From: Altererythrobacter sp. KTW20L
GTDB taxonomy: Bacteria > Pseudomonadota > Alphaproteobacteria > Sphingomonadales > Sphingomonadaceae
Direction: 5' to 3'
NCBI RefSeq assembly: GCF_023501975.1
Contig: NZ_JAMFLH010000001.1
Coordinates: 1 to 64,000, forward strand
DNA length: 64,000 nt
The translations under genes and the position numbers were made by a program. The notes under the pieces are model-generated. The model ran no database searches. It worked only from the letters and a program-made list of their open reading frames with translations, and was not told the DNA's origin. Below, piece by piece: positions 1-64,000 of this stretch (its first letter is position 1; each line of letters begins with the position of its first letter).

Positions 1-14
1 TCTGATGAGATCTT

Positions 15-602
15 TTACACGTAGTAAATCAACAACTTTGCCACGAGCTGCTCCCGGGTGTGGACCCGTAGTTTCTGGTAGCACTGTCTAATGTGCGCCC
101 TCACGGTATGAATCGAACAGTCGCGCCTTTCCGCGATGACTTGCGGCGGGTAACCGAAAAACATGTCTCGCACGATCTGCGCTTCGCTGTCAGTCAGCCC
201 GAATATGACCCGTATTTCCGGCACATTCCGCATTTCGCACGACGCAGCGGTGACAAGGATAAGGCAGACGCCAAATTCACCGATTGATGATGCGCGAAGG
301 AGCAAATGATGCTCACTTCCCGGTTCGCCCAGCACCGCAGTGCGCGTAGCTACGCAAGGCACATTCAACAACTCTTCTAGAGCCATTTCCGCGAGAGGAT
401 CGCAGGGGCATAAACAGTTCCTTTCGATCGCCAGGGATGGGTGCAGCGCAACGATTTCACCTGCGCCGGACGACGCGGCACTTATTGCCCCTCTCCGGTT
501 TACGATAAGCCTTGGTTTGCCATCAATCCGGGCGAGGCTATCGAATACGGCATTGATGTCGATCTGGTCTCGCGCGAACAGAACGTGTTCGGCAGCATCC
601 AT
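15..602 (-). CDS. LuxR-family transcriptional regulator
   Basis: A 195-residue protein with a C-terminal LuxR/GerE helix-turn-helix at about residues 135-190 (FGLTDSEAQIVRDM, then SIHTVRAHIRQCYQKL). The N-terminal ~130 residues match no sensor domain I can name. They contain several cysteines, including a CLCPC stretch near residues 63-67, which might bind a ligand or metal, but that is inference. A GGGGGA stretch lies about 9 bases before the ATG. The gene reads in the same direction as the ligase/dehydrogenase operon and lies downstream of it, after a 299-base gap. It could regulate that operon, but no binding site was identified. By eye the gene and gap are less GC-rich than the operon, which fits separate acquisition. 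Confidence 0.8.
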   Translation of the reverse strand: MDAAEHVLFARDQIDINAVFDSLARIDGKPRLIVNRRGAISAASSGAGEIVALHPSLAIERNCLCPCDPLAEMALEELLNVPCVATRTAVLGEPGSEHHLLLRASSIGEFGVCLILVTAASCEMRNVPEIRVIFGLTDSEAQIVRDMFFGYPPQVIAERRDCSIHTVRAHIRQCYQKLRVHTREQLVAKLLIYYV

Positions 603-901
603 GGCAACTTCCCCCTGAAATGGAAGGCACTACATTCTCCAAGAGCGTTGCTTCTCTTGTTGAATAGAACATAGCCAATGCGAGAGGGGCTCGCCTTCGC
701 CCTGCTCGTTTGGCTTGTTGCATTGATTTCGCAATGCATTTCGGAAAAAAAGCGATGCGGCAAAATCCGCAATATCCCTAGCCTGCAGGAAACGATGCTT
801 GTTCTTGCTAAACGCAACAAAGTTGTGGGCAGTTTACGATCCGGGGGGACAGCGTCACAGATCAGCGCGCCTATCATCGGAACACCATTCTTCAGGATCA
901 A
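603..901. other. Gene-free gap of 299 bases
   Basis: This stretch lies between the LuxR-type gene and the acyl carrier protein gene. It is AT-richer than its flanks and holds A- and T-rich segments (for example around 745-775) that could contain the promoter of the LuxR gene. A short plus-strand frame at 678-929 has no recognisable product and overlaps the end of the acyl carrier protein gene, so I do not call it. No convincing terminator or operator was found. Confidence 0.5.
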
Positions 902-1150
902 TCAGGTTGCCAACTTTTCTACCAGATAGGTCACAGCCTTTGCCGGTGAAGCGAGGCGCGGATAATCGGATTCTGGGATCGGCAAGTCGAACCGCTTATG
1001 CAACGCACTGACAAGCCGCAGAAAGTCCATCGAGTCGAGACCAAGTTCATTCTGCAAATGGTCGTTGTCGTCTATCGTCGCGGCCTCAAGATCGGGGGCG
1101 ACAGCGATAAGCTCTTCAATGAAGACGGCACGAGGATCGGATGGGGTCAT
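902..1150 (-). CDS. Acyl carrier protein (phosphopantetheine-binding)
   Basis: An 82-residue protein of typical ACP length with the motif ELGLDSMDFL. Ser40 is the expected 4'-phosphopantetheine attachment site. The ATG overlaps the stop of the E2 gene by four bases (ATGA), so it is probably translationally coupled as the last gene of the operon. A dedicated ACP beside an acyl-CoA ligase and a lipoyl acyltransferase suggests that an acyl group made by the complex is passed to, or carried on, a phosphopantetheine arm rather than only CoA. This is inferred from context. The family call is firm; the partner is unknown. Confidence 0.85.
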   Translation of the reverse strand: MTPSDPRAVFIEELIAVAPDLEAATIDDNDHLQNELGLDSMDFLRLVSALHKRFDLPIPESDYPRLASPAKAVTYLVEKLAT

Positions 1151-2370
1151 AGGGCTTCAGGCTCCTGCAGGAGGCGGTCAATCTCGGCCAGGAATAGCGC
1201 GCCGCGTCGGCCGTCGCTCACCCGGTGATCGGCGGCGAGTGTCGCGGTAACAGCAATGCGCGGCTGGACAGCTCCATCGTGGACCATGGACCTCGGGCGC
1301 GGAGCGCCGAAGCCCACCAGCGCAACCTGTGGAGGGTAGATTACGCCGAAAAGTGCATCCACGCCACTCTCGCCCAGAGAGGAAATGGTGATGGTCCCTT
1401 GGGTGATCTCGCTGTTGCGCAGCAGTCCGGTGCGGGTGCGAGCGACCATGTCGCGCATCGCCTCCATGATCGCGTCGAGTCCCTTTTCCTGGGCATCGAG
1501 CATGGCAGGCGCGATCAGCCCGCCGCCACGCATCGCGATCGCAAGGCCGCAGTGCACCGGTCCTGAGGGGGCAAAGGAGTCAGTCTCGAACCGCCCGTTC
1601 AGTTCCGGCACCTTGGCCAAGGCCTTGACCGTAGCGCGGATCAGCATCGCCCCCATCAACAGTCGCTGATCAGGAGTTCGAACCGCATTGGTATCTGTAA
1701 GCCAGTCTTGAGCGGATTGCAGGTCGATTTCGTGACTGAGATAATAGTGCGGGATATCGCGCTTGGACCGGCTCATTGCTGTGGCAATGGCGCGACGCAT
1801 CTCGGACAAGTCCAGTCCCGGCTTTCCCCTGGGGCGATCTGTGGCTGGCTCAAACGTGACTGCCTGGCGAGCCTGCTCCGGGCGCTCCACATCCGCCAGT
1901 AGGACTGCACCGCCCGGCCCCGAACCAACCACACCGTCCAGCGCGAGCCCAAGCTCTGCAGCGCGGGCGCGCGCTGCCGGCGATGCGAGCACCGTGCCGG
2001 TTGTGGCTGCAGGCATCGGTTTTGTCGGCACCGCTGCGGGTACTGCGGACGCTTGCACCCTTCGCGGGTCCTCCGGTTCTGGCTGCGGTTCTGGCTGCGG
2101 CTCTGGTTCCGCTGCGGCTGCTGGCACGTTGATCTCCTGATCGCCGAGCCGCGCCAAAGGTGCACCGACGAGCAGCGTCTGCCCCGGCTCGGCCAGAAGC
2201 TCGCCGATCACTCCGGACTCGAAAATCTCGATCTCGATGGCACCCTTCTGGGTTTCGACCACGGCAACGGTGTCACCCCGTGTCACCTTGTCGCCCGGCT
2301 TTACCAGCCACTCGACCAGCGTACCTGCTTCCATATCGGCCCCCAGTGAGGGCATGGTGAAGGTGCTCAT
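1147..2370 (-). CDS. Lipoyl-dependent 2-oxoacid dehydrogenase E2 (dihydrolipoamide acyltransferase)
   Basis: A 407-residue protein with the full E2 domain order. The N-terminal lipoyl domain carries lysine 42 in [11 protein letters not shown] long Pro/Glu/Gln-rich linker follows (about 80-105), then a peripheral-subunit-binding domain (about 125-163). The C-terminal acyltransferase domain has DHRVSDG, giving the catalytic His382 and Asp386. It transfers the acyl group from lipoamide to CoA, or possibly to the neighbouring ACP. It overlaps the E1 gene upstream and the ACP gene downstream by four bases each. No E3 (dihydrolipoamide dehydrogenase) is encoded nearby, so a shared E3 would be needed. 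Acetoin-type and pyruvate-type E2 cannot be told apart from sequence alone. Confidence 0.9.
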
Positions 2371-4358
2371 GTCGCAATCCCTGGCACGGCCTTTACTGCT
2401 GCCACAATGTCGGCCGCCTGCGGCAGGGCGGCGGTCTCTAGATGCTTGGGGTATGGTATTGGCACTTCAGCCGAACAGACGCGGCCAACCGGTGCGTCGA
2501 GATAGAAGAAGCAGGCCTCCTGAAGCCGGGCGGCGATTTCGGCGGAGAGCGATCCGGTGCGCCAGCCTTCGTCGACGACGATTGCCCGGCCTGTGCGGCG
2601 AACCGAGGCCATGATCGTTTCCTCATCGAGCGGGCGCAAGGATCGCAGATCGATGACCTCGGCCTCGATGCCTTCCTTGGCCAGGGTTTCGGCGGCTTCA
2701 AGAGCCTTCCACAGCGAATAGGACCACGCAATCAGCGTAACATGGCGACCCGGGCGGCGGATCACGGCGCGGTCGATGTCCACCGCACCCGCATTGGATG
2801 GGATCTTGCCGGTCATGTTGTACAGCATCACGTGTTCAAGGATGATCACCGGGTCCGGCTCTTGGAGAGCAGTCGCGACCATCCCGCGCGCATCTTCCAG
2901 TGTGGCCGGAGCCACAACGCGCAGACCGGGGATGTGGGCAAAGAAGGCATCCAGCGAATGAGAATGTTGCGCCGCAAGCTGGCGTCCAGCACCGGTGGCC
3001 ATGCGGATGACCAGAGGCACGCCGAACTGCCCGCCAGACATGTGCCGGATGGTTGCTGCAGTGTTCAATATCTGGTCCAGCGCCAGAAGCGAAAAGTTGA
3101 CTGTCATGATCTCTACGATCGGGCGCATGCCCACCAGAGCAGCGCCAATCCCCGCCCCGGTGAAGCCGGATTCCGACAGCGGGGTGTCGCGGATACGGTC
3201 CGGACCGAATTCGGCCAGGAGCCCCATCGACACGGCATAGCAACCGCCATAGGCTCCGATGTCCTCGCCCATCATGAACACGCGGTCATCACGCAACAGC
3301 GCCTCGATGAGAGCTGCGCGGCAGCAATCGCGATAGGTACTTTCGACCGGCGACGTGGGGGCAGCGGGTGCGGGAAGAGCTGGACGGGTTTCGGCGACAA
3401 CATGACGCGTCAGATCCTCGACCGGCTCCCAAGGGGCCTGCTCGCAGGCGGCGACCGCCTCCTTCAGCTGAGCCTCGACTTCGACCTCGATGGCATCGAC
3501 TTCGTCCTGATGCAGGAGATTGTTTTCCAGAAGCCAGGACTGGAAGCGGGTGATGGGGGAGCGCTTGCGCCATTCCGCCATCTCGGCCTTGTCGCGGTAT
3601 TTCTCGGCATCGAACATCGAATGAGGCCGGGTGCGATAGGTGCGACATTCCAGAAACTGCGGGCCACCGCCCGCGCGGATCGCCTCGACCAGCCGCCGCG
3701 CTGCCGCCTCGACCGACACCACATCGTTGCCATCCACGCTTTCTGCTGGCATCCCGTAACTGGCGGCGCGGGGCACGAAATCAGAGTTCGCCTGGACCCG
3801 GGCTACTGCGGTACCCATGGCGTAGAGATTGTTCTCCAGGACGAAGAGAACCGGCAGCCTCCAGAGCGCCGCAAGATTCATCGCCTCGTGGAACTCGCCC
3901 TCGGCCAGCGCGCCATCGCCGAAAAAACAGGCAGTTACCCGGTCCTCGCCCTGCATATGATCGCCAAGGCCCAGACCCACGGCCAATGGCAGCCCCCCGC
4001 CGACGATGGCATTGCCGCCGTAAAGGTTGGTCTCGGCGTCGAAAAGGTGCATCGACCCGCCCCGCCCACCCGCGCAGCCAGTGGCTTTGCCGTACATCTC
4101 GGCCAGAGCGGATGCCATGCTAATGCCGCGCGCCAGGGCATGCCCATGTTCGCGATAGGTGGAAACCACCCGGTCGCGCGGTTCCAGCGCGGCTGCGATG
4201 CCCACGGCCACAGCTTCTTCGCCATCATAGAGATGCAGGAAGCCGCGGATCTTTTCCTGCGTATAAAGTTCGTAGCACTTTTCCTCGAACCGGCGGATGC
4301 GGATCATGCCGCGCAACAGGTCGCGGGCATGATCGTGGGTCAGCTTGACCTTGGTCAT
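2367..4358 (-). CDS. Fused E1 alpha/beta thiamine-diphosphate dehydrogenase
   Basis: A 663-residue protein joining both E1 chains. Residues 1 to about 325 are E1-alpha, with the thiamine-diphosphate motif [10 protein letters not shown] from residue 147 to ENN at about 177 and the phosphorylation-loop-like [11 protein letters not shown] Pro/Ala linker (about 329-342) leads to E1-beta, which has [21 protein letters not shown] and the C-terminal transketolase domain. Separate alpha and beta subunits are the usual arrangement in PDH, BCKDH and acetoin dehydrogenase, so the fusion is notable though known in some lineages. It would decarboxylate a 2-oxoacid (pyruvate is likeliest) or cleave acetoin, and acylate the E2 lipoyl arm. 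It is coupled by ATGA overlaps to the ligase and E2 genes. Confidence 0.88.
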
Positions 4359-6076
4359 TTCGGATCACCCTCAAGAGTGGAGAGATCACCCACGGGTAAT
4401 CCAAGTTCGCGGGCGCGCAGTAGCCGACGCATGATCTTGCCCGAGCGGGTGCGCGGGAGACTGTCGCGGAACACGATTTCGCGCGGTGCGACCGCAGGGC
4501 CGAGACGTTTTCTGGCATGTCCGCGCAACTCGCGCTCCATCGCCTCGTCTGCAGGGAAACCAGCTTTCAGGGTGACGAACGCCTTGACGACCTCCCCCGC
4601 AGTTTCATCCGGGATGCCGATCACTGCGGCTTCTGCCACCGCAGTGTGTTCGATCAGCGCGCTTTCCACCTCGAAAGGACCGATCAGGTGGCCCGAAGAC
4701 TTGATCAGGTCATCCGCGCGGCCGACGAACCAGTAGTACCCGTCGCTGTCACGCATCGCCAGATCACCGGTCAGATACCAGCCACCCGCAAAGCACTTCG
4801 CATAGCGCTCCGGTTGGCCAAGATAGGCCCGCATCATTGATGGCCAGCCAGGGCGCAGGGCCAGTTCGCCGATTGTGCCGTCGGGTTGCTCAACCACGCG
4901 GTCACCCTCACGGACCACGATGCCGGCTTCGATCCCCGGCAGGGGCTTGCCCATCGCTCCGGGCTTGATGTCCATCTCGGCTGTGTTGCCGATCATGATG
5001 CCGCCCGTTTCCGACTGCCACCAGTTGTCGTGAAACGGCAGGCCGAATACCTGTTGGCCCCAGATCACGCACTCGGCGTTCAATGGCTCACCAACCGAGG
5101 CAAGGAACCGCAGCGCCGAAAAGTCACGCCCTTTGGCCGCGCCATCTCCTGCCCTCATCATCATCCGGATCGCTGTAGGGGCGGTGTACCAGACCTGGAC
5201 GCGCTCGCGTTCCAAGATCGTGTACCAGCGGTCGAGGTCGAACTCTTCCTCGTCCACCACCATCGTCACGCGGTTGCAGAGGGGAGAGATGATGCCGTAG
5301 CTCATTCCTGTCACCCACCCAGGATCAGCGGTACACCAGTAGATGTCACCCGGCCGCAGGTTCAGCGCCAGCCGACCTGTCTCGGCGTGGGCGACAACCG
5401 CCTCATGCACATGGACAACCCCTTTCGGCAGACCGGTGGTGCCCGAGGTGAAGTGCAAAAGCGCCATGTCCTCGGCCTGGGTCGGATGGGTTTCAAAGGT
5501 GGCGGGTGCTGCAGCCATTGCCGGTCCGAGCGCAATGCAGTCCTCAGGAGCCGTCTCGCCGATAATCAGCACCAGTTTCAACTGCGGCATATCGGCCCGC
5601 CAGTCTGCCACCTTCCGTCGGTAATGGGCTTCGGTTGTAACCAGCACCGAAGCTTCGCCGATTTCCATCCTCGCACGCACGGGTTCTGGACCGAAGGCGG
5701 GAAAAAGAGGGCTGACCACAACCCCTGCCTTCAGCGCTCCCAGCACGGCCGCGTAAAGCTCCGGCACCCGCCCGGCCAAGAGGAACAGCCGCTCGCCCGG
5801 ACCGATACCACATGAGCGCAACACGTTCGCAAAGCGGGCGGCGTCCGCCGCCAGATCGGCATAGGTCAGTTCCCGCCGGGCACCCTCGCGCCCCAGCCAG
5901 ATCATCGCCGTTTGCGCGCCGTGCCCCGCACCAACATGCCGGTCCACCGCTTCATGCGCGACATTGAGCCCGCCGCCCGGCAGCCCGTCCAACCGCGCCC
6001 GCGCCGCATCCCAGCCCGCTGCCATCGGCAATAGACCCTCGGGCTGCGCTACCTTGGCAATGATTTCATAAGCCAT
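4355..6076 (-). CDS. AMP-forming acyl-CoA (acetyl-CoA-like) synthetase
   Basis: A 573-residue adenylate-forming enzyme. It has the P-loop-like [11 protein letters not shown], the A5-type [24 protein letters not shown], the hinge [11 protein letters not shown], and the C-terminal catalytic lysine region [14 protein letters not shown]. These are closest to acetyl-/propionyl-CoA synthetases, although this protein is shorter than the usual ~650-residue Acs. It is the first gene of the coupled operon, with the promoter probably in 6077-6291. Making acyl-CoA from a free acid beside a dehydrogenase that also makes acyl-CoA suggests two entry routes into one acyl pool. The exact substrate cannot be read from the sequence. 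Confidence 0.88.
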
Positions 6077-6291
6077 CGTCCGCTCCCCGAGTGATGATCA
6101 ATAGCACCCGCCACCAATTCATAGTAACGAAGGACGGACAGCCATGGATTGCGCGGAGTCAAAGCACCTCGCCTCCGTTCAATATAGCACACCGGTTCAT
6201 TCTCATCGCATCAAGCTGGGGATATAGCGGATGTGAATTCCGGCAGATGAGGTTCGTTTGATTTTGAGCGATTACAGGGAAGGATGTTCCC

Positions 6292-6846
6292 ATGGACAGG
6301 TCAGACCGCGTTGCACCATTGCGATGGCTGTTCGTCCTTTGCCTGCTGGTTGGACTTTGGCAGCCCTTTGCCCACGCTGACGGTCAGCCGGCCGATCATC
6401 AGGTTCCCGTACTCACGATAGATGGGGCCATCGGCCCGGCCACGGCCGACTACATCGTAAAGGGGATCGCAGCGGCCGGGCAGGATGGCAGCCAGTTCAT
6501 GGTCATCCGCATGGACACGCCAGGCGGACTCGACACATCCATGCGCGAGATCATCCGGGCGATCGTCAACTCCCCAAAGCCGGTCGTCACCTATGTCAGC
6601 CCCAGCGGAGGCCGGGCGGCCAGCGCCGGTGCTTTGATCCTGACAGCCAGTCATGTGGCGGCGATGGCGCCGGGGACCAATGTCGGCGCGACCACACCCG
6701 TCCAACTGGGGGCGCCCGGTCCCGATTCTGTACCAGGTGCTGACCAGGATGCTGGCACCGAAGGTCGCCGAGAGTGCCTCTGGACGTTCTTCTGCGAGTG
6801 CTTTCCGGAATGCAGCGCAACGCGCGCTCGACGGCGTTGTTGCTGA
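6292..6846 (+). pseudogene. Truncated NfeD/ClpP-type membrane serine protease
   Basis: The first ~140 codons encode a signal peptide and the N-terminal ClpP-like domain of an NfeD-family protease, with VIRMDTPGGLDTSM and GGRAASAGALILTAS holding the catalytic serine. Homology stops around GTNVGATTPVQLG (about base 6706). The frame then runs through unrelated sequence for ~45 codons. The catalytic lysine, the membrane segments and the OB-fold NfeD domain are missing, so the product should be inactive. The break adjoins an IS66 remnant, which points to loss of the 3' part by insertion or deletion in the decayed integration site. Confidence 0.75.
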
Positions 6847-6885
6847 GGCAGATCCTGCCATTATCGAGGCCCCGCGTGAACGCGT
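6815..6885 (-). mobile_element. IS66-type transposase (TnpC) C-terminal scrap
   Basis: On the minus strand this stretch reads AFTRGLDNGRICLSNNAVERALR, shown here in parts: AFTRGLDNGR followed by ICLSNNAVERALR. This matches the conserved C-terminal NNAxERALR block of IS66 transposases. A stop codon lies just before it and the frame is lost just after it, so only about 25 codons remain. No terminal inverted repeats were seen. It marks an old insertion that probably helped truncate the nfeD-like gene. Confidence 0.6.
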
Positions 6886-7225
6886 CGCAGCGATTCAGCT
6901 AGCCGAAGCAGGCCTTGGGCAGATCATGGCCGCGCAACATCTTGAGCCTCATTGATCCCGTGGCGGCACCGGAGGGCAAGGGCGGGGGCTGAGTGCAGAC
7001 CCAGGTCACGAGACCTTCACGCCAGTCCCGATACCAGTCCGGCTTTCTGTGCGAACCTGTCTGAACCAGGTCAGCTGGGAGCTGCAACCCGTTCCTGTCC
7101 GGCCGTGTTCGCAGGGCGGACCAGGTTCCGAAAGAGTAGGAACATGGAAAAATGAGCATCAAAAATGCCCTCGAGATTGATCCAATCGGGGTCCAGGCGG
7201 GTGAAGCGTGAGGGGCTCTGGCAAG
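6886..7225. other. Degraded intergenic stretch, no gene recognised
   Basis: This lies between the IS66 scrap and the HTH remnant. A minus-strand open frame over 6899-7288 has low-complexity, proline- and arginine-rich content and no recognisable domain, so I do not call it. No copy of the tRNA-Tyr 3' end, which would mark the distal attachment site, was found here by eye. Confidence 0.4.
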
Positions 7226-7530
7226 ATGGGAACTGATGCCAAGCAGCTCGCCCTGCCCCTTGATCGGTGCCCTCCGCCTGAACACCACATCCCGATCGCT
7301 TTGCGGGTCTCAGAAGCTGCCCGAATGGTCGGCCTGGGGCGCTCAAAGTTCTACGAACTGATCGCGTCGGGTGATGTCGAGACAAGGCGCGCTACTCGAA
7401 GCACTATCGGATCACGAAAGAGGAGCTCGACTGGCTCGGCGAGCAGGTCGAGGAACTCGGCCGCGTGGTTCACGAGGTGTGTTCCGAGCGTCTGGCCAGG
7501 CTTTCCTCGGAAGCCGGGAGTAGTTCCTGA
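7226..7530 (+). pseudogene. Frameshifted HTH (excisionase/AlpA-like) remnant
   Basis: The ATG at 7226 opens a frame whose product contains IPIALRVSEAARMVGLGRSKFYELIASGDVET, given here as two parts: RVSEAARMVGLGRSKFYEL, then IASGDVET. This is a MerR/AlpA-type winged-helix start typical of excisionase-like regulators. After about base 7380 that frame becomes meaningless. A different frame (about 7375-7530) then gives KARYSKHYRITKEELDWLGE and ends at a TGA. This fits a frameshift or a junction of two broken genes. The position beside an integrase fits an element-encoded regulator. Confidence 0.55.
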
Positions 7531-7586
7531 GACAGAACTTCGTGCGAATCCCCGAAGCGCTTTGGGGTTCAGCTTCGTGCGGAGCA

Positions 7587-8798
7587 CTAGCTGTCCGAAT
7601 CGGTCAACTTCTGCGAATCCGCAGATCCAATGCAATAGCTTGCCCACGCTTCCATCAGCTTTACCCGTGCGCCCGGCATACCCGGCGTTCCAAGATATGT
7701 TGTGCGGCGGTAGGCAGCCTGCACTGCGTCGGGCGTTTTGTGCGCCAGGGCCGCCTCGACAACGGCATCGGGGAAGCCTTCATTCGCTGCCCAGTCGGTG
7801 AAGGAGGAACGGAAGCCGTGGACGTGGAAAGGCTCGCGCATGTCTCTCAGGACCTTGAGCAATGTCATGTCGGAAATGGGCTTGCCTGACGCCCCGGGGA
7901 AGACAACATCAGTTTCCTCGAGTCGCAACGCATCGGCCTTCGCCAGCACCGCCAGTGCGGCGTCAGAGAGCGGAACGATGTGCGCCTTGCTCCGCTTCAT
8001 GTGATCGGCAGGAACGCTCCACAGACGCTCCTCCAGGTCAAATTGGGCCCATGTCGCCAGCCGGACCTCCTGAGACCGCGTTCCTGTCAGGATGAGCAGT
8101 TCCAGAGCCAGTCGGCCAAAGGACGGCTTGCGCCGCAAGGCAGTCATGAAACCGGGCAAGGCGACATAGGGCATGGCCTTGCGGTTTGCCCGCTGTTTGA
8201 CTTGCCGGGGCAACCCCCGTCCCGCTTTCAGGCTGCTATTGCCCGATGGGGCTTCGGTCGAGCGCCATCCCTTGGCATGGGCATAGTCCAGCACAGCACA
8301 AATCCGATTGCGCACCTGCCGAGCGGTTTCAGGAATTTCCTGCCAGATCGGAGTCAGAACCGAGATGATGTCGGCAGCGGTAATGCTCCCGGTTGGCATG
8401 GTCCCCAGTTTGGGGAATGCATAGTTCACCAGACTGGCCAGCCATTGGCGCGTGTAGACGTCGCTTTTCCAGCCTGCTTCATTCTCGGAGTGATACTGGC
8501 GAGCCGCTTCGGAAAACGTGACTTTCGCAGCGGCCTCGTCCCTGCGCTCCACCAACACATCGCGCTTTTCCACTTTTATGGCTTTGCGCAGCTGTCCTGC
8601 CTTCTCGCGCGCTTCGGCCAGCGTCACCAGCTTTGCACTACCCAGCCCCAAATCCTGCCGTTTGCCATCGCGCTGGAGTCGCAAGTTCCAGTAAGCGCCG
8701 CCACGTTTATCCACTTTCAGGAACAGTCCGTCGCCGTCCTGATATGTGCCCGGATTCGCCAAGGCGGCCTTGACCGCGACTGCCGAGAGTTTGCCCAT
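7587..8798 (-). CDS. Tyrosine integrase (P4-type) of a tRNA-Tyr element
   Basis: A 403-residue protein with an N-terminal DUF4102-like arm-binding domain (TYQDGDGLFLKV), a core-binding domain, and a catalytic domain with Arg241 (TGTRSQEVRL), His327 and Arg330 (HVHGFRSSFTDWA), His353 (ALAHKTPDAV) and Tyr363 (AAYRRTTYL). The set looks complete, so the enzyme may be active. It would catalyse site-specific recombination at the 3' end of tRNA-Tyr, which lies 197 bases upstream of its start. Short repeats that could be arm sites fill that gap. Little cargo remains, so the element looks largely deleted. Confidence 0.9.
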   Translation of the reverse strand: MGKLSAVAVKAALANPGTYQDGDGLFLKVDKRGGAYWNLRLQRDGKRQDLGLGSAKLVTLAEAREKAGQLRKAIKVEKRDVLVERRDEAAAKVTFSEAARQYHSENEAGWKSDVYTRQWLASLVNYAFPKLGTMPTGSITAADIISVLTPIWQEIPETARQVRNRICAVLDYAHAKGWRSTEAPSGNSSLKAGRGLPRQVKQRANRKAMPYVALPGFMTALRRKPSFGRLALELLILTGTRSQEVRLATWAQFDLEERLWSVPADHMKRSKAHIVPLSDAALAVLAKADALRLEETDVVFPGASGKPISDMTLLKVLRDMREPFHVHGFRSSFTDWAANEGFPDAVVEAALAHKTPDAVQAAYRRTTYLGTPGMPGARVKLMEAWASYCIGSADSQKLTDSDS

Positions 8799-8801
8799 CG
8801 C

Positions 8802-8884
8802 TTTACCCCCACACTTTTCGGCGCCGATTCCCTAGGTCAGAGTGTGGAGGTAAGCCGATTTACCCCCACACTACCCCCACACTT
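8802..8884. repeat. TACCCCCACACT repeats upstream of the integrase
   Basis: Three direct copies of TACCCCCACACT occur at about 8804-8815, 8861-8872 and 8872-8883. An inverted relative, AGTGTGGAGG, is at 8841-8850, and a weaker inverted copy, GTGGGGTAGT, is at 8971-8980. They lie directly upstream of the integrase start, between it and tRNA-Tyr. Integrase arm-type binding sites or an autoregulatory operator are possible. The role is inference. Confidence 0.5.
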
Positions 8885-8994
8885 GGCTCCGGCTGCAGGC
8901 AAATGGCAGCGGTCACAAGCGGACGATGAGGGGGAGAATACCCCGGATTTCTGGGATTTCTAGGGGTTCTGTGGGGTAGTATGAGAAGGGGCAT

Positions 8995-9080
8995 TGGTGG
9001 ACAGGGCTGGATTCGAACCAGCGTACGCTCTCGCGGGCAGATTTACAGTCTGCTGCCATTAACCACTCGGCCACCTGTCC
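8995..9080 (-). tRNA. tRNA-Tyr (GTA)
   Basis: An 86-base class II tRNA on the minus strand. It has acceptor stem GGACAGG/CCTGTCC, anticodon loop GACTGTAAATC with anticodon GTA, an extended variable arm, a T-arm GGTTCGAATCC, and an encoded 3' CCA. The integrase lies downstream of its 3' end, the usual arrangement for an element inserted at a tRNA. Confidence 0.95.
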
Positions 9081-9234
9081 ACCGGTGCCGGAAAGCAGCC
9101 CAATCAGGAAGATTGACCCGCTCGGGAATGGACCTTCGAAAAGGTCCGGTCCAGCCGAGAGGCGCCCCAATGGCGAAGCCGCGCTTGCCTGTCAATGGTC
9201 ACGCTGGCAGGAGCGTCGCCGCAATGAAGGATTG

Positions 9235-10032
9235 ATGATGAACAAACGTGGCGAGAAGAAGAACCTGCGCGGAAGGGCCGGGCGTAACCAGGGCGGACGC
9301 GGCTCCGGCCGGGCCAGTGCAGGCGCCGTGCGCCTTTGGGGCCGCCATGCGGTCGAAGCCGCGCTGTTGAACCCGGCGCGGGTACACCGCAAGCTTTGGG
9401 CCACGACCGAGGGGGTCGAATCGCTTTCCGGCGAGCTGCCGCCCGCCTTCCCGGTCGAATATGCCGGGCCCGAGGACCTTGCCCGGCTGGTCGCCCGCGA
9501 CGCGCCGCACCAGGGGCTGGTGCTCGAGTGCGAGCCGCTGGAGGACCTGCACCTGGTTGACGTTCTCGATGGCGACAGCACGCGCCCGATCGTTGTGCTC
9601 GACCAGGTAACCGATCCGCATAACGTGGGCGCGGTCCTGCGCTCGGCCGCCGCTTTTGATGCCGCCGCCATCGTGACGCAAGACCGCCATGCCCCGCCCG
9701 AAGGCGGCGTGCTGGCCAAGTCCGCATCGGGCGCGCTGGAGATCATTCCATGGGTGCGGGTGGTGAACCTCGCCCGCGCCCTCGAGGAGATGGCAGAGGC
9801 CGGATATTGGCGCATCGGCCTCGCGGGCGAAGCGGAGGAGGACTTTGCGAGCGCCCTCCCCTCGGGTCCCGTCGCGATCGTGCTTGGGGCTGAGGGCGAA
9901 GGCATGCGGCAGAACATTGCTGCCCATTGCGACACCTTGGCGCGCCTGCCGATCAGCAGCGCGATGGAGAGCCTCAACGTGTCGAATGCTGCGGCGATTG
10001 CCCTTTACGCGACAGCCATGCGGCACCGCTGA
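9235..10032 (+). CDS. rlmB: TrmH/SpoU-family rRNA 2'-O-methyltransferase (RlmB-like)
   Basis: A product of about 265 residues. An N-terminal basic region is followed by a substrate-binding domain (VRLWGRHAVEAALLNP) and a SPOUT methyltransferase domain with the three family motifs: VLDQVTDPHNVGAVLRSA, IVLGAEGEGMR and LPISSAMESLNVSNAAAIAL. It is likely to methylate G2251 of 23S rRNA, as RlmB does. Two ATGs are adjacent (9235 and 9238), with GAAGGA just upstream. Longer upstream frames would run through the tRNA-flanking region and are not credible. Confidence 0.9.
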   Translation: MMNKRGEKKNLRGRAGRNQGGRGSGRASAGAVRLWGRHAVEAALLNPARVHRKLWATTEGVESLSGELPPAFPVEYAGPEDLARLVARDAPHQGLVLECEPLEDLHLVDVLDGDSTRPIVVLDQVTDPHNVGAVLRSAAAFDAAAIVTQDRHAPPEGGVLAKSASGALEIIPWVRVVNLARALEEMAEAGYWRIGLAGEAEEDFASALPSGPVAIVLGAEGEGMRQNIAAHCDTLARLPISSAMESLNVSNAAAIALYATAMRHR

Positions 10033-10044
10033 TCAAAACAGCGG

Positions 10045-10074
10045 AGGGCCGCATCCCGGTGCGGGAGCGGCCCT
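10045..10074. terminator. Bidirectional hairpin between rlmB and HU genes
   Basis: The stem AGGGCCGC/GCGGCCCT continues into TCCCG/CGGGA with a three-base loop and a single bulged A. It sits between convergent genes. On the minus strand it is followed within a few bases by a TTTT run, so it most likely terminates the HU gene and perhaps also rlmB. Confidence 0.65.
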
Positions 10075-10114
10075 TCGATTGCGACCCGCCGCGCTGCGCG
10101 GTCAAGCAACGGGA

Positions 10115-10387
10115 TCAGTTGACGGCGTCTTTGAGACCCTTGCCTGCCTTGAACTTGGGCTGGCTGGATGCGGGAATCTTCATCGGTTCACGCGTGCGCG
10201 GGTTGCGGCCGATCGACGCCTTGCGCTTGGACACCGAGAACGTGCCGAAGCCGACGAGGCGCACTTCATCGCCCCTTGAAAGCGTGCCGGTAATTGCTTC
10301 GAAAACGCTTTCAACGGCCTTGGTCGCATCGCTGCGTGAAAGGCCGCTCGATTCAGCGACTGCCCCGATCAATTCGTTCTTGTTCAT
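10115..10387 (-). CDS. hup: HU-family DNA-binding protein
   Basis: A 90-residue protein starting MNKNELIGAVAESSGL, with the HU beta-arm signature VGFGTFSVSKRKASIGRNP and the DNA-contact region RTREPMKIPA. The length is exactly that of HU. It acts as a nucleoid protein that bends and compacts DNA. The start at 10387 is chosen because an open frame extending upstream has no homology. It lies just downstream of lon on the same strand, an order common in proteobacteria. Confidence 0.95.
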   Translation of the reverse strand: MNKNELIGAVAESSGLSRSDATKAVESVFEAITGTLSRGDEVRLVGFGTFSVSKRKASIGRNPRTREPMKIPASSQPKFKAGKGLKDAVN

Positions 10388-10624
10388 GGTACGGAAAACC
10401 CCCCTCACTCGTGTTGTCGTTCGGATTGTTTGAGCAATCTCGGCGATGGCGGACGAATTGAGCGAGTTTTGCCAGCCATGTCTAGGGGCTAGCCCCGGAA
10501 GGCCAGGCATTTGGGCGATTTTCGCGGTCGATCCGGCGGAATCGCTCCGCAAGGGAACAGGAACCATCGGCCACTTGCCGAATCGACGCGGGACGCGCCC
10601 CCCCGATGCTCCGCCCCCGGCGAC

Positions 10625-13054
10625 TCAGTGCGCGGTCGTACCACTCACAGAAACGGCGGGGAGCGGCTGGCTGGCAAGGTCATCAGCCTCGGTCCATTCG
10701 ATGGGTACGATGGGCGAGACCAGCGCGTGTTCCAGCACCTGGTCCACATGGCTCACCGGCACGATTTCCAGCCCCTGCTTCACGTTATCCGGAATCTCGG
10801 CCAGGTCCTTCACGTTCTCTTCCGGAATCAGCACCTTGGTGATCCCGCCGCGCAGGGCCGCAAGCAGCTTTTCCTTCAACCCGCCGATCGCCAGTACGCG
10901 CCCGCGCAGGGTGACCTCGCCGGTCATCGCCACATCGGGACGCACCGGAACACCGGTCAGGGTCGAAACGATCGAGGTGACCATGCCCACGCCCGCACTC
11001 GGCCCGTCCTTGGGCACGGCGCCTTCGGGCAGGTGGATGTGGACATTCTTGCGCTGGAAGATCGACGGCTTGATGCCATAGGCGGGGCTGCGCGCCTTCA
11101 CGAAGCTGAAGGCGGCCGCCACGCTCTCGTTCATCACCTCGCCCAGCTTGCCGGTGGTCTTGACCTCGCCCTTGCCGGGAGTGGTCACGCTTTCGATGGT
11201 GAGCAGCTCGCCACCGACCGAAGTCCAGGCAAGCCCCGTCACCATGCCGACCTGGGCTTCCAGTTCCGACATGCCGTGACGGAACTTCTGCACGCCGGCA
11301 AATTCGGCCAGGTTATCGGGCGTTATAGTGACGCTCTCAACCTGCTTTTCGAGGATCTTGCGCAAGCTTTTGCGCGCCAGCCTGGCGATCTCGCGCTCCA
11401 GCGTGCGGACGCCTGCTTCCCGCGTGTAATAGCGGATCAGGTCGCGCAGGCCCTCTTCGGTGAGAGTAAATTCGCCCGGCTTCAGCCCGTGCTCGTCCAC
11501 CACCTTGGCAATGAGGTGTCGCGTGGCGATCTCGACCTTCTCGTCCTCGGTATAGCCTTCGAGCCGAATGATCTCCATCCGGTCGAGCAGCGGCTGGGGC
11601 AGGTTCAAACTGTTGGCCGTGCACACGAACATGATGTCCGACAGGTCGATATCGAGTTCGAGGTAATGGTCCTGGAACTTGGAATTCTGTTCCGGATCGA
11701 GCACTTCGAGCAGCGCCGAAGCCGGATCGCCGCGGAAATCCTGCCCCAGCTTGTCGATCTCGTCGAGCAGGAACAGGGGATTGCTGGTGCCGGCCTTCTT
11801 CAGGTTGGCGACGATCTTGCCCGGCATCGAGCCGATGTAGGTCCGGCGGTGACCGCGGATTTCGGCCTCGTCGCGCACGCCGCCCAGCGACTGGCGGATG
11901 AATTCGCGGCCCGTGGCCCGCGCAATCGACTTGCCGAGGCTGGTCTTGCCCACGCCCGGCGGGCCAACGAGGCACAGGATCGGACCCTTGAGCTTGTTGG
12001 TGCGCGCCTGGACCGCGAGGTATTCCACGATCCGGTCCTTGACCTTGTCGAGCGCATAGTGATCGGCGTCGAGCACTTCCTGCGCCTTGGCGATGTCCTT
12101 CTTCAGCTTGCTCTTCTTGCCCCACGGCAGGCCCAGCAGCACATCAAGATAGTTGCGCACCACGGTGGCCTCGGCGCTCATCGGCTGCATGCCGCGCAGC
12201 TTCTTGATCTCGGCATCGGCCTTGGTCTTGGCTTCCTTCGACATCTTGAGGCCGAGGATCTTCTTCTGCAGCTCGGCGATTTCGTCGCCCTCGCCGTCCT
12301 CGCTGCCGCCCAGCTCGTTCTGGATCGCCTTCAACTGTTCGTTGAGGTAATATTCGCGCTGGGTCTTTTCCATCTGGCGCTTCACGCGGCCGCGGATCTT
12401 GCGCTCCACTTGCAACACGCCCAGCTCGCCTTCCATCGCGGCATAGACCAGTTCCAGCCGCTTCAACGGGTCGCGCTCGGCCAGCAACTGCTGCTTGGTG
12501 GCGACCTTGGCCACCAGGTTGCCGGCGATGGCATCGGCCAGTTTGCCCGGATCCTCGATCTGCGCCAGATCGACCTCGATATCGTCGGGCAGCTTCTTGT
12601 TGTGGCGGGCATATTCACCGAACTGGTCGAGCGCGGACCGCACCAGCGCGGTTGCCTCGCTGCTGTCGCTTGTCGGCTCGTCCACCAGCCGGGTCTGGGC
12701 CAGCACCATGTTCTCGCTATTGCGCAGTTCCACCAGCTCGGCCCGCGCCGTGCCTTCGACCAGCACACGCACGGTGCCATCGGGCAGCTTGAGCATCTGC
12801 AGCACCTGGGCCACCACGCCGATGTCATAGAGGTCGTCCTTGCCCGGTTCGTCGCACGCGGGGTCGATCTGGGCGAGCAGGAAGATATCCTTGTCGCCCT
12901 CCATCGCGGCTTCGAGCGCGGCGACCGACATGTCGCGGCCGACGAACAACGGCACCACCATGCCGGGAAACACGACAATGTCGCGCAGGGGCAGCAGCGG
13001 GAGGGCGGTCATGGGATTTTCGGGCGGGGTCATGGGCGTTTCTGCAATGGTCAT
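10625..13054 (-). CDS. lon: ATP-dependent protease Lon
   Basis: About 809 residues, the usual Lon length. The N-terminal substrate-binding domain ([15 protein letters not shown]) and coiled helical region are followed by an AAA+ module with Walker [14 protein letters not shown] and Walker [10 protein letters not shown]. The C-terminal protease domain has the catalytic serine in [11 protein letters not shown] and the catalytic lysine ~43 residues later in [11 protein letters not shown]. It degrades misfolded and regulatory proteins in the cytoplasm. In-frame ATGs at 13054, 13033 and 13012 are all possible starts, and the last gives the most standard N terminus. A ~100-base repeat lies about 70 bases upstream of the start. 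Confidence 0.95.
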
Positions 13055-13123
13055 GGGCGGAATATGGGGACGGCGGCGCGGGCGTGCAACTTCGGGCTGT
13101 CGCAAGGGTGTGGAACGGCAGGT

Positions 13124-13227
13124 GAAGGTGACACAAGTGACAGGGCGTCACTTTCTATTTTGTGCGCGGAATGGCGGTTTTCTGCGGGTTTGCGGCAAAG
13201 GGGACAAAGTGACAGGGGGGCGGGAGA
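13124..13227. repeat. Dispersed AAGTGACA repeat, copy 1
   Basis: This begins GAAGGTGACACAAGTGACA, contains an inverted GTCACTTTC, and ends GACAAAGTGACA followed by CGGGAGA. A second copy with the same ends and almost the same internal spacing (79 versus 78 bases) lies at 51593-51695. The middle is not conserved. This copy lies upstream of lon, between it and the TonB-C gene. Confidence 0.75.
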
Positions 13228-13307
13228 AAGAACAACTTGGATCGCGATGGTAGCTTCATGCAATGCCAACTAGTCCACGCCATAGAGCGTAGGAAAGGGT
13301 TCAGTGG

Positions 13308-14228
13308 CTACCCATGAGACATACTGTAGACCACCGAGAGGATGTAATAGCTGGCGATCGGCGTTCCATCGGCGGCAATTGCCGGCGAGAACCGGGCTCT
13401 CCGCATGAGAATTTCGCAAGCCGTCCGCTCAAATTCCTCTTCCCCCATTCGGGTCTGCATGGAACAGCTTGTTGGCATGCCTTCATCAGACACGTTCATC
13501 CGTATTCGCAGGATTGCCTGCGAGCCGCTCCGAACCATCCGCGCAGGATAGACATCATAAACCGCTCGCGCCCAATCCTCCATTTGCAGCGGTGCAACTG
13601 GTGACGCCAGTTGCCTGTGCGCTTCGACATCAATGCCCCAATGAGTCAACAATTCGTCAAGGCAGCCACGCATCGCTTCCATTGGAGCACGCAACGACCC
13701 TGTCGTCAGCACCACATCATCGCGAAATGCGTTGACCAGTTCGATTGCCACCACTTCGCTTTCGCGGGCGATACGATCGGCTGCTGTAAGGCGGTCGGTC
13801 GAAGGGGATTCCCATTGTGCAGGGAACAGCGTGCTGGTGAAGGTTATGCCGTTCATCCCGTTGGATGGCTGCATGTTGAAGGCAATTCCCGTGGGGGAGG
13901 AGTCAACATCAGGAAGATAGCGCACCGCCAGATTTCGCGCAGTCGATCGGCTTTTCAGGCGGAAATTACTGCTGACAGCCAGCACCTGGAAATCGATCCG
14001 ATCCGGCGCATATTGCCGCAATTCGATCACCACAGGCGTGTCTGGTCCGCCAAATTCCCGGCGCAGCGCACAACTGTCCGCGGCATAATCGAGCACCCAG
14101 GCACTGGATGGAGCCAGGTCGAGAGCAGCATCCCTCGCCTGCACCGGGCCATGAACAAAGCCGGTGGGAACAATGCCGCTGGCGAGAGCTAGCACCGCTA
14201 TAGACGAAACAAGCTCCCGGCGCCCCAT
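13308..14228 (-). CDS. Secreted protein with TonB C-terminal-like domain
   Basis: From the ATG at 14228 the product is 306 residues. It has an N-terminal signal/anchor (LVSSIAVLALASGIV) and a central region I do not recognise. The C-terminal ~85 residues resemble a TonB C-terminal domain (YPARMVRSGSQAILRIRMNV, then RARFSPAIAADGTPIASYY). It lacks the proline-rich spanning region of true TonB, so it is probably a periplasmic protein that reuses the fold. It starts two bases after the stop of the CorC-like gene and is probably cotranscribed with it. The substrate is unknown. Confidence 0.65.
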   Translation of the reverse strand: MGRRELVSSIAVLALASGIVPTGFVHGPVQARDAALDLAPSSAWVLDYAADSCALRREFGGPDTPVVIELRQYAPDRIDFQVLAVSSNFRLKSRSTARNLAVRYLPDVDSSPTGIAFNMQPSNGMNGITFTSTLFPAQWESPSTDRLTAADRIARESEVVAIELVNAFRDDVVLTTGSLRAPMEAMRGCLDELLTHWGIDVEAHRQLASPVAPLQMEDWARAVYDVYPARMVRSGSQAILRIRMNVSDEGMPTSCSMQTRMGEEEFERTACEILMRRARFSPAIAADGTPIASYYILSVVYSMSHG

Positions 14229-14230
14229 CG

Positions 14231-15289
14231 TCACTCCCCCTGCACTGTCCCCGCTCGCCGTGCCCGTTCCTGCCACAGCTGGCGGGCATAGGCCTGCATG
14301 TCGCTGATCGTATCGACCTCGTCGAGAATCTCGATCCCGAAGATCGTTTCCACCACGTCTTCCAGCGTGATCAGGCCTGCGATCGTGCCGTATTCATCGA
14401 CCACCAGCATGATCTGGTGGCGGTCCTTGATGAAGCGCTGGAAGGCCCGGTCGAGCGACAGGAGGTCCGGCACGGTCGAAAGCGGGCGGGCGACGTCGGC
14501 CAGCGTCTGGGTGGTCTCGGGCCCCTGCTCCACCAGCCGAGTCAGCACCTCGCTCTTGATGACGAAGCCGACAATGGAATCGCTGTCGCTCCCGTAAACA
14601 GGAATACGGGTGAAGGGCCGGTCGGCCACGGCGGCGAGGAACTGCGTCAGCGGCATGGCGGCCGGCAGGGTAAACATCACCGTGCGCGGCGTCATGATGT
14701 CCGACGTGTGGACCTCGTCGAGCCCGAACAGGTTGTGCAGGATTTGCGATTCGCGTTCGTGGATCTGGCCCGAGGCATGGCCCAGGTGCGCCACGGCCAG
14801 CAGTTCCTCGCGGTGCTGCGGGGCGTGGGCCGCCTTGCCCAGCGTGATGACCTTGGTCACCTGCTGCGAGAACCACACCAGCGGTGCCAGCGCCGTAATC
14901 ATAACCGGCAGGACCCGGCACACGAACGGCGCGAGCGGCACGGCATAGCGCGCGCCGATGGTCTTGGGGATGATCTCCGTCATCACCAGCACGGCCACGG
15001 TAAGGACAGCGGCAAAGATCGCTTGGGTGGAATTGCCGAACAGCCGCGCATATTCCGCGCCCGCGCCTGCCGCGCCCATGGTGTGGGCCACGGTGTTGAG
15101 CGTCAGGATCGCGGCCAGCGGCCGGTCCACATGCTGCTTGAGCGCGGCCATCCGGTCTGCCCAGCGGGCGCCACGCGACTTGGCCGCCTGGATCGCCGAG
15201 GGCGACAGGGTGAGCAAAGAAGCCTCCAGCAGCGAGCAGAGGAACGACACGCCGAGCGCGAGGCCGACATAGATAAACAGCAGCGTCAT
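14231..15289 (-). CDS. CNNM/CorC-family CBS-domain membrane protein
   Basis: A 352-residue protein. The N-terminal DUF21/CNNM transmembrane domain (helices near residues 3-25, 60-80, 90-110 and 125-150) is followed by a CBS pair (HTSDIMTPRTVMFTLP and QIMLVVDEYGTIAGLITLED). Family members handle Mg/Co efflux or related ion homeostasis. The C-terminal CorC_HlyC transporter-associated domain appears to be absent, so this is a short form. It lies downstream of dnaX-ybaB and upstream of the TonB-C protein on the same strand. Confidence 0.85.
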   Translation of the reverse strand: MTLLFIYVGLALGVSFLCSLLEASLLTLSPSAIQAAKSRGARWADRMAALKQHVDRPLAAILTLNTVAHTMGAAGAGAEYARLFGNSTQAIFAAVLTVAVLVMTEIIPKTIGARYAVPLAPFVCRVLPVMITALAPLVWFSQQVTKVITLGKAAHAPQHREELLAVAHLGHASGQIHERESQILHNLFGLDEVHTSDIMTPRTVMFTLPAAMPLTQFLAAVADRPFTRIPVYGSDSDSIVGFVIKSEVLTRLVEQGPETTQTLADVARPLSTVPDLLSLDRAFQRFIKDRHQIMLVVDEYGTIAGLITLEDVVETIFGIEILDEVDTISDMQAYARQLWQERARRAGTVQGE

Positions 15290-15326
15290 GGCTGGTCGAC
15301 CGATCCTTCAAAGGAAAGAATAATCA

Positions 15327-15665
15327 TCACATCCCCGGCAACTTGAAGCCCGGCGGCAGGCCGAGGCCCGCCTGCATCTGCTGCATCTCGGCATTGGCCG
15401 CGCGGTCGGCCTTGTCGCGCGCATCGTTGAAGGCAGCGGCGACGAGGTCTTCCAGGATCTGCTTTTCTTCCAGGGAAACCAGACTGTCGTCGATCGCCAC
15501 GCCCAGGATGCGGCCCTTGGCCGTAGCGCGGATCCTGACCAGCCCGCCGCCGGACGAGCCTTCGACCTCGACCGAATCCAGCTTCACCTGGGCTTCGTTC
15601 ATCTGCTTCTGGATGTTTTCGGCAGCGGCCTGGGCGGCCTTCATCATTTCTTCCATCGACTGCAT
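15327..15665 (-). CDS. ybaB: YbaB/EbfC-family nucleoid-associated protein
   Basis: A 112-residue protein with the family pattern: M-rich N terminus (MEEMMKAAQAAAENIQKQM), VEGSSGGGLVRIRATAKG, the DLVAAAFNDARDKA helix, and an MQAGLGLPPGFKLPGM tail. It starts two bases after the dnaX stop, the standard dnaX-ybaB gene pair. It binds DNA as a dimer. A downstream recR was not found in this window. Confidence 0.93.
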   Translation of the reverse strand: MQSMEEMMKAAQAAAENIQKQMNEAQVKLDSVEVEGSSGGGLVRIRATAKGRILGVAIDDSLVSLEEKQILEDLVAAAFNDARDKADRAANAEMQQMQAGLGLPPGFKLPGM

Positions 15666-15667
15666 GG

Positions 15668-17470
15668 CTATCTCGCTTTCCGGTTGCGGTAATCGTTGGC
15701 GCGGGACACGTCGGCCTCCTCCACCAGCTGGGCGCCGGGGAACATGGCAAGTGCGCTTTGCACCAGCGGGTGGTTACGGATACGCAACGCCTCGGCGGCG
15801 CGCGCGGTTTCCTCGCGCTGGCGTAAGGACGGCTGGGCCTCGCCCTGCCCCCGCGAAACGTCCCACCGCTCGCCCGTGGCGCGCAGCAGGGCATCGCGCA
15901 GTTCTGCCAGCACATCCTCTTCGAATTCGGCGGGCGTCGTGTAGCTCAGGCGGCCCGGCGCAAGCTCGATCACCTGCACCCAGTCGCGCATGATCTGGCC
16001 CACGCGCAGCAGCCCTTCCTGCTCCACCCTGTCGCACAGGATCGACCATTCCAGCGCGACATCGGTGGGGCCTGAAGGTGCTGCGGCAGGCGTGGACCCT
16101 GCCGCGGCAGCAGGAGCGGCAGAAAGCCCGCGTTCCGCCGCATCCTTCAGCAGCTTCTCCAGCGTGCCGGGATCAGGCAGTTCGGCAGCATGGAGCACGC
16201 GCAGGAGGGCCATTTCGGCGGCCACCAGCGGATCGGGCGCGGTGCGCACCTCGTCATGTCCCTTGAGCAGCAGTTGCCACAGCCGGTGGACCTGCCCGGC
16301 AGACAATCGCCCGGCCCAAGTGGACAGCGCCTGCTTCTCCTCCTCCGACACGCCATCGGCCAGGTTGTCGGCCAGTTGCGCCACGGCCACGCGGTGGGTC
16401 AGTTCCATCAGCGAGCGCAGCAGGGCGAGCGGATCCACCCCGCGCGAATACTGGTCGGCCACGGCGGCCAGCAAGCCCCTGGGATCGGCTTCCAGCAGGC
16501 AGGCGAACAGCCGCCGCTGCGCGCCCTTGTCCGCCAGGCCCAGCATGTCGCGGACCATTTCGGCGGTGACAGAGGCACTGCTACCGCCATCCATATCGGC
16601 ATGGGCAATCGCCTGGTCGAGGATCGACAGCCCGTCGCGCGCCGAGCCTTCGGCGGCAGAAGCGATCATCGCCAGGGCCTCGCTTTCGGCCTCCACGCCT
16701 TCCTTCACGCAGATCGCGGCGAAGTGTTCGTGCAGCAGTGGGGCCCCGATGCGCCTGAGGTCGAAGCGCTGGCAGCGCGAAAGGACCGTGACCGGCAGCT
16801 TGTCCACCTCTGTGGTGGCAAACAGGAACTTCACATGGGGCGGCGGTTCCTCAAGAGTCTTGAGCAAGGCATTGAAAGCATTGCGCGACAGCATGTGAAC
16901 TTCGTCGATGATGTAGATCTTGTAGCGCGCACTGACGGCGGAATAGCGCACTGCCTCGATGATCTCGCGCACGTCGTCCACGCCGGTATGGCTGGCCGCG
17001 TCCATCTCGATCACGTCGATATGGCGGCCTTCGGCGATGGCGCGGCATGGCTCGCACACCCCGCATGGATCGATCGTCGGGCCGCCCTGCCCGTCGGGGC
17101 CGATGCAATTGAGCGCCTTGGCGATCAGCCGCGCGGTGGAGGTCTTACCCACCCCGCGCACGCCGGTCATCAGGAACGCATGGGCCAGCCGGTCGCGCGC
17201 AATGGCATTGGCGAGCGTGCGAACCATCGGCTCCTGCCCCAGCAGTTCGGCAAAGGTCTGCGGGCGATATTTGCGGGCCAGCACGCGATAGGGCTGGTTG
17301 GTGGCTGGTGCAGGTGCGGGCGGTGGCGGCGGCGCGACGGGCGCAGCCACATCGCCGAACATCGAATTCTGCCCGGCCGCCTCAAGCTCCGCTGCGGTGG
17401 GAGAGTCTTGCTCCTCCTCCGCGCCATCAGTGCCCCACGGCGGGGTCTCGTCATCCGGTGAATCGCCCAT
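15668..17470 (-). CDS. dnaX: DNA polymerase III subunit gamma/tau
   Basis: A 600-residue clamp-loader ATPase. An acidic N-terminal extension (about 70 residues, PDDETPPWGTDGAEEEQD) precedes YRVLARKYRPQTFAELLGQ. Then come Walker A GVRGVGKTSTARL, the zinc-module cysteines (NCIGP, PCGVCEPC), Walker B YIIDEVHMLS and the sensor-1 region. A tau-type C-terminal domain follows. It loads the beta clamp and couples the replicase to the helicase. The SRP RNA gene lies just upstream on the same strand. No obvious A-run for programmed frameshifting was spotted. Confidence 0.95.
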   Translation of the reverse strand: MGDSPDDETPPWGTDGAEEEQDSPTAAELEAAGQNSMFGDVAAPVAPPPPPAPAPATNQPYRVLARKYRPQTFAELLGQEPMVRTLANAIARDRLAHAFLMTGVRGVGKTSTARLIAKALNCIGPDGQGGPTIDPCGVCEPCRAIAEGRHIDVIEMDAASHTGVDDVREIIEAVRYSAVSARYKIYIIDEVHMLSRNAFNALLKTLEEPPPHVKFLFATTEVDKLPVTVLSRCQRFDLRRIGAPLLHEHFAAICVKEGVEAESEALAMIASAAEGSARDGLSILDQAIAHADMDGGSSASVTAEMVRDMLGLADKGAQRRLFACLLEADPRGLLAAVADQYSRGVDPLALLRSLMELTHRVAVAQLADNLADGVSEEEKQALSTWAGRLSAGQVHRLWQLLLKGHDEVRTAPDPLVAAEMALLRVLHAAELPDPGTLEKLLKDAAERGLSAAPAAAAGSTPAAAPSGPTDVALEWSILCDRVEQEGLLRVGQIMRDWVQVIELAPGRLSYTTPAEFEEDVLAELRDALLRATGERWDVSRGQGEAQPSLRQREETARAAEALRIRNHPLVQSALAMFPGAQLVEEADVSRANDYRNRKAR

Positions 17471-17546
17471 GTGCCAACAGTTAGGCGTTCACGCAGCCAA
17501 TGTCATGGTGCTGATGTGGGGTCACGGTGCGGGTGGGGATAAATAG

Positions 17547-17637
17547 GAGCCGGGCGACCCGCTGCAATCTACCTTGGCTGCTTCCTTCCGGACCTGACCA
17601 GGTAAGCAGACGCGAACGTCCACCCGACTCCCGGCTG
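17547..17637 (-). ncRNA. ffs: Signal recognition particle RNA (4.5S type)
   Basis: The minus strand carries the SRP domain IV signature GGTCAGGTCCGGAAGGAAGC, with the symmetric loop and GGAA-type tetraloop, enclosed by long pairing arms that end AGCCGGG/CCCGGCT. The size of about 90 bases fits a bacterial short SRP RNA. It sits between dnaX and the complex I accessory gene. Ends are set from the terminal stem. Confidence 0.93.
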
Positions 17638-17671
17638 GGCATTTAGGTAGAGCTGCCAACCTTGGCAAGTC

Positions 17672-17950
17672 TCAACGGAAATTGTCAGCGTAGGCCTGCA
17701 GCTTCAACCGGCGCGGCGGCACGGTGTGGACCACCGCGTCGATGCCATATTTCGCGGCATAGGCCTGCGCATCTTCAAGGCTGGCAAACTTGAGCTGGAC
17801 CTGCGCCTGCGTATCGCCGCTGCCGGCCCAGCCCATCAGCGGATCGGGCTTCTTCGCCTCGGCCGGAGCAAAATCGAGCACCCACTGGTCGCCCAGTGCC
17901 TTGCCGCTCTGCATCGCGTTCTTCGGGCGTTGGTAGATTCGTGCCTGCAT
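17672..17950 (-). CDS. NDUFS4-like respiratory complex I accessory subunit
   Basis: A 92-residue protein beginning MQARIYQRPKNAMQSGKA, with WVLDFAPAEAKKPDPLMGW and FASLEDAQAYAAKYGI. This is the pattern of the 'ETC complex I subunit conserved region' family (NDUFS4/18-kDa subunit), which alphaproteobacteria share with mitochondria. It supports assembly or stability of NADH:ubiquinone oxidoreductase at the inner membrane. The start at 17950 is chosen because the longer open frame upstream overlaps hrpB. It lies 31 bases downstream of hrpB. Confidence 0.9.
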   Translation of the reverse strand: MQARIYQRPKNAMQSGKALGDQWVLDFAPAEAKKPDPLMGWAGSGDTQAQVQLKFASLEDAQAYAAKYGIDAVVHTVPPRRLKLQAYADNFR

Positions 17951-17981
17951 GGCTTGTCCTTTGGTCGTTTCCGCGCGGGAA

Positions 17982-20477
17982 TCAAGTGCGATCAAACGCG
18001 TTCTTCGTCTTGAGACTGGGCTTTTCAGCCCACGGCTCATCCGGCCAGCGGTGTCTGGGGTAGCGGCTCTTGCCGTCCTTGCGCACATCGGCCCACGATC
18101 CGCGCCAGAAACCCGGCAGGTCGCGGGTGGACTGCATGGGCTTGCCGCCGGGATCGGTCAGCTTAAGAAGCAGCGGCGTGTCACCGATCGTCGGGTGGCG
18201 TTCGAGGCCGAACACGGCCTGCACGCGCACCTCTACGCTGGGTCCATCGTCGGCGGCATAGTCGATCGCGTGGCTGGTTCCGGCAGGGCTGGCGAAATGA
18301 CGCGGCGCGCGGGCGTCCATTTGCTGGCGTTCGTCCCACGAAAGGCGATTTAGCAAGGCCTCGGCCAATGCGCCGGGCAGCACATCGAGATCGCGGCGGC
18401 GGTGGAGCAGCGGCGCCAGCCACTCGCCCGCTCCTTCCGCCAGCAGCGCCGGATCGAGCGCGGTGATCCCGGCAAAGCGGGCGCGGGCGATCAGGCTGCG
18501 GGGGAGCAGTTCCCCCAGCTTGTCCACAAACTTTTCCACAAGCAGCGCGGTGATCGCTGCCTCGTCCGGCTGCGGATCGGGTCCGCTGGCGAGCGTGATC
18601 GCCCCCAGCCGCCGCTCCAGCCGCGCCTCCACCCGCTCGCCGGTCCAGCGCGCCGTGTGCCGCCGTTCGATCCGGTGGCCGAGCCATTGTTCCACTTCCG
18701 CCGTATCCAGCGCGAGCGCAGCCGTTATCCGCGCCCCGCCTGCCCTGCCCTGTGCGTCACCGATGGCGAGCCACTCGGCGCGAGCCAGCGGACTGGCGGG
18801 ATCGAGGGTGTAGCCGCGCCCTCCCGCCGACAGCCAGTTCTCGCCCGAAGCATCACGGCGGCGGGCGAGATTGTCGGGCAGGGCATGGGCGAGGAGCACG
18901 GCGGGGGGTACAGATTCGACCTCCGTTCGCATCGAGCGAAGTCGAGATGCCGCAGCGGGGTCTCGACTTCGCTCGACCCGAACGTGGCTCTCGTCATTGG
19001 CCCGCCTCGCCCAGCCATCGGCCAGCTTGCGCGATGCCTCGGCCCGGCCCGAACGGTCGCCGTCCCACCGCTGCAACCGGGCGAGCAGGTCTTCCCCGCG
19101 CCCGCCCAGCCCGCGTTCCTGCAACAGCAGCGCCAGCCGCGCCGCCAGCCGTGCTGCGCCGTGCTGCGCCCCGAACAGCAGCATGGCCGCTTGCCACGGG
19201 TCCATCGGCAGGGCCGCGATCCGCTGACCGGTTTCGGTTATCCGCCCCTCTGCGTCGAGCGCTCCCAGTGCCTGCAACCGCTCGCGCGCGGCATTCAGCG
19301 CAGGCGCGGGAGGCGCATCGAGCCACGGCAGGCTGGCGGCATCGTCCACCCCCCACTGGGCGAGCGCCAGCATCAGCGGGGCAAGGTCGCTGGTGAGCAT
19401 TTCCGGCGGATCGAACGCCTCGCGCCCGGCGTGGGCGGCCTGTTCCCACAGGCGATAGGCCACGCCCGGCCCCTGCCGCGCCGCGCGCCCTGCCCGCTGC
19501 GCCGCGCTCGCCTGGCTGGCGCGGGTGGTGACGAGGTGGGTGACGCCTGCCGCCACATCGAACTGCGCCCGGCGCGATAACCCGGCGTCCACCACCACGC
19601 TCACCCCATCCAGCGTGATCGAGGTTTCGGCGATGGACGTGGCGAGCACGATCCGTCGCCGTCCTTCAGCATCGCGGCGGATGGCAGCGCGCTGGTCTTG
19701 CGGCTGGACCTGGCCGTGCAGCGGCAGGACCAAGGCAGCAGGCAGGCGTTCGGCCAGCCGTTCCTGCACCCGGCTAATCTCACCCATGCCGGGGAGGAAG
19801 GCCAGCACATCGCCCTCCTCTGCCCGCCAGGCGGTGAGGATCGCGCTGGTCATGCTGTCCTCCAGCCGCTTTTCCGGGCTGGAACCGAGCCATTCGATGC
19901 GCAGCGGGTGCGCCTTGCCCTCGCTTGCGATCACCGGGGCGCCCCCATACTCAGAATCGTCACCCAGCAAGCGGGCAAAGCGCGCGCCATCGATCGTGGC
20001 GCTCATCACCAACACGCGCAGGTCTTCACGCAGCACGGCCTGGGTTTCCAGCGCCAGCGCAAGACCAAGGTCGCTGTCGAGGTGGCGTTCGTGCGCCTCG
20101 TCGAACAGCACGGCGGAAATGCCTGCCAGCTCCTGGTCGGCCAGGATGCGGGCAACGAATATTGCCTCGGTCACCACAAGGATGCGGGTGGCCTTGCTGC
20201 TCTTGCTGTCGAGCCGGGTGTTGTAGCCCACGGTTTGCCCAACCTCCTCGCCCAACATCTGCGCCATGCGTTCGGCGGCAGCGCGGGCGGCAACCCGGCG
20301 CGGGCTGAGGAGGATGACCTGACCGCTGCACCACCTTTCCCCGATCAGCGCAGGCGCCACGGCCGTAGTCTTGCCCGCCCCCGGCGGCGCGATCAGCACG
20401 GCAGAATTGCGCGTGGACAGTGCGGCCAGCAGATCGGGCAGGACAGCGTGGATGGGGAGGCTATCGGTCACCAGCAC
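17982..20477 (-). CDS. hrpB: ATP-dependent helicase HrpB, with an in-frame palindromic insert
   Basis: An 831-residue DEAH-box helicase: Walker A APPGAGKTTAV, DEAHERH, the SAT motif (VMSATIDG), motif VI (QRAGRAARQGPG), then HA2 and the HrpB C-terminal domain (IDYAADDGPSVEVRVQAVFG). It is an RNA helicase whose cellular role is poorly defined. A 61-base palindromic DNA element (18924-18984) sits inside the coding region at about residues 498-518. It encodes an Arg/Ser-rich peptide (VRVERSRDPAAASRLRSMR) without breaking the frame. Insertion is between the HA2-type region and the C-terminal domain, so it may be tolerated as a surface loop. Confidence 0.9.
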   Translation of the reverse strand: MLVTDSLPIHAVLPDLLAALSTRNSAVLIAPPGAGKTTAVAPALIGERWCSGQVILLSPRRVAARAAAERMAQMLGEEVGQTVGYNTRLDSKSSKATRILVVTEAIFVARILADQELAGISAVLFDEAHERHLDSDLGLALALETQAVLREDLRVLVMSATIDGARFARLLGDDSEYGGAPVIASEGKAHPLRIEWLGSSPEKRLEDSMTSAILTAWRAEEGDVLAFLPGMGEISRVQERLAERLPAALVLPLHGQVQPQDQRAAIRRDAEGRRRIVLATSIAETSITLDGVSVVVDAGLSRRAQFDVAAGVTHLVTTRASQASAAQRAGRAARQGPGVAYRLWEQAAHAGREAFDPPEMLTSDLAPLMLALAQWGVDDAASLPWLDAPPAPALNAARERLQALGALDAEGRITETGQRIAALPMDPWQAAMLLFGAQHGAARLAARLALLLQERGLGGRGEDLLARLQRWDGDRSGRAEASRKLADGWARRANDESHVRVERSRDPAAASRLRSMRTEVESVPPAVLLAHALPDNLARRRDASGENWLSAGGRGYTLDPASPLARAEWLAIGDAQGRAGGARITAALALDTAEVEQWLGHRIERRHTARWTGERVEARLERRLGAITLASGPDPQPDEAAITALLVEKFVDKLGELLPRSLIARARFAGITALDPALLAEGAGEWLAPLLHRRRDLDVLPGALAEALLNRLSWDERQQMDARAPRHFASPAGTSHAIDYAADDGPSVEVRVQAVFGLERHPTIGDTPLLLKLTDPGGKPMQSTRDLPGFWRGSWADVRKDGKSRYPRHRWPDEPWAEKPSLKTKNAFDRT
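18924..18984. repeat. Palindromic dispersed element inside hrpB
   Basis: The outer inverted repeat is CGTTCG/CGAACG. Inside it, two arms face each other: ATCGAGCGAAGTCGAGA and TCTCGACTTCGCTCGA. Each arm is itself partly palindromic, and the spacer is about 10 bases. The reverse complement of the element at 20485-20547 matches this one in both arms. Short elements of this kind are common between genes in sphingomonads; here it lies in a coding region and keeps the frame. Confidence 0.85.
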
Positions 20478-20484
20478 CCACTAC

Positions 20485-20547
20485 CCGTTCGTGTCGAGCG
20501 AAGTCGAGAAACTGTGCGCGCATCTCGACTTCGCTCGATGCGAACGG
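20485..20547. repeat. Palindromic dispersed element between polyprenyl synthase gene and hrpB
   Basis: A 63-base element bounded by CCGTTCG and CGAACGG, with facing arms GTCGAGCGAAGTCGAGA and TCTCGACTTCGCTCGAT. It is in inverted orientation relative to the copy inside hrpB. It occupies nearly all of the 83-base gap between two same-strand genes. In RNA it would fold as a strong hairpin and could modulate readthrough or mRNA stability. Confidence 0.85.
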
Positions 20548-20560
20548 CATTGGTTCTGGA

Positions 20561-21580
20561 TCAATACCCGCGAGAAACCGCAAATTGGGCAGCTTCGATC
20601 ATGGCGGAGCGTGCCTTGCTATCGGGGAAGATCGACAGGGCATCGCAGGCGCGCCGGGCGAAGTGGCGGGCGCGCTCGCGGGTGTCTTCCACCGCGTTGT
20701 GGCGCCCGATCAGCTCCACCGCGTGGGCGAGGTCCTCGTCCGAATTGGTAAAACCTGCCACGGCATCGCGCCAGAAGCGGCGTTCCTCTTCCGAACCGCG
20801 GGCATAGGCCAGGATCACCGGCAGGGTCATCTTGCCTTCGCGGAAATCGTCGCCCCGGTCCTTGCCCATTTCGGCGGCGCTGGAATCGTAATCGAGCGCA
20901 TCGTCCACCAGCTGGAAGGCAATGCCGAGGTTGCGGCCATAATCGTCGAGCGCGCGCTCCTCCTCCTCGCCCCGCTCGGCCACCACGGCGGCAATGCGGC
21001 TGGCGGCGGCGAACAGGGCGGCGGTCTTGTCGCCGATGATGTGGAGGTAGCGCTCCTCGCTCGTCTCGATCCGGCGCTGGCTGACCAGCTGGTCCACCTC
21101 GCCCTGGGCGATAATCGCGCTGGCGCCCGACAGGATTTTCAGCACCTTGAGGCTGCCGTCCTCGACCATCAGTTCGAAGGCGCGGCTGAACAGGAAATCG
21201 CCGACCAGCACGGTGGCGGGATTGCCGAACACGATATTGGCGGTCTGCTTGCCGCGCCGCGTTTCGCTGCCATCGACCACGTCGTCATGCAGCAGGGTGG
21301 CGGTGTGGATGAATTCGACGGCGGCCGCCAGCTTGTGGTGGCGCGTGCCGTTATAGCCCAACACCTCTGCTCCCGCGAGCGTCAGCATCGGCCTCATGCG
21401 CTTGCCGCCGCCGCTGATGAGGTGGCCCGCCAGGGCTGGGATCAGCGGAATCTCGCTCTGCATCCGGTCCAGGATCACCTGGTTGACCGAATTCATGGCC
21501 GTAGCTGTCAGCGACAGGATCGGAGCCAGGCTGGGGGCAGGCGCGGGCCCGCGCTTCAAGGGAATGACATCGGCGCTCAT
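20561..21580 (-). CDS. Trans-polyprenyl diphosphate synthase
   Basis: A 339-residue isoprenyl synthase with the first Asp-rich motif LLHDDVVD, the GGGKRMRP substrate motif, and the second Asp-rich region QLVDDALDYD. The size and motifs match octa-/decaprenyl diphosphate synthases (IspB/DdsA), which make the side chain of ubiquinone. Sphingomonads use Q-10, so decaprenyl is the likely product, but chain length cannot be read directly. It is the gene upstream of hrpB on the same strand. Confidence 0.9.
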   Translation of the reverse strand: MSADVIPLKRGPAPAPSLAPILSLTATAMNSVNQVILDRMQSEIPLIPALAGHLISGGGKRMRPMLTLAGAEVLGYNGTRHHKLAAAVEFIHTATLLHDDVVDGSETRRGKQTANIVFGNPATVLVGDFLFSRAFELMVEDGSLKVLKILSGASAIIAQGEVDQLVSQRRIETSEERYLHIIGDKTAALFAAASRIAAVVAERGEEEERALDDYGRNLGIAFQLVDDALDYDSSAAEMGKDRGDDFREGKMTLPVILAYARGSEEERRFWRDAVAGFTNSDEDLAHAVELIGRHNAVEDTRERARHFARRACDALSIFPDSKARSAMIEAAQFAVSRGY

Positions 21581-21645
21581 GCGAGGTTTCCCATGGGCAA
21601 GTGGACCCGTCTTGGCAAGTTCGCAATTGCTGCTAGCAAGGATGG

Positions 21646-21963
21646 ATGACCCAGCAATCCGCTTTCCAAGCCACTCCCGCCGCGCCCGATCCGGTGCTGG
21701 CAGGCTACCGCAAGAGCATCGACAACATCGACGCAGCCCTGGTCCACATGCTGGCCGAACGCTTCCGCATCACCCAGGCCGTGGGCGAGCACAAGGCCGT
21801 CACCGGCATGCCCGCCAGCGATCCGGGCCGCGAAGCCCGCCAGATCGAACGCCTGCGGGCATTGGCGGTGGAGGCCGAGCTCGACCCCGAATTCAGCGAG
21901 AAATTCATCCGCTTCGTGATCGACGAGGTGATCCGCCACCACAAGCGGGCGCAGGGAAAGTAG
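21646..21963 (+). CDS. Chorismate mutase (AroQ class)
   Basis: A 105-residue all-helical AroQ-type mutase: YRKSIDNIDAALVHMLAERF, VGEHKAVTG and DPGREARQIERL carry the expected Arg/Lys/Glu active-site pattern. It converts chorismate to prephenate for phenylalanine and tyrosine synthesis. It is a stand-alone domain, not fused to a dehydratase or dehydrogenase. CAAGGATGG precedes the ATG. It is divergent from the polyprenyl synthase gene and four bases from the next gene. Confidence 0.9.
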   Translation: MTQQSAFQATPAAPDPVLAGYRKSIDNIDAALVHMLAERFRITQAVGEHKAVTGMPASDPGREARQIERLRALAVEAELDPEFSEKFIRFVIDEVIRHHKRAQGK

Positions 21964-21966
21964 GGA

Positions 21967-23319
21967 TTGCTGCGCATCGCTGCCATTGCGCTATCGGCCC
22001 TGTCGCTTTGTACCGCACCAGCATCTGCGCAGGACAGGGTAGCGCCGCCCTCGGTTCGTCCCGCAGGATCTGCCCCTACAATCAGGGTTGTCCCGCCCCA
22101 ACCTTGGACCCCGGACGAAAAAACCGAATCCGCGCGCCGCGAAGCAGATCGCGAGCAGGTGATGCGCGATCAGGGCATGTTCGGCCTGATGACCATGGAC
22201 ATGGACATTCCGGCCCGCATCAGGTTTTGCGGGTTTGTTTCCGGGATTTTGATGAGCCAGGCTGCCGAGGCAGCAGACCCGGCCTTGCGCGAAAACCGCG
22301 TGGGCGAGGCTTGGCGTTACAGCGAACGGCTGACCCCCTTGCTGACCGTCATCAACAGCAGGCTTTCGGCATCCGAGCTGGAGCAAAGTACGCGCGAACA
22401 CAGTCAGGTGATGGGCCTGCTGAGTTATGCGCCAGATCCCTGGCTGGTCGAGCAGATGGAGCAGGACACAACTGCAATAGCTGATTTGGGTTATCTTTTT
22501 CCCGCAAGCATCGCGCGGCGCTGCGACAGCCTGCTCGATGACATGGGCATTGCGCGGGCGGAAGGAACGCCGCCAGCAGACCTGCTCGCTGCCGCAACCG
22601 CCTTCCGCTGGAGCGGCAAGACCGGCGCAGAACTGTTTGCCGACACCGGGCTGCTTCCGTGGTCCGCACGCATCTGTGTCGAGCGCGCGACACCCTTGAC
22701 TGCTCCAGACTTCGCCGGTGCACCGCTCGAACAGCGCGGGATCGACGGAATATCGCTGCTCGATTGGGCGATGGAATGCGACGACGCTGAGGCTTTCGCC
22801 GCGCTGCTGGACGCGGGTTTCAACACGGACGAGAAAGGTCAGTTTGGCAGCCCACCGGTCTTTGTTGCAGCCGATAGCAACTGGCCCAAATTCCTAGGCC
22901 GCCTGCTCGACGCAGGAGCAAATCCGAATGTTCTTGGTGACTCTTTCCCCAACGTTCCGCTCCGGGCCGCCGATTTTCAGAAGCAGGACGGGCATCGCGA
23001 AACATGGGACATGCTTCGAGCAGCAGGTGCTTCACTTGATTACGCCAATATGTGGGAGCACTGGCTCACCTTTGGTCGCTCGCAGGAAATCCTCGATCAT
23101 TGGGATGAATTCGGCAATGATCCGGTTGATCTGGCCTGGAGGGTTTCGAGCGTCCTAGAGCGAATGACTGCACGCGATATCGGCGCATTGGAGGAAATCA
23201 AACGGCGGCTGGAAACGCAGCATGGCGTTTGCTTTCCCGTCGCTTCACTGATGGATCTGCGACGGAACGACCGCGGCTTTTATATCCAGCCCGATTGCCC
23301 AGGAGAGGAAACACCATGA
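21967..23319 (+). CDS. Secreted ankyrin-repeat-like protein
   Basis: A 450-residue protein beginning with TTG at 21967, three bases after the chorismate mutase stop codon. The N terminus is a signal peptide (LRIAAIALSALSLCTAPASAQ). The first half is an unfamiliar helical region. The second half has degenerate ankyrin-like repeats (GISLLDWAMECDDAEAFAAL, LLDAGFNTDEKG, RLLDAGANPNVLGD). It is probably periplasmic with a protein-binding role. Its stop overlaps the ATG of the next gene (ATGA), so the three genes may form one transcript. Function unknown. Confidence 0.7.
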   Translation: MLRIAAIALSALSLCTAPASAQDRVAPPSVRPAGSAPTIRVVPPQPWTPDEKTESARREADREQVMRDQGMFGLMTMDMDIPARIRFCGFVSGILMSQAAEAADPALRENRVGEAWRYSERLTPLLTVINSRLSASELEQSTREHSQVMGLLSYAPDPWLVEQMEQDTTAIADLGYLFPASIARRCDSLLDDMGIARAEGTPPADLLAAATAFRWSGKTGAELFADTGLLPWSARICVERATPLTAPDFAGAPLEQRGIDGISLLDWAMECDDAEAFAALLDAGFNTDEKGQFGSPPVFVAADSNWPKFLGRLLDAGANPNVLGDSFPNVPLRAADFQKQDGHRETWDMLRAAGASLDYANMWEHWLTFGRSQEILDHWDEFGNDPVDLAWRVSSVLERMTARDIGALEEIKRRLETQHGVCFPVASLMDLRRNDRGFYIQPDCPGEETP

Positions 23320-23738
23320 CCCAAGACAACCTCATCGGCGGATGCCTGTGCGGAGATATTCGCTACCAGATCACGCCGCCTGCCCTGTTTGTCAGCCAGT
23401 GCTGCTGCAAGGATTGCCAGAAGGCGACCGGCACCGGGCACACCACGATCATCGGCATCCACAAGGACCAGCTGCGCCTCCACGGCACGCCTACCACTTT
23501 CACCAACAAGGGCGATACCGGCGGCAGTGTGACGCGGCATTTCTGCGGGCGGTGCGCGGGTCGGCTCTATACGTCGGGTGATACGCCGGGGGACCACATC
23601 ATGGTCCAGGCAGGATCGCTGGACGATCCCGGCCAGGTCAGCCCGCAGAACGTGATCTACGTGAAGGACAAGGTCCACTGGGACAAGGTGGACGAGAGCC
23701 TGCCGCAGTTTCCGGGCCTGCCCCAGCGGGTGCTCTAA
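23316..23738 (+). CDS. GFA/CENP-V-family zinc protein
   Basis: A 140-residue protein of the glutathione-dependent formaldehyde-activating (GFA) fold. The zinc ligands are visible as GGCLCGDIRY, QCCCKDCQK and HFCGRCAGRLY. Members bind zinc through two Cys clusters. Only some act in formaldehyde or thiol chemistry, so the substrate is unknown here. The start is supported by AGGAGAGG seven bases upstream and by the overlap with the preceding stop. Confidence 0.88.
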   Translation: MTQDNLIGGCLCGDIRYQITPPALFVSQCCCKDCQKATGTGHTTIIGIHKDQLRLHGTPTTFTNKGDTGGSVTRHFCGRCAGRLYTSGDTPGDHIMVQAGSLDDPGQVSPQNVIYVKDKVHWDKVDESLPQFPGLPQRVL

Positions 23739-23836
23739 CCACGGCAGGGAGGCGCAGGTCCGGCAATTGACCCGCGCCCCCGGCCAGGGCGTAACCGTGA
23801 TGGCCACCCCCTCCGGCCTATGCCGTCATGCAGCCC

Positions 23837-24382
23837 TCAATCGCGCAAGCGGGGGCGGCGCTGCGGCCCCGTCGTCTCAACGGTACGGGTAGCGGTGCCG
23901 TTCTCGCGCACCAGGCTGGCATAGCGCGAGGAGACCACTTCGCCTGCCGAATTGGTCACCGCCCGGCTGGCACTATAGCCATTATCGGTCCGCACCCGCT
24001 CGCCTGCGATGGCATAGGTCTCGCCCCCGCGACCTGTCGCCGTGCCGCTGAGGACCGAGCCGGTTTCGGTAAGGGTCCGCGTGGTTGCAGCCGACCGGGT
24101 CCGGCCGGCAAAGCCGGTCTGCTCCAGCGAGCGCGTAACGCTGCCGTCGCTGCGGCTACGGTCGAAGCGGCTGCTGGCGGTTGCGCCGTCGCTGCGACGG
24201 GTAACCAAGCGGTCGCGGCTGGCAGTGCCGGCCTGACGGTCGATCGTGCGGCTTTCCATACCGCTGGCACGCGGCCCGTCGAATGAACGGGTCTGGGTGC
24301 GCGGCTCGGCCATGGCTGCCGTGGCAAACAGCAGCGTGCCGATTGCAGCGCCGCCGATGATAGTGCAAAAACGTCCTGTCAT
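23837..24382 (-). CDS. Small secreted Ser/Thr/Arg-rich protein
   Basis: A 181-residue protein starting MTGRFCTIIGGAAIGTLLFA, with a signal peptide ending near AMAEP. The rest is a low-complexity, polar sequence rich in Arg, Ser and Thr with repeated SRxRL/TRSL-type units (SRDRLVTRRSDG, SRFDRSRSDGSVTRSLEQ). The start is fixed by a perfect AGGAGGT five bases upstream. No family recognised. It is probably periplasmic or surface-associated. The gene is convergent with the GFA gene. Confidence 0.6.
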   Translation of the reverse strand: MTGRFCTIIGGAAIGTLLFATAAMAEPRTQTRSFDGPRASGMESRTIDRQAGTASRDRLVTRRSDGATASSRFDRSRSDGSVTRSLEQTGFAGRTRSAATTRTLTETGSVLSGTATGRGGETYAIAGERVRTDNGYSASRAVTNSAGEVVSSRYASLVRENGTATRTVETTGPQRRPRLRD

Positions 24383-24458
24383 GTTGACCTCCTGGTTGCC
24401 GAGCCGTGCTTTTGCGGCTCCACCAACATGACGCGGCAGCAGGAAAAATCCTTTGCGA

Positions 24459-25106
24459 TCAGGGAATATTTTCCGCCCCACCGCCAGCCTCTGCGGAAGG
24501 CGGAAGGGATCCGGCCGCCCGGCGCTCGGCCAGCCGCCGGCGCAGGGCCTGGCGCTGTTGGGCTGGCGACAGGCCTTCGAGCGTCTCGGTGCCACGCGGC
24601 GCGAGTGCGCGGGGGGCAATCGCCTCACCATCTGCCACCCGGTCGCGCAGGTCCGCCCGGACCGCCTCGCGCCGTTCGGCAGCCTGGGCATCGCGCCGGG
24701 CCTGGGCTTGCTCCAGCCACGCGCGCAGCCTCGCCTCCTCAACGGCATCGGGAATGGGAAGGCCCTGCGCCCGCCGCCGGTCGAGCGCGCCGTCAATGCG
24801 CTGGTCAACCAGTTCGCGCCGGGTCGCCAGGCGCTCGGGGCGCGCGGCGTAGATCCGTTCGAAGGCCGTTTCCAGCTCCTGCGGGTTGTTGATCGGTCCC
24901 TCGATCACAATAGCCCGGCCATCCGCCGATTGCACCCTCGCTCGAACAGCGCGCACCGGCGCAGGAGCCGGCTTGCCGGTTACGGTTTCGGTTCCATCAT
25001 CGACGAATTGCTGGACCGGCAGGACGATACCGACCTGTCCGAGCAGGCCCGAAGCCGCTGCCGCACTCGACAGCAGCCCGCCGGCCAGCAGCCAGCGGCG
25101 CTTCAT
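24459..25106 (-). CDS. Secreted or anchored charged helical protein, unknown
   Basis: From the ATG at 25106 the product is 215 residues: MKRRWLLAGGLLSSAAAASG is a signal or anchor sequence, followed by a Pro/Ala linker. A long Arg/Ala/Glu-rich helical region follows (RLRAWLEQAQARRDAQAAER, then RRRLAERRAAG), likely coiled coil. The gene lies 53 bases downstream of the truncated ECF sigma gene and on the same strand, so it may once have been in that regulator's operon. Function unknown. Confidence 0.6.
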   Translation of the reverse strand: MKRRWLLAGGLLSSAAAASGLLGQVGIVLPVQQFVDDGTETVTGKPAPAPVRAVRARVQSADGRAIVIEGPINNPQELETAFERIYAARPERLATRRELVDQRIDGALDRRRAQGLPIPDAVEEARLRAWLEQAQARRDAQAAERREAVRADLRDRVADGEAIAPRALAPRGTETLEGLSPAQQRQALRRRLAERRAAGSLPPSAEAGGGAENIP

Positions 25107-25159
25107 CTGCCCGGTCCGGTATTTCGGCGCTGCTGATCCTGCGCGAGCAGCGGTGGCGG

Positions 25160-25447
25160 TCAATGGCGATTCACCGCCACCCGGCACAGCCATGCGGCAA
25201 GGCTGGTCCGCCCTTCCTGCCAACTCGGCGGCTGATCCCAGGGGCGGAGCAGGCTCTCCTGCGAGATGTCTTCGGCCTCGTGCATATCGCCGGTGATCCG
25301 CCATGCGATGCGGTGCAGCTGCGGCGCGTGCCGTTCGGCAAGCAGGTGACACGATCGCGGGCCCGCGACCCGGGCCAGCAGGGCAACATCGTCGGCCACC
25401 CCACCCCCTTCTGCGCCTTGCTTTGCCGGTGGTCCAGCCGCCTGCAT
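25160..25447 (-). pseudogene. Truncated ECF sigma factor (region 2 only)
   Basis: From the ATG at 25447 about 95 codons encode sigma-70 region 2: DVALLARVAG, RLL-type LLAERHAPQLHRIAWRITGD, EAEDISQESLL and SLAAWLCRVAVNRH. The frame ends at a stop directly after NRH, where full ECF factors continue through a linker into region 4 for -35 recognition. Only 53 bases separate this stop from the next start, so region 4 is deleted, not merely frameshifted. It could be a non-functional remnant or, less likely, a core-binding decoy. Start uncertain. Confidence 0.65.
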
Positions 25448-25546
25448 CCGCGCTTGTCTACCCTTCCCGGGCGCCCACCAGCGCCCTGTGCACCCCCTCA
25501 AGACGCGGCACGGGCGAAAACCCTTCGCAAAAAAAAATGCGGTCGT

Positions 25547-27022
25547 TCACCCTGACCAGCGCGGCAGCCGCAGTCTCACCAGCAGCCCGCCCAGATCCTC
25601 GCTTTCGCCCAGTTCCACGCTGCCGCGATAGATTTCCGCCACGTCGCGCACGATGGCAAGGCCGAGGCCGGTGCCGGGCTTTTCGGTATCGAGCCGCGCG
25701 CCGCGGGTGAACAGTTCGCCGCGCTTGTCGGGCGGGATGCCCACGCCGTCATCCTCGATCCACACGGTGCACTGCTCGGCATCGGGTTCGGCATCGACCG
25801 TCACGAACACGCTGCCGCCGCCATACTTGGCCGCGTTCTCGATCAGGTTGCCGAGGATTTCCTCCAGGTCCTGCTTCTCGATCACCGCTCCGGCTTCCAC
25901 CGACCCGTCGATATCGAACCGCACATCGGGATAAAGCCGCGACACGGCCCGCTCCACCGCCTTGGCACTGTCCATCACATTGGTCCGCGCCAGACCCACG
26001 GCCCGGCGGCCAGCCGCACGGGCGCGGGCGAGGTGGTGATCGACCTGGCGGCGCATCACCAGCGTCTCGCGCAGCACGGTCTCTCCCAGGTCGGGCGAGC
26101 GGGCGGCGGCAGCGTTGGTCAGCACGGTGAGCGGAGTTTTCAGCGCATGGGCCAAGTTGCCCGCATGGGTGCGCGCCTCTTCCGCCTGCCGTTCCGAATG
26201 GGCGAGCAGCGCGTTCAGCTCCTCAACCATCGGCTGGACTTCCAGCGGCAGCGGATCGGTCACGCGATTGGCGCCCGATGTGCGGATGCGGGCGATGGCG
26301 CGGCGAATGCGGCGCAAGGGACCAAGTCCGTACCAGGTCTGCAACATGGCCATGATGAACAAGCCGATGCCCAACACGGCGAAGGACCAGATCAGGATGG
26401 CGCGGATGTCGGCCAGCTGCAGGTCCAGTTCCTCGCGCGATCCGGCCACGACATATTGCCACTGCACATCGCTGCCCGGCAGGCCCACGGTGCGCTGGGC
26501 AATGCGCAGGCGCTCGTCCTCGAACTGCTCGGAATCGTAGTAGATCGGGTCTGTCGCGATCACATCGTCGCGGATTTCCAGCGGACTGTCCCACAACGAA
26601 CGCGACAGGTAGGGCTGGAAACCGCCACCCGAAATCTGCCAGTAGAACCCGCTATTGGGTTCCAGGAAGCGCTGGTCGCCAAGGATGCGGTTGTAATAGA
26701 CCTCGCCCAGCGGATCGATCTCGGTCGAGGCGATCATTGCGGTGAGCGATTCTTCCAGCTCGCGGTCGAACTGGCTCGATACCAGGTTGGTCAGCGCGGA
26801 ATTGAGCGCCACGCCGCCCACGGCGAGCAGGATGAAAATCCAGCCCGCCGCGATCAGGATCATGCGGCGCGAAATGCTGCCGGTGTGCTGCACCGGCAGC
26901 GCTACGGCCGCCTCTGCCTCTGCCTTTGCGGGAGGCGCTATTCCATCGCGCCCGGCTAGCGGCAGTGCTTGCGGGAGGCCAGCGTCGGCCACGTCACTCG
27001 CGGGGGGCGTGGGCGGGATCAT
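25547..27022 (-). CDS. Two-component sensor histidine kinase
   Basis: A product of about 491 residues: an N-terminal cytoplasmic tail, TM1 (RMILIAAGWIFILLAVGGV), a ~150-residue periplasmic sensor, and TM2 (ILIWSFAVLGIGLFIMAML). HAMP follows, then a DHp domain with the phosphoacceptor His in GNLAHALKTPL. The HATPase domain has an N box (LGNLIENAAKYG) and G boxes (DDGVGIPP, GTGLGLAIV). The architecture resembles PhoQ-type kinases. It overlaps the end of the response-regulator gene. The longer ATG at 27043 is also possible. Confidence 0.9.
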   Translation of the reverse strand: MIPPTPPASDVADAGLPQALPLAGRDGIAPPAKAEAEAAVALPVQHTGSISRRMILIAAGWIFILLAVGGVALNSALTNLVSSQFDRELEESLTAMIASTEIDPLGEVYYNRILGDQRFLEPNSGFYWQISGGGFQPYLSRSLWDSPLEIRDDVIATDPIYYDSEQFEDERLRIAQRTVGLPGSDVQWQYVVAGSREELDLQLADIRAILIWSFAVLGIGLFIMAMLQTWYGLGPLRRIRRAIARIRTSGANRVTDPLPLEVQPMVEELNALLAHSERQAEEARTHAGNLAHALKTPLTVLTNAAAARSPDLGETVLRETLVMRRQVDHHLARARAAGRRAVGLARTNVMDSAKAVERAVSRLYPDVRFDIDGSVEAGAVIEKQDLEEILGNLIENAAKYGGGSVFVTVDAEPDAEQCTVWIEDDGVGIPPDKRGELFTRGARLDTEKPGTGLGLAIVRDVAEIYRGSVELGESEDLGGLLVRLRLPRWSG

Positions 27023-27671
27023 CCAGGCTGTAGCCCAGGCCACGGATCGTTGTGATCACATCGGCGCCCAGCTTCTTGCGGATGCGGGTGACGAACACTT
27101 CGATGGTGTTGGAGTCGCGATCGAAGTCCTGGTCGTAGATGTGTTCGATTAGCTCTGTGCGGCTGACGACCTTGCCCTTGTGGTGCATCAGGTAGCTGAG
27201 CAGCTTGTATTCCTGCGCGGTCAACTTGACCGGCTCTCCCGCCCGGGTGACGCGGCCGCTGCGCGTATCCAGTCGCACTTCGCCGGCGATCAGCTCGCTG
27301 CTGGCGTTGCCCGAAGCGCGCCGGATCAGCGCGCGCAGGCGGGCAATCAGTTCTTCGGACTGGAACGGCTTGGCAAGGTAATCGTCGGCCCCGGCATCGA
27401 GGCCGGCCACCTTGTCCGACCAGCTGTCGCGCGCGGTCAGCACCAGGACGGGGAAATTGCGCTTCTCGCGCCGCCACATGCCCAGCACGGTCAGCCCGTC
27501 GATCTCCGGCAGGCCAAGGTCGAGCACGGCGGCATCGTAGTCCTCGGTCGAGCCGAGGTAATGCCCGTCTTCACCATCGGTGGACAGGTCCACGGCATAG
27601 CCGTTCTGTTCCAGCGTGTTCTTGAGCTGCTGGCCCAGTGTCGGTTCATCCTCAACTATCAGGATGCGCAT
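26994..27671 (-). CDS. OmpR/PhoB-family response regulator
   Basis: A 225-residue regulator. The receiver domain has the acidic pair in VEDE, phospho-acceptor Asp51 (AVLDLGLPEIDG) and Lys101 (LAKPF). A winged-helix DNA-binding domain follows (LTAQEYKLLSYLMHH, DSNTIEVFVTRIRKKLGAD). It is the likely partner of the overlapping histidine kinase. The upstream PepSY gene suggests an envelope-stress or cation-responsive system of PhoP/PhoQ type. That is inferred from order and architecture only. Confidence 0.93.
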   Translation of the reverse strand: MRILIVEDEPTLGQQLKNTLEQNGYAVDLSTDGEDGHYLGSTEDYDAAVLDLGLPEIDGLTVLGMWRREKRNFPVLVLTARDSWSDKVAGLDAGADDYLAKPFQSEELIARLRALIRRASGNASSELIAGEVRLDTRSGRVTRAGEPVKLTAQEYKLLSYLMHHKGKVVSRTELIEHIYDQDFDRDSNTIEVFVTRIRKKLGADVITTIRGLGYSLDDPAHAPRE

Positions 27672-27749
27672 GCTTGTATTCCCCTGTTCCTTGCACCGGC
27701 CTTGATCGACCGGCTCCCCTCAACGCTTCGAACCTGCCACCGGATCCGG

Positions 27750-28076
27750 TTACCGCGACACGCGCAGGATGCGCGCGGTGCGGGCATCGACATCGACCCA
27801 GATCACCCGCCCGTCGCGGATGAACTTGAGGCGATAGGCCGCTGCGGCAGGATCGTATTCAAACCCGATATATTCGTCGGTCCGCTCCATCTGCGGGATA
27901 ATGCGCCGCTCGATATCGCGGATGGGCATGTTGCGCCCGGCCTGCATCTGCTCGCGCGCAGAGGCCTGCTCGCCCGCCCCCGGCTGGAACGAGCGCGACT
28001 GGGCCAGCGCGTCGGTTGCCAGAAGCGGGCCCGAAAGCAGGGCCATCGCGGCCATAGATGCAAGAATCCGTTTCAT
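27750..28076 (-). CDS. Secreted PepSY-like small protein
   Basis: A 108-residue protein with signal peptide MKRILASMAAMALLSGPLLA. It ends in a PepSY-like fold (YIGFEYDPAAAAYRLKFIRD, then VIWVDVDARTARILRVSR). Genes of this kind often sit directly before PhoP/PhoQ-like pairs in alphaproteobacteria. They may modulate the sensor from the periplasm. It lies 78 bases upstream of the response regulator on the same strand. Confidence 0.75.
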   Translation of the reverse strand: MKRILASMAAMALLSGPLLATDALAQSRSFQPGAGEQASAREQMQAGRNMPIRDIERRIIPQMERTDEYIGFEYDPAAAAYRLKFIRDGRVIWVDVDARTARILRVSR

Positions 28077-28155
28077 GATGGCCTTTTGCCTAGCGGCGGC
28101 GCGTTGAACAAGCTGTGAATGCACCCGCCGCCGTTCAGCAAGGTTCGAGTGCAGA

Positions 28156-28881
28156 TTAACGGGTCATCTCGAATTTGACACCCACGGTCACGCTGGCATC
28201 GACCTGCCCAGGGCGGACGGGCGTGGATGCCGCATCGGCAGACTGCAATTCGGCCTGGCGGAACATAGGTTGCGGGAAGCTGGGCGCGGTCATCTCGCTG
28301 ATCTCCAGCAGGCGCACGCCGGAATATCCGGCCATCCGCGCATAGGCCATCGCCCGCGCGTTGGCGCTTTCGACAGCGGCAGTGCGGGCCTGCTCCTGCG
28401 CGGCGGTGGGATCGTCGATGGCAAAGGAAATGCCTCCAAGGTCGGTCGCACCAGCGGCCACCAGCGCATCGAGCACCTGGCCCGTCTGGTCCACATTGCG
28501 CAGCTTCACGTTGACGCGGTTGCTCACGCGATAGCCGCGGAAGCGCTGGCTGCGGGTGGCTTCGTCATATTCGTATTCGGCGTTCAGGCTGATGCCGCTG
28601 GTCTGGATATCGTCGCGGTCGATGCCCAGCGCCTCGATCCGGTCGATCACGGCAGTCATCGCGGTCGCATTCTGCCGCATCGAAGCCACCGCCGTGGCGG
28701 CAAAGGTGGTGACGCCTGCATCAAGGTTGACCACATCCGGGTCGGTCGAAACGCTTTCGGTCACGGCAAGCTCGATCACCGGGCCGGTCGCCTGGATCTG
28801 CACTTCGGCAGCGCTGGCGGCGGCGGGCATCATGGCCATGGCAGCCATTGCAGCGGCGAGCGGAAGCTTTGCATTCGTCAT
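28156..28881 (-). CDS. SIMPL (DUF541) domain periplasmic protein
   Basis: A 241-residue protein with a signal peptide (AAAMAAMAMMPAAASAAE) and the SIMPL/DUF541 domain: GVTTFAATAVASMRQNATAM, YRVSNRVNVKLRNVDQTG and ARAMAYARMAGYSGVRLLEI. Family members form periplasmic assemblies, often linked to stress, but the biochemical role is not settled. It is upstream of the PepSY-two-component operon on the same strand and could belong to it (79-base gap). Confidence 0.88.
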   Translation of the reverse strand: MTNAKLPLAAAMAAMAMMPAAASAAEVQIQATGPVIELAVTESVSTDPDVVNLDAGVTTFAATAVASMRQNATAMTAVIDRIEALGIDRDDIQTSGISLNAEYEYDEATRSQRFRGYRVSNRVNVKLRNVDQTGQVLDALVAAGATDLGGISFAIDDPTAAQEQARTAAVESANARAMAYARMAGYSGVRLLEISEMTAPSFPQPMFRQAELQSADAASTPVRPGQVDASVTVGVKFEMTR

Positions 28882-28991
28882 GGGAAGTTCTCCAATCGTG
28901 TAGCGCGGCCAATGCGCGCGCAGTTATTACGACGGACTGAACCACGCGGTTCCTTGCCAGCAAGGTTCGCCGCGCCTACCTGCGCCCCACA

Positions 28992-30812
28992 ATGGCAGAA
29001 CCACCGATCGTTTCATGGGAAGGGCTTGGCCTGCAGCAAGGCGGCGGCTGGCTGTTCGGCGCGCCTCCCGGACCGGGGCTGGATCTTCACGTCGGCCCGC
29101 GTGACAGGCTGGCGCTGATTGGCCGCAACGGCGCGGGCAAGACTACCCTGCTGCGGCTGGTGGCGGGCGAGATCGAGGGCGATCGGGGGCTGCGCAAGAC
29201 CAAGCCCGGCACAAATATCGTGATCCTCGAACAGGAACCCGATTTTTCCGCCTGTCCCACGCTGATGGACTTCGCGCTGGGCGGCAGCAATGCGCCGGAA
29301 CGGCACGAGGTGGAGGCCATTGCCGGCCAGCTCGGCATTGCGATGGACACGCCCAGCGCCACGGCCAGCGGCGGCGAACGGCGGCGCGCGGCGCTGGCCC
29401 GCGCCCTGGCGCAGGATCCCGACCTGCTGCTGCTGGACGAGCCGACCAACCACCTCGACCTCGCCGCCATCGAATGGCTGGAATCGTGGCTCGAACGCTA
29501 TCGCGGGGCCTTCATCGTCATCAGCCATGACCGCACGTTCCTCAAACGCCTGACCCGCGCGACGATCTGGATCGATCGCGGCAACCTGCGCCGCAAGGAA
29601 GTGGGCTTCGGCGGCTATGAGGCGTGGGAAGAGCAGGTCTATGCCGAGGAAGCGCGCAACGCCGACCGGCTGGATGCGCGGCTGAAGCTGGAGGCGCACT
29701 GGCTGGAACGCGGCGTGACCGCGCGGCGCAAGCGCAACCAGGGTCGCCTCGCCAAGCTATGGGACATGCGCGCCGCGCGTGCGGCCATGATCAACCCGGC
29801 AGGCGCGGCCAAGCTGCAACTGGCAAGCGACGGGGAATTCAAATCCAAGTCGGTGATCGTGGCGGAGGATATCTCCAAGACCTACGGCGACCGCACGATC
29901 ATCAAGCCGTTCTCCCTGCGCATCCAGCGCGGGGACCGGATCGGCATCGTCGGCTCCAACGGCGCGGGCAAGACCACGCTGCTGAAGATGCTGACCGGCG
30001 ATCTGGAGCCCGATACCGGCAAGGTCACCCGTGCGCAGACCCTCTCGGGCGTGATGATCGACCAGCAACGCAAATTGCTCGATCCGCAGAAGACCGTGCG
30101 CGACGTGCTGGCCGAGGGCGGGGACTGGATCGACGTGCGCGGGGTACGCAAGCATGTGCAGGGGTACCTCAAGGACTTCCTGTTCGATCCTTCCGTGGTC
30201 GATGCCAAGATCGGCACGTTCAGCGGCGGCGAACGCAGCCGCATCCTGCTGGCGCGAGAATTTTCCCGCACCTCGAACCTCCTGGTGCTGGACGAACCGA
30301 CCAACGACCTCGACCTCGAAACGCTCGACCTGTTGCAGGAAGTGATCGCGGACTATGAAGGCACAGTCCTGATCGTCAGCCACGATCGCGATTTCCTCGA
30401 CCGCACGGTCACGGTCACGCTGGGCCTCGACGGCAGCGGCACGGTGGATATTGTCGCGGGCGGCTACGAAGACTGGGTCGCGCGGCGCCGGACAAGCAAA
30501 TCTTCCCCGGGACGGGGAGGGGGACCATCGCGGAGCGATGGTGGAGGGGCCGCGCCGAAAGCGCCCGCACCACCCTCGCCCGCCAAAAAGCTCAGCTACA
30601 AGGACCAGCGCGACTACGAGCTACTGCCCGCCCGGATCGAGGAACTCGACAAGCTGATCGCCAACGGCGAGGCCGCCCTGGCCGACCCCGCGCTCTACAC
30701 CGCCGACCCCGCCAAATTCGCCCGCATCAGCAAAAGCCTCGACCTCGCCCGCGAGGAAAAGGACGCCGCCGAAATGCGCTGGCTTGAACTGGCGGAACTG
30801 GTGGAGGGGTAG
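28992..30812 (+). CDS. ABC-F family ATPase (Uup-like), with a palindromic-element-derived linker
   Basis: A 606-residue protein with two ABC modules: Walker A GRNGAGKTTLLRL and GSNGAGKTTLLKM, signatures SGGERRRAAL and SGGERSRILL, and Walker B with the ABC-F D-E-P-T-N box. A C-terminal coiled-coil tail (LSYKDQRDYELLPARIEEL) matches Uup. It lacks membrane domains, so it works on ribosomes or nucleic acid. Between the second module and the tail (about residues 504-520) lies a Gly/Pro/Arg-rich linker encoded by a short palindromic repeat (30503-30549). Confidence 0.9.
   Translation: MAEPPIVSWEGLGLQQGGGWLFGAPPGPGLDLHVGPRDRLALIGRNGAGKTTLLRLVAGEIEGDRGLRKTKPGTNIVILEQEPDFSACPTLMDFALGGSNAPERHEVEAIAGQLGIAMDTPSATASGGERRRAALARALAQDPDLLLLDEPTNHLDLAAIEWLESWLERYRGAFIVISHDRTFLKRLTRATIWIDRGNLRRKEVGFGGYEAWEEQVYAEEARNADRLDARLKLEAHWLERGVTARRKRNQGRLAKLWDMRAARAAMINPAGAAKLQLASDGEFKSKSVIVAEDISKTYGDRTIIKPFSLRIQRGDRIGIVGSNGAGKTTLLKMLTGDLEPDTGKVTRAQTLSGVMIDQQRKLLDPQKTVRDVLAEGGDWIDVRGVRKHVQGYLKDFLFDPSVVDAKIGTFSGGERSRILLAREFSRTSNLLVLDEPTNDLDLETLDLLQEVIADYEGTVLIVSHDRDFLDRTVTVTLGLDGSGTVDIVAGGYEDWVARRRTSKSSPGRGGGPSRSDGGGAAPKAPAPPSPAKKLSYKDQRDYELLPARIEELDKLIANGEAALADPALYTADPAKFARISKSLDLAREEKDAAEMRWLELAELVEG
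30503..30549. repeat. Short palindromic element in the ABC-F linker
   Basis: The sequence TTCCCCGGGACGGGGAGGGG is followed by a perfect hairpin, CCATCG-CGGAG-CGATGG, and then TGGAGGGGC. I recognise this as a recurrent intergenic motif of sphingomonad genomes, from memory and not from a search. Here it is read in frame as SPGRGGGPSRSDGGGAA, in a linker where inserts should be harmless. Confidence 0.6.
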
Positions 30813-30822
30813 AGCCGCTCCC

Positions 30823-31293
30823 TTAAAGACGGTAGAAATCCGCTACCCGGTCGAGCGCCAGACGCAGCACCAGCTTGCCGCTGCGGGCGGGCCAGGCGAG
30901 GTTCTTTTCCGCCACGGGCAGGCTTTCGCCCGCGCAGACCACGCGCCACAGGATATCTTCCAGTCCGCGTCCGGCCTGGGCCAGCGCGCCGTTGAAGCGG
31001 GTGCGGGCGGCGATGGCGCGTTCGGACGGGTTCAGCCCCTGGTCGGCCGTGCCTTTGATGCGCACCGCGTCCCACCGCATCGTCACATTGGGGCCGAGCT
31101 GGGCGCGCTCGTAGTCGCCGCGCAGCGCTTCGCCTGCCTCGAACAATCGCGCATCGAGATGGCCGTGGGCGTGGAGCCAGGCGAGCGGGCTTTCCGCCAC
31201 GTTGACCGTCACGCTGCGACGGCGGCTGACCGGTCCACCCCGGCGGCGCGGGCCTTCTTCGGTCAGTTCCCGTTCGACGAGTTGCTGTTTCAT
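30823..31293 (-). CDS. DUF6456-family protein
   Basis: A 156-residue basic protein with RRRSVTVNVAESPLAWLHAH, LFEAGEALRGDYERAQLGP and NVTMRWDAVRIKG. This is the conserved block of a family annotated DUF6456 in alphaproteobacteria. No enzymatic motif is visible. Its role is unknown, with DNA binding suggested only by its basic character. It is divergent from the XRE gene (93-base gap) and convergent with the ABC-F gene. Confidence 0.75.
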   Translation of the reverse strand: MKQQLVERELTEEGPRRRGGPVSRRRSVTVNVAESPLAWLHAHGHLDARLFEAGEALRGDYERAQLGPNVTMRWDAVRIKGTADQGLNPSERAIAARTRFNGALAQAGRGLEDILWRVVCAGESLPVAEKNLAWPARSGKLVLRLALDRVADFYRL

Positions 31294-31386
31294 GCGCGAA
31301 TCTCCCCTTCAGCGACGCGAGGGGCCTTGTCAGATGGAACATTCTGTAGGAAAGTAGAAACCGATTTGGTTATATGAGGGCAGGCA

Positions 31387-31959
31387 ATGATCAACCGCAT
31401 CCGCGACATCCGCAAGGAAAAGGGCATGACACTGGCCGAAGTCGGCGCGGCCTGCAATCCGGCCACCACAGCGCAGACCATCGGGCGGCTGGAAACCGGG
31501 ATGCGCAATCTCAGCCTTGCCTGGATGAACCGGATCGGTGCAGCATTGGGCGTCGATCCCGAACTGCTGGTCAAGGGCGAGGAAGCCAGCGTTCCCATGG
31601 TCGTCGCCCGCCTGACAGACCAGGGAGCAGAAGCCCTCACCCGCCCGCGCGATGCGATCCTGCCCACCCAGCTGGTCGATGGCGCGCAGCTCGTCTGCCT
31701 GTCGATCGAGGCGCCGCAGGGTGAATACCGCAGCGGTGACCAGTTGTGGATGCGCCAATTGCGGCTGGAGGACGCCGCCCACCTCATCAACCGCGACGTG
31801 CTCGCCCCGCGCAGCGGCGGGCGCTATGCCTTCGGGCGGCTGATCGACCGGCAGGGCAGCATGGTGGCCCTGCTCCCGCCGGGCATGGGCCAGCGGCAGA
31901 TCGTGATTGACCGGCCTGCCTGGCTCGCCGTGGCCGAAATGCTGGTGCGCAAGCTGTAA
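31387..31959 (+). CDS. XRE-family transcriptional regulator
   Basis: A 190-residue protein. The N-terminal HTH_3/XRE domain is residues 1-60 (INRIRDIRKEKGMTLAEVGA, then QTIGRLETGMRNLSLAWMNR). The C-terminal region has no clear match, though its DQLWMRQLRLEDAAHLINRD stretch and size recall a peptidase-S24-like fold without a visible Ser/Lys dyad. It ends four bases before the glycosyltransferase gene, so both may be cotranscribed. Targets unknown. Confidence 0.85.
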   Translation: MINRIRDIRKEKGMTLAEVGAACNPATTAQTIGRLETGMRNLSLAWMNRIGAALGVDPELLVKGEEASVPMVVARLTDQGAEALTRPRDAILPTQLVDGAQLVCLSIEAPQGEYRSGDQLWMRQLRLEDAAHLINRDVLAPRSGGRYAFGRLIDRQGSMVALLPPGMGQRQIVIDRPAWLAVAEMLVRKL

Positions 31960-31963
31960 GCCG

Positions 31964-33142
31964 ATGAAGCGCCTGCTCTCCATCGCCACGCTATATCCCA
32001 ATGCGCACAACCCGCGCTTCGGCACTTTTGTTGCACGCCAGCTGGAGGCGCTGGCCGCGCGCGGCGATTGGGAAGTGACCGTGGTCAACCCCATCGGCGT
32101 GCCGCCCATTGCCATGGGGCGCTATGCCCCGCTGCTGGCCGCCGCGACAAGCGGGGAGGAACACGGCGTGATGGTGCACCGTCCGCGCTTCACCCTGATC
32201 CCGGCAGTGGGCGGACCGTTCAATCCGCGGATGATCCGCCGCGCTGTCTTTCCCCTCGCCCGGCGGCTCCATGCGGCGCAGCCGTTCGATGTCATCGATG
32301 CGCAGTTCTTCTATCCCGATGGGCCTGCTGCCGCCGCGATTGCCGCCGACCTTGGCCTGCCGCTGTCGATCAAGGCACGCGGGGCGGATATCTCGCACTG
32401 GGGGGCAAAGCCATATGCCCTGCGCAAGATGCGCAGCGCGGCACGACAGGCGGCAAGATTGCTGGCGGTAAGCGAGGCGCTGGCGGGCGACATGGCCGCG
32501 CTGGGCCTGCCGCGCGACAAGATCATCGTGCACTACACCGGCCTTGACCATGCGCTCTTCCGCCCCCTGGGGCGCGACCTCACCCGCCAGCGGCTGCTCG
32601 ACCAGTTCGGCGTGCCTGCCGGCGGCCCGCTACTTGCCAGCGTGGGCGCGCTGATCCCGCGCAAGGGGCAGCGCTTCGTGGTCGAGGCGCTTGCCGCCCT
32701 CCCCGATACGCAACTGGCGCTGGTGGGCCAGGGGCCGGACAAGGCCCTATTGGAAGCGCTGGCGGCAGAACTGGGTGTGGGCCACCGCGTCCATTTCCTC
32801 GGCGTTCTCGATCATGCCAGCCTTCCGGTGGTGCTGTCCGCGGCCGACGCCATGGTCCTGCCATCGGCCAGCGAGGGCCTGGCCAACGCCTGGGTCGAGG
32901 CGCTCGCCTGTGGCACGCCGCTGGTCATCACCGATGCGGGCGGCGCGCGCGAGCTGGTGAAATCACCCGCATCGGGCCGCATCGTGGAGCGCAATGCCGC
33001 CGCGCTCGCCGCAGGGGTACGCGAGGTACTCGCCGCCAGTCTGCCGCCCGAACATGTCGCCGCCACCGCCGCGCAGTTCAGCTGGGAGAACAATGCCGAG
33101 GCCCTGGCGGAATACTACGCCGGGCTGATCAGCAAGGCCTAA
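31964..33142 (+). CDS. GT4-family glycosyltransferase
   Basis: A 392-residue GT-B glycosyltransferase. The N-terminal acceptor domain starts MKRLLSIATLYPNAHNP. The GT4 domain has VGALIPRKGQRFVVEAL, GQGPDKALLEALAAELG and the E-x7-E motif in PSASEGLANAWVEALACG. It would transfer a nucleotide sugar to a surface polysaccharide or lipid; the acceptor is unknown. Its stop codon overlaps the convergent secF stop by a few bases. The start at 31964 follows the XRE stop. Confidence 0.9.
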   Translation: MKRLLSIATLYPNAHNPRFGTFVARQLEALAARGDWEVTVVNPIGVPPIAMGRYAPLLAAATSGEEHGVMVHRPRFTLIPAVGGPFNPRMIRRAVFPLARRLHAAQPFDVIDAQFFYPDGPAAAAIAADLGLPLSIKARGADISHWGAKPYALRKMRSAARQAARLLAVSEALAGDMAALGLPRDKIIVHYTGLDHALFRPLGRDLTRQRLLDQFGVPAGGPLLASVGALIPRKGQRFVVEALAALPDTQLALVGQGPDKALLEALAAELGVGHRVHFLGVLDHASLPVVLSAADAMVLPSASEGLANAWVEALACGTPLVITDAGGARELVKSPASGRIVERNAAALAAGVREVLAASLPPEHVAATAAQFSWENNAEALAEYYAGLISKA

Positions 33143-34116
33143 GCCTCCCCGCGCGCCTTCCGCTCCTGCACGTCCATGCTGGTCTCCCGCGGCACGAAGC
33201 TGTCCGAACTCACGCCCAGCCAGATGAGGATCGGCGCGGCCATGTAGACCGAGCTGTAGGTGCCGACGAAAATGCCCAGCGTGATGCAGGCGGTAAGGCC
33301 GAACAGGCTGGCCGGACCGAACCACAGCAGCGGCATCAGCGCGACCAGCAGCGTGACCGAAGTCATGATCGTGCGGGCCAGAGTCTCGTTTACCGACAAG
33401 TCGAGCAGTTCGGGCACCGGCATCTTGCGGTATTTCTTCAGGTTCTCGCGGATGCGGTCATAGACCACGATAGTGTCGTTAAGCGAATAGCCGATGATGG
33501 CCAGAATCGCCGCCACGATCTGCAAGCTGAATTCCAGCTGGAACAGCGCCAGCATGCCCATGGTCAGCGATACGTCGTGCAGCAACGCCAGCAGCGCGCC
33601 TACGCCGAACTGCCATTCGAACCGGATCCAAATGTAGATCGAGATGGCAATCATCGCGAACATCAGCGCCATCAGCGCGGTTTGGCGGAATTCGCCCGAA
33701 ACCTTGCCCGAAACCGTATCCACCCCGTCGATCCTAACGCCGGGATGACCGACCTCGATCGAGCCAACGATCTGGCGGCTGATGCGTTCTGCGGCAGCGG
33801 GATCGGAAGTCGCCTCGTCGGGCAGTCTGACGCGGATCGACACTTCGTTGGCCGCGCCGAAGCGCTGGACCACGGGGTCACCGAACCCCAGCGCCCCCAC
33901 GGTATCGCGCAGTTCCTCCACCGGAGCCTCCGCCTCGCCCACGAAAGTGGCGCGGATTTCCTGGCCGCCGGCAAAATCCACGCCGTAGTTGAGGCCGTTG
34001 GTCCAGACCAGCGCCCAGCTGGCGATGATCAGGATCACGCTGACGACGTAGAACGGCATGCGCCATTTCAGGAACTTGATGTTGGTGTCTTCGGGGACGA
34101 GCTTGAGCAGTTTCAT
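33139..34116 (-). CDS. secF: Protein translocase subunit SecF
   Basis: A 325-residue inner-membrane protein with the Sec_GG motif region (GLNYGVDFAGGQEIRATF), a periplasmic domain and five C-terminal TM helices. These include LAIIGYSLNDTIVVYDRIRE, the conserved SecD/SecF loop. It uses the proton gradient with SecD to pull secreted proteins out of SecYEG. It is third in the canonical yajC-secD-secF operon. Confidence 0.95.
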   Translation of the reverse strand: MKLLKLVPEDTNIKFLKWRMPFYVVSVILIIASWALVWTNGLNYGVDFAGGQEIRATFVGEAEAPVEELRDTVGALGFGDPVVQRFGAANEVSIRVRLPDEATSDPAAAERISRQIVGSIEVGHPGVRIDGVDTVSGKVSGEFRQTALMALMFAMIAISIYIWIRFEWQFGVGALLALLHDVSLTMGMLALFQLEFSLQIVAAILAIIGYSLNDTIVVYDRIRENLKKYRKMPVPELLDLSVNETLARTIMTSVTLLVALMPLLWFGPASLFGLTACITLGIFVGTYSSVYMAAPILIWLGVSSDSFVPRETSMDVQERKARGEA

Positions 34117-34132
34117 GGTAGAATTCCCGAGC

Positions 34133-35731
34133 TCAGATCTGGATATCGGTGGGGCGCTTGGCGCGCAGCCAGTTGGCAGTCCACATGCGGGTCATCGTCA
34201 CGGCGGTGAACACGCTGGTGAACAGGCCGATCAGCAGCACCACGGCAAAGCCGCGCACCGGGCCGGAGCCGAAGGTGAACAGCAGGACACCGGCAATGAA
34301 GTTGGTGGCATTGGCGTCATAGATGGCGCGGCTGGCCTCGCGGTAGCCGTTCTCCACCGCCGCCACCACGCGGCGGCCGCGTTTTCGCTCCTCGCGGATG
34401 CGTTCGTTGATCAGCACGTTGGCGTCTACCGCCGCGCCGATGGTGAGGACGAAACCGGCGATGCCCGGCAGGGTCAGTGTGGTGCTGAATGCCGCCATGA
34501 TGCCCAAAATCATCAGCACGTTGATGGCCAGCGCCGCCGTAGCGTAAATCCCGAAACGGCCATAGACCAGGATCATCAGCACGATCACCAGCAGGGTGCC
34601 CACGCCCATGGCCATGGTGCCGCTCCTGATCGAGGCGGCGCCAAGATCGGGCCCGACGGTGCGTTCTTCTATCACGGTCAGGTCCACCGGCAGCGCGCCC
34701 GATGCCAGCGCCCGCGCCAGCGAGGTTGCCTGCTGCAGGCTGAATCCGCCCGTAATCTGGGATGAACCACCGTATATCGGCTGGAGGATGCGCGGAGCGG
34801 ACAACACCTCGCCATCGAGGATGATGGCGAACTGCTGGCCCACGTTCTCGGTCGTCAACCGGGCGAAACGTTCAGCGCCCACACTGTCGAACGTGATCGA
34901 AACTGCCGGCGTATTGTCGTCCGGATTGAATGTCTGGCTTGCATCGACCAGCGAATCGCCGCGCACACCGCCAAGGCGCCGCACCGCGATAACTTGGCCG
35001 GCATAGTCGCCGCCGGGCGCGCCGGGCACCAGCTCGCTGCCTGCACGCGGGATGCCGCTCTCGATCTGGGCCGGAGTGGCCTGGGTATCGAGCATCTTGA
35101 ATTCGAGCCGCGCGGTCTGGCCCAGCAGGTCTTTCAGTTCGTCGGGATCGGTCAGGCCGGGGACCTGCACCACGATGCGGGTATCGCCCTGGCGGATGAT
35201 CGTCGGCTCGCGCGTGCCGAGCGAATCGATACGGCGGCGGACCACGTCGGTCGCGCTGTCCATGGCCGTGGTGACGGCGTTGTCGATGCCGCTCTGGGTC
35301 GGCGTGAGGACCAGCCGGGTGTTGCCGTCGAGGAATTCGAGATCCCATTCGCTGACCAGGCCCGTGCCCATCAGCGGCAGGATCGCCTCGCGTGCGGCAT
35401 CGACCTGCGAGGGATCGTCCAGCCTGATAGTCAGCCTGCCGCCCGCCGTGGATACATCGCCAAAGCCGATGTCTTCCCGCGCGTTGTCGAGCGCGCTGCG
35501 CACCGCCTCTTCCATGTTCTCGAGCCGCTGGGCGCCCACCTGCGAGCTGTCCGCTTCGAGCAGGATATGGCTGCCGCCGGCAAGGTCGAGGCCGAGGTTG
35601 ACCGTCTGGCTGGGCAGCATATCCGGCCAGCGCAGATTGGTGAGCGAAGCCAGAGACGGCAGCGCCAGGGCCACCGTGAAAATGGTGATGGCCCAGAGGA
35701 AGTTGCGCTTCCAGAGCGGAAAGTCGAGCAT
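34133..35731 (-). CDS. secD: Protein translocase subunit SecD
   Basis: A 532-residue protein with TM1 at the N terminus (NFLWAITIFTVALALPSL), the GLDLAGGSHILLE motif, the large periplasmic P1 region and six TM helices. The last block includes GAAVDANVLINERIREERKR. The length and motifs are standard. It lies 13 bases after yajC and 16 bases before secF. Confidence 0.95.
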   Translation of the reverse strand: MLDFPLWKRNFLWAITIFTVALALPSLASLTNLRWPDMLPSQTVNLGLDLAGGSHILLEADSSQVGAQRLENMEEAVRSALDNAREDIGFGDVSTAGGRLTIRLDDPSQVDAAREAILPLMGTGLVSEWDLEFLDGNTRLVLTPTQSGIDNAVTTAMDSATDVVRRRIDSLGTREPTIIRQGDTRIVVQVPGLTDPDELKDLLGQTARLEFKMLDTQATPAQIESGIPRAGSELVPGAPGGDYAGQVIAVRRLGGVRGDSLVDASQTFNPDDNTPAVSITFDSVGAERFARLTTENVGQQFAIILDGEVLSAPRILQPIYGGSSQITGGFSLQQATSLARALASGALPVDLTVIEERTVGPDLGAASIRSGTMAMGVGTLLVIVLMILVYGRFGIYATAALAINVLMILGIMAAFSTTLTLPGIAGFVLTIGAAVDANVLINERIREERKRGRRVVAAVENGYREASRAIYDANATNFIAGVLLFTFGSGPVRGFAVVLLIGLFTSVFTAVTMTRMWTANWLRAKRPTDIQI

Positions 35732-35744
35732 GGGTGCTGTTCGA

Positions 35745-36062
35745 TCAGTCGTTGGCGGCAGTGCCGCCGGGCGCGATCACATCGCCCAGCATCGACTTGA
35801 CCACCTTGACCTTCACGCCTTGCGCGATTTCGGCCTCGATATATTCGTCGTCCACCTTGGTAACCTTGGCGACGATTCCGCTCGACGTGACGATCTGGTC
35901 GCCCCGCTTGACCGCTGCCACCTTGGCGCGATGGGCCTTCTGCTGCTTCATCTGCGGGCGGATGATCAGAAACCAGAAGATCAGCACCATGCCGATGATC
36001 GGAATGAAGCCGATCAGGCCCTGGCCTGCTGAACCGGAACCGGCGGCGAGAAAATCAAGCAT
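35745..36062 (-). CDS. yajC: Preprotein translocase subunit YajC
   Basis: A 105-residue protein with a single TM helix (GFIPIIGMVLIFWFLII), then RPQMKQQKAHRAKVAAVKRG and DQIVTSSGIVAKVTKVDDE, the family pattern. It is first gene of the Sec accessory operon. The promoter should lie in 36063-36248, upstream on the minus strand. Confidence 0.95.
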   Translation of the reverse strand: MLDFLAAGSGSAGQGLIGFIPIIGMVLIFWFLIIRPQMKQQKAHRAKVAAVKRGDQIVTSSGIVAKVTKVDDEYIEAEIAQGVKVKVVKSMLGDVIAPGGTAAND

Positions 36063-36248
36063 GGTAATGCCCCATCAGGAATGTGACGCGCGAAGCGTGG
36101 TAAATGGCCGTTTATCGCGCGGGTTCAAGCCCTCCCCGGCCCGGTACCGTCGATATCGCAGCGCGACTAGCAGCATTGTCCTGCAAGGGCAATCGACCGG
36201 CTTGCCAACCTGCCAAGGGGTGCCTATAGGCCCGCACTCCACTGGATA

Positions 36249-36325
36249 CGGGACGTAGCGCAGCCTGGTAGCGCATCACACTGGGGGTGTGGGGGTCGCA
36301 GGTTCGAATCCTGTCGTCCCGACCA
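36249..36325 (+). tRNA. tRNA-Pro (GGG)
   Basis: A 77-base tRNA with acceptor stem CGGGACG/CGTCCCG, anticodon loop CTGGGGG (anticodon GGG), T-arm GGTTCGAATCC and encoded CCA. A second proline tRNA with anticodon TGG is at 52016-52092. Confidence 0.95.
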
Positions 36326-36381
36326 GTGGAATTACCCTCTCAAGCCTTTCTGCACCCCCCTGACGGCGAGCGCGACGCTCG

Positions 36382-37632
36382 TCAGTCGCGGGTCGCGTCG
36401 AAGGCGAATTCCACCCGCACCGATGGCGCGAGGCCTGCGGCGTTCTCGCCCGTGCCCACGCCGAACCCCGTGCGGTCCACCGTGGCACTGCCGCTGACTG
36501 CCCGCGTCGCCCCGCTGCCCGACAGGGTGAAAGTGATCGCCTGCGACCGGCTCGCCCCCTTCAATGACAGCGTGCCATTGGCACGATAGGAATTGGCGCC
36601 GGTTCTCGTCACATTGGTGGAGCGGAACGTGGCCGTGGGATTGGCCGAAATGCCAAAGAAATCACCGCCTGCCAGCATGGTGTCCTGCGTCGCATCCCCC
36701 AGTGTCGCGCTGCCAAGTTCGATCTCGATGCGGATGTCCGCGCCTGCCGGATTTTCCGGGTCCATCGTGATCGACCCATCCCACCGGCGGAAGCTGCCGC
36801 GCATGGCGGTGCCGGCATTGTCGGCCACGAAGCGCAGCGAGCCGCCAGGCTGGATCGACCACGATGGCGGCGGACCGGCGGGTTCGTCGGGTTCTGCCGC
36901 TTCTTCGGTCTCCTCGACGACTTCCTCGGTGGCTTCGGGTTCCTCGACTGCCGCTGCTTCGTCCGTCGAGGCACTATCGGGGGCAACGGCGGCGATATCC
37001 TGTTCAACAGGCTCAGATCCTTCCTCGTGTCCCGGCAGGATGGCGAAGGTCACCGCCCCCACCAGCAGGACCACGCCAAACAGCACCATGCCCGCCTTGG
37101 CCGAGCCACCCGGTGACATCCGCGCCAACACCCCGTCGCGCATCAGCAGGTGATGCTTCATCGCTCCCGCAACGTGCAGCGCGAACAGGGCAAGGCCGAT
37201 CCAGGCCATCAGCCAATGGGCATTCTCGAAGTTCTCGGCCAGAGCCGGATCAAGGGGCAGGTGCGGCAGGGGGACAAGGCCGAACAGCACCGTCGGCACC
37301 TGGATCGGCGAGGTGGAAACCAGCGCCCAGCCGGTCAGCGGGGCGAGGATCATGAAGGCATAGAGCCCGAAGTGGACCGCGCCCGCGAGGAACCCGTTGA
37401 ACCCGCGCTCCACAGGCGGCGGCGGCCGGTGGGTCAGCCGCCAGCCGATCCGCACCAGGGTGAAGACCAGGATGGTGATGCCAAGGCTCTTGTGGAACTG
37501 GAACAGGGCGAACCCGCTGGCATCACGTGGCATGCCGAAACCGATGGCCAGGACCAGCGCCAGCGCGGCCGCGATGATCCAGTGCAGCAGGATCGCCCCG
37601 CGGCTGTACCGTTCAGCAGCTTGTCCGATCAT
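36382..37632 (-). CDS. Cytochrome b561-YceI fusion
   Basis: A 416-residue protein. Residues 1 to about 185 are a cytochrome b561 domain with four TM helices and paired haem-ligand histidines (ILLHWIIAAALAL, LFQFHKSLGITIL, LFALHVAGAMKHHLL). A further TM helix and an acidic Glu/Ala-rich periplasmic linker (about 215-250) follow. The YceI domain fills the C terminus (FRRWDGSITMDPENPAGADI, FGISANPTATFRSTNVT). b561 moves electrons from quinol and YceI binds polyisoprenoid lipids, so the fusion suggests a quinol-linked periplasmic function. YceI and b561 genes are often neighbours; here they are one protein. Confidence 0.9.
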   Translation of the reverse strand: MIGQAAERYSRGAILLHWIIAAALALVLAIGFGMPRDASGFALFQFHKSLGITILVFTLVRIGWRLTHRPPPPVERGFNGFLAGAVHFGLYAFMILAPLTGWALVSTSPIQVPTVLFGLVPLPHLPLDPALAENFENAHWLMAWIGLALFALHVAGAMKHHLLMRDGVLARMSPGGSAKAGMVLFGVVLLVGAVTFAILPGHEEGSEPVEQDIAAVAPDSASTDEAAAVEEPEATEEVVEETEEAAEPDEPAGPPPSWSIQPGGSLRFVADNAGTAMRGSFRRWDGSITMDPENPAGADIRIEIELGSATLGDATQDTMLAGGDFFGISANPTATFRSTNVTRTGANSYRANGTLSLKGASRSQAITFTLSGSGATRAVSGSATVDRTGFGVGTGENAAGLAPSVRVEFAFDATRD

Positions 37633-37664
37633 CGAAACCTCTTGAATAGCGCGTTGTCGTTCAA

Positions 37665-38204
37665 TCAGCTGTTATCAGCCGCAAGGGCCTGTTCCGCCAG
37701 CACTTCGGCGCGGGTTATCATCTGTTCGATTACCCGGCGCGCGGCTGCCAGGTCGTCAGGCGCTATATCTTCGGTGAGAAATTCGTCGCGCTGGATCGCC
37801 AGCTCGACCATCCGGGCCTGAAGCGCCTTCCCGCCTTCGGCCAGCCCGATCTCGATTCCCGGACCGCCGGGCTTGCGCCTGCGGGTCATCAGCCCGCGCT
37901 CGACCAGGTTCTTCACCGCGCGGCTCAACTGCCCGCGATCCTGCATCAGCAGTTCAGCGAGGCCGTTGAGCGACAGCGGCGCGTGTTCGTGCATCTGCGA
38001 CATGATTCGCCATTCGATCTCGGTCAGGTCGAACAGGCGGCGCTGGTTGTAGATCGTGCTGCGGCGCATGATGCTGAACAGCACGACCATGCGCATCGAC
38101 AGCAGTTCGGCCAGCGGACCGCTGCGCTTGCCGCTTAATTGACGGCGCATTTCATCGATCGAGCGCAAAGGCCCGCCGGTTTTGCTGGTGCTGTCGTCAG
38201 CCAA
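37665..38204 (-). CDS. MarR-family transcriptional regulator
   Basis: A MarR winged helix: RRLFDLTEIEWRIMSQMHEH, LAELLMQDRGQLSRAVKNLV and RGLMTRRRKPG. The start is uncertain. A TTG at 38204 (179 residues) fits the family length, and an ATG at 38150 gives a shorter form. It lies downstream of the DUF6152/receptor operon on the same strand and may regulate it or the adjacent b561-YceI gene. This is inferred from position. Confidence 0.8.
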   Translation of the reverse strand: MADDSTSKTGGPLRSIDEMRRQLSGKRSGPLAELLSMRMVVLFSIMRRSTIYNQRRLFDLTEIEWRIMSQMHEHAPLSLNGLAELLMQDRGQLSRAVKNLVERGLMTRRRKPGGPGIEIGLAEGGKALQARMVELAIQRDEFLTEDIAPDDLAAARRVIEQMITRAEVLAEQALAADNS

Positions 38205-38296
38205 TCTGCGTGCCCTTCCGCACCCGCATTCCCCAAGGTCCTTCGCGCCATCCTTAACGCCTGTCGCGCGAAAAACCAGTGCGGCTCCGGCTGGCT

Positions 38297-39121
38297 TCAA
38301 AGATAGAGTGTCTCGCCGTCCTCGTTCACCGGGTTGCGATCGTTCTCGGCGCACTGGAACTCGATCAGCGCGCCGTGCCGGTCGCGCCGGTAGCTGACGG
38401 TGACGACATAGGGTTCGGAAAACGCCAGCGGATCCGTCATGGTCATTTCGTTGACCAGCACGTCCGCATTGTCGGGCGATAGGAAAATACGTTCGACCAG
38501 CCGGAACTGGTCAGAATGCTTGCCCCCCTCGCCCACTTCGAGCTGATCCGAGATGCCGATGGTATCGACTACCAGTGTCTCGCCCTCCCAGTGGCCGATC
38601 GAATGGCCGTGGAAGCTGGGGGTCAACTCCTCCAGATCGGGGTGGGTGCGGCCATCCATCCAGATGGTGCGGGTCTGCATCCATGCTTCCTGGTTGATCG
38701 TCAACCGGCCCGGGGTGAACAGGAATTCGTAGGGGTACTGCGCCAGCTGCATGATGCGCGGGAGGCCCGGCGGGCTGCAGTTGGACCGGCTGCGCAACTC
38801 CACCCCGTCGTTATCCAGCACCTGCTGGCGCCAGCGTTCCCACTGGGCAAGGTATTCGCCCTTCAGCGGCAGAGTGGGTGCGCGGGCCAAGGACGGATCA
38901 CCGCGGATGAGAAACCAGATGCCGCCCCAGTCGGGCAGCTGGTCCAGCTCGTGATAGCGGCCCTTGGCGAACCCGGCACTGTTTTCCGGCGCGGTGATGC
39001 CTTCTGGCAGCGGCGACGAGGTCGGCGTGCCGATCTGCGCGTGAGCAACAGAGCCGGCAACAGTTCCGGCGAACAGGGCCGTTCCGGCGAGAAGGGCGAG
39101 CGCCTTGAAGGAGAGCGCCAC
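38297..39121 (-). CDS. Secreted 'GHWEGxTLVV' family protein A
   Basis: A 274-residue protein with a signal peptide (ALLAGTALFAGTVAGSVAHA). Conserved features shared with two other proteins in this window are a Cys-x-Pro-Pro-Gly (NCSPPGLPRIM), RTIWMDGRTH, GHSIGHWEGETLVVDT, RLVERIFLS and a C-terminal Cys (FQCAEND). The two cysteines could form a disulfide. No enzyme motif is visible, and a beta-rich periplasmic binding fold is plausible. It is last in an operon after the receptor, paralogue B and two DUF6152 genes, two bases downstream of the nearest one. Confidence 0.7.
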   Translation of the reverse strand: MALSFKALALLAGTALFAGTVAGSVAHAQIGTPTSSPLPEGITAPENSAGFAKGRYHELDQLPDWGGIWFLIRGDPSLARAPTLPLKGEYLAQWERWRQQVLDNDGVELRSRSNCSPPGLPRIMQLAQYPYEFLFTPGRLTINQEAWMQTRTIWMDGRTHPDLEELTPSFHGHSIGHWEGETLVVDTIGISDQLEVGEGGKHSDQFRLVERIFLSPDNADVLVNEMTMTDPLAFSEPYVVTVSYRRDRHGALIEFQCAENDRNPVNEDGETLYL

Positions 39122-39123
39122 GT

Positions 39124-39498
39124 TCAGCCGACCTCCCCGAAGGTTGTGCCATCGGCCTTGCGGACGCCCGCATAGGCCGCGCCTTTCGCACCACTGCGCA
39201 GCGGATGGACATAGAGCTCCACCCGTTCACCCTGCCGCAGTGTGGTTCGTGTCCAGCCATCCTGCGCCAGGTTGTTGGGGCTGGTCATTTCGATTGACCA
39301 TATCTCGGTCTGGTCACCTGCGGGGACGGTCACGCGGATGAAAGCGTGCGGGTTTTGCCAGCGGAACTGCGTTACCGTGGCATCCAGCCGGATGGTGCGC
39401 TGCATGTCGAACATCGAATAGGAATGGTGGGCAGCGGCAGGAACCGCCAGCGGGGCGGCGAGCAATGCGGCCAGCGCCATTTTCTGAAGCAGTTTCAT
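39124..39498 (-). CDS. DUF6152-type small periplasmic protein 1
   Basis: A 124-residue protein. Its signal peptide ends PLAVPAAA, so the predicted mature N terminus is HHSYSMFDM. The core has FRWQNPHAFIRVTV, WSIEMTSPNNLAQDGWTR and LRQGERVELYVHPLRSG. Two other copies in this window share the mature HHS start and the NPHA motif. That pattern could form a histidine-brace copper site, as in CopC or LPMO-like proteins, but this is inference. It lies 21 bases downstream of the second DUF6152 gene in the same operon. Confidence 0.75.
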   Translation of the reverse strand: MKLLQKMALAALLAAPLAVPAAAHHSYSMFDMQRTIRLDATVTQFRWQNPHAFIRVTVPAGDQTEIWSIEMTSPNNLAQDGWTRTTLRQGERVELYVHPLRSGAKGAAYAGVRKADGTTFGEVG

Positions 39499-39519
39499 CG
39501 GTCTATCTCCCCCGATCGG

Positions 39520-39945
39520 TCAGAATTGCGGAACATTGATCGGCTGCCCGTTCTTGGGCAATCCGGAATCGAGCACGGAGCCATCGGCCTTGCGCAGGTC
39601 GAGGAACAGGCCGCCCGTGGCGCCATCGCGCAAGGGGTTCATGCGCAAGGATATCCGCTCGCCCGGACGCAGCGAATTGCGCCGCCAGCCTTGCCGCGTG
39701 AGGTTGTTCGGGCTGTTCAGCTCGATCGACCAGGTGCGCGTTTCATTGCCCTGCCGCACGTCCAGTTCGATGAAGGCGTGGGGGTTGGTCCACTGGAACT
39801 GCCGCACCGTGCCTTCCAGCGTCATGATCTCGCGCTGGTTGAACATGGCAAAGCTGTGGTGCGAAGCGGCCGGCATGGCCAGCATGGCAACCGCGCCAAG
39901 GCCTGCCGCAGCACCTGCTGCTGCCAGGACAGTTTTCCTAATCAT
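39520..39945 (-). CDS. DUF6152-type small periplasmic protein 2
   Basis: A 141-residue protein starting MIRKTVLAAAGAAAGLG. Signal cleavage after LAMPAAS would leave HHSFAMFNQ as the mature N terminus. The family core is FQWTNPHAFIELDV, TWSIELNSPNNLTRQGWRR and LRPGERISLRMNPLRDG. It overlaps the end of paralogue B by eight bases, so the pair is translationally coupled. It is a tandem partner of the next gene, which suggests duplication and perhaps heterodimers. Confidence 0.75.
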   Translation of the reverse strand: MIRKTVLAAAGAAAGLGAVAMLAMPAASHHSFAMFNQREIMTLEGTVRQFQWTNPHAFIELDVRQGNETRTWSIELNSPNNLTRQGWRRNSLRPGERISLRMNPLRDGATGGLFLDLRKADGSVLDSGLPKNGQPINVPQF

Positions 39946-40867
39946 CTGAAATCCCTTCCACATTGCTCTGCCCGCGCTCTTCCGCCGCGTCCCGGCCCAG
40001 GTTGGTCCCTGGCAGGTTCTCGTTATAGGCGAGGATACAATTGCTCTCGTTGATGTCGGTATAGTCCTGCCGGCCGAAGCGTTTGGTCGACTTCCATTCG
40101 CCTTCCCACAGGTCTGGATCCGTCAGGGTATATTCCACCTCCATGACCATGCCGTCTTCCAGCAGGCGGATGCGTTCGACGATCTCGGTATCGAACGACA
40201 TCGGGATGCCGTGGTCGATCCAGTGGTGGTCAGCTTCGAAATAGCGCGTGTGGACAACCAGGGTATCGCCTTCGAAGTGGCCGATGCTTTCGCCGTTGTA
40301 GCCCGGCACGACCAGGTTGGGATCGGTGAAATCACGCCCGTCGAGGAAGATCGTGCGAACCGAATTGTTGAAGCCGGAAATCATGTAAATTGCGGTCGGC
40401 AGCTGGATGAAAGCGTGCGGCCAGACGCGCGTCATGATCATGGGCATGCCCGGCGGAAAGCACTGGCCGATGGAATCGCGGTACGTCTCACCCCGCGCCT
40501 GGGCCTTGGGCGCCTCGATCAGCGCCTCGATGCCCTCTGGCCCGAACTGCGGATAGGGTGGGCCGAACAGGTAATGGTTAAACCCTTCGGACAGGTCGAT
40601 GAACCAGGTACCGGTGAGGTTGATCGGCGCGGGCGGACGCTCGGCATTGAGATTGGCCGGAGCCAGCGCGCCCAGGTAACCCGGATGCTTGGGTACCATA
40701 CCCGCCAGCCGCTCGGCGCTGAGGGGCGTATATTCGCGCACGATCTCGGGCTGTTGCGGGGTTTCGTCCTGCGCATAGGCAGGGACAGCCGACAGGCCGA
40801 GGCCGACGAGCAGGGCCGTGGCGGCAGCAGTGACTGCTCGGGGTGGTAAAAGGTTTCTCGGCATCAC
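39938..40867 (-). CDS. Secreted 'GHWEGxTLVV' family protein B
   Basis: A 309-residue protein with a signal peptide (AATALLVGLGLSAVPAYA). It shares the family block: QCFPPGMPMIM, RTIFLDGRDF, GESIGHFEGDTLVVHT, EIVERIRLLED and a C-terminal Cys (ESNCILAYNEN). The N-terminal half is longer than in A and C. It begins 129 bases after the TonB-dependent receptor stop and overlaps DUF6152 protein 2. The order receptor - B - DUF6152 - DUF6152 - A suggests one periplasmic uptake or sensing unit. Confidence 0.7.
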   Translation of the reverse strand: MMPRNLLPPRAVTAAATALLVGLGLSAVPAYAQDETPQQPEIVREYTPLSAERLAGMVPKHPGYLGALAPANLNAERPPAPINLTGTWFIDLSEGFNHYLFGPPYPQFGPEGIEALIEAPKAQARGETYRDSIGQCFPPGMPMIMTRVWPHAFIQLPTAIYMISGFNNSVRTIFLDGRDFTDPNLVVPGYNGESIGHFEGDTLVVHTRYFEADHHWIDHGIPMSFDTEIVERIRLLEDGMVMEVEYTLTDPDLWEGEWKSTKRFGRQDYTDINESNCILAYNENLPGTNLGRDAAEERGQSNVEGISDD

Positions 40868-40996
40868 TCTCTCAGGCTCCCGGATAGTTTTTTGACTAAG
40901 TCAAAAAGGATGAAGGCCACATGAACATGGAGTCAACAACATCCTCTTTCTGGCATCCCGCCCCCAATCCTTGCGACTGGGGGCGGGTGCAGTTTA

Positions 40997-43447
40997 TCAG
41001 AAGTTGTACTGGATCGTGAGGCCCACTTCGCGCGGACGGCCACGGTTCTCCGATAATGCGCTGCGCGGTGGAGCAGCCGGGCCTACGCCAGAACCCGAAT
41101 CCCAGAAACCGCCGCCAAACCGCTGCGCAAAGGTGGCATAGGTCTTGTCGAGCAGGTTGCTGGCAAACAGGGTAAAGCTGATCGGGTAATCGTTGAGTTG
41201 CAGCCGTGCCCGCGCGTTGACCAGGCCATAGGATGGCAGCGTATAGCTTGAGTCGGTGCCCGATGATGGATGGGTCTCCATCTCGCCCTGCCAGGTGTAA
41301 TTGGCGTTGAGCTGCAATTCTCCGACAGAAAGATCGCCGAACCAGGTCGCCCCCACGTTGAACGTGGGCGATGGCGCGTCGGGGAACAGGTTGACCGTTC
41401 CCGCAGGCGGCGAGATCAGCTTCGGCGTGAAATAGGCCATGCTGCCGTCGATGAACAGGTTGTCGGTAACCGACAACAGGCCGTCCAGCTCGACACCTTC
41501 CAGCCGCACGTCGCCCTGGTTGGTGACCTGGATCAGGAAGCCGACCGGACATGCCGTGCTGCCGGGCACGATCTGCGCCAGGGCGCCGGTGCCGCAGGTT
41601 ACCTGGACGGCCGCCTGGCGATTGGTGAAATCCATCCGGAATACGGTCGGATTCAGCCGCAGCACGCCATTAAACAGGTCCATCCGCAAGCCGGCCTCGA
41701 AATTGACGACCTTTTCATTCGGGATGGGTCGGATGCCGGCGCTCTGCGCAGGGCCAGTGGCCTGGTTGGCATTGGTGAAGCTCACCACGGTATAGCTGAA
41801 CGACCCTGCCTTGTAGGCTTTCGATGCCGTGGCATAGAGCATGATATCCGGCGTAATCCGCCAGTCTGCGGTGCCGCGCCAGTCCCACGCACTGAAATTG
41901 GCCGAGCTTTCGACGAATGTCGAGTTTGTGCCCGGCGCCGGGGTAAAACCGTTCGAAGCGAAGCGTTCCTGGAAGTAGTCCTTCTCGTCCCACGCACGGC
42001 GCACACCACCGGTCAGGTTGATGCTATCGCCGATGTGCAATGTGCCGCTGGCAAACAGGCCAAAAGAGGTCGATTCCTGTCCGACCGTGCTCACCGCATT
42101 ACGGAACAGGCCCGCATCGCCATCACCATTGGCCGATGCAGGATAGGCGCTGGTGCCGCGACGGGTCAGGCTTTCGTTCGGTGCCAGCGAATCTTCCCAG
42201 AAGTAATTCCCGCCAACCACCAGGTCGAACACGCCGTCAAACAACGCGGCGTTCAACTGCACTTCCTGGTAAAACACATCGGAATCGACATTGTCGGTGC
42301 GGGTTTCGATGCCGATTGCCGAGAAATCGACATTGCCCCGGTGCTTCAGCGTCGAATAACCGGTCACGGTCGACAGGGTCAGGGTATCGGACAGGTCGAG
42401 CGACATGTTCAGGTCGGCCTGGAAGTAATCGTCGGTCGTAAACTGGTCGCAGGCGGCACCATAGTCCGGATGGAAGTCATCGATCAGGCAGATGCTGGTG
42501 GCCCGGTACGGATCGCCGGTCACAATGCGGGAATCGTTGAAAGCAGCCAGCGGCGCCTGCCCCGCCAGCTTGAACGAATCGTTGACCCAGTCGGCATAGT
42601 TGCCCTGGATGAACCCTTCGATGCCTGGCCGCATGTCGAACTCGGTCATCTGGATGGCCGCGCCGTTCGACGTCGAGTGGCTGTAGAACAGGCCAAGCGT
42701 GGCGTTGAAGCTGGAAGAAGGTTCAAACCGCGCCTGGAACCGGCCGATCGCATCGCTGCTCGCCCCAAGCATTTCGGTGCCGCGCGCCATATAGCCCTGC
42801 TGGTTCAGTGTCGCCCCCTGGACACGAACGGCAAGCGTATCGGTAACGGGCACGTTGAGCATGCCAACCAGGTCGAACCGCCCGAGGTTCGAGAGCGAAA
42901 CCTTTCCATAGCCCGCCAGCTCGTCGGTCGGCTGCTGGCTGAAGATGCGGATCGCGCCGCCCGTGGAATTGCGCCCGAACAGCGTTCCCTGCGGGCCGCG
43001 CAGCACTTCGATCCGTTCGACATCGAGCACCTGCAGGATCGCACCCGAGGTGCGCGGCATGTAGATGCCGTCGATATAGAGGCCCACCCCGCGCTCGCCC
43101 GTGGCGCCGCCGCCGCCAGCGATACCACGCATGACAAAGCTGGCGTTGTTGTTGCCCGCACCGCGCGCCGGCGTGATGCTGAGGTTGGGAGTGAACCGCG
43201 CCAGGTCCTGCAGATCCTCGATGCCCTTGGCTTCAACCATTTCATTGGTTAGGGCGATGATCGACAGCGGGGTTTCCTGCAGGTTGGTGGCCCGCCGTTC
43301 TGCAGTGACGATAATCGTCGTATCGGGCCTGCCGCTCGACGCTTCCTCGTTTTCGGCATCCTGTGCCAGCGCAGGCATGGCCAGGGCCATCACCGCACAT
43401 GAACTCGCCATAGCCGCCTTGCGGCCAATCCTCTTGCCCAACCCCAT
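40997..43447 (-). CDS. TonB-dependent outer-membrane receptor
   Basis: An 816-residue receptor. The signal peptide ends MPALAQD, followed by a plug domain (NLQETPLSIIALTNEM, LRGPQGTLFGRNSTGGAIRI) and a 22-strand barrel ending in the aromatic QYNF. The start at 43447 is preceded by GGGAGAGA. A TonB box is suggested by TTIIVTAERR. Oxygen-type or carbohydrate-type substrate cannot be told apart. Because it heads the operon with the DUF6152 and GHWEG proteins, a metal-chelate or hydrophobic ligand passed to those proteins is a reasonable hypothesis. Confidence 0.93.
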   Translation of the reverse strand: MGLGKRIGRKAAMASSCAVMALAMPALAQDAENEEASSGRPDTTIIVTAERRATNLQETPLSIIALTNEMVEAKGIEDLQDLARFTPNLSITPARGAGNNNASFVMRGIAGGGGATGERGVGLYIDGIYMPRTSGAILQVLDVERIEVLRGPQGTLFGRNSTGGAIRIFSQQPTDELAGYGKVSLSNLGRFDLVGMLNVPVTDTLAVRVQGATLNQQGYMARGTEMLGASSDAIGRFQARFEPSSSFNATLGLFYSHSTSNGAAIQMTEFDMRPGIEGFIQGNYADWVNDSFKLAGQAPLAAFNDSRIVTGDPYRATSICLIDDFHPDYGAACDQFTTDDYFQADLNMSLDLSDTLTLSTVTGYSTLKHRGNVDFSAIGIETRTDNVDSDVFYQEVQLNAALFDGVFDLVVGGNYFWEDSLAPNESLTRRGTSAYPASANGDGDAGLFRNAVSTVGQESTSFGLFASGTLHIGDSINLTGGVRRAWDEKDYFQERFASNGFTPAPGTNSTFVESSANFSAWDWRGTADWRITPDIMLYATASKAYKAGSFSYTVVSFTNANQATGPAQSAGIRPIPNEKVVNFEAGLRMDLFNGVLRLNPTVFRMDFTNRQAAVQVTCGTGALAQIVPGSTACPVGFLIQVTNQGDVRLEGVELDGLLSVTDNLFIDGSMAYFTPKLISPPAGTVNLFPDAPSPTFNVGATWFGDLSVGELQLNANYTWQGEMETHPSSGTDSSYTLPSYGLVNARARLQLNDYPISFTLFASNLLDKTYATFAQRFGGGFWDSGSGVGPAAPPRSALSENRGRPREVGLTIQYNF

Positions 43448-43677
43448 CGGAATCTCTCCCCCATTTCCCATGTACCGCCCTTTTATCGTCTTGCGACGTT
43501 CGCGGGCCGACGGCTGCTCGCGAGATGCCAGAGTATTTTTGATTCCGGCAAATGCAAGTTTATTGTCGCTGTCAAATTGATCGGGGGAGAATTTTGCCGG
43601 GCCACATAAGCGCTTTCCTACAGCTGCCCGCCTGACGCAGGCCCCGTTTGCGAATCACTGCAAGGACACCCCTGCCC

Positions 43678-44088
43678 ATGGCTCTCATCGAATCCCTCAT
43701 CGGACCCGTCGCCTCGATCATCGACAAGGTCATTCCCGACAAGGCCGCGCGCGACCGGGCCAAGCTCGAACTGCTTGCGCTCGAAGGCTCGCAGGAACTG
43801 CGCCAGATCGAAGCGCGCATGGCGGCCATCGTGGCCGAGGCGCAGTCGGCCGATCCGTGGACCAGCCGCGCCCGGCCCAGCTTTCTTTATGTCATGTACA
43901 CGATGCTGCTGTTCGCCCTGCCCATGGGTGTGCTGGCCGCGTTCCGCCCGCAGGCCGCGACCGACATCGCAGCAGGGATGAACGCCTATCTCAACGGCCT
44001 GCCCGAACCGCTCTATGCGCTCTTCGGCACGGGCTACCTCGGCTACACGGCGGCGCGCCAGTGGGGTAAGGTGCGCGGGGTCGATTGA
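43678..44088 (+). CDS. Gene-transfer-agent type 3TM holin family protein
   Basis: A 136-residue protein: an N-terminal amphipathic/charged region (IPDKAARDRAKLELLAL, coiled coil), then hydrophobic helices (FLYVMYTMLLFALPMGVL and a C-terminal one near LYALFGTGYLGYTAA). It matches the pattern of the GTA holin family of alphaproteobacteria. In those genomes it releases GTA particles. No endolysin or capsid gene is nearby, so it is an orphan copy. Start by ATG at 43678. Confidence 0.75.
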   Translation: MALIESLIGPVASIIDKVIPDKAARDRAKLELLALEGSQELRQIEARMAAIVAEAQSADPWTSRARPSFLYVMYTMLLFALPMGVLAAFRPQAATDIAAGMNAYLNGLPEPLYALFGTGYLGYTAARQWGKVRGVD

Positions 44089-44153
44089 CCCTCTCCGATG
44101 GCGGGCGGGCGGCGCTGCTTGGCAAGACTGCCGCCCCCCGCTAATCGCCGGAC

Positions 44154-44588
44154 ATGACCCAAACCGTATATGTCCTCAACGGCCCCAACCTTAACCTGCT
44201 CGGCCTGCGCGAGCCGGAAATCTACGGCTCCGACACGCTGGACGATATCGCCGGCATGCTGGAAGACCGCGCAGTCGAGCTGGGCCTGGCAGTCGATGTC
44301 CGCCAGTCGAACCACGAAGGCCACCTGATCGACTGGATGCACGAGGCCCAGGCCACCGGCGCGCGGGCCATCATCATCAACGCCGGGGCCTATACCCACA
44401 CTTCCATCGCGCTCTACGATGCGGCCAAATCGATCAAGGTGCCGGTGATCGAGGTCCACCTGTCCGATCCGATGAAGCGCGAGCACTTTCGCCACATCTC
44501 CTACATCGGCATGGCGGCGGTGAAGGAGTTCAAGGGCCTCGGCCCCAAGGGCTATCTCCTCGCCCTGGACCACGCCGCCACCCTGTGA
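44154..44588 (+). CDS. aroQ: 3-dehydroquinate dehydratase, type II
   Basis: A 144-residue type II enzyme with the active-site loop LLGLREPEIYG (Arg19, Tyr24), the INAGAYTHTS region and VIEVHLSDPMKREHFRH carrying the catalytic histidine. It dehydrates 3-dehydroquinate in the shikimate pathway. It directly precedes accB-accC, a common order in alphaproteobacteria. Confidence 0.95.
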   Translation: MTQTVYVLNGPNLNLLGLREPEIYGSDTLDDIAGMLEDRAVELGLAVDVRQSNHEGHLIDWMHEAQATGARAIIINAGAYTHTSIALYDAAKSIKVPVIEVHLSDPMKREHFRHISYIGMAAVKEFKGLGPKGYLLALDHAATL

Positions 44589-44666
44589 CCCTGCTCTAGG
44601 TTCTTGCCATGATGCCCTGCTGCTTCTAGCGGGTGGGCAACAGATTTAACCCAGCAAGAGGTTCGC

Positions 44667-45155
44667 ATGGCCGACAACAGGGGCTCCACGGCTCGCAAGA
44701 GCGCAATGAATATCGATGCCGCGCTGGTGCGCGAGCTGGCCGACATGCTGGCCGAAACCGGCCTAACCGAAATCGAGGTCGAGGACGGTGACCGCAAGAT
44801 CCGCGTTTCGCGCGGAGCCGTTGCCGCCGCTACACCCGTCGCCGCGACCCCCGTTGCCGTAGCCGCTCCCGCCGCTGCTCCTGCTCCAGCCGCGCCTGCT
44901 GCCGATGCCGGACCTGACGTATCAAAGGCGATCAGGTCACCGATGGTCGGCACCGCCTATCTCCTGCCCGAACCCGGTGCCGCAGCATATGTGAAAACGG
45001 GCGATGCGGTGAAGGCGGGCGATACCCTGCTGATCGTGGAAGCGATGAAGGTGATGAACCCGATCACCGCCCCGCGCGATGGCACGGTCGGCGCGATCCT
45101 GATCGAGAACGGCCAGCCGGTCGAATATGACCAGCCGCTCGTCGTGATCTCGTAA
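44667..45155 (+). CDS. accB: Acetyl-CoA carboxylase biotin carboxyl carrier protein
   Basis: A 162-residue carrier. A helical N-terminal domain, an Ala/Pro-rich linker (about residues 51-82) and the biotinyl domain follow in order, with Lys128 in VEAMKVMN as the biotin site. It shuttles CO2 between biotin carboxylase and carboxyltransferase. It is 10 bases upstream of accC. Confidence 0.97.
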
Positions 45156-45165
45156 GGCGCGCGAC

Positions 45166-46518
45166 ATGGGTATCAGCCGCATATTGATCGCCAACCGCGG
45201 CGAAATCGCCCTGCGCATCCACCGCGCCGCACATGAGATGGGCATCGAGACGGTGGCGGTCCACTCCACCGCTGATGCCGAAGCGATGCACGTGCGGCTG
45301 GCCGACCATGCCGTGTGCATCGGGCCGCCTTCCGCCACGGAAAGCTACCTCAACACTGCCGCCATCATCTCTGCCGCCGAAATTTCCGGTGCCGACGCGA
45401 TCCATCCCGGCTACGGCTTCATGTCGGAGAACGCCCAGTTCGCCGAGATCGTCGAAGCCCACGGGATTACCTGGATCGGCCCCAAGCCCGAACACATCCG
45501 GACCATGGGCGACAAGGTGGAAGCGAAGCGCACCGCCGGCGCGCTGGGCATGCCGCTGGTGCCAGGTTCCGACGGCGCAATCAACGATCCGGTCGAGGCA
45601 GCGAAGATTGCGGCCGAAATCGGCTATCCGGTGATCATCAAGGCCGCGAGCGGCGGCGGCGGGCGCGGCATGAAGGTGTGCGAAAGCCCCGACACGCTCA
45701 CCGCGCTGATGATGCAGGCCGGGAACGAGGCCAAGGCGGCGTTCGGCGATGACACCGTCTATCTCGAAAAATACCTCGGCAACCCGCGCCACATCGAATT
45801 CCAGGTGTTCGGCGATGGCAAGGGGAATGCCATCCACCTGGGTGAGCGTGACTGCTCGCTCCAGCGCCGCCACCAGAAGGTGCTGGAAGAAGCTCCCTCG
45901 CCCGTCATTACCCCTGAAGAGCGTGACCGGATGGGCGGCATCGTGGCCAAGGCCATGGCCGACATGGGTTATCGCGGCGCGGGCACGATCGAGTTCCTGT
46001 GGGAGAACGGCGAGTTCTATTTCATCGAGATGAACACCCGCCTGCAGGTGGAGCATCCGGTGACCGAAGCGATCACCGGCATGGACCTGGTGCGCGAACA
46101 GATCCGCATCGCCGATGGCAAGCCGCTGTCCGTGACGCAGGACGAACTGCGTTTCACCGGCCACGCGATCGAATGCCGCATCAACGCGGAAGACCCGTTC
46201 AACTTCACCCCCAGCCCGGGCAAGGTCACCGCCTATCACCCGGCAGGCGGGATGCACGTGCGCGTCGATAGCGGGCTCTACGCCGGCTACACTATCCCGC
46301 CCTATTACGATTCCATGATCGCCAAGCTGATCGTCTACGGCCGCACCCGCGAAGGCTGCATCATGCGCCTGAAGCGCGCGCTGGAGGAGATGGTGGTCGA
46401 AGGCGTCAAGACCTCGATCCCGCTCCACGCCGAGCTGATCCGCCAGCCGGATATCCTGAGCGGCGACTATTCGATCAAGTGGCTGGAGGATTATCTGGCC
46501 AAGCGCGGGGTCGAGTAG
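45166..46518 (+). CDS. accC: Acetyl-CoA carboxylase biotin carboxylase subunit
   Basis: A 450-residue biotin carboxylase starting [16 protein letters not shown]. It has the ATP-grasp [22 protein letters not shown] and the active-site [36 protein letters not shown] completes the site. It carboxylates biotin on AccB using bicarbonate and ATP. The length is standard. Confidence 0.97.
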
Positions 46519-46532
46519 GTCAGGCCCTCCAG

Positions 46533-46817
46533 GTGCAGGATGCCTCCCAGCCTTTGACCATCAAGAATGGCGGGTCCGAGGCACTCGCCGTCTATATCGA
46601 AATGAGTCCCGACAGGTACGTGTTGCAGCCTGGGGAGGTGATGAAAATCTCTGCGCTGTTAGGCGGTGCGCCCTTGTCCGTCATTCCAGGCGACACTTCC
46701 GTCACGGTTTATGCAGGTAACGACAGCGATCCTGTCGTTACCATCAACGATGAACTGGCTAAACCGGACTGGAATACCCAGGCAGGAGACAGCGGGCCCT
46801 GGTCAACACGGGACTAA
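46533..46817 (+). CDS. Small protein of unknown function after accC
   Basis: From a GTG at 46533 the frame encodes 94 residues (VQDASQPLTIKNGG, YIEMSPDRYVLQPGEVMKI, TVTVYAGNDSDPVVTINDEL). The sequence reads as a beta-rich domain with no signal peptide. It lies 14 bases after accC and could be cotranscribed. The start is uncertain, and no family recognised. Codon use is less biased than accC, so it may be young or foreign. Confidence 0.4.
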   Translation: MQDASQPLTIKNGGSEALAVYIEMSPDRYVLQPGEVMKISALLGGAPLSVIPGDTSVTVYAGNDSDPVVTINDELAKPDWNTQAGDSGPWSTRD

Positions 46818-46850
46818 CCGGCTCAACACGCCTGTCTTCACGCAGGTGAA

Positions 46851-47594
46851 CTAGCCCCCCTCCACCTGCGCATATTCCAGCGCAAAACTCGGATCGCACT
46901 CATAGGGATAGACATGCTCGCCCGGGCGGTTGGTCCAGGTGATGTAGCGCGCGCCGTCGGTCTCAATCACCGCCGGATCGGAAAACCACTGTGTCGCGTG
47001 CAGCCGTGTACCATCTTCCGACAGGCGATAGCGTTCGACCATGCGGATTCCGTCGGAATGGTCCAAGCCGTTGTTCGTGATGGTGGATGCGGCGATGTGG
47101 CTGGTTTCCACCACCAGTTCCGGCCCGTCCCAGCGCCCGGTGGAAAAGCCCACTTTCGAATGCGGCTGGTTTTCCGGCGCAGAACGGCCATCCATGAAGA
47201 TCAGCCGCACCTGGTCGAAATACTCGTACTTGAACACGATCAGTTCGGGCGTCTGGTGCACTTCGAACGGGAACGGCCCCTGTATGGCATAGACGATGGA
47301 GGGCGGCAGGCAGACGCGGTTGATGGCCATTTCCTGCTCGGCATTCCAGGTGGCGGCGTGGGCGGCGGCCTCTGCCGTCAGCACCAGTCCGCCGAATTCG
47401 CCGCGCGGGAATTCTGCCGCGCCGACGTCCTCGATCAGCACGGCATCGTCGGGCAGCTTTTCCAGCAGGCCGGGCAGGCGGACCGATTCATCGACCACGA
47501 AATCCGGCCCCCAGAAGCCGGTGAAATCGGCCTGCGCGTGAACCGGCACGGCGACGAGCAGCGCGGTCGCTGCGGCAAGAAGGCCCTTAGTCAT
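46851..47594 (-). CDS. Secreted 'GHWEGxTLVV' family protein C
   Basis: A 247-residue protein with signal peptide LLAAATALLVAVPVHAQ. It shares the family features in weaker form: RVCLPPSIVYAI, RLIFMDGRSA, STGRWDGPELVVET, RMVERYRLSED and a C-terminal Cys (PYECDPSFALE). It is the third paralogue in the window. Its ATG overlaps the preceding DUF6152 gene by eight bases, repeating the DUF6152-then-paralogue order of the first locus. Confidence 0.7.
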   Translation of the reverse strand: MTKGLLAAATALLVAVPVHAQADFTGFWGPDFVVDESVRLPGLLEKLPDDAVLIEDVGAAEFPRGEFGGLVLTAEAAAHAATWNAEQEMAINRVCLPPSIVYAIQGPFPFEVHQTPELIVFKYEYFDQVRLIFMDGRSAPENQPHSKVGFSTGRWDGPELVVETSHIAASTITNNGLDHSDGIRMVERYRLSEDGTRLHATQWFSDPAVIETDGARYITWTNRPGEHVYPYECDPSFALEYAQVEGG

Positions 47595-47985
47595 CGTTGG
47601 CACTGAACGGGGCAGAGCCGATCGCGCGGTCATTGGCATCGGTCGCGCTGCGCAGGCGCATGTAGAGCCGCCCGTCGCGGCTGGGCCAGCCATCCAGCGT
47701 CACCCGGTCGCCCGCCTTCAGGCTGGTGCGGTTCCAGCCGCGCCTTTGCAGCACCACAGGGGCATTGGTTTCCGCCCGCCACTCGTGCGTCTGGCCGTCC
47801 GAGGCGACCACATCGAGCACGATGGTGGCGTGGGGGTTGGTAAAGCGGAACGCGGTCACGACGCCTTCCACCCTCACATTGCGCGTCTCGTCGAAGAACA
47901 CGGCGAAGGAATGGTGCGCTGAGGCGCCCAGCGGAACCAGCAGTGCCGCCGCAAGGGTGGCTGCCACAATTGACTTGTGCTTCAC
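47587..47985 (-). CDS. DUF6152-type small periplasmic protein 3
   Basis: A 132-residue protein whose signal peptide ends VPLGASA, leaving HHSFAVFFD as the mature N terminus. The core has FRFTNPHATIVLDV, EWRAETNAPVVLQRRGWNR and LKAGDRVTLDGWPSRDG. Sequence is about as far from copies 1 and 2 as expected for a separate sub-family. It is first gene of a two-gene unit with paralogue C, far from any receptor gene. Confidence 0.75.
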   Translation of the reverse strand: MKHKSIVAATLAAALLVPLGASAHHSFAVFFDETRNVRVEGVVTAFRFTNPHATIVLDVVASDGQTHEWRAETNAPVVLQRRGWNRTSLKAGDRVTLDGWPSRDGRLYMRLRSATDANDRAIGSAPFSANDD

Positions 47986-48065
47986 GAAACCTCTCCAAGA
48001 ATTCGTTATCGCCGGTAATTATCAGCCAGCCATCAATGCCACAAGATGAATTTGACTTTCACAAA

Positions 48066-48530
48066 TTACCCCAGCGGCACACCCGGCTCATATTTGGCGG
48101 TGCGGATGGTCAGGCTGGTCTTGACGCTGGCCACATTGGGCGCAGGCGTCAGGTGGCTGGTGAGGAATTCCTGGAAGCTCTGCAGGTCACGCGACACGAT
48201 CTTGAGAATGAAGTCGATCTCGCCGTTGAGCATGTGGCACTCGCGCACTTCGGGCAGGCCCTTGATGTGGTTTTCGAAGGCGCGCAGGTCTTCCTCGGCC
48301 TGGCTGCGCAGCGAGACCATGGCGAACACGGTGATGGCGTAGCCCAGCTTTGACGGGTCCAGATCGGCGTGATAGCCGCGGATCACGCCCTCCTCCTCCA
48401 GCGCCCGTACTCGGCGCAGGCAGGGCGGCGCGGTCAGGCCCACCCGGCTGGCCAGATCGACGTTGGTCACGCGCCCTTCGGCCTGCAGTTCGGCCAGGAG
48501 CTTCCTGTCGATCGAATCCAGCGTCGCCAT
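48066..48530 (-). CDS. Lrp/AsnC-family transcriptional regulator
   Basis: A 154-residue protein: HTH (LDSIDRKLLAELQAEGRVTN, RVGLTAPPCLRRVRALEEEG) and a RAM/ACT-type ligand domain (VRECHMLNGEIDFILKIVSR). It probably senses an amino acid and regulates transport or metabolism. It is convergent with nothing nearby and divergent from the kinase gene; whether it controls the adjacent DUF6152 pair is unknown. Start at 48530 by family alignment. Confidence 0.9.
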   Translation of the reverse strand: MATLDSIDRKLLAELQAEGRVTNVDLASRVGLTAPPCLRRVRALEEEGVIRGYHADLDPSKLGYAITVFAMVSLRSQAEEDLRAFENHIKGLPEVRECHMLNGEIDFILKIVSRDLQSFQEFLTSHLTPAPNVASVKTSLTIRTAKYEPGVPLG

Positions 48531-48744
48531 TGCCTGTTCCTGTACCAAATGGTTCGCCCGACTGCCCTTGCGCGAAAGGAAATGCGCGCAAATCAACGTG
48601 TGCCGGAAATATTGTTGTGTATTACCGCAATTGTCCCGCTTTGCAACGCACCATGACAGGCCCCATGTGCCGCCCCCCGCTCCGCGCTAAGCCCAGGCTA
48701 CGGGTAATTCTGCCCGCAAAGCGACCGGATTCGCCGCGCCTTCG

Positions 48745-50547
48745 ATGCTGTTCGACGACCGCCTTGCCACAGTCCTGCGTTCTCCGCTCGGAGGCGATGC
48801 GGCCGCGCGCACCCAGTACCGCCAGCTGCTCGACCTGCTGGGCAGCAAGGGTGCCACGCCGGGCGAACTGACGGCCGAGCGTTACCGCGCCCTTTCGCAA
48901 CGTGCCGACAGTCTGCCGCCTGCCGATTTTCACCGCATTATCGAAGCCCCCGCCCTGCTCGGCCGCAACCCCGCCCTGCTCACCTTCCTCGGCTGGCGGC
49001 GGCTGGAGGAGCTTTCCCGCCGCATCCCCGAGGATGAACGCAGCCGCATCCTGCTCGAGCCCGGCCAACGCCTGCGTAACCCCGCCATGGTCGCCCAGAT
49101 TGCCAGCGGCGATCCCCGCCCCGCCGCCGCCGCTGTCGCGATTGCGCGGCTGGATGAGGACGAGTGGCTCGACCTTATCCCGCGCCTGCCGGTCATGGCG
49201 CGCGGCTTCCTGCGCCATCGCCGCGACCTGCCCCCCAGCGCCCGCGACCTGCTTGCCCGCCTGGGTGTGGGTGACATGGTCCTGCCCCAGCCCGCGACCG
49301 AAGTGGCGCAACCGGCCCCCGCACCTGCCCCTGCTCCCGCCCCTGCCCCGGTCCAACCCCAGGGCACCGCCCCGATGGAGCCGGAGGAGCGCGACGGCAT
49401 CCGCGCCCTGCTGCGCCGGATCGAGGCCTTCCGCGAAGGCCGGCGTCCGCTCGAAACCGGCACTCCCCGCCTGCCGCTGGGCGACCTGGCGGACGAGGGC
49501 GAGGTTCCGGCCATCGCCCGTTTCGATTTCACCATGGGCACCGATCACCGGATCGACTGGGCCGACGCAGACATCGCCCCGCTGGTGATCGGCATGCGGC
49601 TGGGCCACGCCGGGCCCGGCACCCTCGCCGCGCTGGCACCCGCCGCCGCCGATGCGCTGCTGCGCCACCTGCCCTTGCGCAACAAGGCGCTGGCGATCGA
49701 CGCGGCCCCTGCCATCTCGGGCGACTGGCGGATCAACGCCGAGCCGGTCTTTGCCCCTACCACCGGCCAGTTCGCCGGCTATCGCGGACGCCTGCGCCGG
49801 CCGCTCCTTGCCCTGTCCGATGCAGCGCCTGCAGCGACCTCCGACAGCCCGCAGGACCGTATGCGCCAGGTGCTGCACGAATTGCGAACGCCGGTGAATG
49901 CGATCCAGGGCTTTGCCGAGATCATCCAGCAGCAGATCTTCGGCCCGGCACCCAACGCCTACCGCGCGCTCGCCGCGGCCATCGCGGTCGATGCCGCCAA
50001 GCTGCTTGCCGCGTTCGAGGAAGTGGACCGGCTCACCCGCCTCGAAAGCGCCGCGCTCGACCTGGCCGAGGGTGACGGTGACATGCGCGAGGTCGTGGCT
50101 GAAACCATCCGCCGCCTCGACGGCGTGCTGCGCCCGCGCAATGCAGCGATTGAGCTTGCGGTCAGTGGCTCCCCATTCGTCACCCCGCTGGCGCGCGAGG
50201 AGCTGCTGGTCCTCGCCTGGCGGGTGTTGGCCACGCTGGCGAGCGCCATGGCTCCGGCAGAGCAGATCACCGCCAAGCTGACCGGCGATGGCAGCAGGAT
50301 CGTGCTCAAATGCCGCCTGCCCGCCGCCATCGCCGCGCAGGACGATCGCTTCGCCAGCCTGCCGCCGCAACGCTCGCCCGCCCTTACCGCCGGCATGTTC
50401 GGCAGCGGCTTCTCGCTCCGCCTGGCCCGCGCCGAGGCGGAATCGGCGGGGGGCAGCCTGAAAATTTCCGAACGAAACCTGAGGTTAACCCTGCCGACCT
50501 TGACCGGGGCTGGCGCGGTCCATAGCAACGGCATAGTAGAGGCCTGA
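48745..50547 (+). CDS. Histidine-kinase-like protein with degenerate ATPase domain
   Basis: A 600-residue cytoplasmic protein. An N-terminal helical HEAT-like region (residues 1 to ~175) and a Pro/Ala linker are followed by a central unknown domain. A HisKA dimerisation domain has the phosphoacceptor in VLHELRTPVNAIQGFAEI. In the ATPase region the N box (normally N-x3-N) is missing: the stretch reads LLVLAWRVLATLASAM. Only one Gly-rich stretch remains (GMFGSGFSLRLA). The Mg/ATP contact Asn is absent, so catalysis is doubtful. Possibly a phosphotransfer partner or pseudokinase. Confidence 0.75.
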   Translation: MLFDDRLATVLRSPLGGDAAARTQYRQLLDLLGSKGATPGELTAERYRALSQRADSLPPADFHRIIEAPALLGRNPALLTFLGWRRLEELSRRIPEDERSRILLEPGQRLRNPAMVAQIASGDPRPAAAAVAIARLDEDEWLDLIPRLPVMARGFLRHRRDLPPSARDLLARLGVGDMVLPQPATEVAQPAPAPAPAPAPAPVQPQGTAPMEPEERDGIRALLRRIEAFREGRRPLETGTPRLPLGDLADEGEVPAIARFDFTMGTDHRIDWADADIAPLVIGMRLGHAGPGTLAALAPAAADALLRHLPLRNKALAIDAAPAISGDWRINAEPVFAPTTGQFAGYRGRLRRPLLALSDAAPAATSDSPQDRMRQVLHELRTPVNAIQGFAEIIQQQIFGPAPNAYRALAAAIAVDAAKLLAAFEEVDRLTRLESAALDLAEGDGDMREVVAETIRRLDGVLRPRNAAIELAVSGSPFVTPLAREELLVLAWRVLATLASAMAPAEQITAKLTGDGSRIVLKCRLPAAIAAQDDRFASLPPQRSPALTAGMFGSGFSLRLARAEAESAGGSLKISERNLRLTLPTLTGAGAVHSNGIVEA

Positions 50548-50577
50548 GGGGGCCTGTCATTTCCAGGGGGAAAAAGC

Positions 50578-51576
50578 GTGCGCAGTCTGGTGGAGCGACC
50601 TCCACTCTCCGCCCGGGCACAGTTCGCTCCGGGCTTCGGCCAGCGATTCCTCCTTACCGTGGATACGGAGGAGGAGTTCGACTGGGACCAGCCGCTTGGG
50701 CGTGACACCTTCGGGCTCGACCATGTCCCCCGCCTCGCCAAGTTCCAGCAATTCTGCGAAACCCACGGCGTGGTGCCCGTCTGGTTGATCGACTGGCCGG
50801 TGGCCAATTCGCGCCTCGCCGCCGAGATCCTCGGCCCAGCACTGCAGGCTCGCCGGGCCGAGATCGGCGTCCAGTTGCACCCCTGGGTCAATCCGCCGTT
50901 CGACGAGGAGCTGACACAGCACAATTCCTTTGCCGGCAACCTGCCCCGGCATGTGGAGGAGGCCAAGTTTGCCGCCCTGCGCAATGCTATCGAGCAGAAC
51001 TTCGGCGTGGCCCCGCTGATCTACCGTGCCGGACGCTATGGCCTCGGGCCGGACACGGCCCGCCTGCTGTCCGACCAGGGCCTTGCCGTCGATACCTCGG
51101 TGCGGCCCCTGTTCGACTATTCATCCGGTGGCGGCCCGGACTATCGCGGATTCCCGCTCGAACCCTATTGGCTGAATGATGCCAAGACCCTGCTCGAACT
51201 GCCGCTGACCACGGTGTTCTGGGGCATGCTGCGGCGGCAGGGCGACCTGATCTTCCCGCGCATGTGGCGCATTCCGGCCCTGCGCGGGGTGCTGGCGCGG
51301 CTGGGCCTGCTCGAGCGCATCCCGCTGACGCCCGAAGGCGTGAGCCTGGACGAAGCGATCCGCGGCATCGACATCGCGCTCGACGATGGCCTGCCATTGC
51401 TGGTGTTCTCGTTCCACTCACCCTCGCTGCGGCCGGGCCACACACCCTATGTGCGCGAGGATCGCGACGTGGATTCACTTTACGACTGGTGGCGGGCCGT
51501 CTTCGCCTATCTCGAACGGCGCGGGGTGAAGCCCGCCTCGCTGGCCGACGTGATGGGCCAGGTAATCCGCAACTGA
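50578..51576 (+). CDS. WalW-type polysaccharide deacetylase-like protein
   Basis: A 332-residue protein with the NodB-like signature TVDTEEEFDWDQPL, GVQLHPWVNPPF and FSFHSPSLRPGHTPYV, which carry the Asp and two His typical of metal-dependent CE4 enzymes. Such enzymes remove N-acetyl groups from surface polysaccharides. It starts with GTG at 50578 after CCAGGGGG. It lies 30 bases downstream of the degenerate kinase and may be in the same operon. Confidence 0.85.
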   Translation: MRSLVERPPLSARAQFAPGFGQRFLLTVDTEEEFDWDQPLGRDTFGLDHVPRLAKFQQFCETHGVVPVWLIDWPVANSRLAAEILGPALQARRAEIGVQLHPWVNPPFDEELTQHNSFAGNLPRHVEEAKFAALRNAIEQNFGVAPLIYRAGRYGLGPDTARLLSDQGLAVDTSVRPLFDYSSGGGPDYRGFPLEPYWLNDAKTLLELPLTTVFWGMLRRQGDLIFPRMWRIPALRGVLARLGLLERIPLTPEGVSLDEAIRGIDIALDDGLPLLVFSFHSPSLRPGHTPYVREDRDVDSLYDWWRAVFAYLERRGVKPASLADVMGQVIRN

Positions 51577-51592
51577 CGCCCGCATAACCAGC

Positions 51593-51695
51593 GAAGGTGA
51601 CACAAGTGACACCCTGTCACTTTCGTTTTCGCCCGATTGTCCTTGTTTACCAGTAATTTGATGCGACAGAGACAAAGTGACACCTGGCCGGGAGA
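51593..51695. repeat. Dispersed AAGTGACA repeat, copy 2
   Basis: This begins GAAGGTGACACAAGTGACA, includes the perfect hairpin AAGTGAC-ACCCT-GTCACTT, and ends GACAAAGTGACA plus CGGGAGA. It matches 13124-13227 at both ends while the ~45-base middle diverges. It lies just after the deacetylase stop and may serve as its transcript end. The rest of the gap up to the tRNA (51696-51901) shows only the 14-base palindrome AGCGGCTAGCCGCT at 51826-51839. Confidence 0.75.
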
Positions 51696-51901
51696 CTTGC
51701 GCCCGCGTGACTGCAGCAGCGCGAATGGCTGGATTGTTTCCGACAGTTTCGAGGAGCCGCACCCACGAATGGCACCCTGCCCTTCCTGTAGGAAAGCACC
51801 TTCGCGGCGCGTCACTGACCGTGCGAGCGGCTAGCCGCTTGCCAGCAGCCCCGCGCACGGCTAGTCCCGCGCCGCGGAACGGGGGCAACCCTGGGTGGCA
51901 G

Positions 51902-51977
51902 GGGCCTGTAGCTCAGCGGTTAGAGCTGGCCGCTCATAACGGCTAGGTCGCGGGTTCGAATCCTGCCGGGCCCACCA
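51902..51977 (+). tRNA. tRNA with CAT anticodon (probably tRNA-Ile2)
   Basis: A 76-base tRNA with acceptor stem GGGCCTG/CGGGCCC, loop CTCATAA (anticodon CAT), T-arm GGTTCGAATCC and encoded CCA. It is not the initiator, which lacks a C1:A72-like mismatch here. The TAGCTCAGCGGTTAGAGC plus CTCATAA pattern is closer to the AUA-decoding Ile2 tRNA (lysidine modified) than to alphaproteobacterial elongator Met. That identity is inference. Confidence 0.8.
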
Positions 51978-52015
51978 CCGCCGCAATTCAGGCCCATCGT
52001 TCGGGCCATCCGGTT

Positions 52016-52094
<79 letters not shown>

Positions 52095-52137
52095 CTTCAA
52101 GTCTGCCCACTTGTGGGCCCGGCTATCCCACAAACCA

Positions 52138-52165
52138 AAAGCCCCCGGCTTTCGCCAAGGGCTTT
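52138..52165 (-). terminator. Rho-independent terminator of the G8 gene
   Basis: On the minus strand, AAAGCCCTTGGC pairs with GCCGGGGGCTTT through a GAAA tetraloop (two G.U pairs), followed by a T-run. It lies 22 bases after the stop of the G8-domain gene. The 12-bp stem with a GNRA loop is a strong intrinsic terminator. Confidence 0.85.
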
Positions 52166-52187
52166 CTGCTTGACGGTATCGCAGGTG

Positions 52188-54809
52188 CTACCTGCGGACG
52201 GCGAGGTTTGCTCCGGCGTCGAAGGCACCGTCGGCGCGCGGACCGACCGTACTTACGCCCGCGCCGAGCCTGCCGATGGTTACGGTCTGCCCGGCGCTGT
52301 TGTCCACCACCAGCTTGACCCACAGGGTCTCGCCGTCCTTGAACCAGGCGGTTTCGCCCGCTTCGCGCAGCGCATCCAGGCTGGCGAGTTCCGCGCCGGC
52401 CGCAGGGGTCGAGAAGCCAGGCAGTTCGAAGATTACCCACGAACCGTCGTCCATCTCGGTCAGGGTCAGCGCCAGTTCGTCCCGGCTGGTTTCCACCCGC
52501 ACGTCGGCCCCGCTGCGGATTGTGGTCTGTCCGGTATATTCCCACCGGCGGCCGTTGCGGCTGAGCATGATCGGATCGGCGATCGGACCGCCGCCGAAGC
52601 CCATCTGGCCGCCAAGGTTGAACAAGCCGAAATCGCCCTGGCAGATCGCCGCGCCCCAGGTGGGCCTGATCTCGCAGGCGTCTTCATCGGACGCGATGCC
52701 GTTGTCGAGGACAATGAAAGCCCCCGGCACGCCGCCGACCGAACCGTCCTTGTCGTGGATCGACGCGCCCCGCCAGGCGTTGCCGCGCCCGAGGTCCGAC
52801 GCCCAGCGGCGGACATAGGGCGGGAAGCTGACCGGCTTGGAATTGACGAAAGTCGCCCCTTCGATCGCATTGCCGGTGCTCATCCCGAAGCTGGTGTACA
52901 TCAGGTAGGACAGCGCGCCGGCGTCGCGGGTGTCGTTGGGCTGGAAGTTCACGAAGGTCGTGTTCTCCACATCATGACGCATGTCGTAGTATTCATAGCC
53001 ACGGATGGGGAAATCGACGATTTCGTTCGGCATCGAGCGGCCGTAGGCGATCTCTGCCGGGGTGGTGGGGGTTCCGATGTTGTCGCTTTCTCCCACGAAG
53101 ATCGAATCGACGACCTTGGAGGTATATTCCGCGCGGCCCACTGCGGATGCGGCGTGGGTAAAGCCGATGGCATTGTCAGCCACGCGCAGGTTGGTGAACA
53201 GGTGCAGTTCGCCCCGGCCCCACACCGCGCCGTTGCGGTTCTTGTAGGCGGTGAAATCGGCAAAGTGCGATACCAGCGGCTCGCTGTTCGGATCTGCCGG
53301 ATCGACCGTGGGGAAGTGGTAGTTGCTGCCGCCCACGCTGAAGGTGTTGTCCGGGTTCGGCCCGCGATCGAACATCAGGCCGTCGAAATTGGAGTGCGAG
53401 GTATTGCCGCTGAATTCGCGCACGCGGGTCCGGCGGGGCCAGGTATTGGCGGCGATCTCCGTGTTCAGGAACTCCCCGTTGGGATGGATCGGCAGGGCGA
53501 ACCAGAAGCCCACCATGTCGGACCCGGCGGCCACGTTGTTGCGATAGACATTGTCCGGGTTGGTGATCCAGAAGGTCGCCGCCGTGTTGTCGGACGGCAG
53601 CAGGATATGTTCCGACCTCTGCCCTGCCGCGCCGCGCCCCGGCGCCGAGCTGGCAAGGCCTGCCGGACCGAGGTGCGTCGGCTCGCACGGCAGCGTGGGG
53701 TGACACTTGGTCATGATCCCCAGGTTGCTGATGAACTGGTTGCCCGTCTCGATGGCATCTTCCAGGAAGAAGCAGTGGCCCACCGTGTCGAAGGTCACGT
53801 TGTTTTCGACCCGTACGTTGTGGGTGCCGTGCACCGTGACGCAGCGGTTGAAGGTGTTGTGGATGGCGGAATTCTGGATGTACTGGCCCTGCCCTTCACC
53901 CACCAGGTGCCAGTGGATCGGATAGCGCGCCAGCGTCAGGTGCTGGCCCATGCGATACAGTTCGACCCCGGAGACCCGCACGTCGGGCTGGAGCATCGCC
54001 ATGATGTGCCCGCCGAAATTGTTTTCCAGGGAATCCTCTGACGCCTGGATGCGGATGTTGCGGGTCAGCAGGCCCACTTCGCCGCGCTGGTCCACGCCGA
54101 AGGTGATCTCGCCGAAATGCATGTATTGGAGCGGGCGGTCGAGCGTGATGGCGTTGCCGCTGATGGCGGCGATGGTGCGCTTTTCCGCCTGGCGCGGGTC
54201 GAAGTCGGTGGAAGCAAGGACGATCTCGTCCCCCACCCGCCAGCCGCTGGCGTCCAGCACTTCAATCCGCGTGGCTCCGGCCTCGGCCGTGCCTGAAAGC
54301 TTGCTCCAGGTGTGCTCCCGGTCACCGTGGAGGCTGAGCGTACCGCCCATCAGCATGATCCCGCGATCGCCCATGGTGTTGATGTCTTCGCCGGGGACAT
54401 TGTCGGTCAGCGTGATCGTGGCCTTGGCCGTGTGCGGGCGCTCCTCGCTGCCGATGTGCAGTTCGCCCCGCCGCAGGTAGATCCAGTCGGTCGCCAGTTC
54501 GATGTCGAGATCGTTGGAGAAGGTCAGCTTGCCGTCGATGGTCAGGCTGCGCAGGGTCGGCGGAACGACATCGAGCAGCACATCCATGTCCCGCGCGATC
54601 ACCACCGCATCGCCTTCGCGCGGCACGCGGCCATCGGGCCAGGCGGCCGCATCGGACCAGCGCATGGTCCTGGTTGCCGCAGCAGGCGCTTCTGCCGCCG
54701 CTTCCATATGGTCATGGTGATCCTGGGCGGCAACGCCCGTTCCGGCCCCGAGCATAAGCGTGGCCGGAAGAAGCATGGCTGTAATGTGCAGGCTGGACCG
54801 CAAACGCAT
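52188..54809 (-). CDS. Secreted G8-domain / parallel beta-helix protein
   Basis: An 873-residue protein. The signal peptide ends GVAAQD and is followed by a His-rich stretch (HHDHME). A G8 domain lies at about residues 51-137 (WSDAAAWPDGRVPREGDAVV, LRSLTIDGKLTFSND). Right-handed beta-helix repeats follow (GQYIQNSAIHNTFNRCVTV, VRVENNVTFDTVGHCFF), then a C-terminal beta domain. The order matches the CEMIP/TMEM2/PKHD1 G8 family, where animal members act on hyaluronan. A bacterial polysaccharide ligand is plausible, but catalysis is not shown. It is a single gene unit. Confidence 0.85.
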   Translation of the reverse strand: MRLRSSLHITAMLLPATLMLGAGTGVAAQDHHDHMEAAAEAPAAATRTMRWSDAAAWPDGRVPREGDAVVIARDMDVLLDVVPPTLRSLTIDGKLTFSNDLDIELATDWIYLRRGELHIGSEERPHTAKATITLTDNVPGEDINTMGDRGIMLMGGTLSLHGDREHTWSKLSGTAEAGATRIEVLDASGWRVGDEIVLASTDFDPRQAEKRTIAAISGNAITLDRPLQYMHFGEITFGVDQRGEVGLLTRNIRIQASEDSLENNFGGHIMAMLQPDVRVSGVELYRMGQHLTLARYPIHWHLVGEGQGQYIQNSAIHNTFNRCVTVHGTHNVRVENNVTFDTVGHCFFLEDAIETGNQFISNLGIMTKCHPTLPCEPTHLGPAGLASSAPGRGAAGQRSEHILLPSDNTAATFWITNPDNVYRNNVAAGSDMVGFWFALPIHPNGEFLNTEIAANTWPRRTRVREFSGNTSHSNFDGLMFDRGPNPDNTFSVGGSNYHFPTVDPADPNSEPLVSHFADFTAYKNRNGAVWGRGELHLFTNLRVADNAIGFTHAASAVGRAEYTSKVVDSIFVGESDNIGTPTTPAEIAYGRSMPNEIVDFPIRGYEYYDMRHDVENTTFVNFQPNDTRDAGALSYLMYTSFGMSTGNAIEGATFVNSKPVSFPPYVRRWASDLGRGNAWRGASIHDKDGSVGGVPGAFIVLDNGIASDEDACEIRPTWGAAICQGDFGLFNLGGQMGFGGGPIADPIMLSRNGRRWEYTGQTTIRSGADVRVETSRDELALTLTEMDDGSWVIFELPGFSTPAAGAELASLDALREAGETAWFKDGETLWVKLVVDNSAGQTVTIGRLGAGVSTVGPRADGAFDAGANLAVRR

Positions 54810-54958
54810 CGTATCAATCCCCTCCGCCGGGGCTTTGGCCCCGTTCGTTCAATTTGGATACGAATGTGCCTCGGAAGCGGAGTTTTGCCAAGCTGGTATC
54901 GGGTACATCCACGTCCCAATTGTATTCGATTGTAACGCGGGGCCAAACCCGCCACGCG

Positions 54959-54989
54959 AAAAGGGGCGACCTGCAACAGGCCGCCCCTT
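54959..54989 (-). terminator. Rho-independent terminator of the porin-like gene
   Basis: On the minus strand a 13-bp stem AAGGGGCGGCCTG/CAGGTCGCCCCTT (one G.U pair) closes on a 3-base loop, followed by TTTT. It is about 25 bases after the porin stop codon, an intrinsic terminator by every sign. Confidence 0.88.
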
Positions 54990-55012
54990 CGTCATTCCAC
55001 CCGATCGGAAGA

Positions 55013-55843
55013 TCAGAAGCGCAGCGTAGCCGTTGCGCGCAGGCTGTGGGTGCGGAACGCGCCGTTCGACGAGCGCAGGTCCGTGCCGGTCGGATCGACC
55101 ACCAGGAACGGGTTGGTTGCGCCTGCCGTGCCGGGGCCGACCTCGACGTAGTAGTCACCGTCGCCATAGTCGGAATAGAGATACTCGGCACCCAGCGACA
55201 GCGCCGGGGTCAGGGCGAACTCCATGCCGCCGCCGGCCTGCCAGCCCCACCGCATCTTGTCATCGTTGACTTCGGTGAAGCTGTTGGCGCCGTTGGTGGT
55301 GGTGAAGGTCTGGTCGATATCGGCATAGCTCACGCCGCCCGTGGCATAGGCCAGGACCGTTTCGCCGAACACCCAGCCGAACCGGGCACGGGCACTGACG
55401 GCATAGTCCATCTCGCGGGTGACGGTATAGCTGGCGGGCGTGGTGGAGAAGCCGGTGGTGCTGTCGGCCAGTTCGGTCCGGCTCACTTCCAGCACGGTGC
55501 CGATCAGCGCCATGCCGCCCGGACGCATGTCATAGCCGATGCGCGCGCCGTATTCCCAGTCCTTGCCATCCTTGTTGCACGGCGGGGCATTGCCATCCAC
55601 GTCGCTGTCACAGAAGCCGGGCGAGAAAGCGTTGGCACCGCCCACGGTGTTGACGTTGTCGTTGAACACGCCATCGCGGTTGGTGTCGAATTCCAGCCGG
55701 TCTCCGGTCCTGTCATCGGCCTTGGTGCCGCCACCGAACACCGAAACATAGGGGCCCGTGAACGCATCCTGCGCCATGGCGGGGGCCGAACCGGCGGCGC
55801 ACAGCAGCGCGGCGGATACGGCGAGTTTGGTATTGAATTTCAT
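55013..55843 (-). CDS. Outer-membrane beta-barrel (OmpA-like N-domain) protein
   Basis: A 276-residue protein with signal peptide MKFNTKLAVSAALLCAAGSA. Alternating aromatic strands (DWEYGARIGYDMRPGG, WGWQAGGGMEFALTP, LSLGAEYLYSDYGDGDYY) end in the terminal ATLRF that directs barrel assembly. It resembles the porin-like families of alphaproteobacterial outer membranes. Two Cys pairs (GFCDSD, PPCNKD) near residue 75-90 may form a loop disulfide. Substrate unknown. Confidence 0.85.
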   Translation of the reverse strand: MKFNTKLAVSAALLCAAGSAPAMAQDAFTGPYVSVFGGGTKADDRTGDRLEFDTNRDGVFNDNVNTVGGANAFSPGFCDSDVDGNAPPCNKDGKDWEYGARIGYDMRPGGMALIGTVLEVSRTELADSTTGFSTTPASYTVTREMDYAVSARARFGWVFGETVLAYATGGVSYADIDQTFTTTNGANSFTEVNDDKMRWGWQAGGGMEFALTPALSLGAEYLYSDYGDGDYYVEVGPGTAGATNPFLVVDPTGTDLRSSNGAFRTHSLRATATLRF

Positions 55844-56164
55844 AAGAACCTTTCGTTGTAACCCTGCCCTTCCCGTCTGGCCCTCAACTGCGCGAAGCCG
55901 GGGCGGTTTCCAAAATCCGGCCGATTTCATGGATCGGTGTTATCGTGTTGCAAGTGGACAACACCGGCAGCGCGTTCAGGCTTCGATGACCCTTATGTGC
56001 CGAATGAGATGCGTTCCGGCGGAAAGCCCCGTGCCATGGCGCGCTTGGGCCACACCGTGCGCAACGCTTGCCCCGGCGGGCCATTGCCCCTATCTGCGCG
56101 GCAAATCCCGATAACCTGCGATCCTGCCTGACCAGGCCTGATCCTGCCTGACGAAAGACGACCG
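55844..56164. other. Divergent promoter region, 321 bases
   Basis: This is the space between the divergent porin-like and ettA genes. Several short open frames occur but none has a recognisable product or ribosome site. Promoters for both genes are expected here, although I could not fix -35/-10 boxes with confidence. Confidence 0.45.
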
Positions 56165-57838
<1,674 letters not shown>

Positions 57839-57842
57839 ACGC

Positions 57843-57872
57843 GAGGGCCGGGCGTTCATTCTTCCGGCCCTC
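57843..57872. terminator. Hairpin after ettA
   Basis: The stem GAGGGCCGG/CCGGCCCTC (9 bp) with a 12-base loop lies five bases after the ettA stop. It lacks a T-run, so it may work as a Rho-dependent or RNA-stability structure, not a classical terminator. Confidence 0.4.
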
Positions 57873-57982
57873 AACATGAACAGCTACCTGACAGGCCGGT
57901 TCAGATATCGGACAGACCGACTCGCCTAGAAGCGTGCTCACAGACCGCCCCACTCGCGGTAAACATCTGGAGGACGCCGAAT

Positions 57983-58990
57983 ATGACATTTACATCTCTC
58001 CTGAGGTCGAGTGGGCTTGCGGCTTTGGCCCTGGCCATCGCCCTTCCCGCCATCTCGGTCAGCGCCCAGGCGCAGGACCGTCCGCAGCGCGGTGAATGGC
58101 GCGGCGGCAACTCGGGCGGCGAAAGCCGTGGCGACAACCGCGGCCGCAGCGAGAACCGTGGTAGCGAACGCCGTGCGGAACGTCAGGCCCAGCCGGAACG
58201 CCAGGCCCAGCGCCAGGCAGCTCCCCAGCGGCAGGCCCCCGCACCCCAGGCTGCCGCTCCCCAAGCCGCTCCTCAGCGTCAGGCCCAGGCCGTGCCGCGG
58301 TCGGCCGACCAGCGTCGTCCGATCGAACGGGCCGATCCGGGCGCAAGCCGCCAGGCCCGCCCGGCTCCTCCCACAGTGGTCCGCGCGCCGGAACGTAACA
58401 ACCGCCCTGACACCCGCCAGGCCAACCAGCCACCGCGCAATCGTGGCGAGCGGGCAGGCGTGGTGGACAGCCGTGCCATCGACCGGGTCGAGGCGCGTCG
58501 CGAAGAACGTCGTGATGACAGGCGGAACGACCGCAACGACAACCGTGGCTGGGTCGGGAACGACAACCGTGGCCGCGACTATCGCGACAACGACCGCAAT
58601 AGCAGCTACCGCGACAACAATCGCAACCGCGATTACCGAGATGCCAACCGTAACCGCGATTACCGCAACGACAATCGCCGGTGGGACCGGCAGGCGTGGC
58701 GCAATGACCGCCGCTATAATTGGAACGACTATCGCCGCTCCAACCGCAACGTCTATCGCCTGGGCAACTATTACACGCCCTATCGTGGCTACAGCTACAG
58801 CCGGCTGAGCATCGGTATCCGTCTCGACAGCCTGTTCTTCGGCAGCCGCTACTGGATCAACGATCCGTGGCAGTACCGCCTGCCCGCCGTCTATGGCCCC
58901 TATCGCTGGGTCCGGTATTATGACGATGTGCTGCTGGTCGATACCTACAGCGGCGAAGTGGTGGACGTGATCTACGACTTCTTCTGGTAA
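57983..58990 (+). CDS. RcnB-like periplasmic protein with long disordered repeats
   Basis: A 335-residue protein: signal peptide (ALAIALPAISVSAQAQ), then a very long Gln/Pro/Arg-rich segment (residues ~35-170, e.g. RQAQPERQAQRQAAPQRQ). An Asn/Arg/Asp repeat block follows (NRDYRDANRNRDYRNDNR). The C-terminal RcnB domain reads YRLPAVYGPYRWVRYYDDVL then DTYSGEVVDVIYDFFW. RcnB binds Ni/Co in the periplasm in E. coli. The disordered part is far longer than in E. coli RcnB (~110 residues). Confidence 0.85.
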   Translation: MTFTSLLRSSGLAALALAIALPAISVSAQAQDRPQRGEWRGGNSGGESRGDNRGRSENRGSERRAERQAQPERQAQRQAAPQRQAPAPQAAAPQAAPQRQAQAVPRSADQRRPIERADPGASRQARPAPPTVVRAPERNNRPDTRQANQPPRNRGERAGVVDSRAIDRVEARREERRDDRRNDRNDNRGWVGNDNRGRDYRDNDRNSSYRDNNRNRDYRDANRNRDYRNDNRRWDRQAWRNDRRYNWNDYRRSNRNVYRLGNYYTPYRGYSYSRLSIGIRLDSLFFGSRYWINDPWQYRLPAVYGPYRWVRYYDDVLLVDTYSGEVVDVIYDFFW

Positions 58991-59033
58991 CAGCCACAAG
59001 GCCGAGTGCCGGAAGAGTGGCCGGCACAAGGAG

Positions 59034-59064
59034 CCCCTGCTCTCTTAACGAGGGCGGGGGTTTT
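59034..59064 (+). terminator. Rho-independent terminator of the RcnB-like gene
   Basis: An 11-bp stem (CCCCTGCTCTC with GAGGGCGGGGG, two G.U pairs) and a five-base loop are followed by TTTT. It is 43 bases after the stop codon and ends the transcript before the oxygenase gene. Confidence 0.8.
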
Positions 59065-59103
59065 GTGTTGCACGACACCGCGCGCTTTGGAACAAGGGCG
59101 GCA

Positions 59104-59781
59104 ATGACGGTCGAGGTGAAACCCGAATTCCGCAAGGACCAGCCCGCCCTGCGCAAGGTGGGCAACACTGTGCGCGAGCGATTGGCGGCCAACCCCGCGG
59201 TGTGGAAAGTGCCAACCGACAAGGCCGAGGTCTTCGCCGTGGCCGACTTCATGAATGCCGAGGAATGCGCCCGGATGATCGCCATGATCGACGAGGTCGC
59301 GCGTCCTTCCACCGTATTCGACCTGCAGTACAAGGACGGCTACCGCACCAGCTATTCGGGCGATGTCGATCCGCACCACCCCTTCATCAGGATGCTCGAC
59401 CGGCGGATTGACGACCTGATGGGGATCGAGCCGACCTTCGGCGAAACCATCCAGGGCCAGCGCTATATGCCCGGCCAGGAATTCAAGCCGCACCATGACT
59501 GGTTCCATCCCAATACCAGCTACTGGGAGATCGAGACCGCGCGCGGCGGCCAGCGGGCATGGACGGCGATGGTCTATCTCAACGATGTGGACGAAGGCGG
59601 CACGACCGATTTCACCGATCTGGGCATGGCGATCGAACCCAAGGCGGGTGTGCTTCTGCTGTGGAACAATACCGACGCCCAGGGCCTGCCCAACCATGCC
59701 ACGATCCACGCTGGACGGCCCGTGGTGCGCGGGGCGAAATATGTGATCACCAAGTGGTATCGCGCCAAGCCCTGGCGCTAG
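59104..59781 (+). CDS. 2OG-Fe(II) oxygenase, prolyl 4-hydroxylase type
   Basis: A 225-residue protein with the jelly-roll iron site: HHDWFH (His-x-Asp) and a distal His in NHATIHAGRPV, then VRGAKYVITKWYRAKP for 2-oxoglutarate binding. Related bacterial enzymes hydroxylate prolines in proteins such as EF-Tu or are of unknown target. It begins at the ATG at 59104; the longer open frame upstream crosses the terminator. Confidence 0.85.
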   Translation: MTVEVKPEFRKDQPALRKVGNTVRERLAANPAVWKVPTDKAEVFAVADFMNAEECARMIAMIDEVARPSTVFDLQYKDGYRTSYSGDVDPHHPFIRMLDRRIDDLMGIEPTFGETIQGQRYMPGQEFKPHHDWFHPNTSYWEIETARGGQRAWTAMVYLNDVDEGGTTDFTDLGMAIEPKAGVLLLWNNTDAQGLPNHATIHAGRPVVRGAKYVITKWYRAKPWR

Positions 59782-59787
59782 GCACTT

Positions 59788-60309
59788 TCACTTGGCGTCA
59801 GGACCGCGCCGTTCTGCCCGCATTTCGCTAACGAACCGGTCCAGCTTGCGTGACAGGCGCAGGATTTCCAGCTGGGTGCGCAGGTTCACTTCGTAATCGT
59901 GGCGCGCGGTAATGCGGTCCTTGGCTGACTGCCGGTTCTGGCTCATCAGGATGATCGGGGCCTGCACCGCTGCCAGCATCGACAGGATCAGGTTGAGGAA
60001 AATGAACGGGTACCCGTCGAACGGACCCAGCCCGAAGGATTCAAGCAGGCTGGTGTTGAGCAACATCCAGCCAAACAGCACCACGCCAAAGGCGATGATG
60101 AACCCCCAGCTTCCGCCCACGGCAGCCACCTTGTCGGCCAACCTCTCGCCGCGCGTGGCGTGCGCCTGCGCGGCCTCGTCGGCATCGATGCCGGTGAACG
60201 TCCCCGCTGCCACCCGCTGCAGCACGCGCTGCTCGTCCGATCCCAGGTCGTCGAAATCGCGCCCCAGCAGTTCCCGGGCGAGGTGACGGGGATCGGCATC
60301 ATGGCTCAT
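59788..60309 (-). CDS. DUF1003 membrane protein
   Basis: A 173-residue protein with two TM helices (WGFIIAFGVVLFGWMLLN, FIFLNLILSMLAAVQAP) and then IILMSQNRQSAKDRITARHD, the conserved DUF1003 block, followed by a helical tail. Function is unknown. It starts ten bases after the lysK stop codon on the same strand and may be cotranscribed. Confidence 0.88.
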   Translation of the reverse strand: MSHDADPRHLARELLGRDFDDLGSDEQRVLQRVAAGTFTGIDADEAAQAHATRGERLADKVAAVGGSWGFIIAFGVVLFGWMLLNTSLLESFGLGPFDGYPFIFLNLILSMLAAVQAPIILMSQNRQSAKDRITARHDYEVNLRTQLEILRLSRKLDRFVSEMRAERRGPDAK

Positions 60310-60319
60310 CGGGCAGATC

Positions 60320-61939
60320 CTATGATTGCAAAGCCTCGGCGATCAGGCGGCGGGTGTTGGCCACGCCGTATAGCGCAATGAAGCTGCCCATGCGCGGCCC
60401 CTGTTCGCTGCCGAGCAGGGTCTCGTACAAGGCGCGAAACCAGTCGCGCAGGGTTTCAAAGCCGTGCTCGGGCTTCTTGCCGATTTCATAGACCATGTTC
60501 TGGATATCTTCGGCTGAAGTACCTTCTGCGGTCCCGGCAAGGAAAGCGTCGAGTTCGCGCAGCGCATCCGCCTCGTTCGGGTTCGGTGCGCGGCGCTGCA
60601 GCGTGGGCGCGACGAAATCGCGGTTGTAGGCCAGCGCCTTTTCCACCAGCCGGTACAGGTCCGGATGGTCGTCCGGGTCGGCATCGCCGATGTAGTTGCC
60701 AAGGTAATTCCACACCTGCTGGTGTGTCGCCCCGGCACCCAGCACGCCGACAAGGTTCAGCAACAGGCCGAAGCTCACTGGCAGGCTGTCTCCTGCGCCC
60801 GCATCATGGTTCGCCGCATGGAGCAGGTGCCAGGCCGGATTGCCCAGCCGCTTGCTCCAGTCCTGCCCCGGGATCGCCGCGCGGAACTGCCAGTATTCGT
60901 CCACCGCGCGCGGGATCACGCTGATCGACAGCTGCTTGGCGCTTTTCGGATTGGCATAGAGGTAATGTCCCAGGCTTTCCTCGCTGCCATAGGTCAGCCA
61001 TTCCTCGATCGACAGGCCATTGCCCTTGGACTTGGAAATCTTCTCGCCATTGGCATCAAGAAACAGCTCGTAGATCATGCCTTCGGGTTTGCGGCCGCCC
61101 AGAACCTCGACGATGCGGCCCGACTGGGTGACACTGTCGGTCAGGTCCTTGCCACACATCTCGTAATCGACGCCCAGCGCAAACCAGCGCATGGCCCAGT
61201 CGACCTTCCATTGCAGCTTGGCCTGCCCGCCGAAAATGCAGTGTTCGATCGTGCGGCCCTCGTCCTCGAACCGGACGATACCCTGTTCTGCATCCAGCAC
61301 TTCAATCGGCACCTGCAGCACCACGCCGCTTGTGGGGCTGACCGGCAGGACCGGCGAATAGGTGCGACGGCGCTCTTCACGCAAGGTCGGCAGCATGATC
61401 GCCTGGATCGCGTCGAACTTGCGCAGCACCTGCCGCAAGGCCTCGTCGAAGGCGCCCGAATTATAGCGATCCGATGCCGAGACGAATTCGTAGTCGAACC
61501 CGAACTGGTCAAGAAAATCCTGCAGTCGCGCATTGTTGTGGTGGGCAAAGCTCTCGTGCGTGCCGAAGGGGTCGGGGATGCGGGTCAGCGGCTTGCCGAG
61601 GTGGCTTTCCAGCATGGCCTTGTTCGGCACATTGTCCGGCACCTTGCGCAACCCGTCCATGTCATCGCTGAAGGCGACCAGCCGCGTAGGCGCTGGCAGG
61701 CCGTCAACGCTGGCCACGATCTCAAAGGCGCGGCGGACCAGCGTGGTGCGCAAGACCTCCTGGAATGTGCCGATATGCGGCAGGCCGCTGGGGCCATAAC
61801 CGGTCTCGAACAGCACGGGCGCAACCGTCCCGTCAGCGCCTTTTTTGGAACCGTTGAACCGCTTGGCGAGTTTCATCGCTTCCTGGAAGGGCCATGCCTT
61901 CGAGGTGCGGGCGGCTGAGATCAGGGCTTCGTCGAACAT
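60320..61939 (-). CDS. lysK: Lysyl-tRNA synthetase, class I
   Basis: A 539-residue class I LysRS with the HIGH-like GPSGLPHIGTF and KMSKS-like KISKSKG. The core includes FETGYGPSGL and YEMCGKDLTDS. Class I LysRS replaces the common class II form in most alphaproteobacteria and archaea, which supports the taxonomic call. The start at 61939 (MFDEALISAARTSK) is chosen over an upstream ATG on homology. Confidence 0.95.
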   Translation of the reverse strand: MFDEALISAARTSKAWPFQEAMKLAKRFNGSKKGADGTVAPVLFETGYGPSGLPHIGTFQEVLRTTLVRRAFEIVASVDGLPAPTRLVAFSDDMDGLRKVPDNVPNKAMLESHLGKPLTRIPDPFGTHESFAHHNNARLQDFLDQFGFDYEFVSASDRYNSGAFDEALRQVLRKFDAIQAIMLPTLREERRRTYSPVLPVSPTSGVVLQVPIEVLDAEQGIVRFEDEGRTIEHCIFGGQAKLQWKVDWAMRWFALGVDYEMCGKDLTDSVTQSGRIVEVLGGRKPEGMIYELFLDANGEKISKSKGNGLSIEEWLTYGSEESLGHYLYANPKSAKQLSISVIPRAVDEYWQFRAAIPGQDWSKRLGNPAWHLLHAANHDAGAGDSLPVSFGLLLNLVGVLGAGATHQQVWNYLGNYIGDADPDDHPDLYRLVEKALAYNRDFVAPTLQRRAPNPNEADALRELDAFLAGTAEGTSAEDIQNMVYEIGKKPEHGFETLRDWFRALYETLLGSEQGPRMGSFIALYGVANTRRLIAEALQS

Positions 61940-62034
61940 GGTCGCGGGGCCTATGCCCAAAGACCAGTCTTTCGCAAGTGCGAATGCCGCCAATCCTGAC
62001 CACGCCCGCCGAAGACTGCAGGAGAACCGGCCCC

Positions 62035-62901
62035 GTGCAATATATCGAAATGCTTCAAATCCAGCTCAACACCATGGCGCTGGGGTTTGTCGCCCTGCTG
62101 CCGCAACTGGTGCTGGCGTTGGTCGTGGTGTTCCTGACCTGGATCGTGGCGCGCTTTGCCGTGCGTATTGCCGAAATGCTCACTGGACGATCCAGACTGC
62201 GGCCCGATTTGCAAAAGCTGGTGGAAACGCTCGTGCGGGTGGCGGTGTGGATCATCGGCCTGCTGTTGGCCGCCGCGGTCGCCATCCCCGGCTTTACCCC
62301 TGCCGGAATGATTGCCGGCCTCGGCATCGGCGCGCTGGCCATCGGCTTTGCCTTCCAGGACATTTTCGAGAACTTCCTGGCCGGCATACTCATCATGCTG
62401 CGCGACAAGATGAACCTGGGCGATTACGTGGAGGCCGACGGCATTTCCGGCAATGTCGAGAAGATCACCCTGCGCGAAACCCACATCCGCCAGTTTTCGG
62501 GCGAACTGACGATCCTCCCCAACGCGACGGTGTTCAAGAACCCGGTCAAGATTTTCAGCGATGCGCCCGAACGGCGCGATTCCATGGTGGTCGGCGTGTC
62601 CTATGACAGCGACCTGGAACGCTCCGCCGCGGTAATCCACGATGCGGTCGCCTCGGTGGCGGCCTTGGTGCCGGGTCGCCCGGTGGAAGTGTTCGGCAGC
62701 GAATTCAATTCCAGCTCGGTCGATTTCAACGTGCGCTGGTGGACCAACACCAAGGAGAACAACATCCTGGTGGTACGCCATGAAGTGATCCTCGCCATCA
62801 AGGCCGCGCTCGACCAGGCCGGGATCGAGATCCCGTTCCCCTATGTCACCCACACCTTCAAGGAGAGCCTGCCGCTGGAACGGCCTCGCAAGGCGGCCTG
62901 A
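62035..62901 (+). CDS. Small-conductance mechanosensitive channel (MscS family)
   Basis: A 288-residue channel of the minimal MscS size. It starts with GTG at 62035 after CAGGAGA. TM1 (ALLPQLVLALVVVFLTWIVA), TM2 (AVWIIGLLLAAAVAI) and TM3 with the pore helix (GLGIGALAIGFAFQDIFENF) are followed by the beta domain (LRDKMNLGDYVEADGISGNV) and C-terminal alpha/beta domain. It releases solutes upon hypo-osmotic shock. It is divergent from lysK. Confidence 0.9.
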   Translation: MQYIEMLQIQLNTMALGFVALLPQLVLALVVVFLTWIVARFAVRIAEMLTGRSRLRPDLQKLVETLVRVAVWIIGLLLAAAVAIPGFTPAGMIAGLGIGALAIGFAFQDIFENFLAGILIMLRDKMNLGDYVEADGISGNVEKITLRETHIRQFSGELTILPNATVFKNPVKIFSDAPERRDSMVVGVSYDSDLERSAAVIHDAVASVAALVPGRPVEVFGSEFNSSSVDFNVRWWTNTKENNILVVRHEVILAIKAALDQAGIEIPFPYVTHTFKESLPLERPRKAA

Positions 62902-62983
62902 CAACCTGCGACATTTTAGCCGGTTGGCGATGACAATGGGCTGTGGCAGTCTCCCCATCGAGAGTTGAGGGGAGAGACGAGGA

Positions 62984-64000
62984 ATGGCCAAAGCAGCCTA
63001 TCCCGATGACGTGCCGTTGTTCCGGTACGACTACACCGCATTGTCGCTGGACCAGGTGGCCGCCGCCCTGCGCGCGCCCGCGCTCGGCGGTCCGGGCGGC
63101 GCGGCGGAGCTGGAGCAGCTCACCCGCGAAGAGCTGGCCTTCGTCGCCACAGACGGCACGCGACTGACATGGAATTTCGGGCCTGACCGGCAGGTGACGC
63201 TGCAAGGCGAACAGCCGGGCCGCTATGGCGCGCTGACAGTCGATCACATCACCCTGATCGCCCACCTCGTTCCCGGCACCACGCGCGGCTATGCCATCGC
63301 CTGGGACCGGCACGACAACCGCGCCACGGTGTTCGAATTGTGGTTCGGAGGCGGCCCTGCCCCCACCAACCGCGAGGTCAACCGCGCGGTGTGGCACGGC
63401 CATATCGAAGGCGGCGCCCGCCCGGAAGGCGAGCTGCACATGCCGACCGGCCGGGTACAGGGTCGGGCGATCATGTGGGCGGAGGATACCGGCAACCGCA
63501 CGGTCGATTACTACCCCTCCTCCGCCTTCTCGCACTGGGTCGAGCTGGACCGCATCGCCGAAGGGCGCGGCTATTCGGGCCCTTCGGACTACATCAAGCT
63601 GACCGAGGACTTGTATCTCTACACCCGTACAGAGGCGGAGTTTTCCGGCCTGTGGCAAATGTATGTGATGGACGCGAACCGGCTGCAATCGGTTGGCCTT
63701 CGGCTGGGTTTCGACGGGCTCGACAACCTGGAATACTATATGTTCCGCGGCACCGGCGAATGGCTGGGGCAAATCGCCAACTTCATGGCCTTCGAGGATG
63801 TCAGCGGCGATCCGCTGGCCATGCCCGACGGACCCAAGGGCGCGCGCCGGGTCTATCGCCCGCTCGAAACGATGGACAAGATGACCCCTGCGGAGGTGAG
63901 CGCCGCCGTCGCCGCCGAAACCCACGTTTTCGCCCGGGCAAGCGCCATGGCGGGCCACGGCCTGCCCCCCAGCCGCGCGCTGTCGGGCAGGAACTTCGCC
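62984..64000 (+). CDS. MoaF-like protein (partial, runs off the window)
   Basis: An open frame of 339 codons from ATG 62984 to the right edge without a stop, so the 3' end is missing. The start is preceded by GGGGAGAGACGAGG. Content includes LTWNFGPDRQVTLQGEQPGR, WHGHIEGGARPEGELHM and WQMYVMDANRLQSVGLRLGF, which recall the MoaF family (two lipocalin-like domains), sometimes linked to molybdenum cofactor genes. No other moa gene lies in the window. The family call is tentative. Confidence 0.6.
   Translation, partial: MAKAAYPDDVPLFRYDYTALSLDQVAAALRAPALGGPGGAAELEQLTREELAFVATDGTRLTWNFGPDRQVTLQGEQPGRYGALTVDHITLIAHLVPGTTRGYAIAWDRHDNRATVFELWFGGGPAPTNREVNRAVWHGHIEGGARPEGELHMPTGRVQGRAIMWAEDTGNRTVDYYPSSAFSHWVELDRIAEGRGYSGPSDYIKLTEDLYLYTRTEAEFSGLWQMYVMDANRLQSVGLRLGFDGLDNLEYYMFRGTGEWLGQIANFMAFEDVSGDPLAMPDGPKGARRVYRPLETMDKMTPAEVSAAVAAETHVFARASAMAGHGLPPSRALSGRNFA

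Follow-up and report, generated by a model that had tools for sequence, protein, structure and literature searches.

Three genes in one 64,000-nucleotide stretch of the genome of Altererythrobacter sp. KTW20L (the window) encode DUF6152 proteins in which a putative signal peptide is followed directly by two histidines. An earlier note on this DNA had proposed that these small periplasmic proteins may be copper (or other metal) binders using a histidine brace. The question raised by the locus is whether the N-terminal histidines, together with a histidine in an internal NPH motif, form a metal site, and which proteins would work with it. Sequence conservation, predicted structure and gene neighborhoods of DUF6152 were analyzed computationally to address it.

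DUF6152 proteins of the window and their relatives

The three window proteins score 104, 123 and 103 bits against PF19649, for which Pfam sets a curated cut-off of 27 bits. In DUF6152 b the putative signal peptide ends in LAVPAAA and is followed by HHSYSMFD, with an internal QNPHAF. The corresponding segments are MLAMPAAS, HHSFAMFN and TNPHAF in DUF6152 a, and LVPLGASA, HHSFAVFF and TNPHAT in the third copy. Counted from the predicted His1, the NPH histidine is mature residue 28 in b, 28 in a and 29 in the third copy. The pattern described in the earlier note, HHS after the signal and NPH within the chain, is thus confirmed by the sequence of all three genes. Two of these genes form the middle of a four-gene module, DUF6152 a ahead of DUF6152 b and a partner gene at each end; a TonB receptor gene lies upstream of the module and a MarR gene downstream (Table 1); the third copy has a partner gene of its own. 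The whole genome (3.09 Mb, 35 contigs) contains seven DUF6152 copies, with HH in place in all seven.

Table 1. Positions of the DUF6152 genes and their neighbors in the window.
Feature	Position	Strand	Basis or remark
MarR-type regulator, downstream of the module	37665-38354	minus	PF01047 E 4.9e-9; ORF start probably too long
Calycin-like secreted partner, downstream of DUF6152 b	38297-39121	minus	no Pfam/NCBIfam match; model pLDDT 91.7
DUF6152 protein b	39124-39498	minus	PF19649 E 4.6e-30; mature part 39127-39429
DUF6152 protein b, His1-His2 codons	39424-39429	minus	
DUF6152 protein b, NPH codons	39346-39354	minus	
DUF6152 protein a	39520-39945	minus	PF19649 E 5e-36; mature part 39523-39861
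DUF6152 protein a, His1-His2 codons	39856-39861	minus	
DUF6152 protein a, NPH codons	39778-39786	minus	
Calycin-like secreted partner, upstream of DUF6152 a	39938-40864	minus	family comparison; ATG at 40864
TonB-dependent receptor, upstream of the four-gene module	40997-43471	minus	PF00593 E 7.8e-39, PF07715 E 7.9e-18
Calycin-like secreted partner of the third DUF6152 gene, whose end it overlaps	46851-47594	minus	family comparison; probable ATG 47594
Third DUF6152 protein, GTG start	47587-47985	minus	PF19649 E 7.7e-30; mature part 47590-47916
Third DUF6152 protein, His1-His2 codons	47911-47916	minus	
Third DUF6152 protein, NPH codons	47830-47838	minus	

Relatives were drawn from three sources. 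The first was a sample of 299 genomes of the window's phylum (Pseudomonadota, as judged from named relatives), 31 of which, or about one in ten, contain DUF6152. The second was a scan of named genome contigs, from which 80 of 542 confirmed loci were taken and in which the family was also found in Acidobacteria; its search patterns, derived from a seven-sequence alignment (A2), themselves contain HHS or NPH, so the share seen in these 80 loci is biased. The third was a class sample searched with a profile (A5) built from HH-bearing proteins and lacking the first 11 mature residues. With this profile 39 of 289 genomes had a match, 51 matches in all, of which 30 were fetched as loci and read. HH is present in all 30, although in L144 it can be read only across a frameshift; three of the 30 repeat places already sampled (L117, L118 and L135). 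In L132, HH is present and most of the signal is cut off by the contig end. The gene in L144 is of the HHGW type described below and is broken by an assembly frameshift. No DUF6152 match was found in 14 control genomes (0/14).

Across L001-L116 and the window, HH is present in all 189 DUF6152 ORFs (180 distinct mature sequences), which indicates that its place at the predicted mature start is not due to chance. A profile without the N-terminus, run over the same DNA, found 188 ORFs with HH in every one. When the 180 distinct sequences were aligned, His1, His2, Pro27 and His28 were invariant (180/180), while Asn26 was found in 174/180 and Glu47 in 169/180. Loss of His1 or of the NPH histidine was looked for in this broad alignment and was not seen. 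The family forms two branches, one with HHS and near variants, to which the window's copies belong, and one with HHGW. Of the 29 loci taken from other genomes in the 299-genome sample, 20 are of the HHGW type.

The (-3,-1) rule was the only criterion applied to signal cleavage. It is satisfied directly before HH in 171/180 sequences, with a strict Ala-x-Ala in 129/180, and fails there in 9/180. Ten of the 180 signal peptides are Tat-like in look, and Cys occurs at -1 in none. Other formally allowed sites lie up to 8 residues downstream in 176/180 and up to 6 residues upstream in 143/180. Because most of the proteins have such alternatives, the rule cannot by itself single out one site, and a claim of certain cleavage before HH was dropped. 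We consider it very probable that DUF6152 is exported with a mature chain starting at or near HH.

Eight of the nine exceptions have Val at -1. They are the second DUF6152 copies of L065, L070, L075, L077, L079, L083, L084 and L087, from gammaproteobacterial or unclassified proteobacterial contigs, and their signals end in AWV, AFV, AYV or GYV before HHS. An ATCUN site has histidine in the third position of the chain, and cleavage two residues before that point would give these proteins a third-position histidine too.

Predicted fold and site geometry of DUF6152

The AlphaFold model of the mature part of DUF6152 a, obtained on 98 aligned mature sequences (pLDDT 91.3, pTM 0.83), consists of strands 13-23, 30-37 and 40-47, a helix at 51-56, and strands 69-77 and 83-91. 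Foldseek gave 1003 matches at E up to 10 (best E 9e-4), and the 50 listed are nearly all OB-domain proteins, including lysyl- and aspartyl-tRNA synthetases, Rim1, PriB and SSB. On the basis of this model, DUF6152 is confidently predicted to be an OB-fold barrel. A PDB sequence search gave nothing significant; its sub-threshold SsrA-binding matches would be compatible with an OB fold. A Pfam search up to E 1 gave, besides DUF6152 itself, only a weak match to TOBE_3, and none of the CopC, CusF, YcnI or LPMO families matched.

Co-variation was assessed by mean-field coupling analysis of 213 sequences (212 used, effective 144). The couplings recover the hairpin pairs 37-42, 34-43, 32-45 and 30-47 and also include Q9-L48, F4-N49, F4-L85, F7-E47 and A29-L48. 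Q9-L48 stands 11th of 3927 when all sequences are used and 4th of 3673 both within the HHS branch and when L037-L062 are left out; it is absent from the couplings listed for the HHG (HHGW-type) subset of 52 sequences. Two other pairs are unstable across subsets, as F7-E47 is not among the couplings listed within the HHS branch, and once L037-L062 are removed F4 couples with V19 and no longer with N49. The strongest coupling, R20-T43, joins strands 1 and 3, which are non-adjacent in an OB barrel. Couplings between invariant columns, among them His1-His28, were treated as artefacts and set aside.

Within the fold lies a second invariant histidine, His28 (180/180). A29, directly after it, is coupled to L48, as is Q9; on this soft evidence, one barrel end probably carries both the N-terminal segment and NPH. 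The OB topology and this weak co-variation tentatively place the N-terminal segment at the end that bears NPH, and a site composed of the N-terminal amine, His1 and His28 is somewhat favored. The metal-site reading in the earlier note is partly supported: His1 and the NPH histidine are invariant, export signals are present, and the OB topology with some co-variation suggests that the N-terminal segment is near NPH. Its count of histidines has to be revised, as three are invariant (His1, His2 and His28) and not two. We consider it likely that DUF6152 binds a metal, and the term histidine brace is plausible for it.

Gene partners of the HHGW and HHS branches

The two strongest clues, neither of them in the earlier note, are a CopD-like membrane protein, DUF6644, as the near-obligate partner of the HHGW branch, and a calycin-like partner next to the window's copies. 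Among 133 neighbor ORFs of HHGW-type DUF6152 genes, 17 were assigned to DUF6644 by Pfam and three to the next family. A DUF6644 profile built here matched beside 48 of 49 HHGW loci, two of which (L033 and L135) are one place; the exception is L007. DUF6644 is on the same strand as DUF6152 in all 47 pairs measured and downstream in 45, with a median gap of 11 nt. The two families also occur together. DUF6644 matches were found in 37 of the 299 genomes; in 31 the match is clear, with a best E of 1.3e-33 or lower, and the six others, which are weak (6.5e-6 or higher), were set aside. Of the 31 genomes with DUF6152 and the 31 with clear DUF6644, 30 have both. G010 has DUF6152 without DUF6644, and G277 has DUF6644 without DUF6152. 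The Fisher p value is 6e-39, or 2e-33 with the weak matches included, neither corrected for relatedness. DUF6644 is very likely the functional partner of HHGW-branch DUF6152.

Annotated DUF6152-DUF6644 pairs were found in Paracoccus denitrificans, Sinorhizobium meliloti, Comamonas, Azospirillum and Caballeronia, with differing gene neighborhoods. Siderophore-type iron uptake genes lie near two of them (Comamonas, L178; Azospirillum, L179). The Sinorhizobium meliloti record labels the partner DUF2214, a family present in 2/58 genomes of the class sample. In the window's own genome, a DUF6644 pair on contig C31 lies about 3.5 kb from a DUF6152 copy. A DUF6644-like pair on contig C30 (113948-114969) lies about 94 kb from that contig's nearest DUF6152 match.

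DUF6644 is a stand-alone four-helix domain with four hydrophobic stretches. His34 is invariant (78/78), and Arg51, Lys104 and Arg158 are invariant in a 32-row set. Charge counts put loops 1 and 3 inside, so that His34, Lys104 and Arg158 would face the periplasm. Weak Pfam matches at E up to 1 were to DUF2214 in 14/32 sequences (best 3e-4) versus CopD (PF05425) in 4/32 (best 1e-3), and a PDB sequence search gave nothing significant. An hhalign comparison with an alignment of 10 CopD sequences gave 65.7% (E 5.7e-5, 88 columns) and placed His34 on the invariant His of CopD and Lys104 on a CopD Lys. These alignments lend moderate support to homology of DUF6644 to CopD, against which stands the larger number of DUF2214 matches. 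A HemJ-like identity was considered and not supported, as hhalign gave only 0.4% against a HemJ-like set of six sequences.

The HHS branch is mostly without DUF6644 nearby, although it was found in 14/80 loci of the HHS set. Other loci without DUF6644 in their 1.5-kb flanks are L007, L010, L012, L014 and L016. HHS-branch DUF6152 genes are instead flanked by a secreted calycin-like family, present within 1 kb in 72 of the 80 loci taken from the 542 confirmed and on the DUF6152 strand in 51 of those 72. In one of the remaining loci the partner is 3.6 kb away, and in seven it was not found within the fetched DNA. The partner occurs in 9/299 genomes, all nine with DUF6152, and has nine matches in the window genome. 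The window partner downstream of DUF6152 b is related to the other two (59 and 51 bits). At E up to 1 the partner has no match in Pfam or NCBIfam, and a PDB sequence search gave nothing significant for it. Two cysteines are invariant in 90 aligned sequences. The 50 best Foldseek matches listed for the partner model are mostly CRABP/FABP barrels with low TM-scores, for which reason the label calycin-like is tentative. Homology between DUF6152 and the partner was considered and not supported (0.5%).

The family of the three window partners carries a motif like GHSIGHWEGDTLVVDT. In L015 (685-1830, minus), DUF6152 and the calycin-like partner are fused in one 382-residue protein. L064, L075, L080, L082 and L101 are examples in which the order partner-DUF6152-DUF6152-partner is kept and the DUF6152 genes are opposite to the partners, as if inverted in place.

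The closeness of the two genes in 72/80 loci, the L015 fusion and the resemblance of the partner model to CRABP/FABP would each fit a copper oxygenase or peroxygenase, in which HHS-branch DUF6152 oxidizes a hydrophobic molecule bound in the calycin-like barrel. LPMO braces do perform oxygenase chemistry (PMC10952591). Such an enzyme is improbable here: the 20 sampled genomes whose fetched DUF6152 is HHGW (L017-L036) include none of the nine genomes with the partner, any substrate would be hypothetical, and the TM-scores of the partner are low.

Genes flanking related modules (n=140) include TonB-receptor barrels (22), MarR (6), cytochrome b561 (6) and YceI (6). A MarR gene near the module was also seen in L180. 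In the window, 36382-37632 encodes a cytochrome b561 fused to a YceI domain. The b561 and YceI genes, here and in the related modules, are in line with a redox or biogenesis pair in which DUF6644 binds haem or quinone via His34 and DUF6152 is a periplasmic redox or assembly subunit, as is the invariant membrane His of DUF6644 with its Arg and Lys. We regard this as quite unlikely because DUF6644 has only one invariant His and scored 0.4% against the HemJ-like set, and b561 and YceI are not among the families listed beside HHGW pairs.

The two branches keep HH and NPH invariant despite having different partners. This is hard to explain if the histidines were conserved for partner binding alone, with no metal bound in vivo, and although an interface with hydrogen bonds from NPH and HH is conceivable, such a docking role is very improbable.

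Proposed mechanism and comparison with known systems

From the export signals, conservation, predicted fold, gene linkage and co-occurrence, we infer a mechanism in which DUF6152 captures a metal, most likely copper, and relays it to a CopD-like partner; this scheme as a whole stands at about an even chance. DUF6152 would be exported as an OB-fold protein whose mature chain starts with two histidines. Its N-terminal amine and the NPH His28, together with His1, His2 or both, would come together at one barrel end as ligands of a chelated transition metal, for which Cu(II) is the likeliest candidate. In the widespread two-gene operon, periplasmic DUF6152 would pass the metal to DUF6644, as CopC to CopD; the receiving DUF6644 would be a CopD-like protein of four membrane helices whose invariant His lies close to the periplasm. 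The multi-copy HHS branch of sphingomonads and some acidobacteria and gammaproteobacteria is paired with secreted calycin-like barrels, and its module, sometimes beside a TonB receptor, may perhaps serve uptake of metal carried by an organic ligand.

Copper is the likeliest metal, at about an even chance. No copper family appears among the 25 families listed of 106 and of 105 for the HHS and HHGW neighbors, and no copper-named product occurs in six annotated plasmid regions, two of which (L178 and L179) carry the siderophore-type iron uptake genes instead; that the neighbor analyses never pointed to copper directly is the main weakness. The site could prefer nickel, cobalt, zinc or iron, with DUF6644 as the matching permease or relay. 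In one study, DUF4198 and DUF6702 were stabilized most by Ni2+ and DUF4198 is found near TonB receptors (PMC12537917), as is the HHS module here, and siderophore-type uptake genes lie near the two annotated pairs. Another metal is nonetheless unlikely, since DUF6644 leans to CopD in the profile comparison and a nickel permease family is absent from the 25 listed neighbor families of each set.

The proposed copper relay resembles CopC/CopD and YcnJ in joining a periplasmic protein with a (here predicted) mature N-terminal His and a second His to a gene-linked membrane protein. CopC has a beta-sandwich fold. DUF6152 differs from it in its predicted OB barrel and its lack of a CopC match; the linked DUF6644 is moderately similar to CopD, its four-helix domain standing alone. 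DUF6152 is likewise unlike LPMOs, having no LPMO family match and a predicted OB fold that differs from theirs. CusF and SilF are small periplasmic OB-fold metal chaperones that bind Cu(I) or Ag(I) through Met, His and Trp. DUF6152 is like CusF in its OB fold, as modeled, and in its periplasmic location, as judged from its signal by simple rules, but has no conserved Met pair and no CusF match.

YcnJ requires its CopC brace and a CopD His, and H295 of its CopD domain is needed under copper limitation (PMC13344008). The histidine-brace review names LPMOs, pMMO, CopC, PmoF1, YcnI and X325/Bim1 (PMC10952591). YcnI (DUF1775) is described in these two sources as an exported copper-binding protein with a CopC/CopD-type importer and a mono-histidine brace (PMC10952591, PMC13344008), whereas DUF6152 belongs to another family and has three invariant histidines. 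A further likeness is to DUF4198, DUF6702, Ang-1 and Ang-2, uncharacterized exported families with a His behind the signal peptide, which bind metals (PMC12537917). In that source the His is found in 79% of DUF4198 and 65% of DUF6702 proteins, compared with 180/180 for DUF6152 under different sampling; DUF6702 and the anglerases share a beta-sandwich architecture, unlike the OB barrel predicted for DUF6152. Ang domains are appended to permeases, and the signal-strapped families are associated with HupE/UreJ as against DUF6644 for DUF6152 (PMC12537917).

A literature search, which did not extend to most subscription journals, found no paper naming DUF6152, PF19649 or DUF6644, and a search for DUF2214 with copper returned only general copper papers. 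An N-terminal-His metalloprotein with a membrane partner is a known kind of system; the fold, family and partner appear to be new. The fullest version of the proposal is that DUF6152-DUF6644 is an unrecognized, widespread counterpart of CopC/CopD, with an independent brace on an OB barrel and a stand-alone CopD-like relay, extended in sphingomonads and acidobacteria by a calycin barrel and sometimes a TonB receptor for organic-ligand-bound metal. We advance it tentatively, as a possibility less likely than not. If true, N-terminal-histidine metalloproteins would gain another fold, two uncharacterized families, DUF6152 and DUF6644, would receive a function together, and metal uptake via CopD-like proteins would become testable in a two-gene bacterial system.
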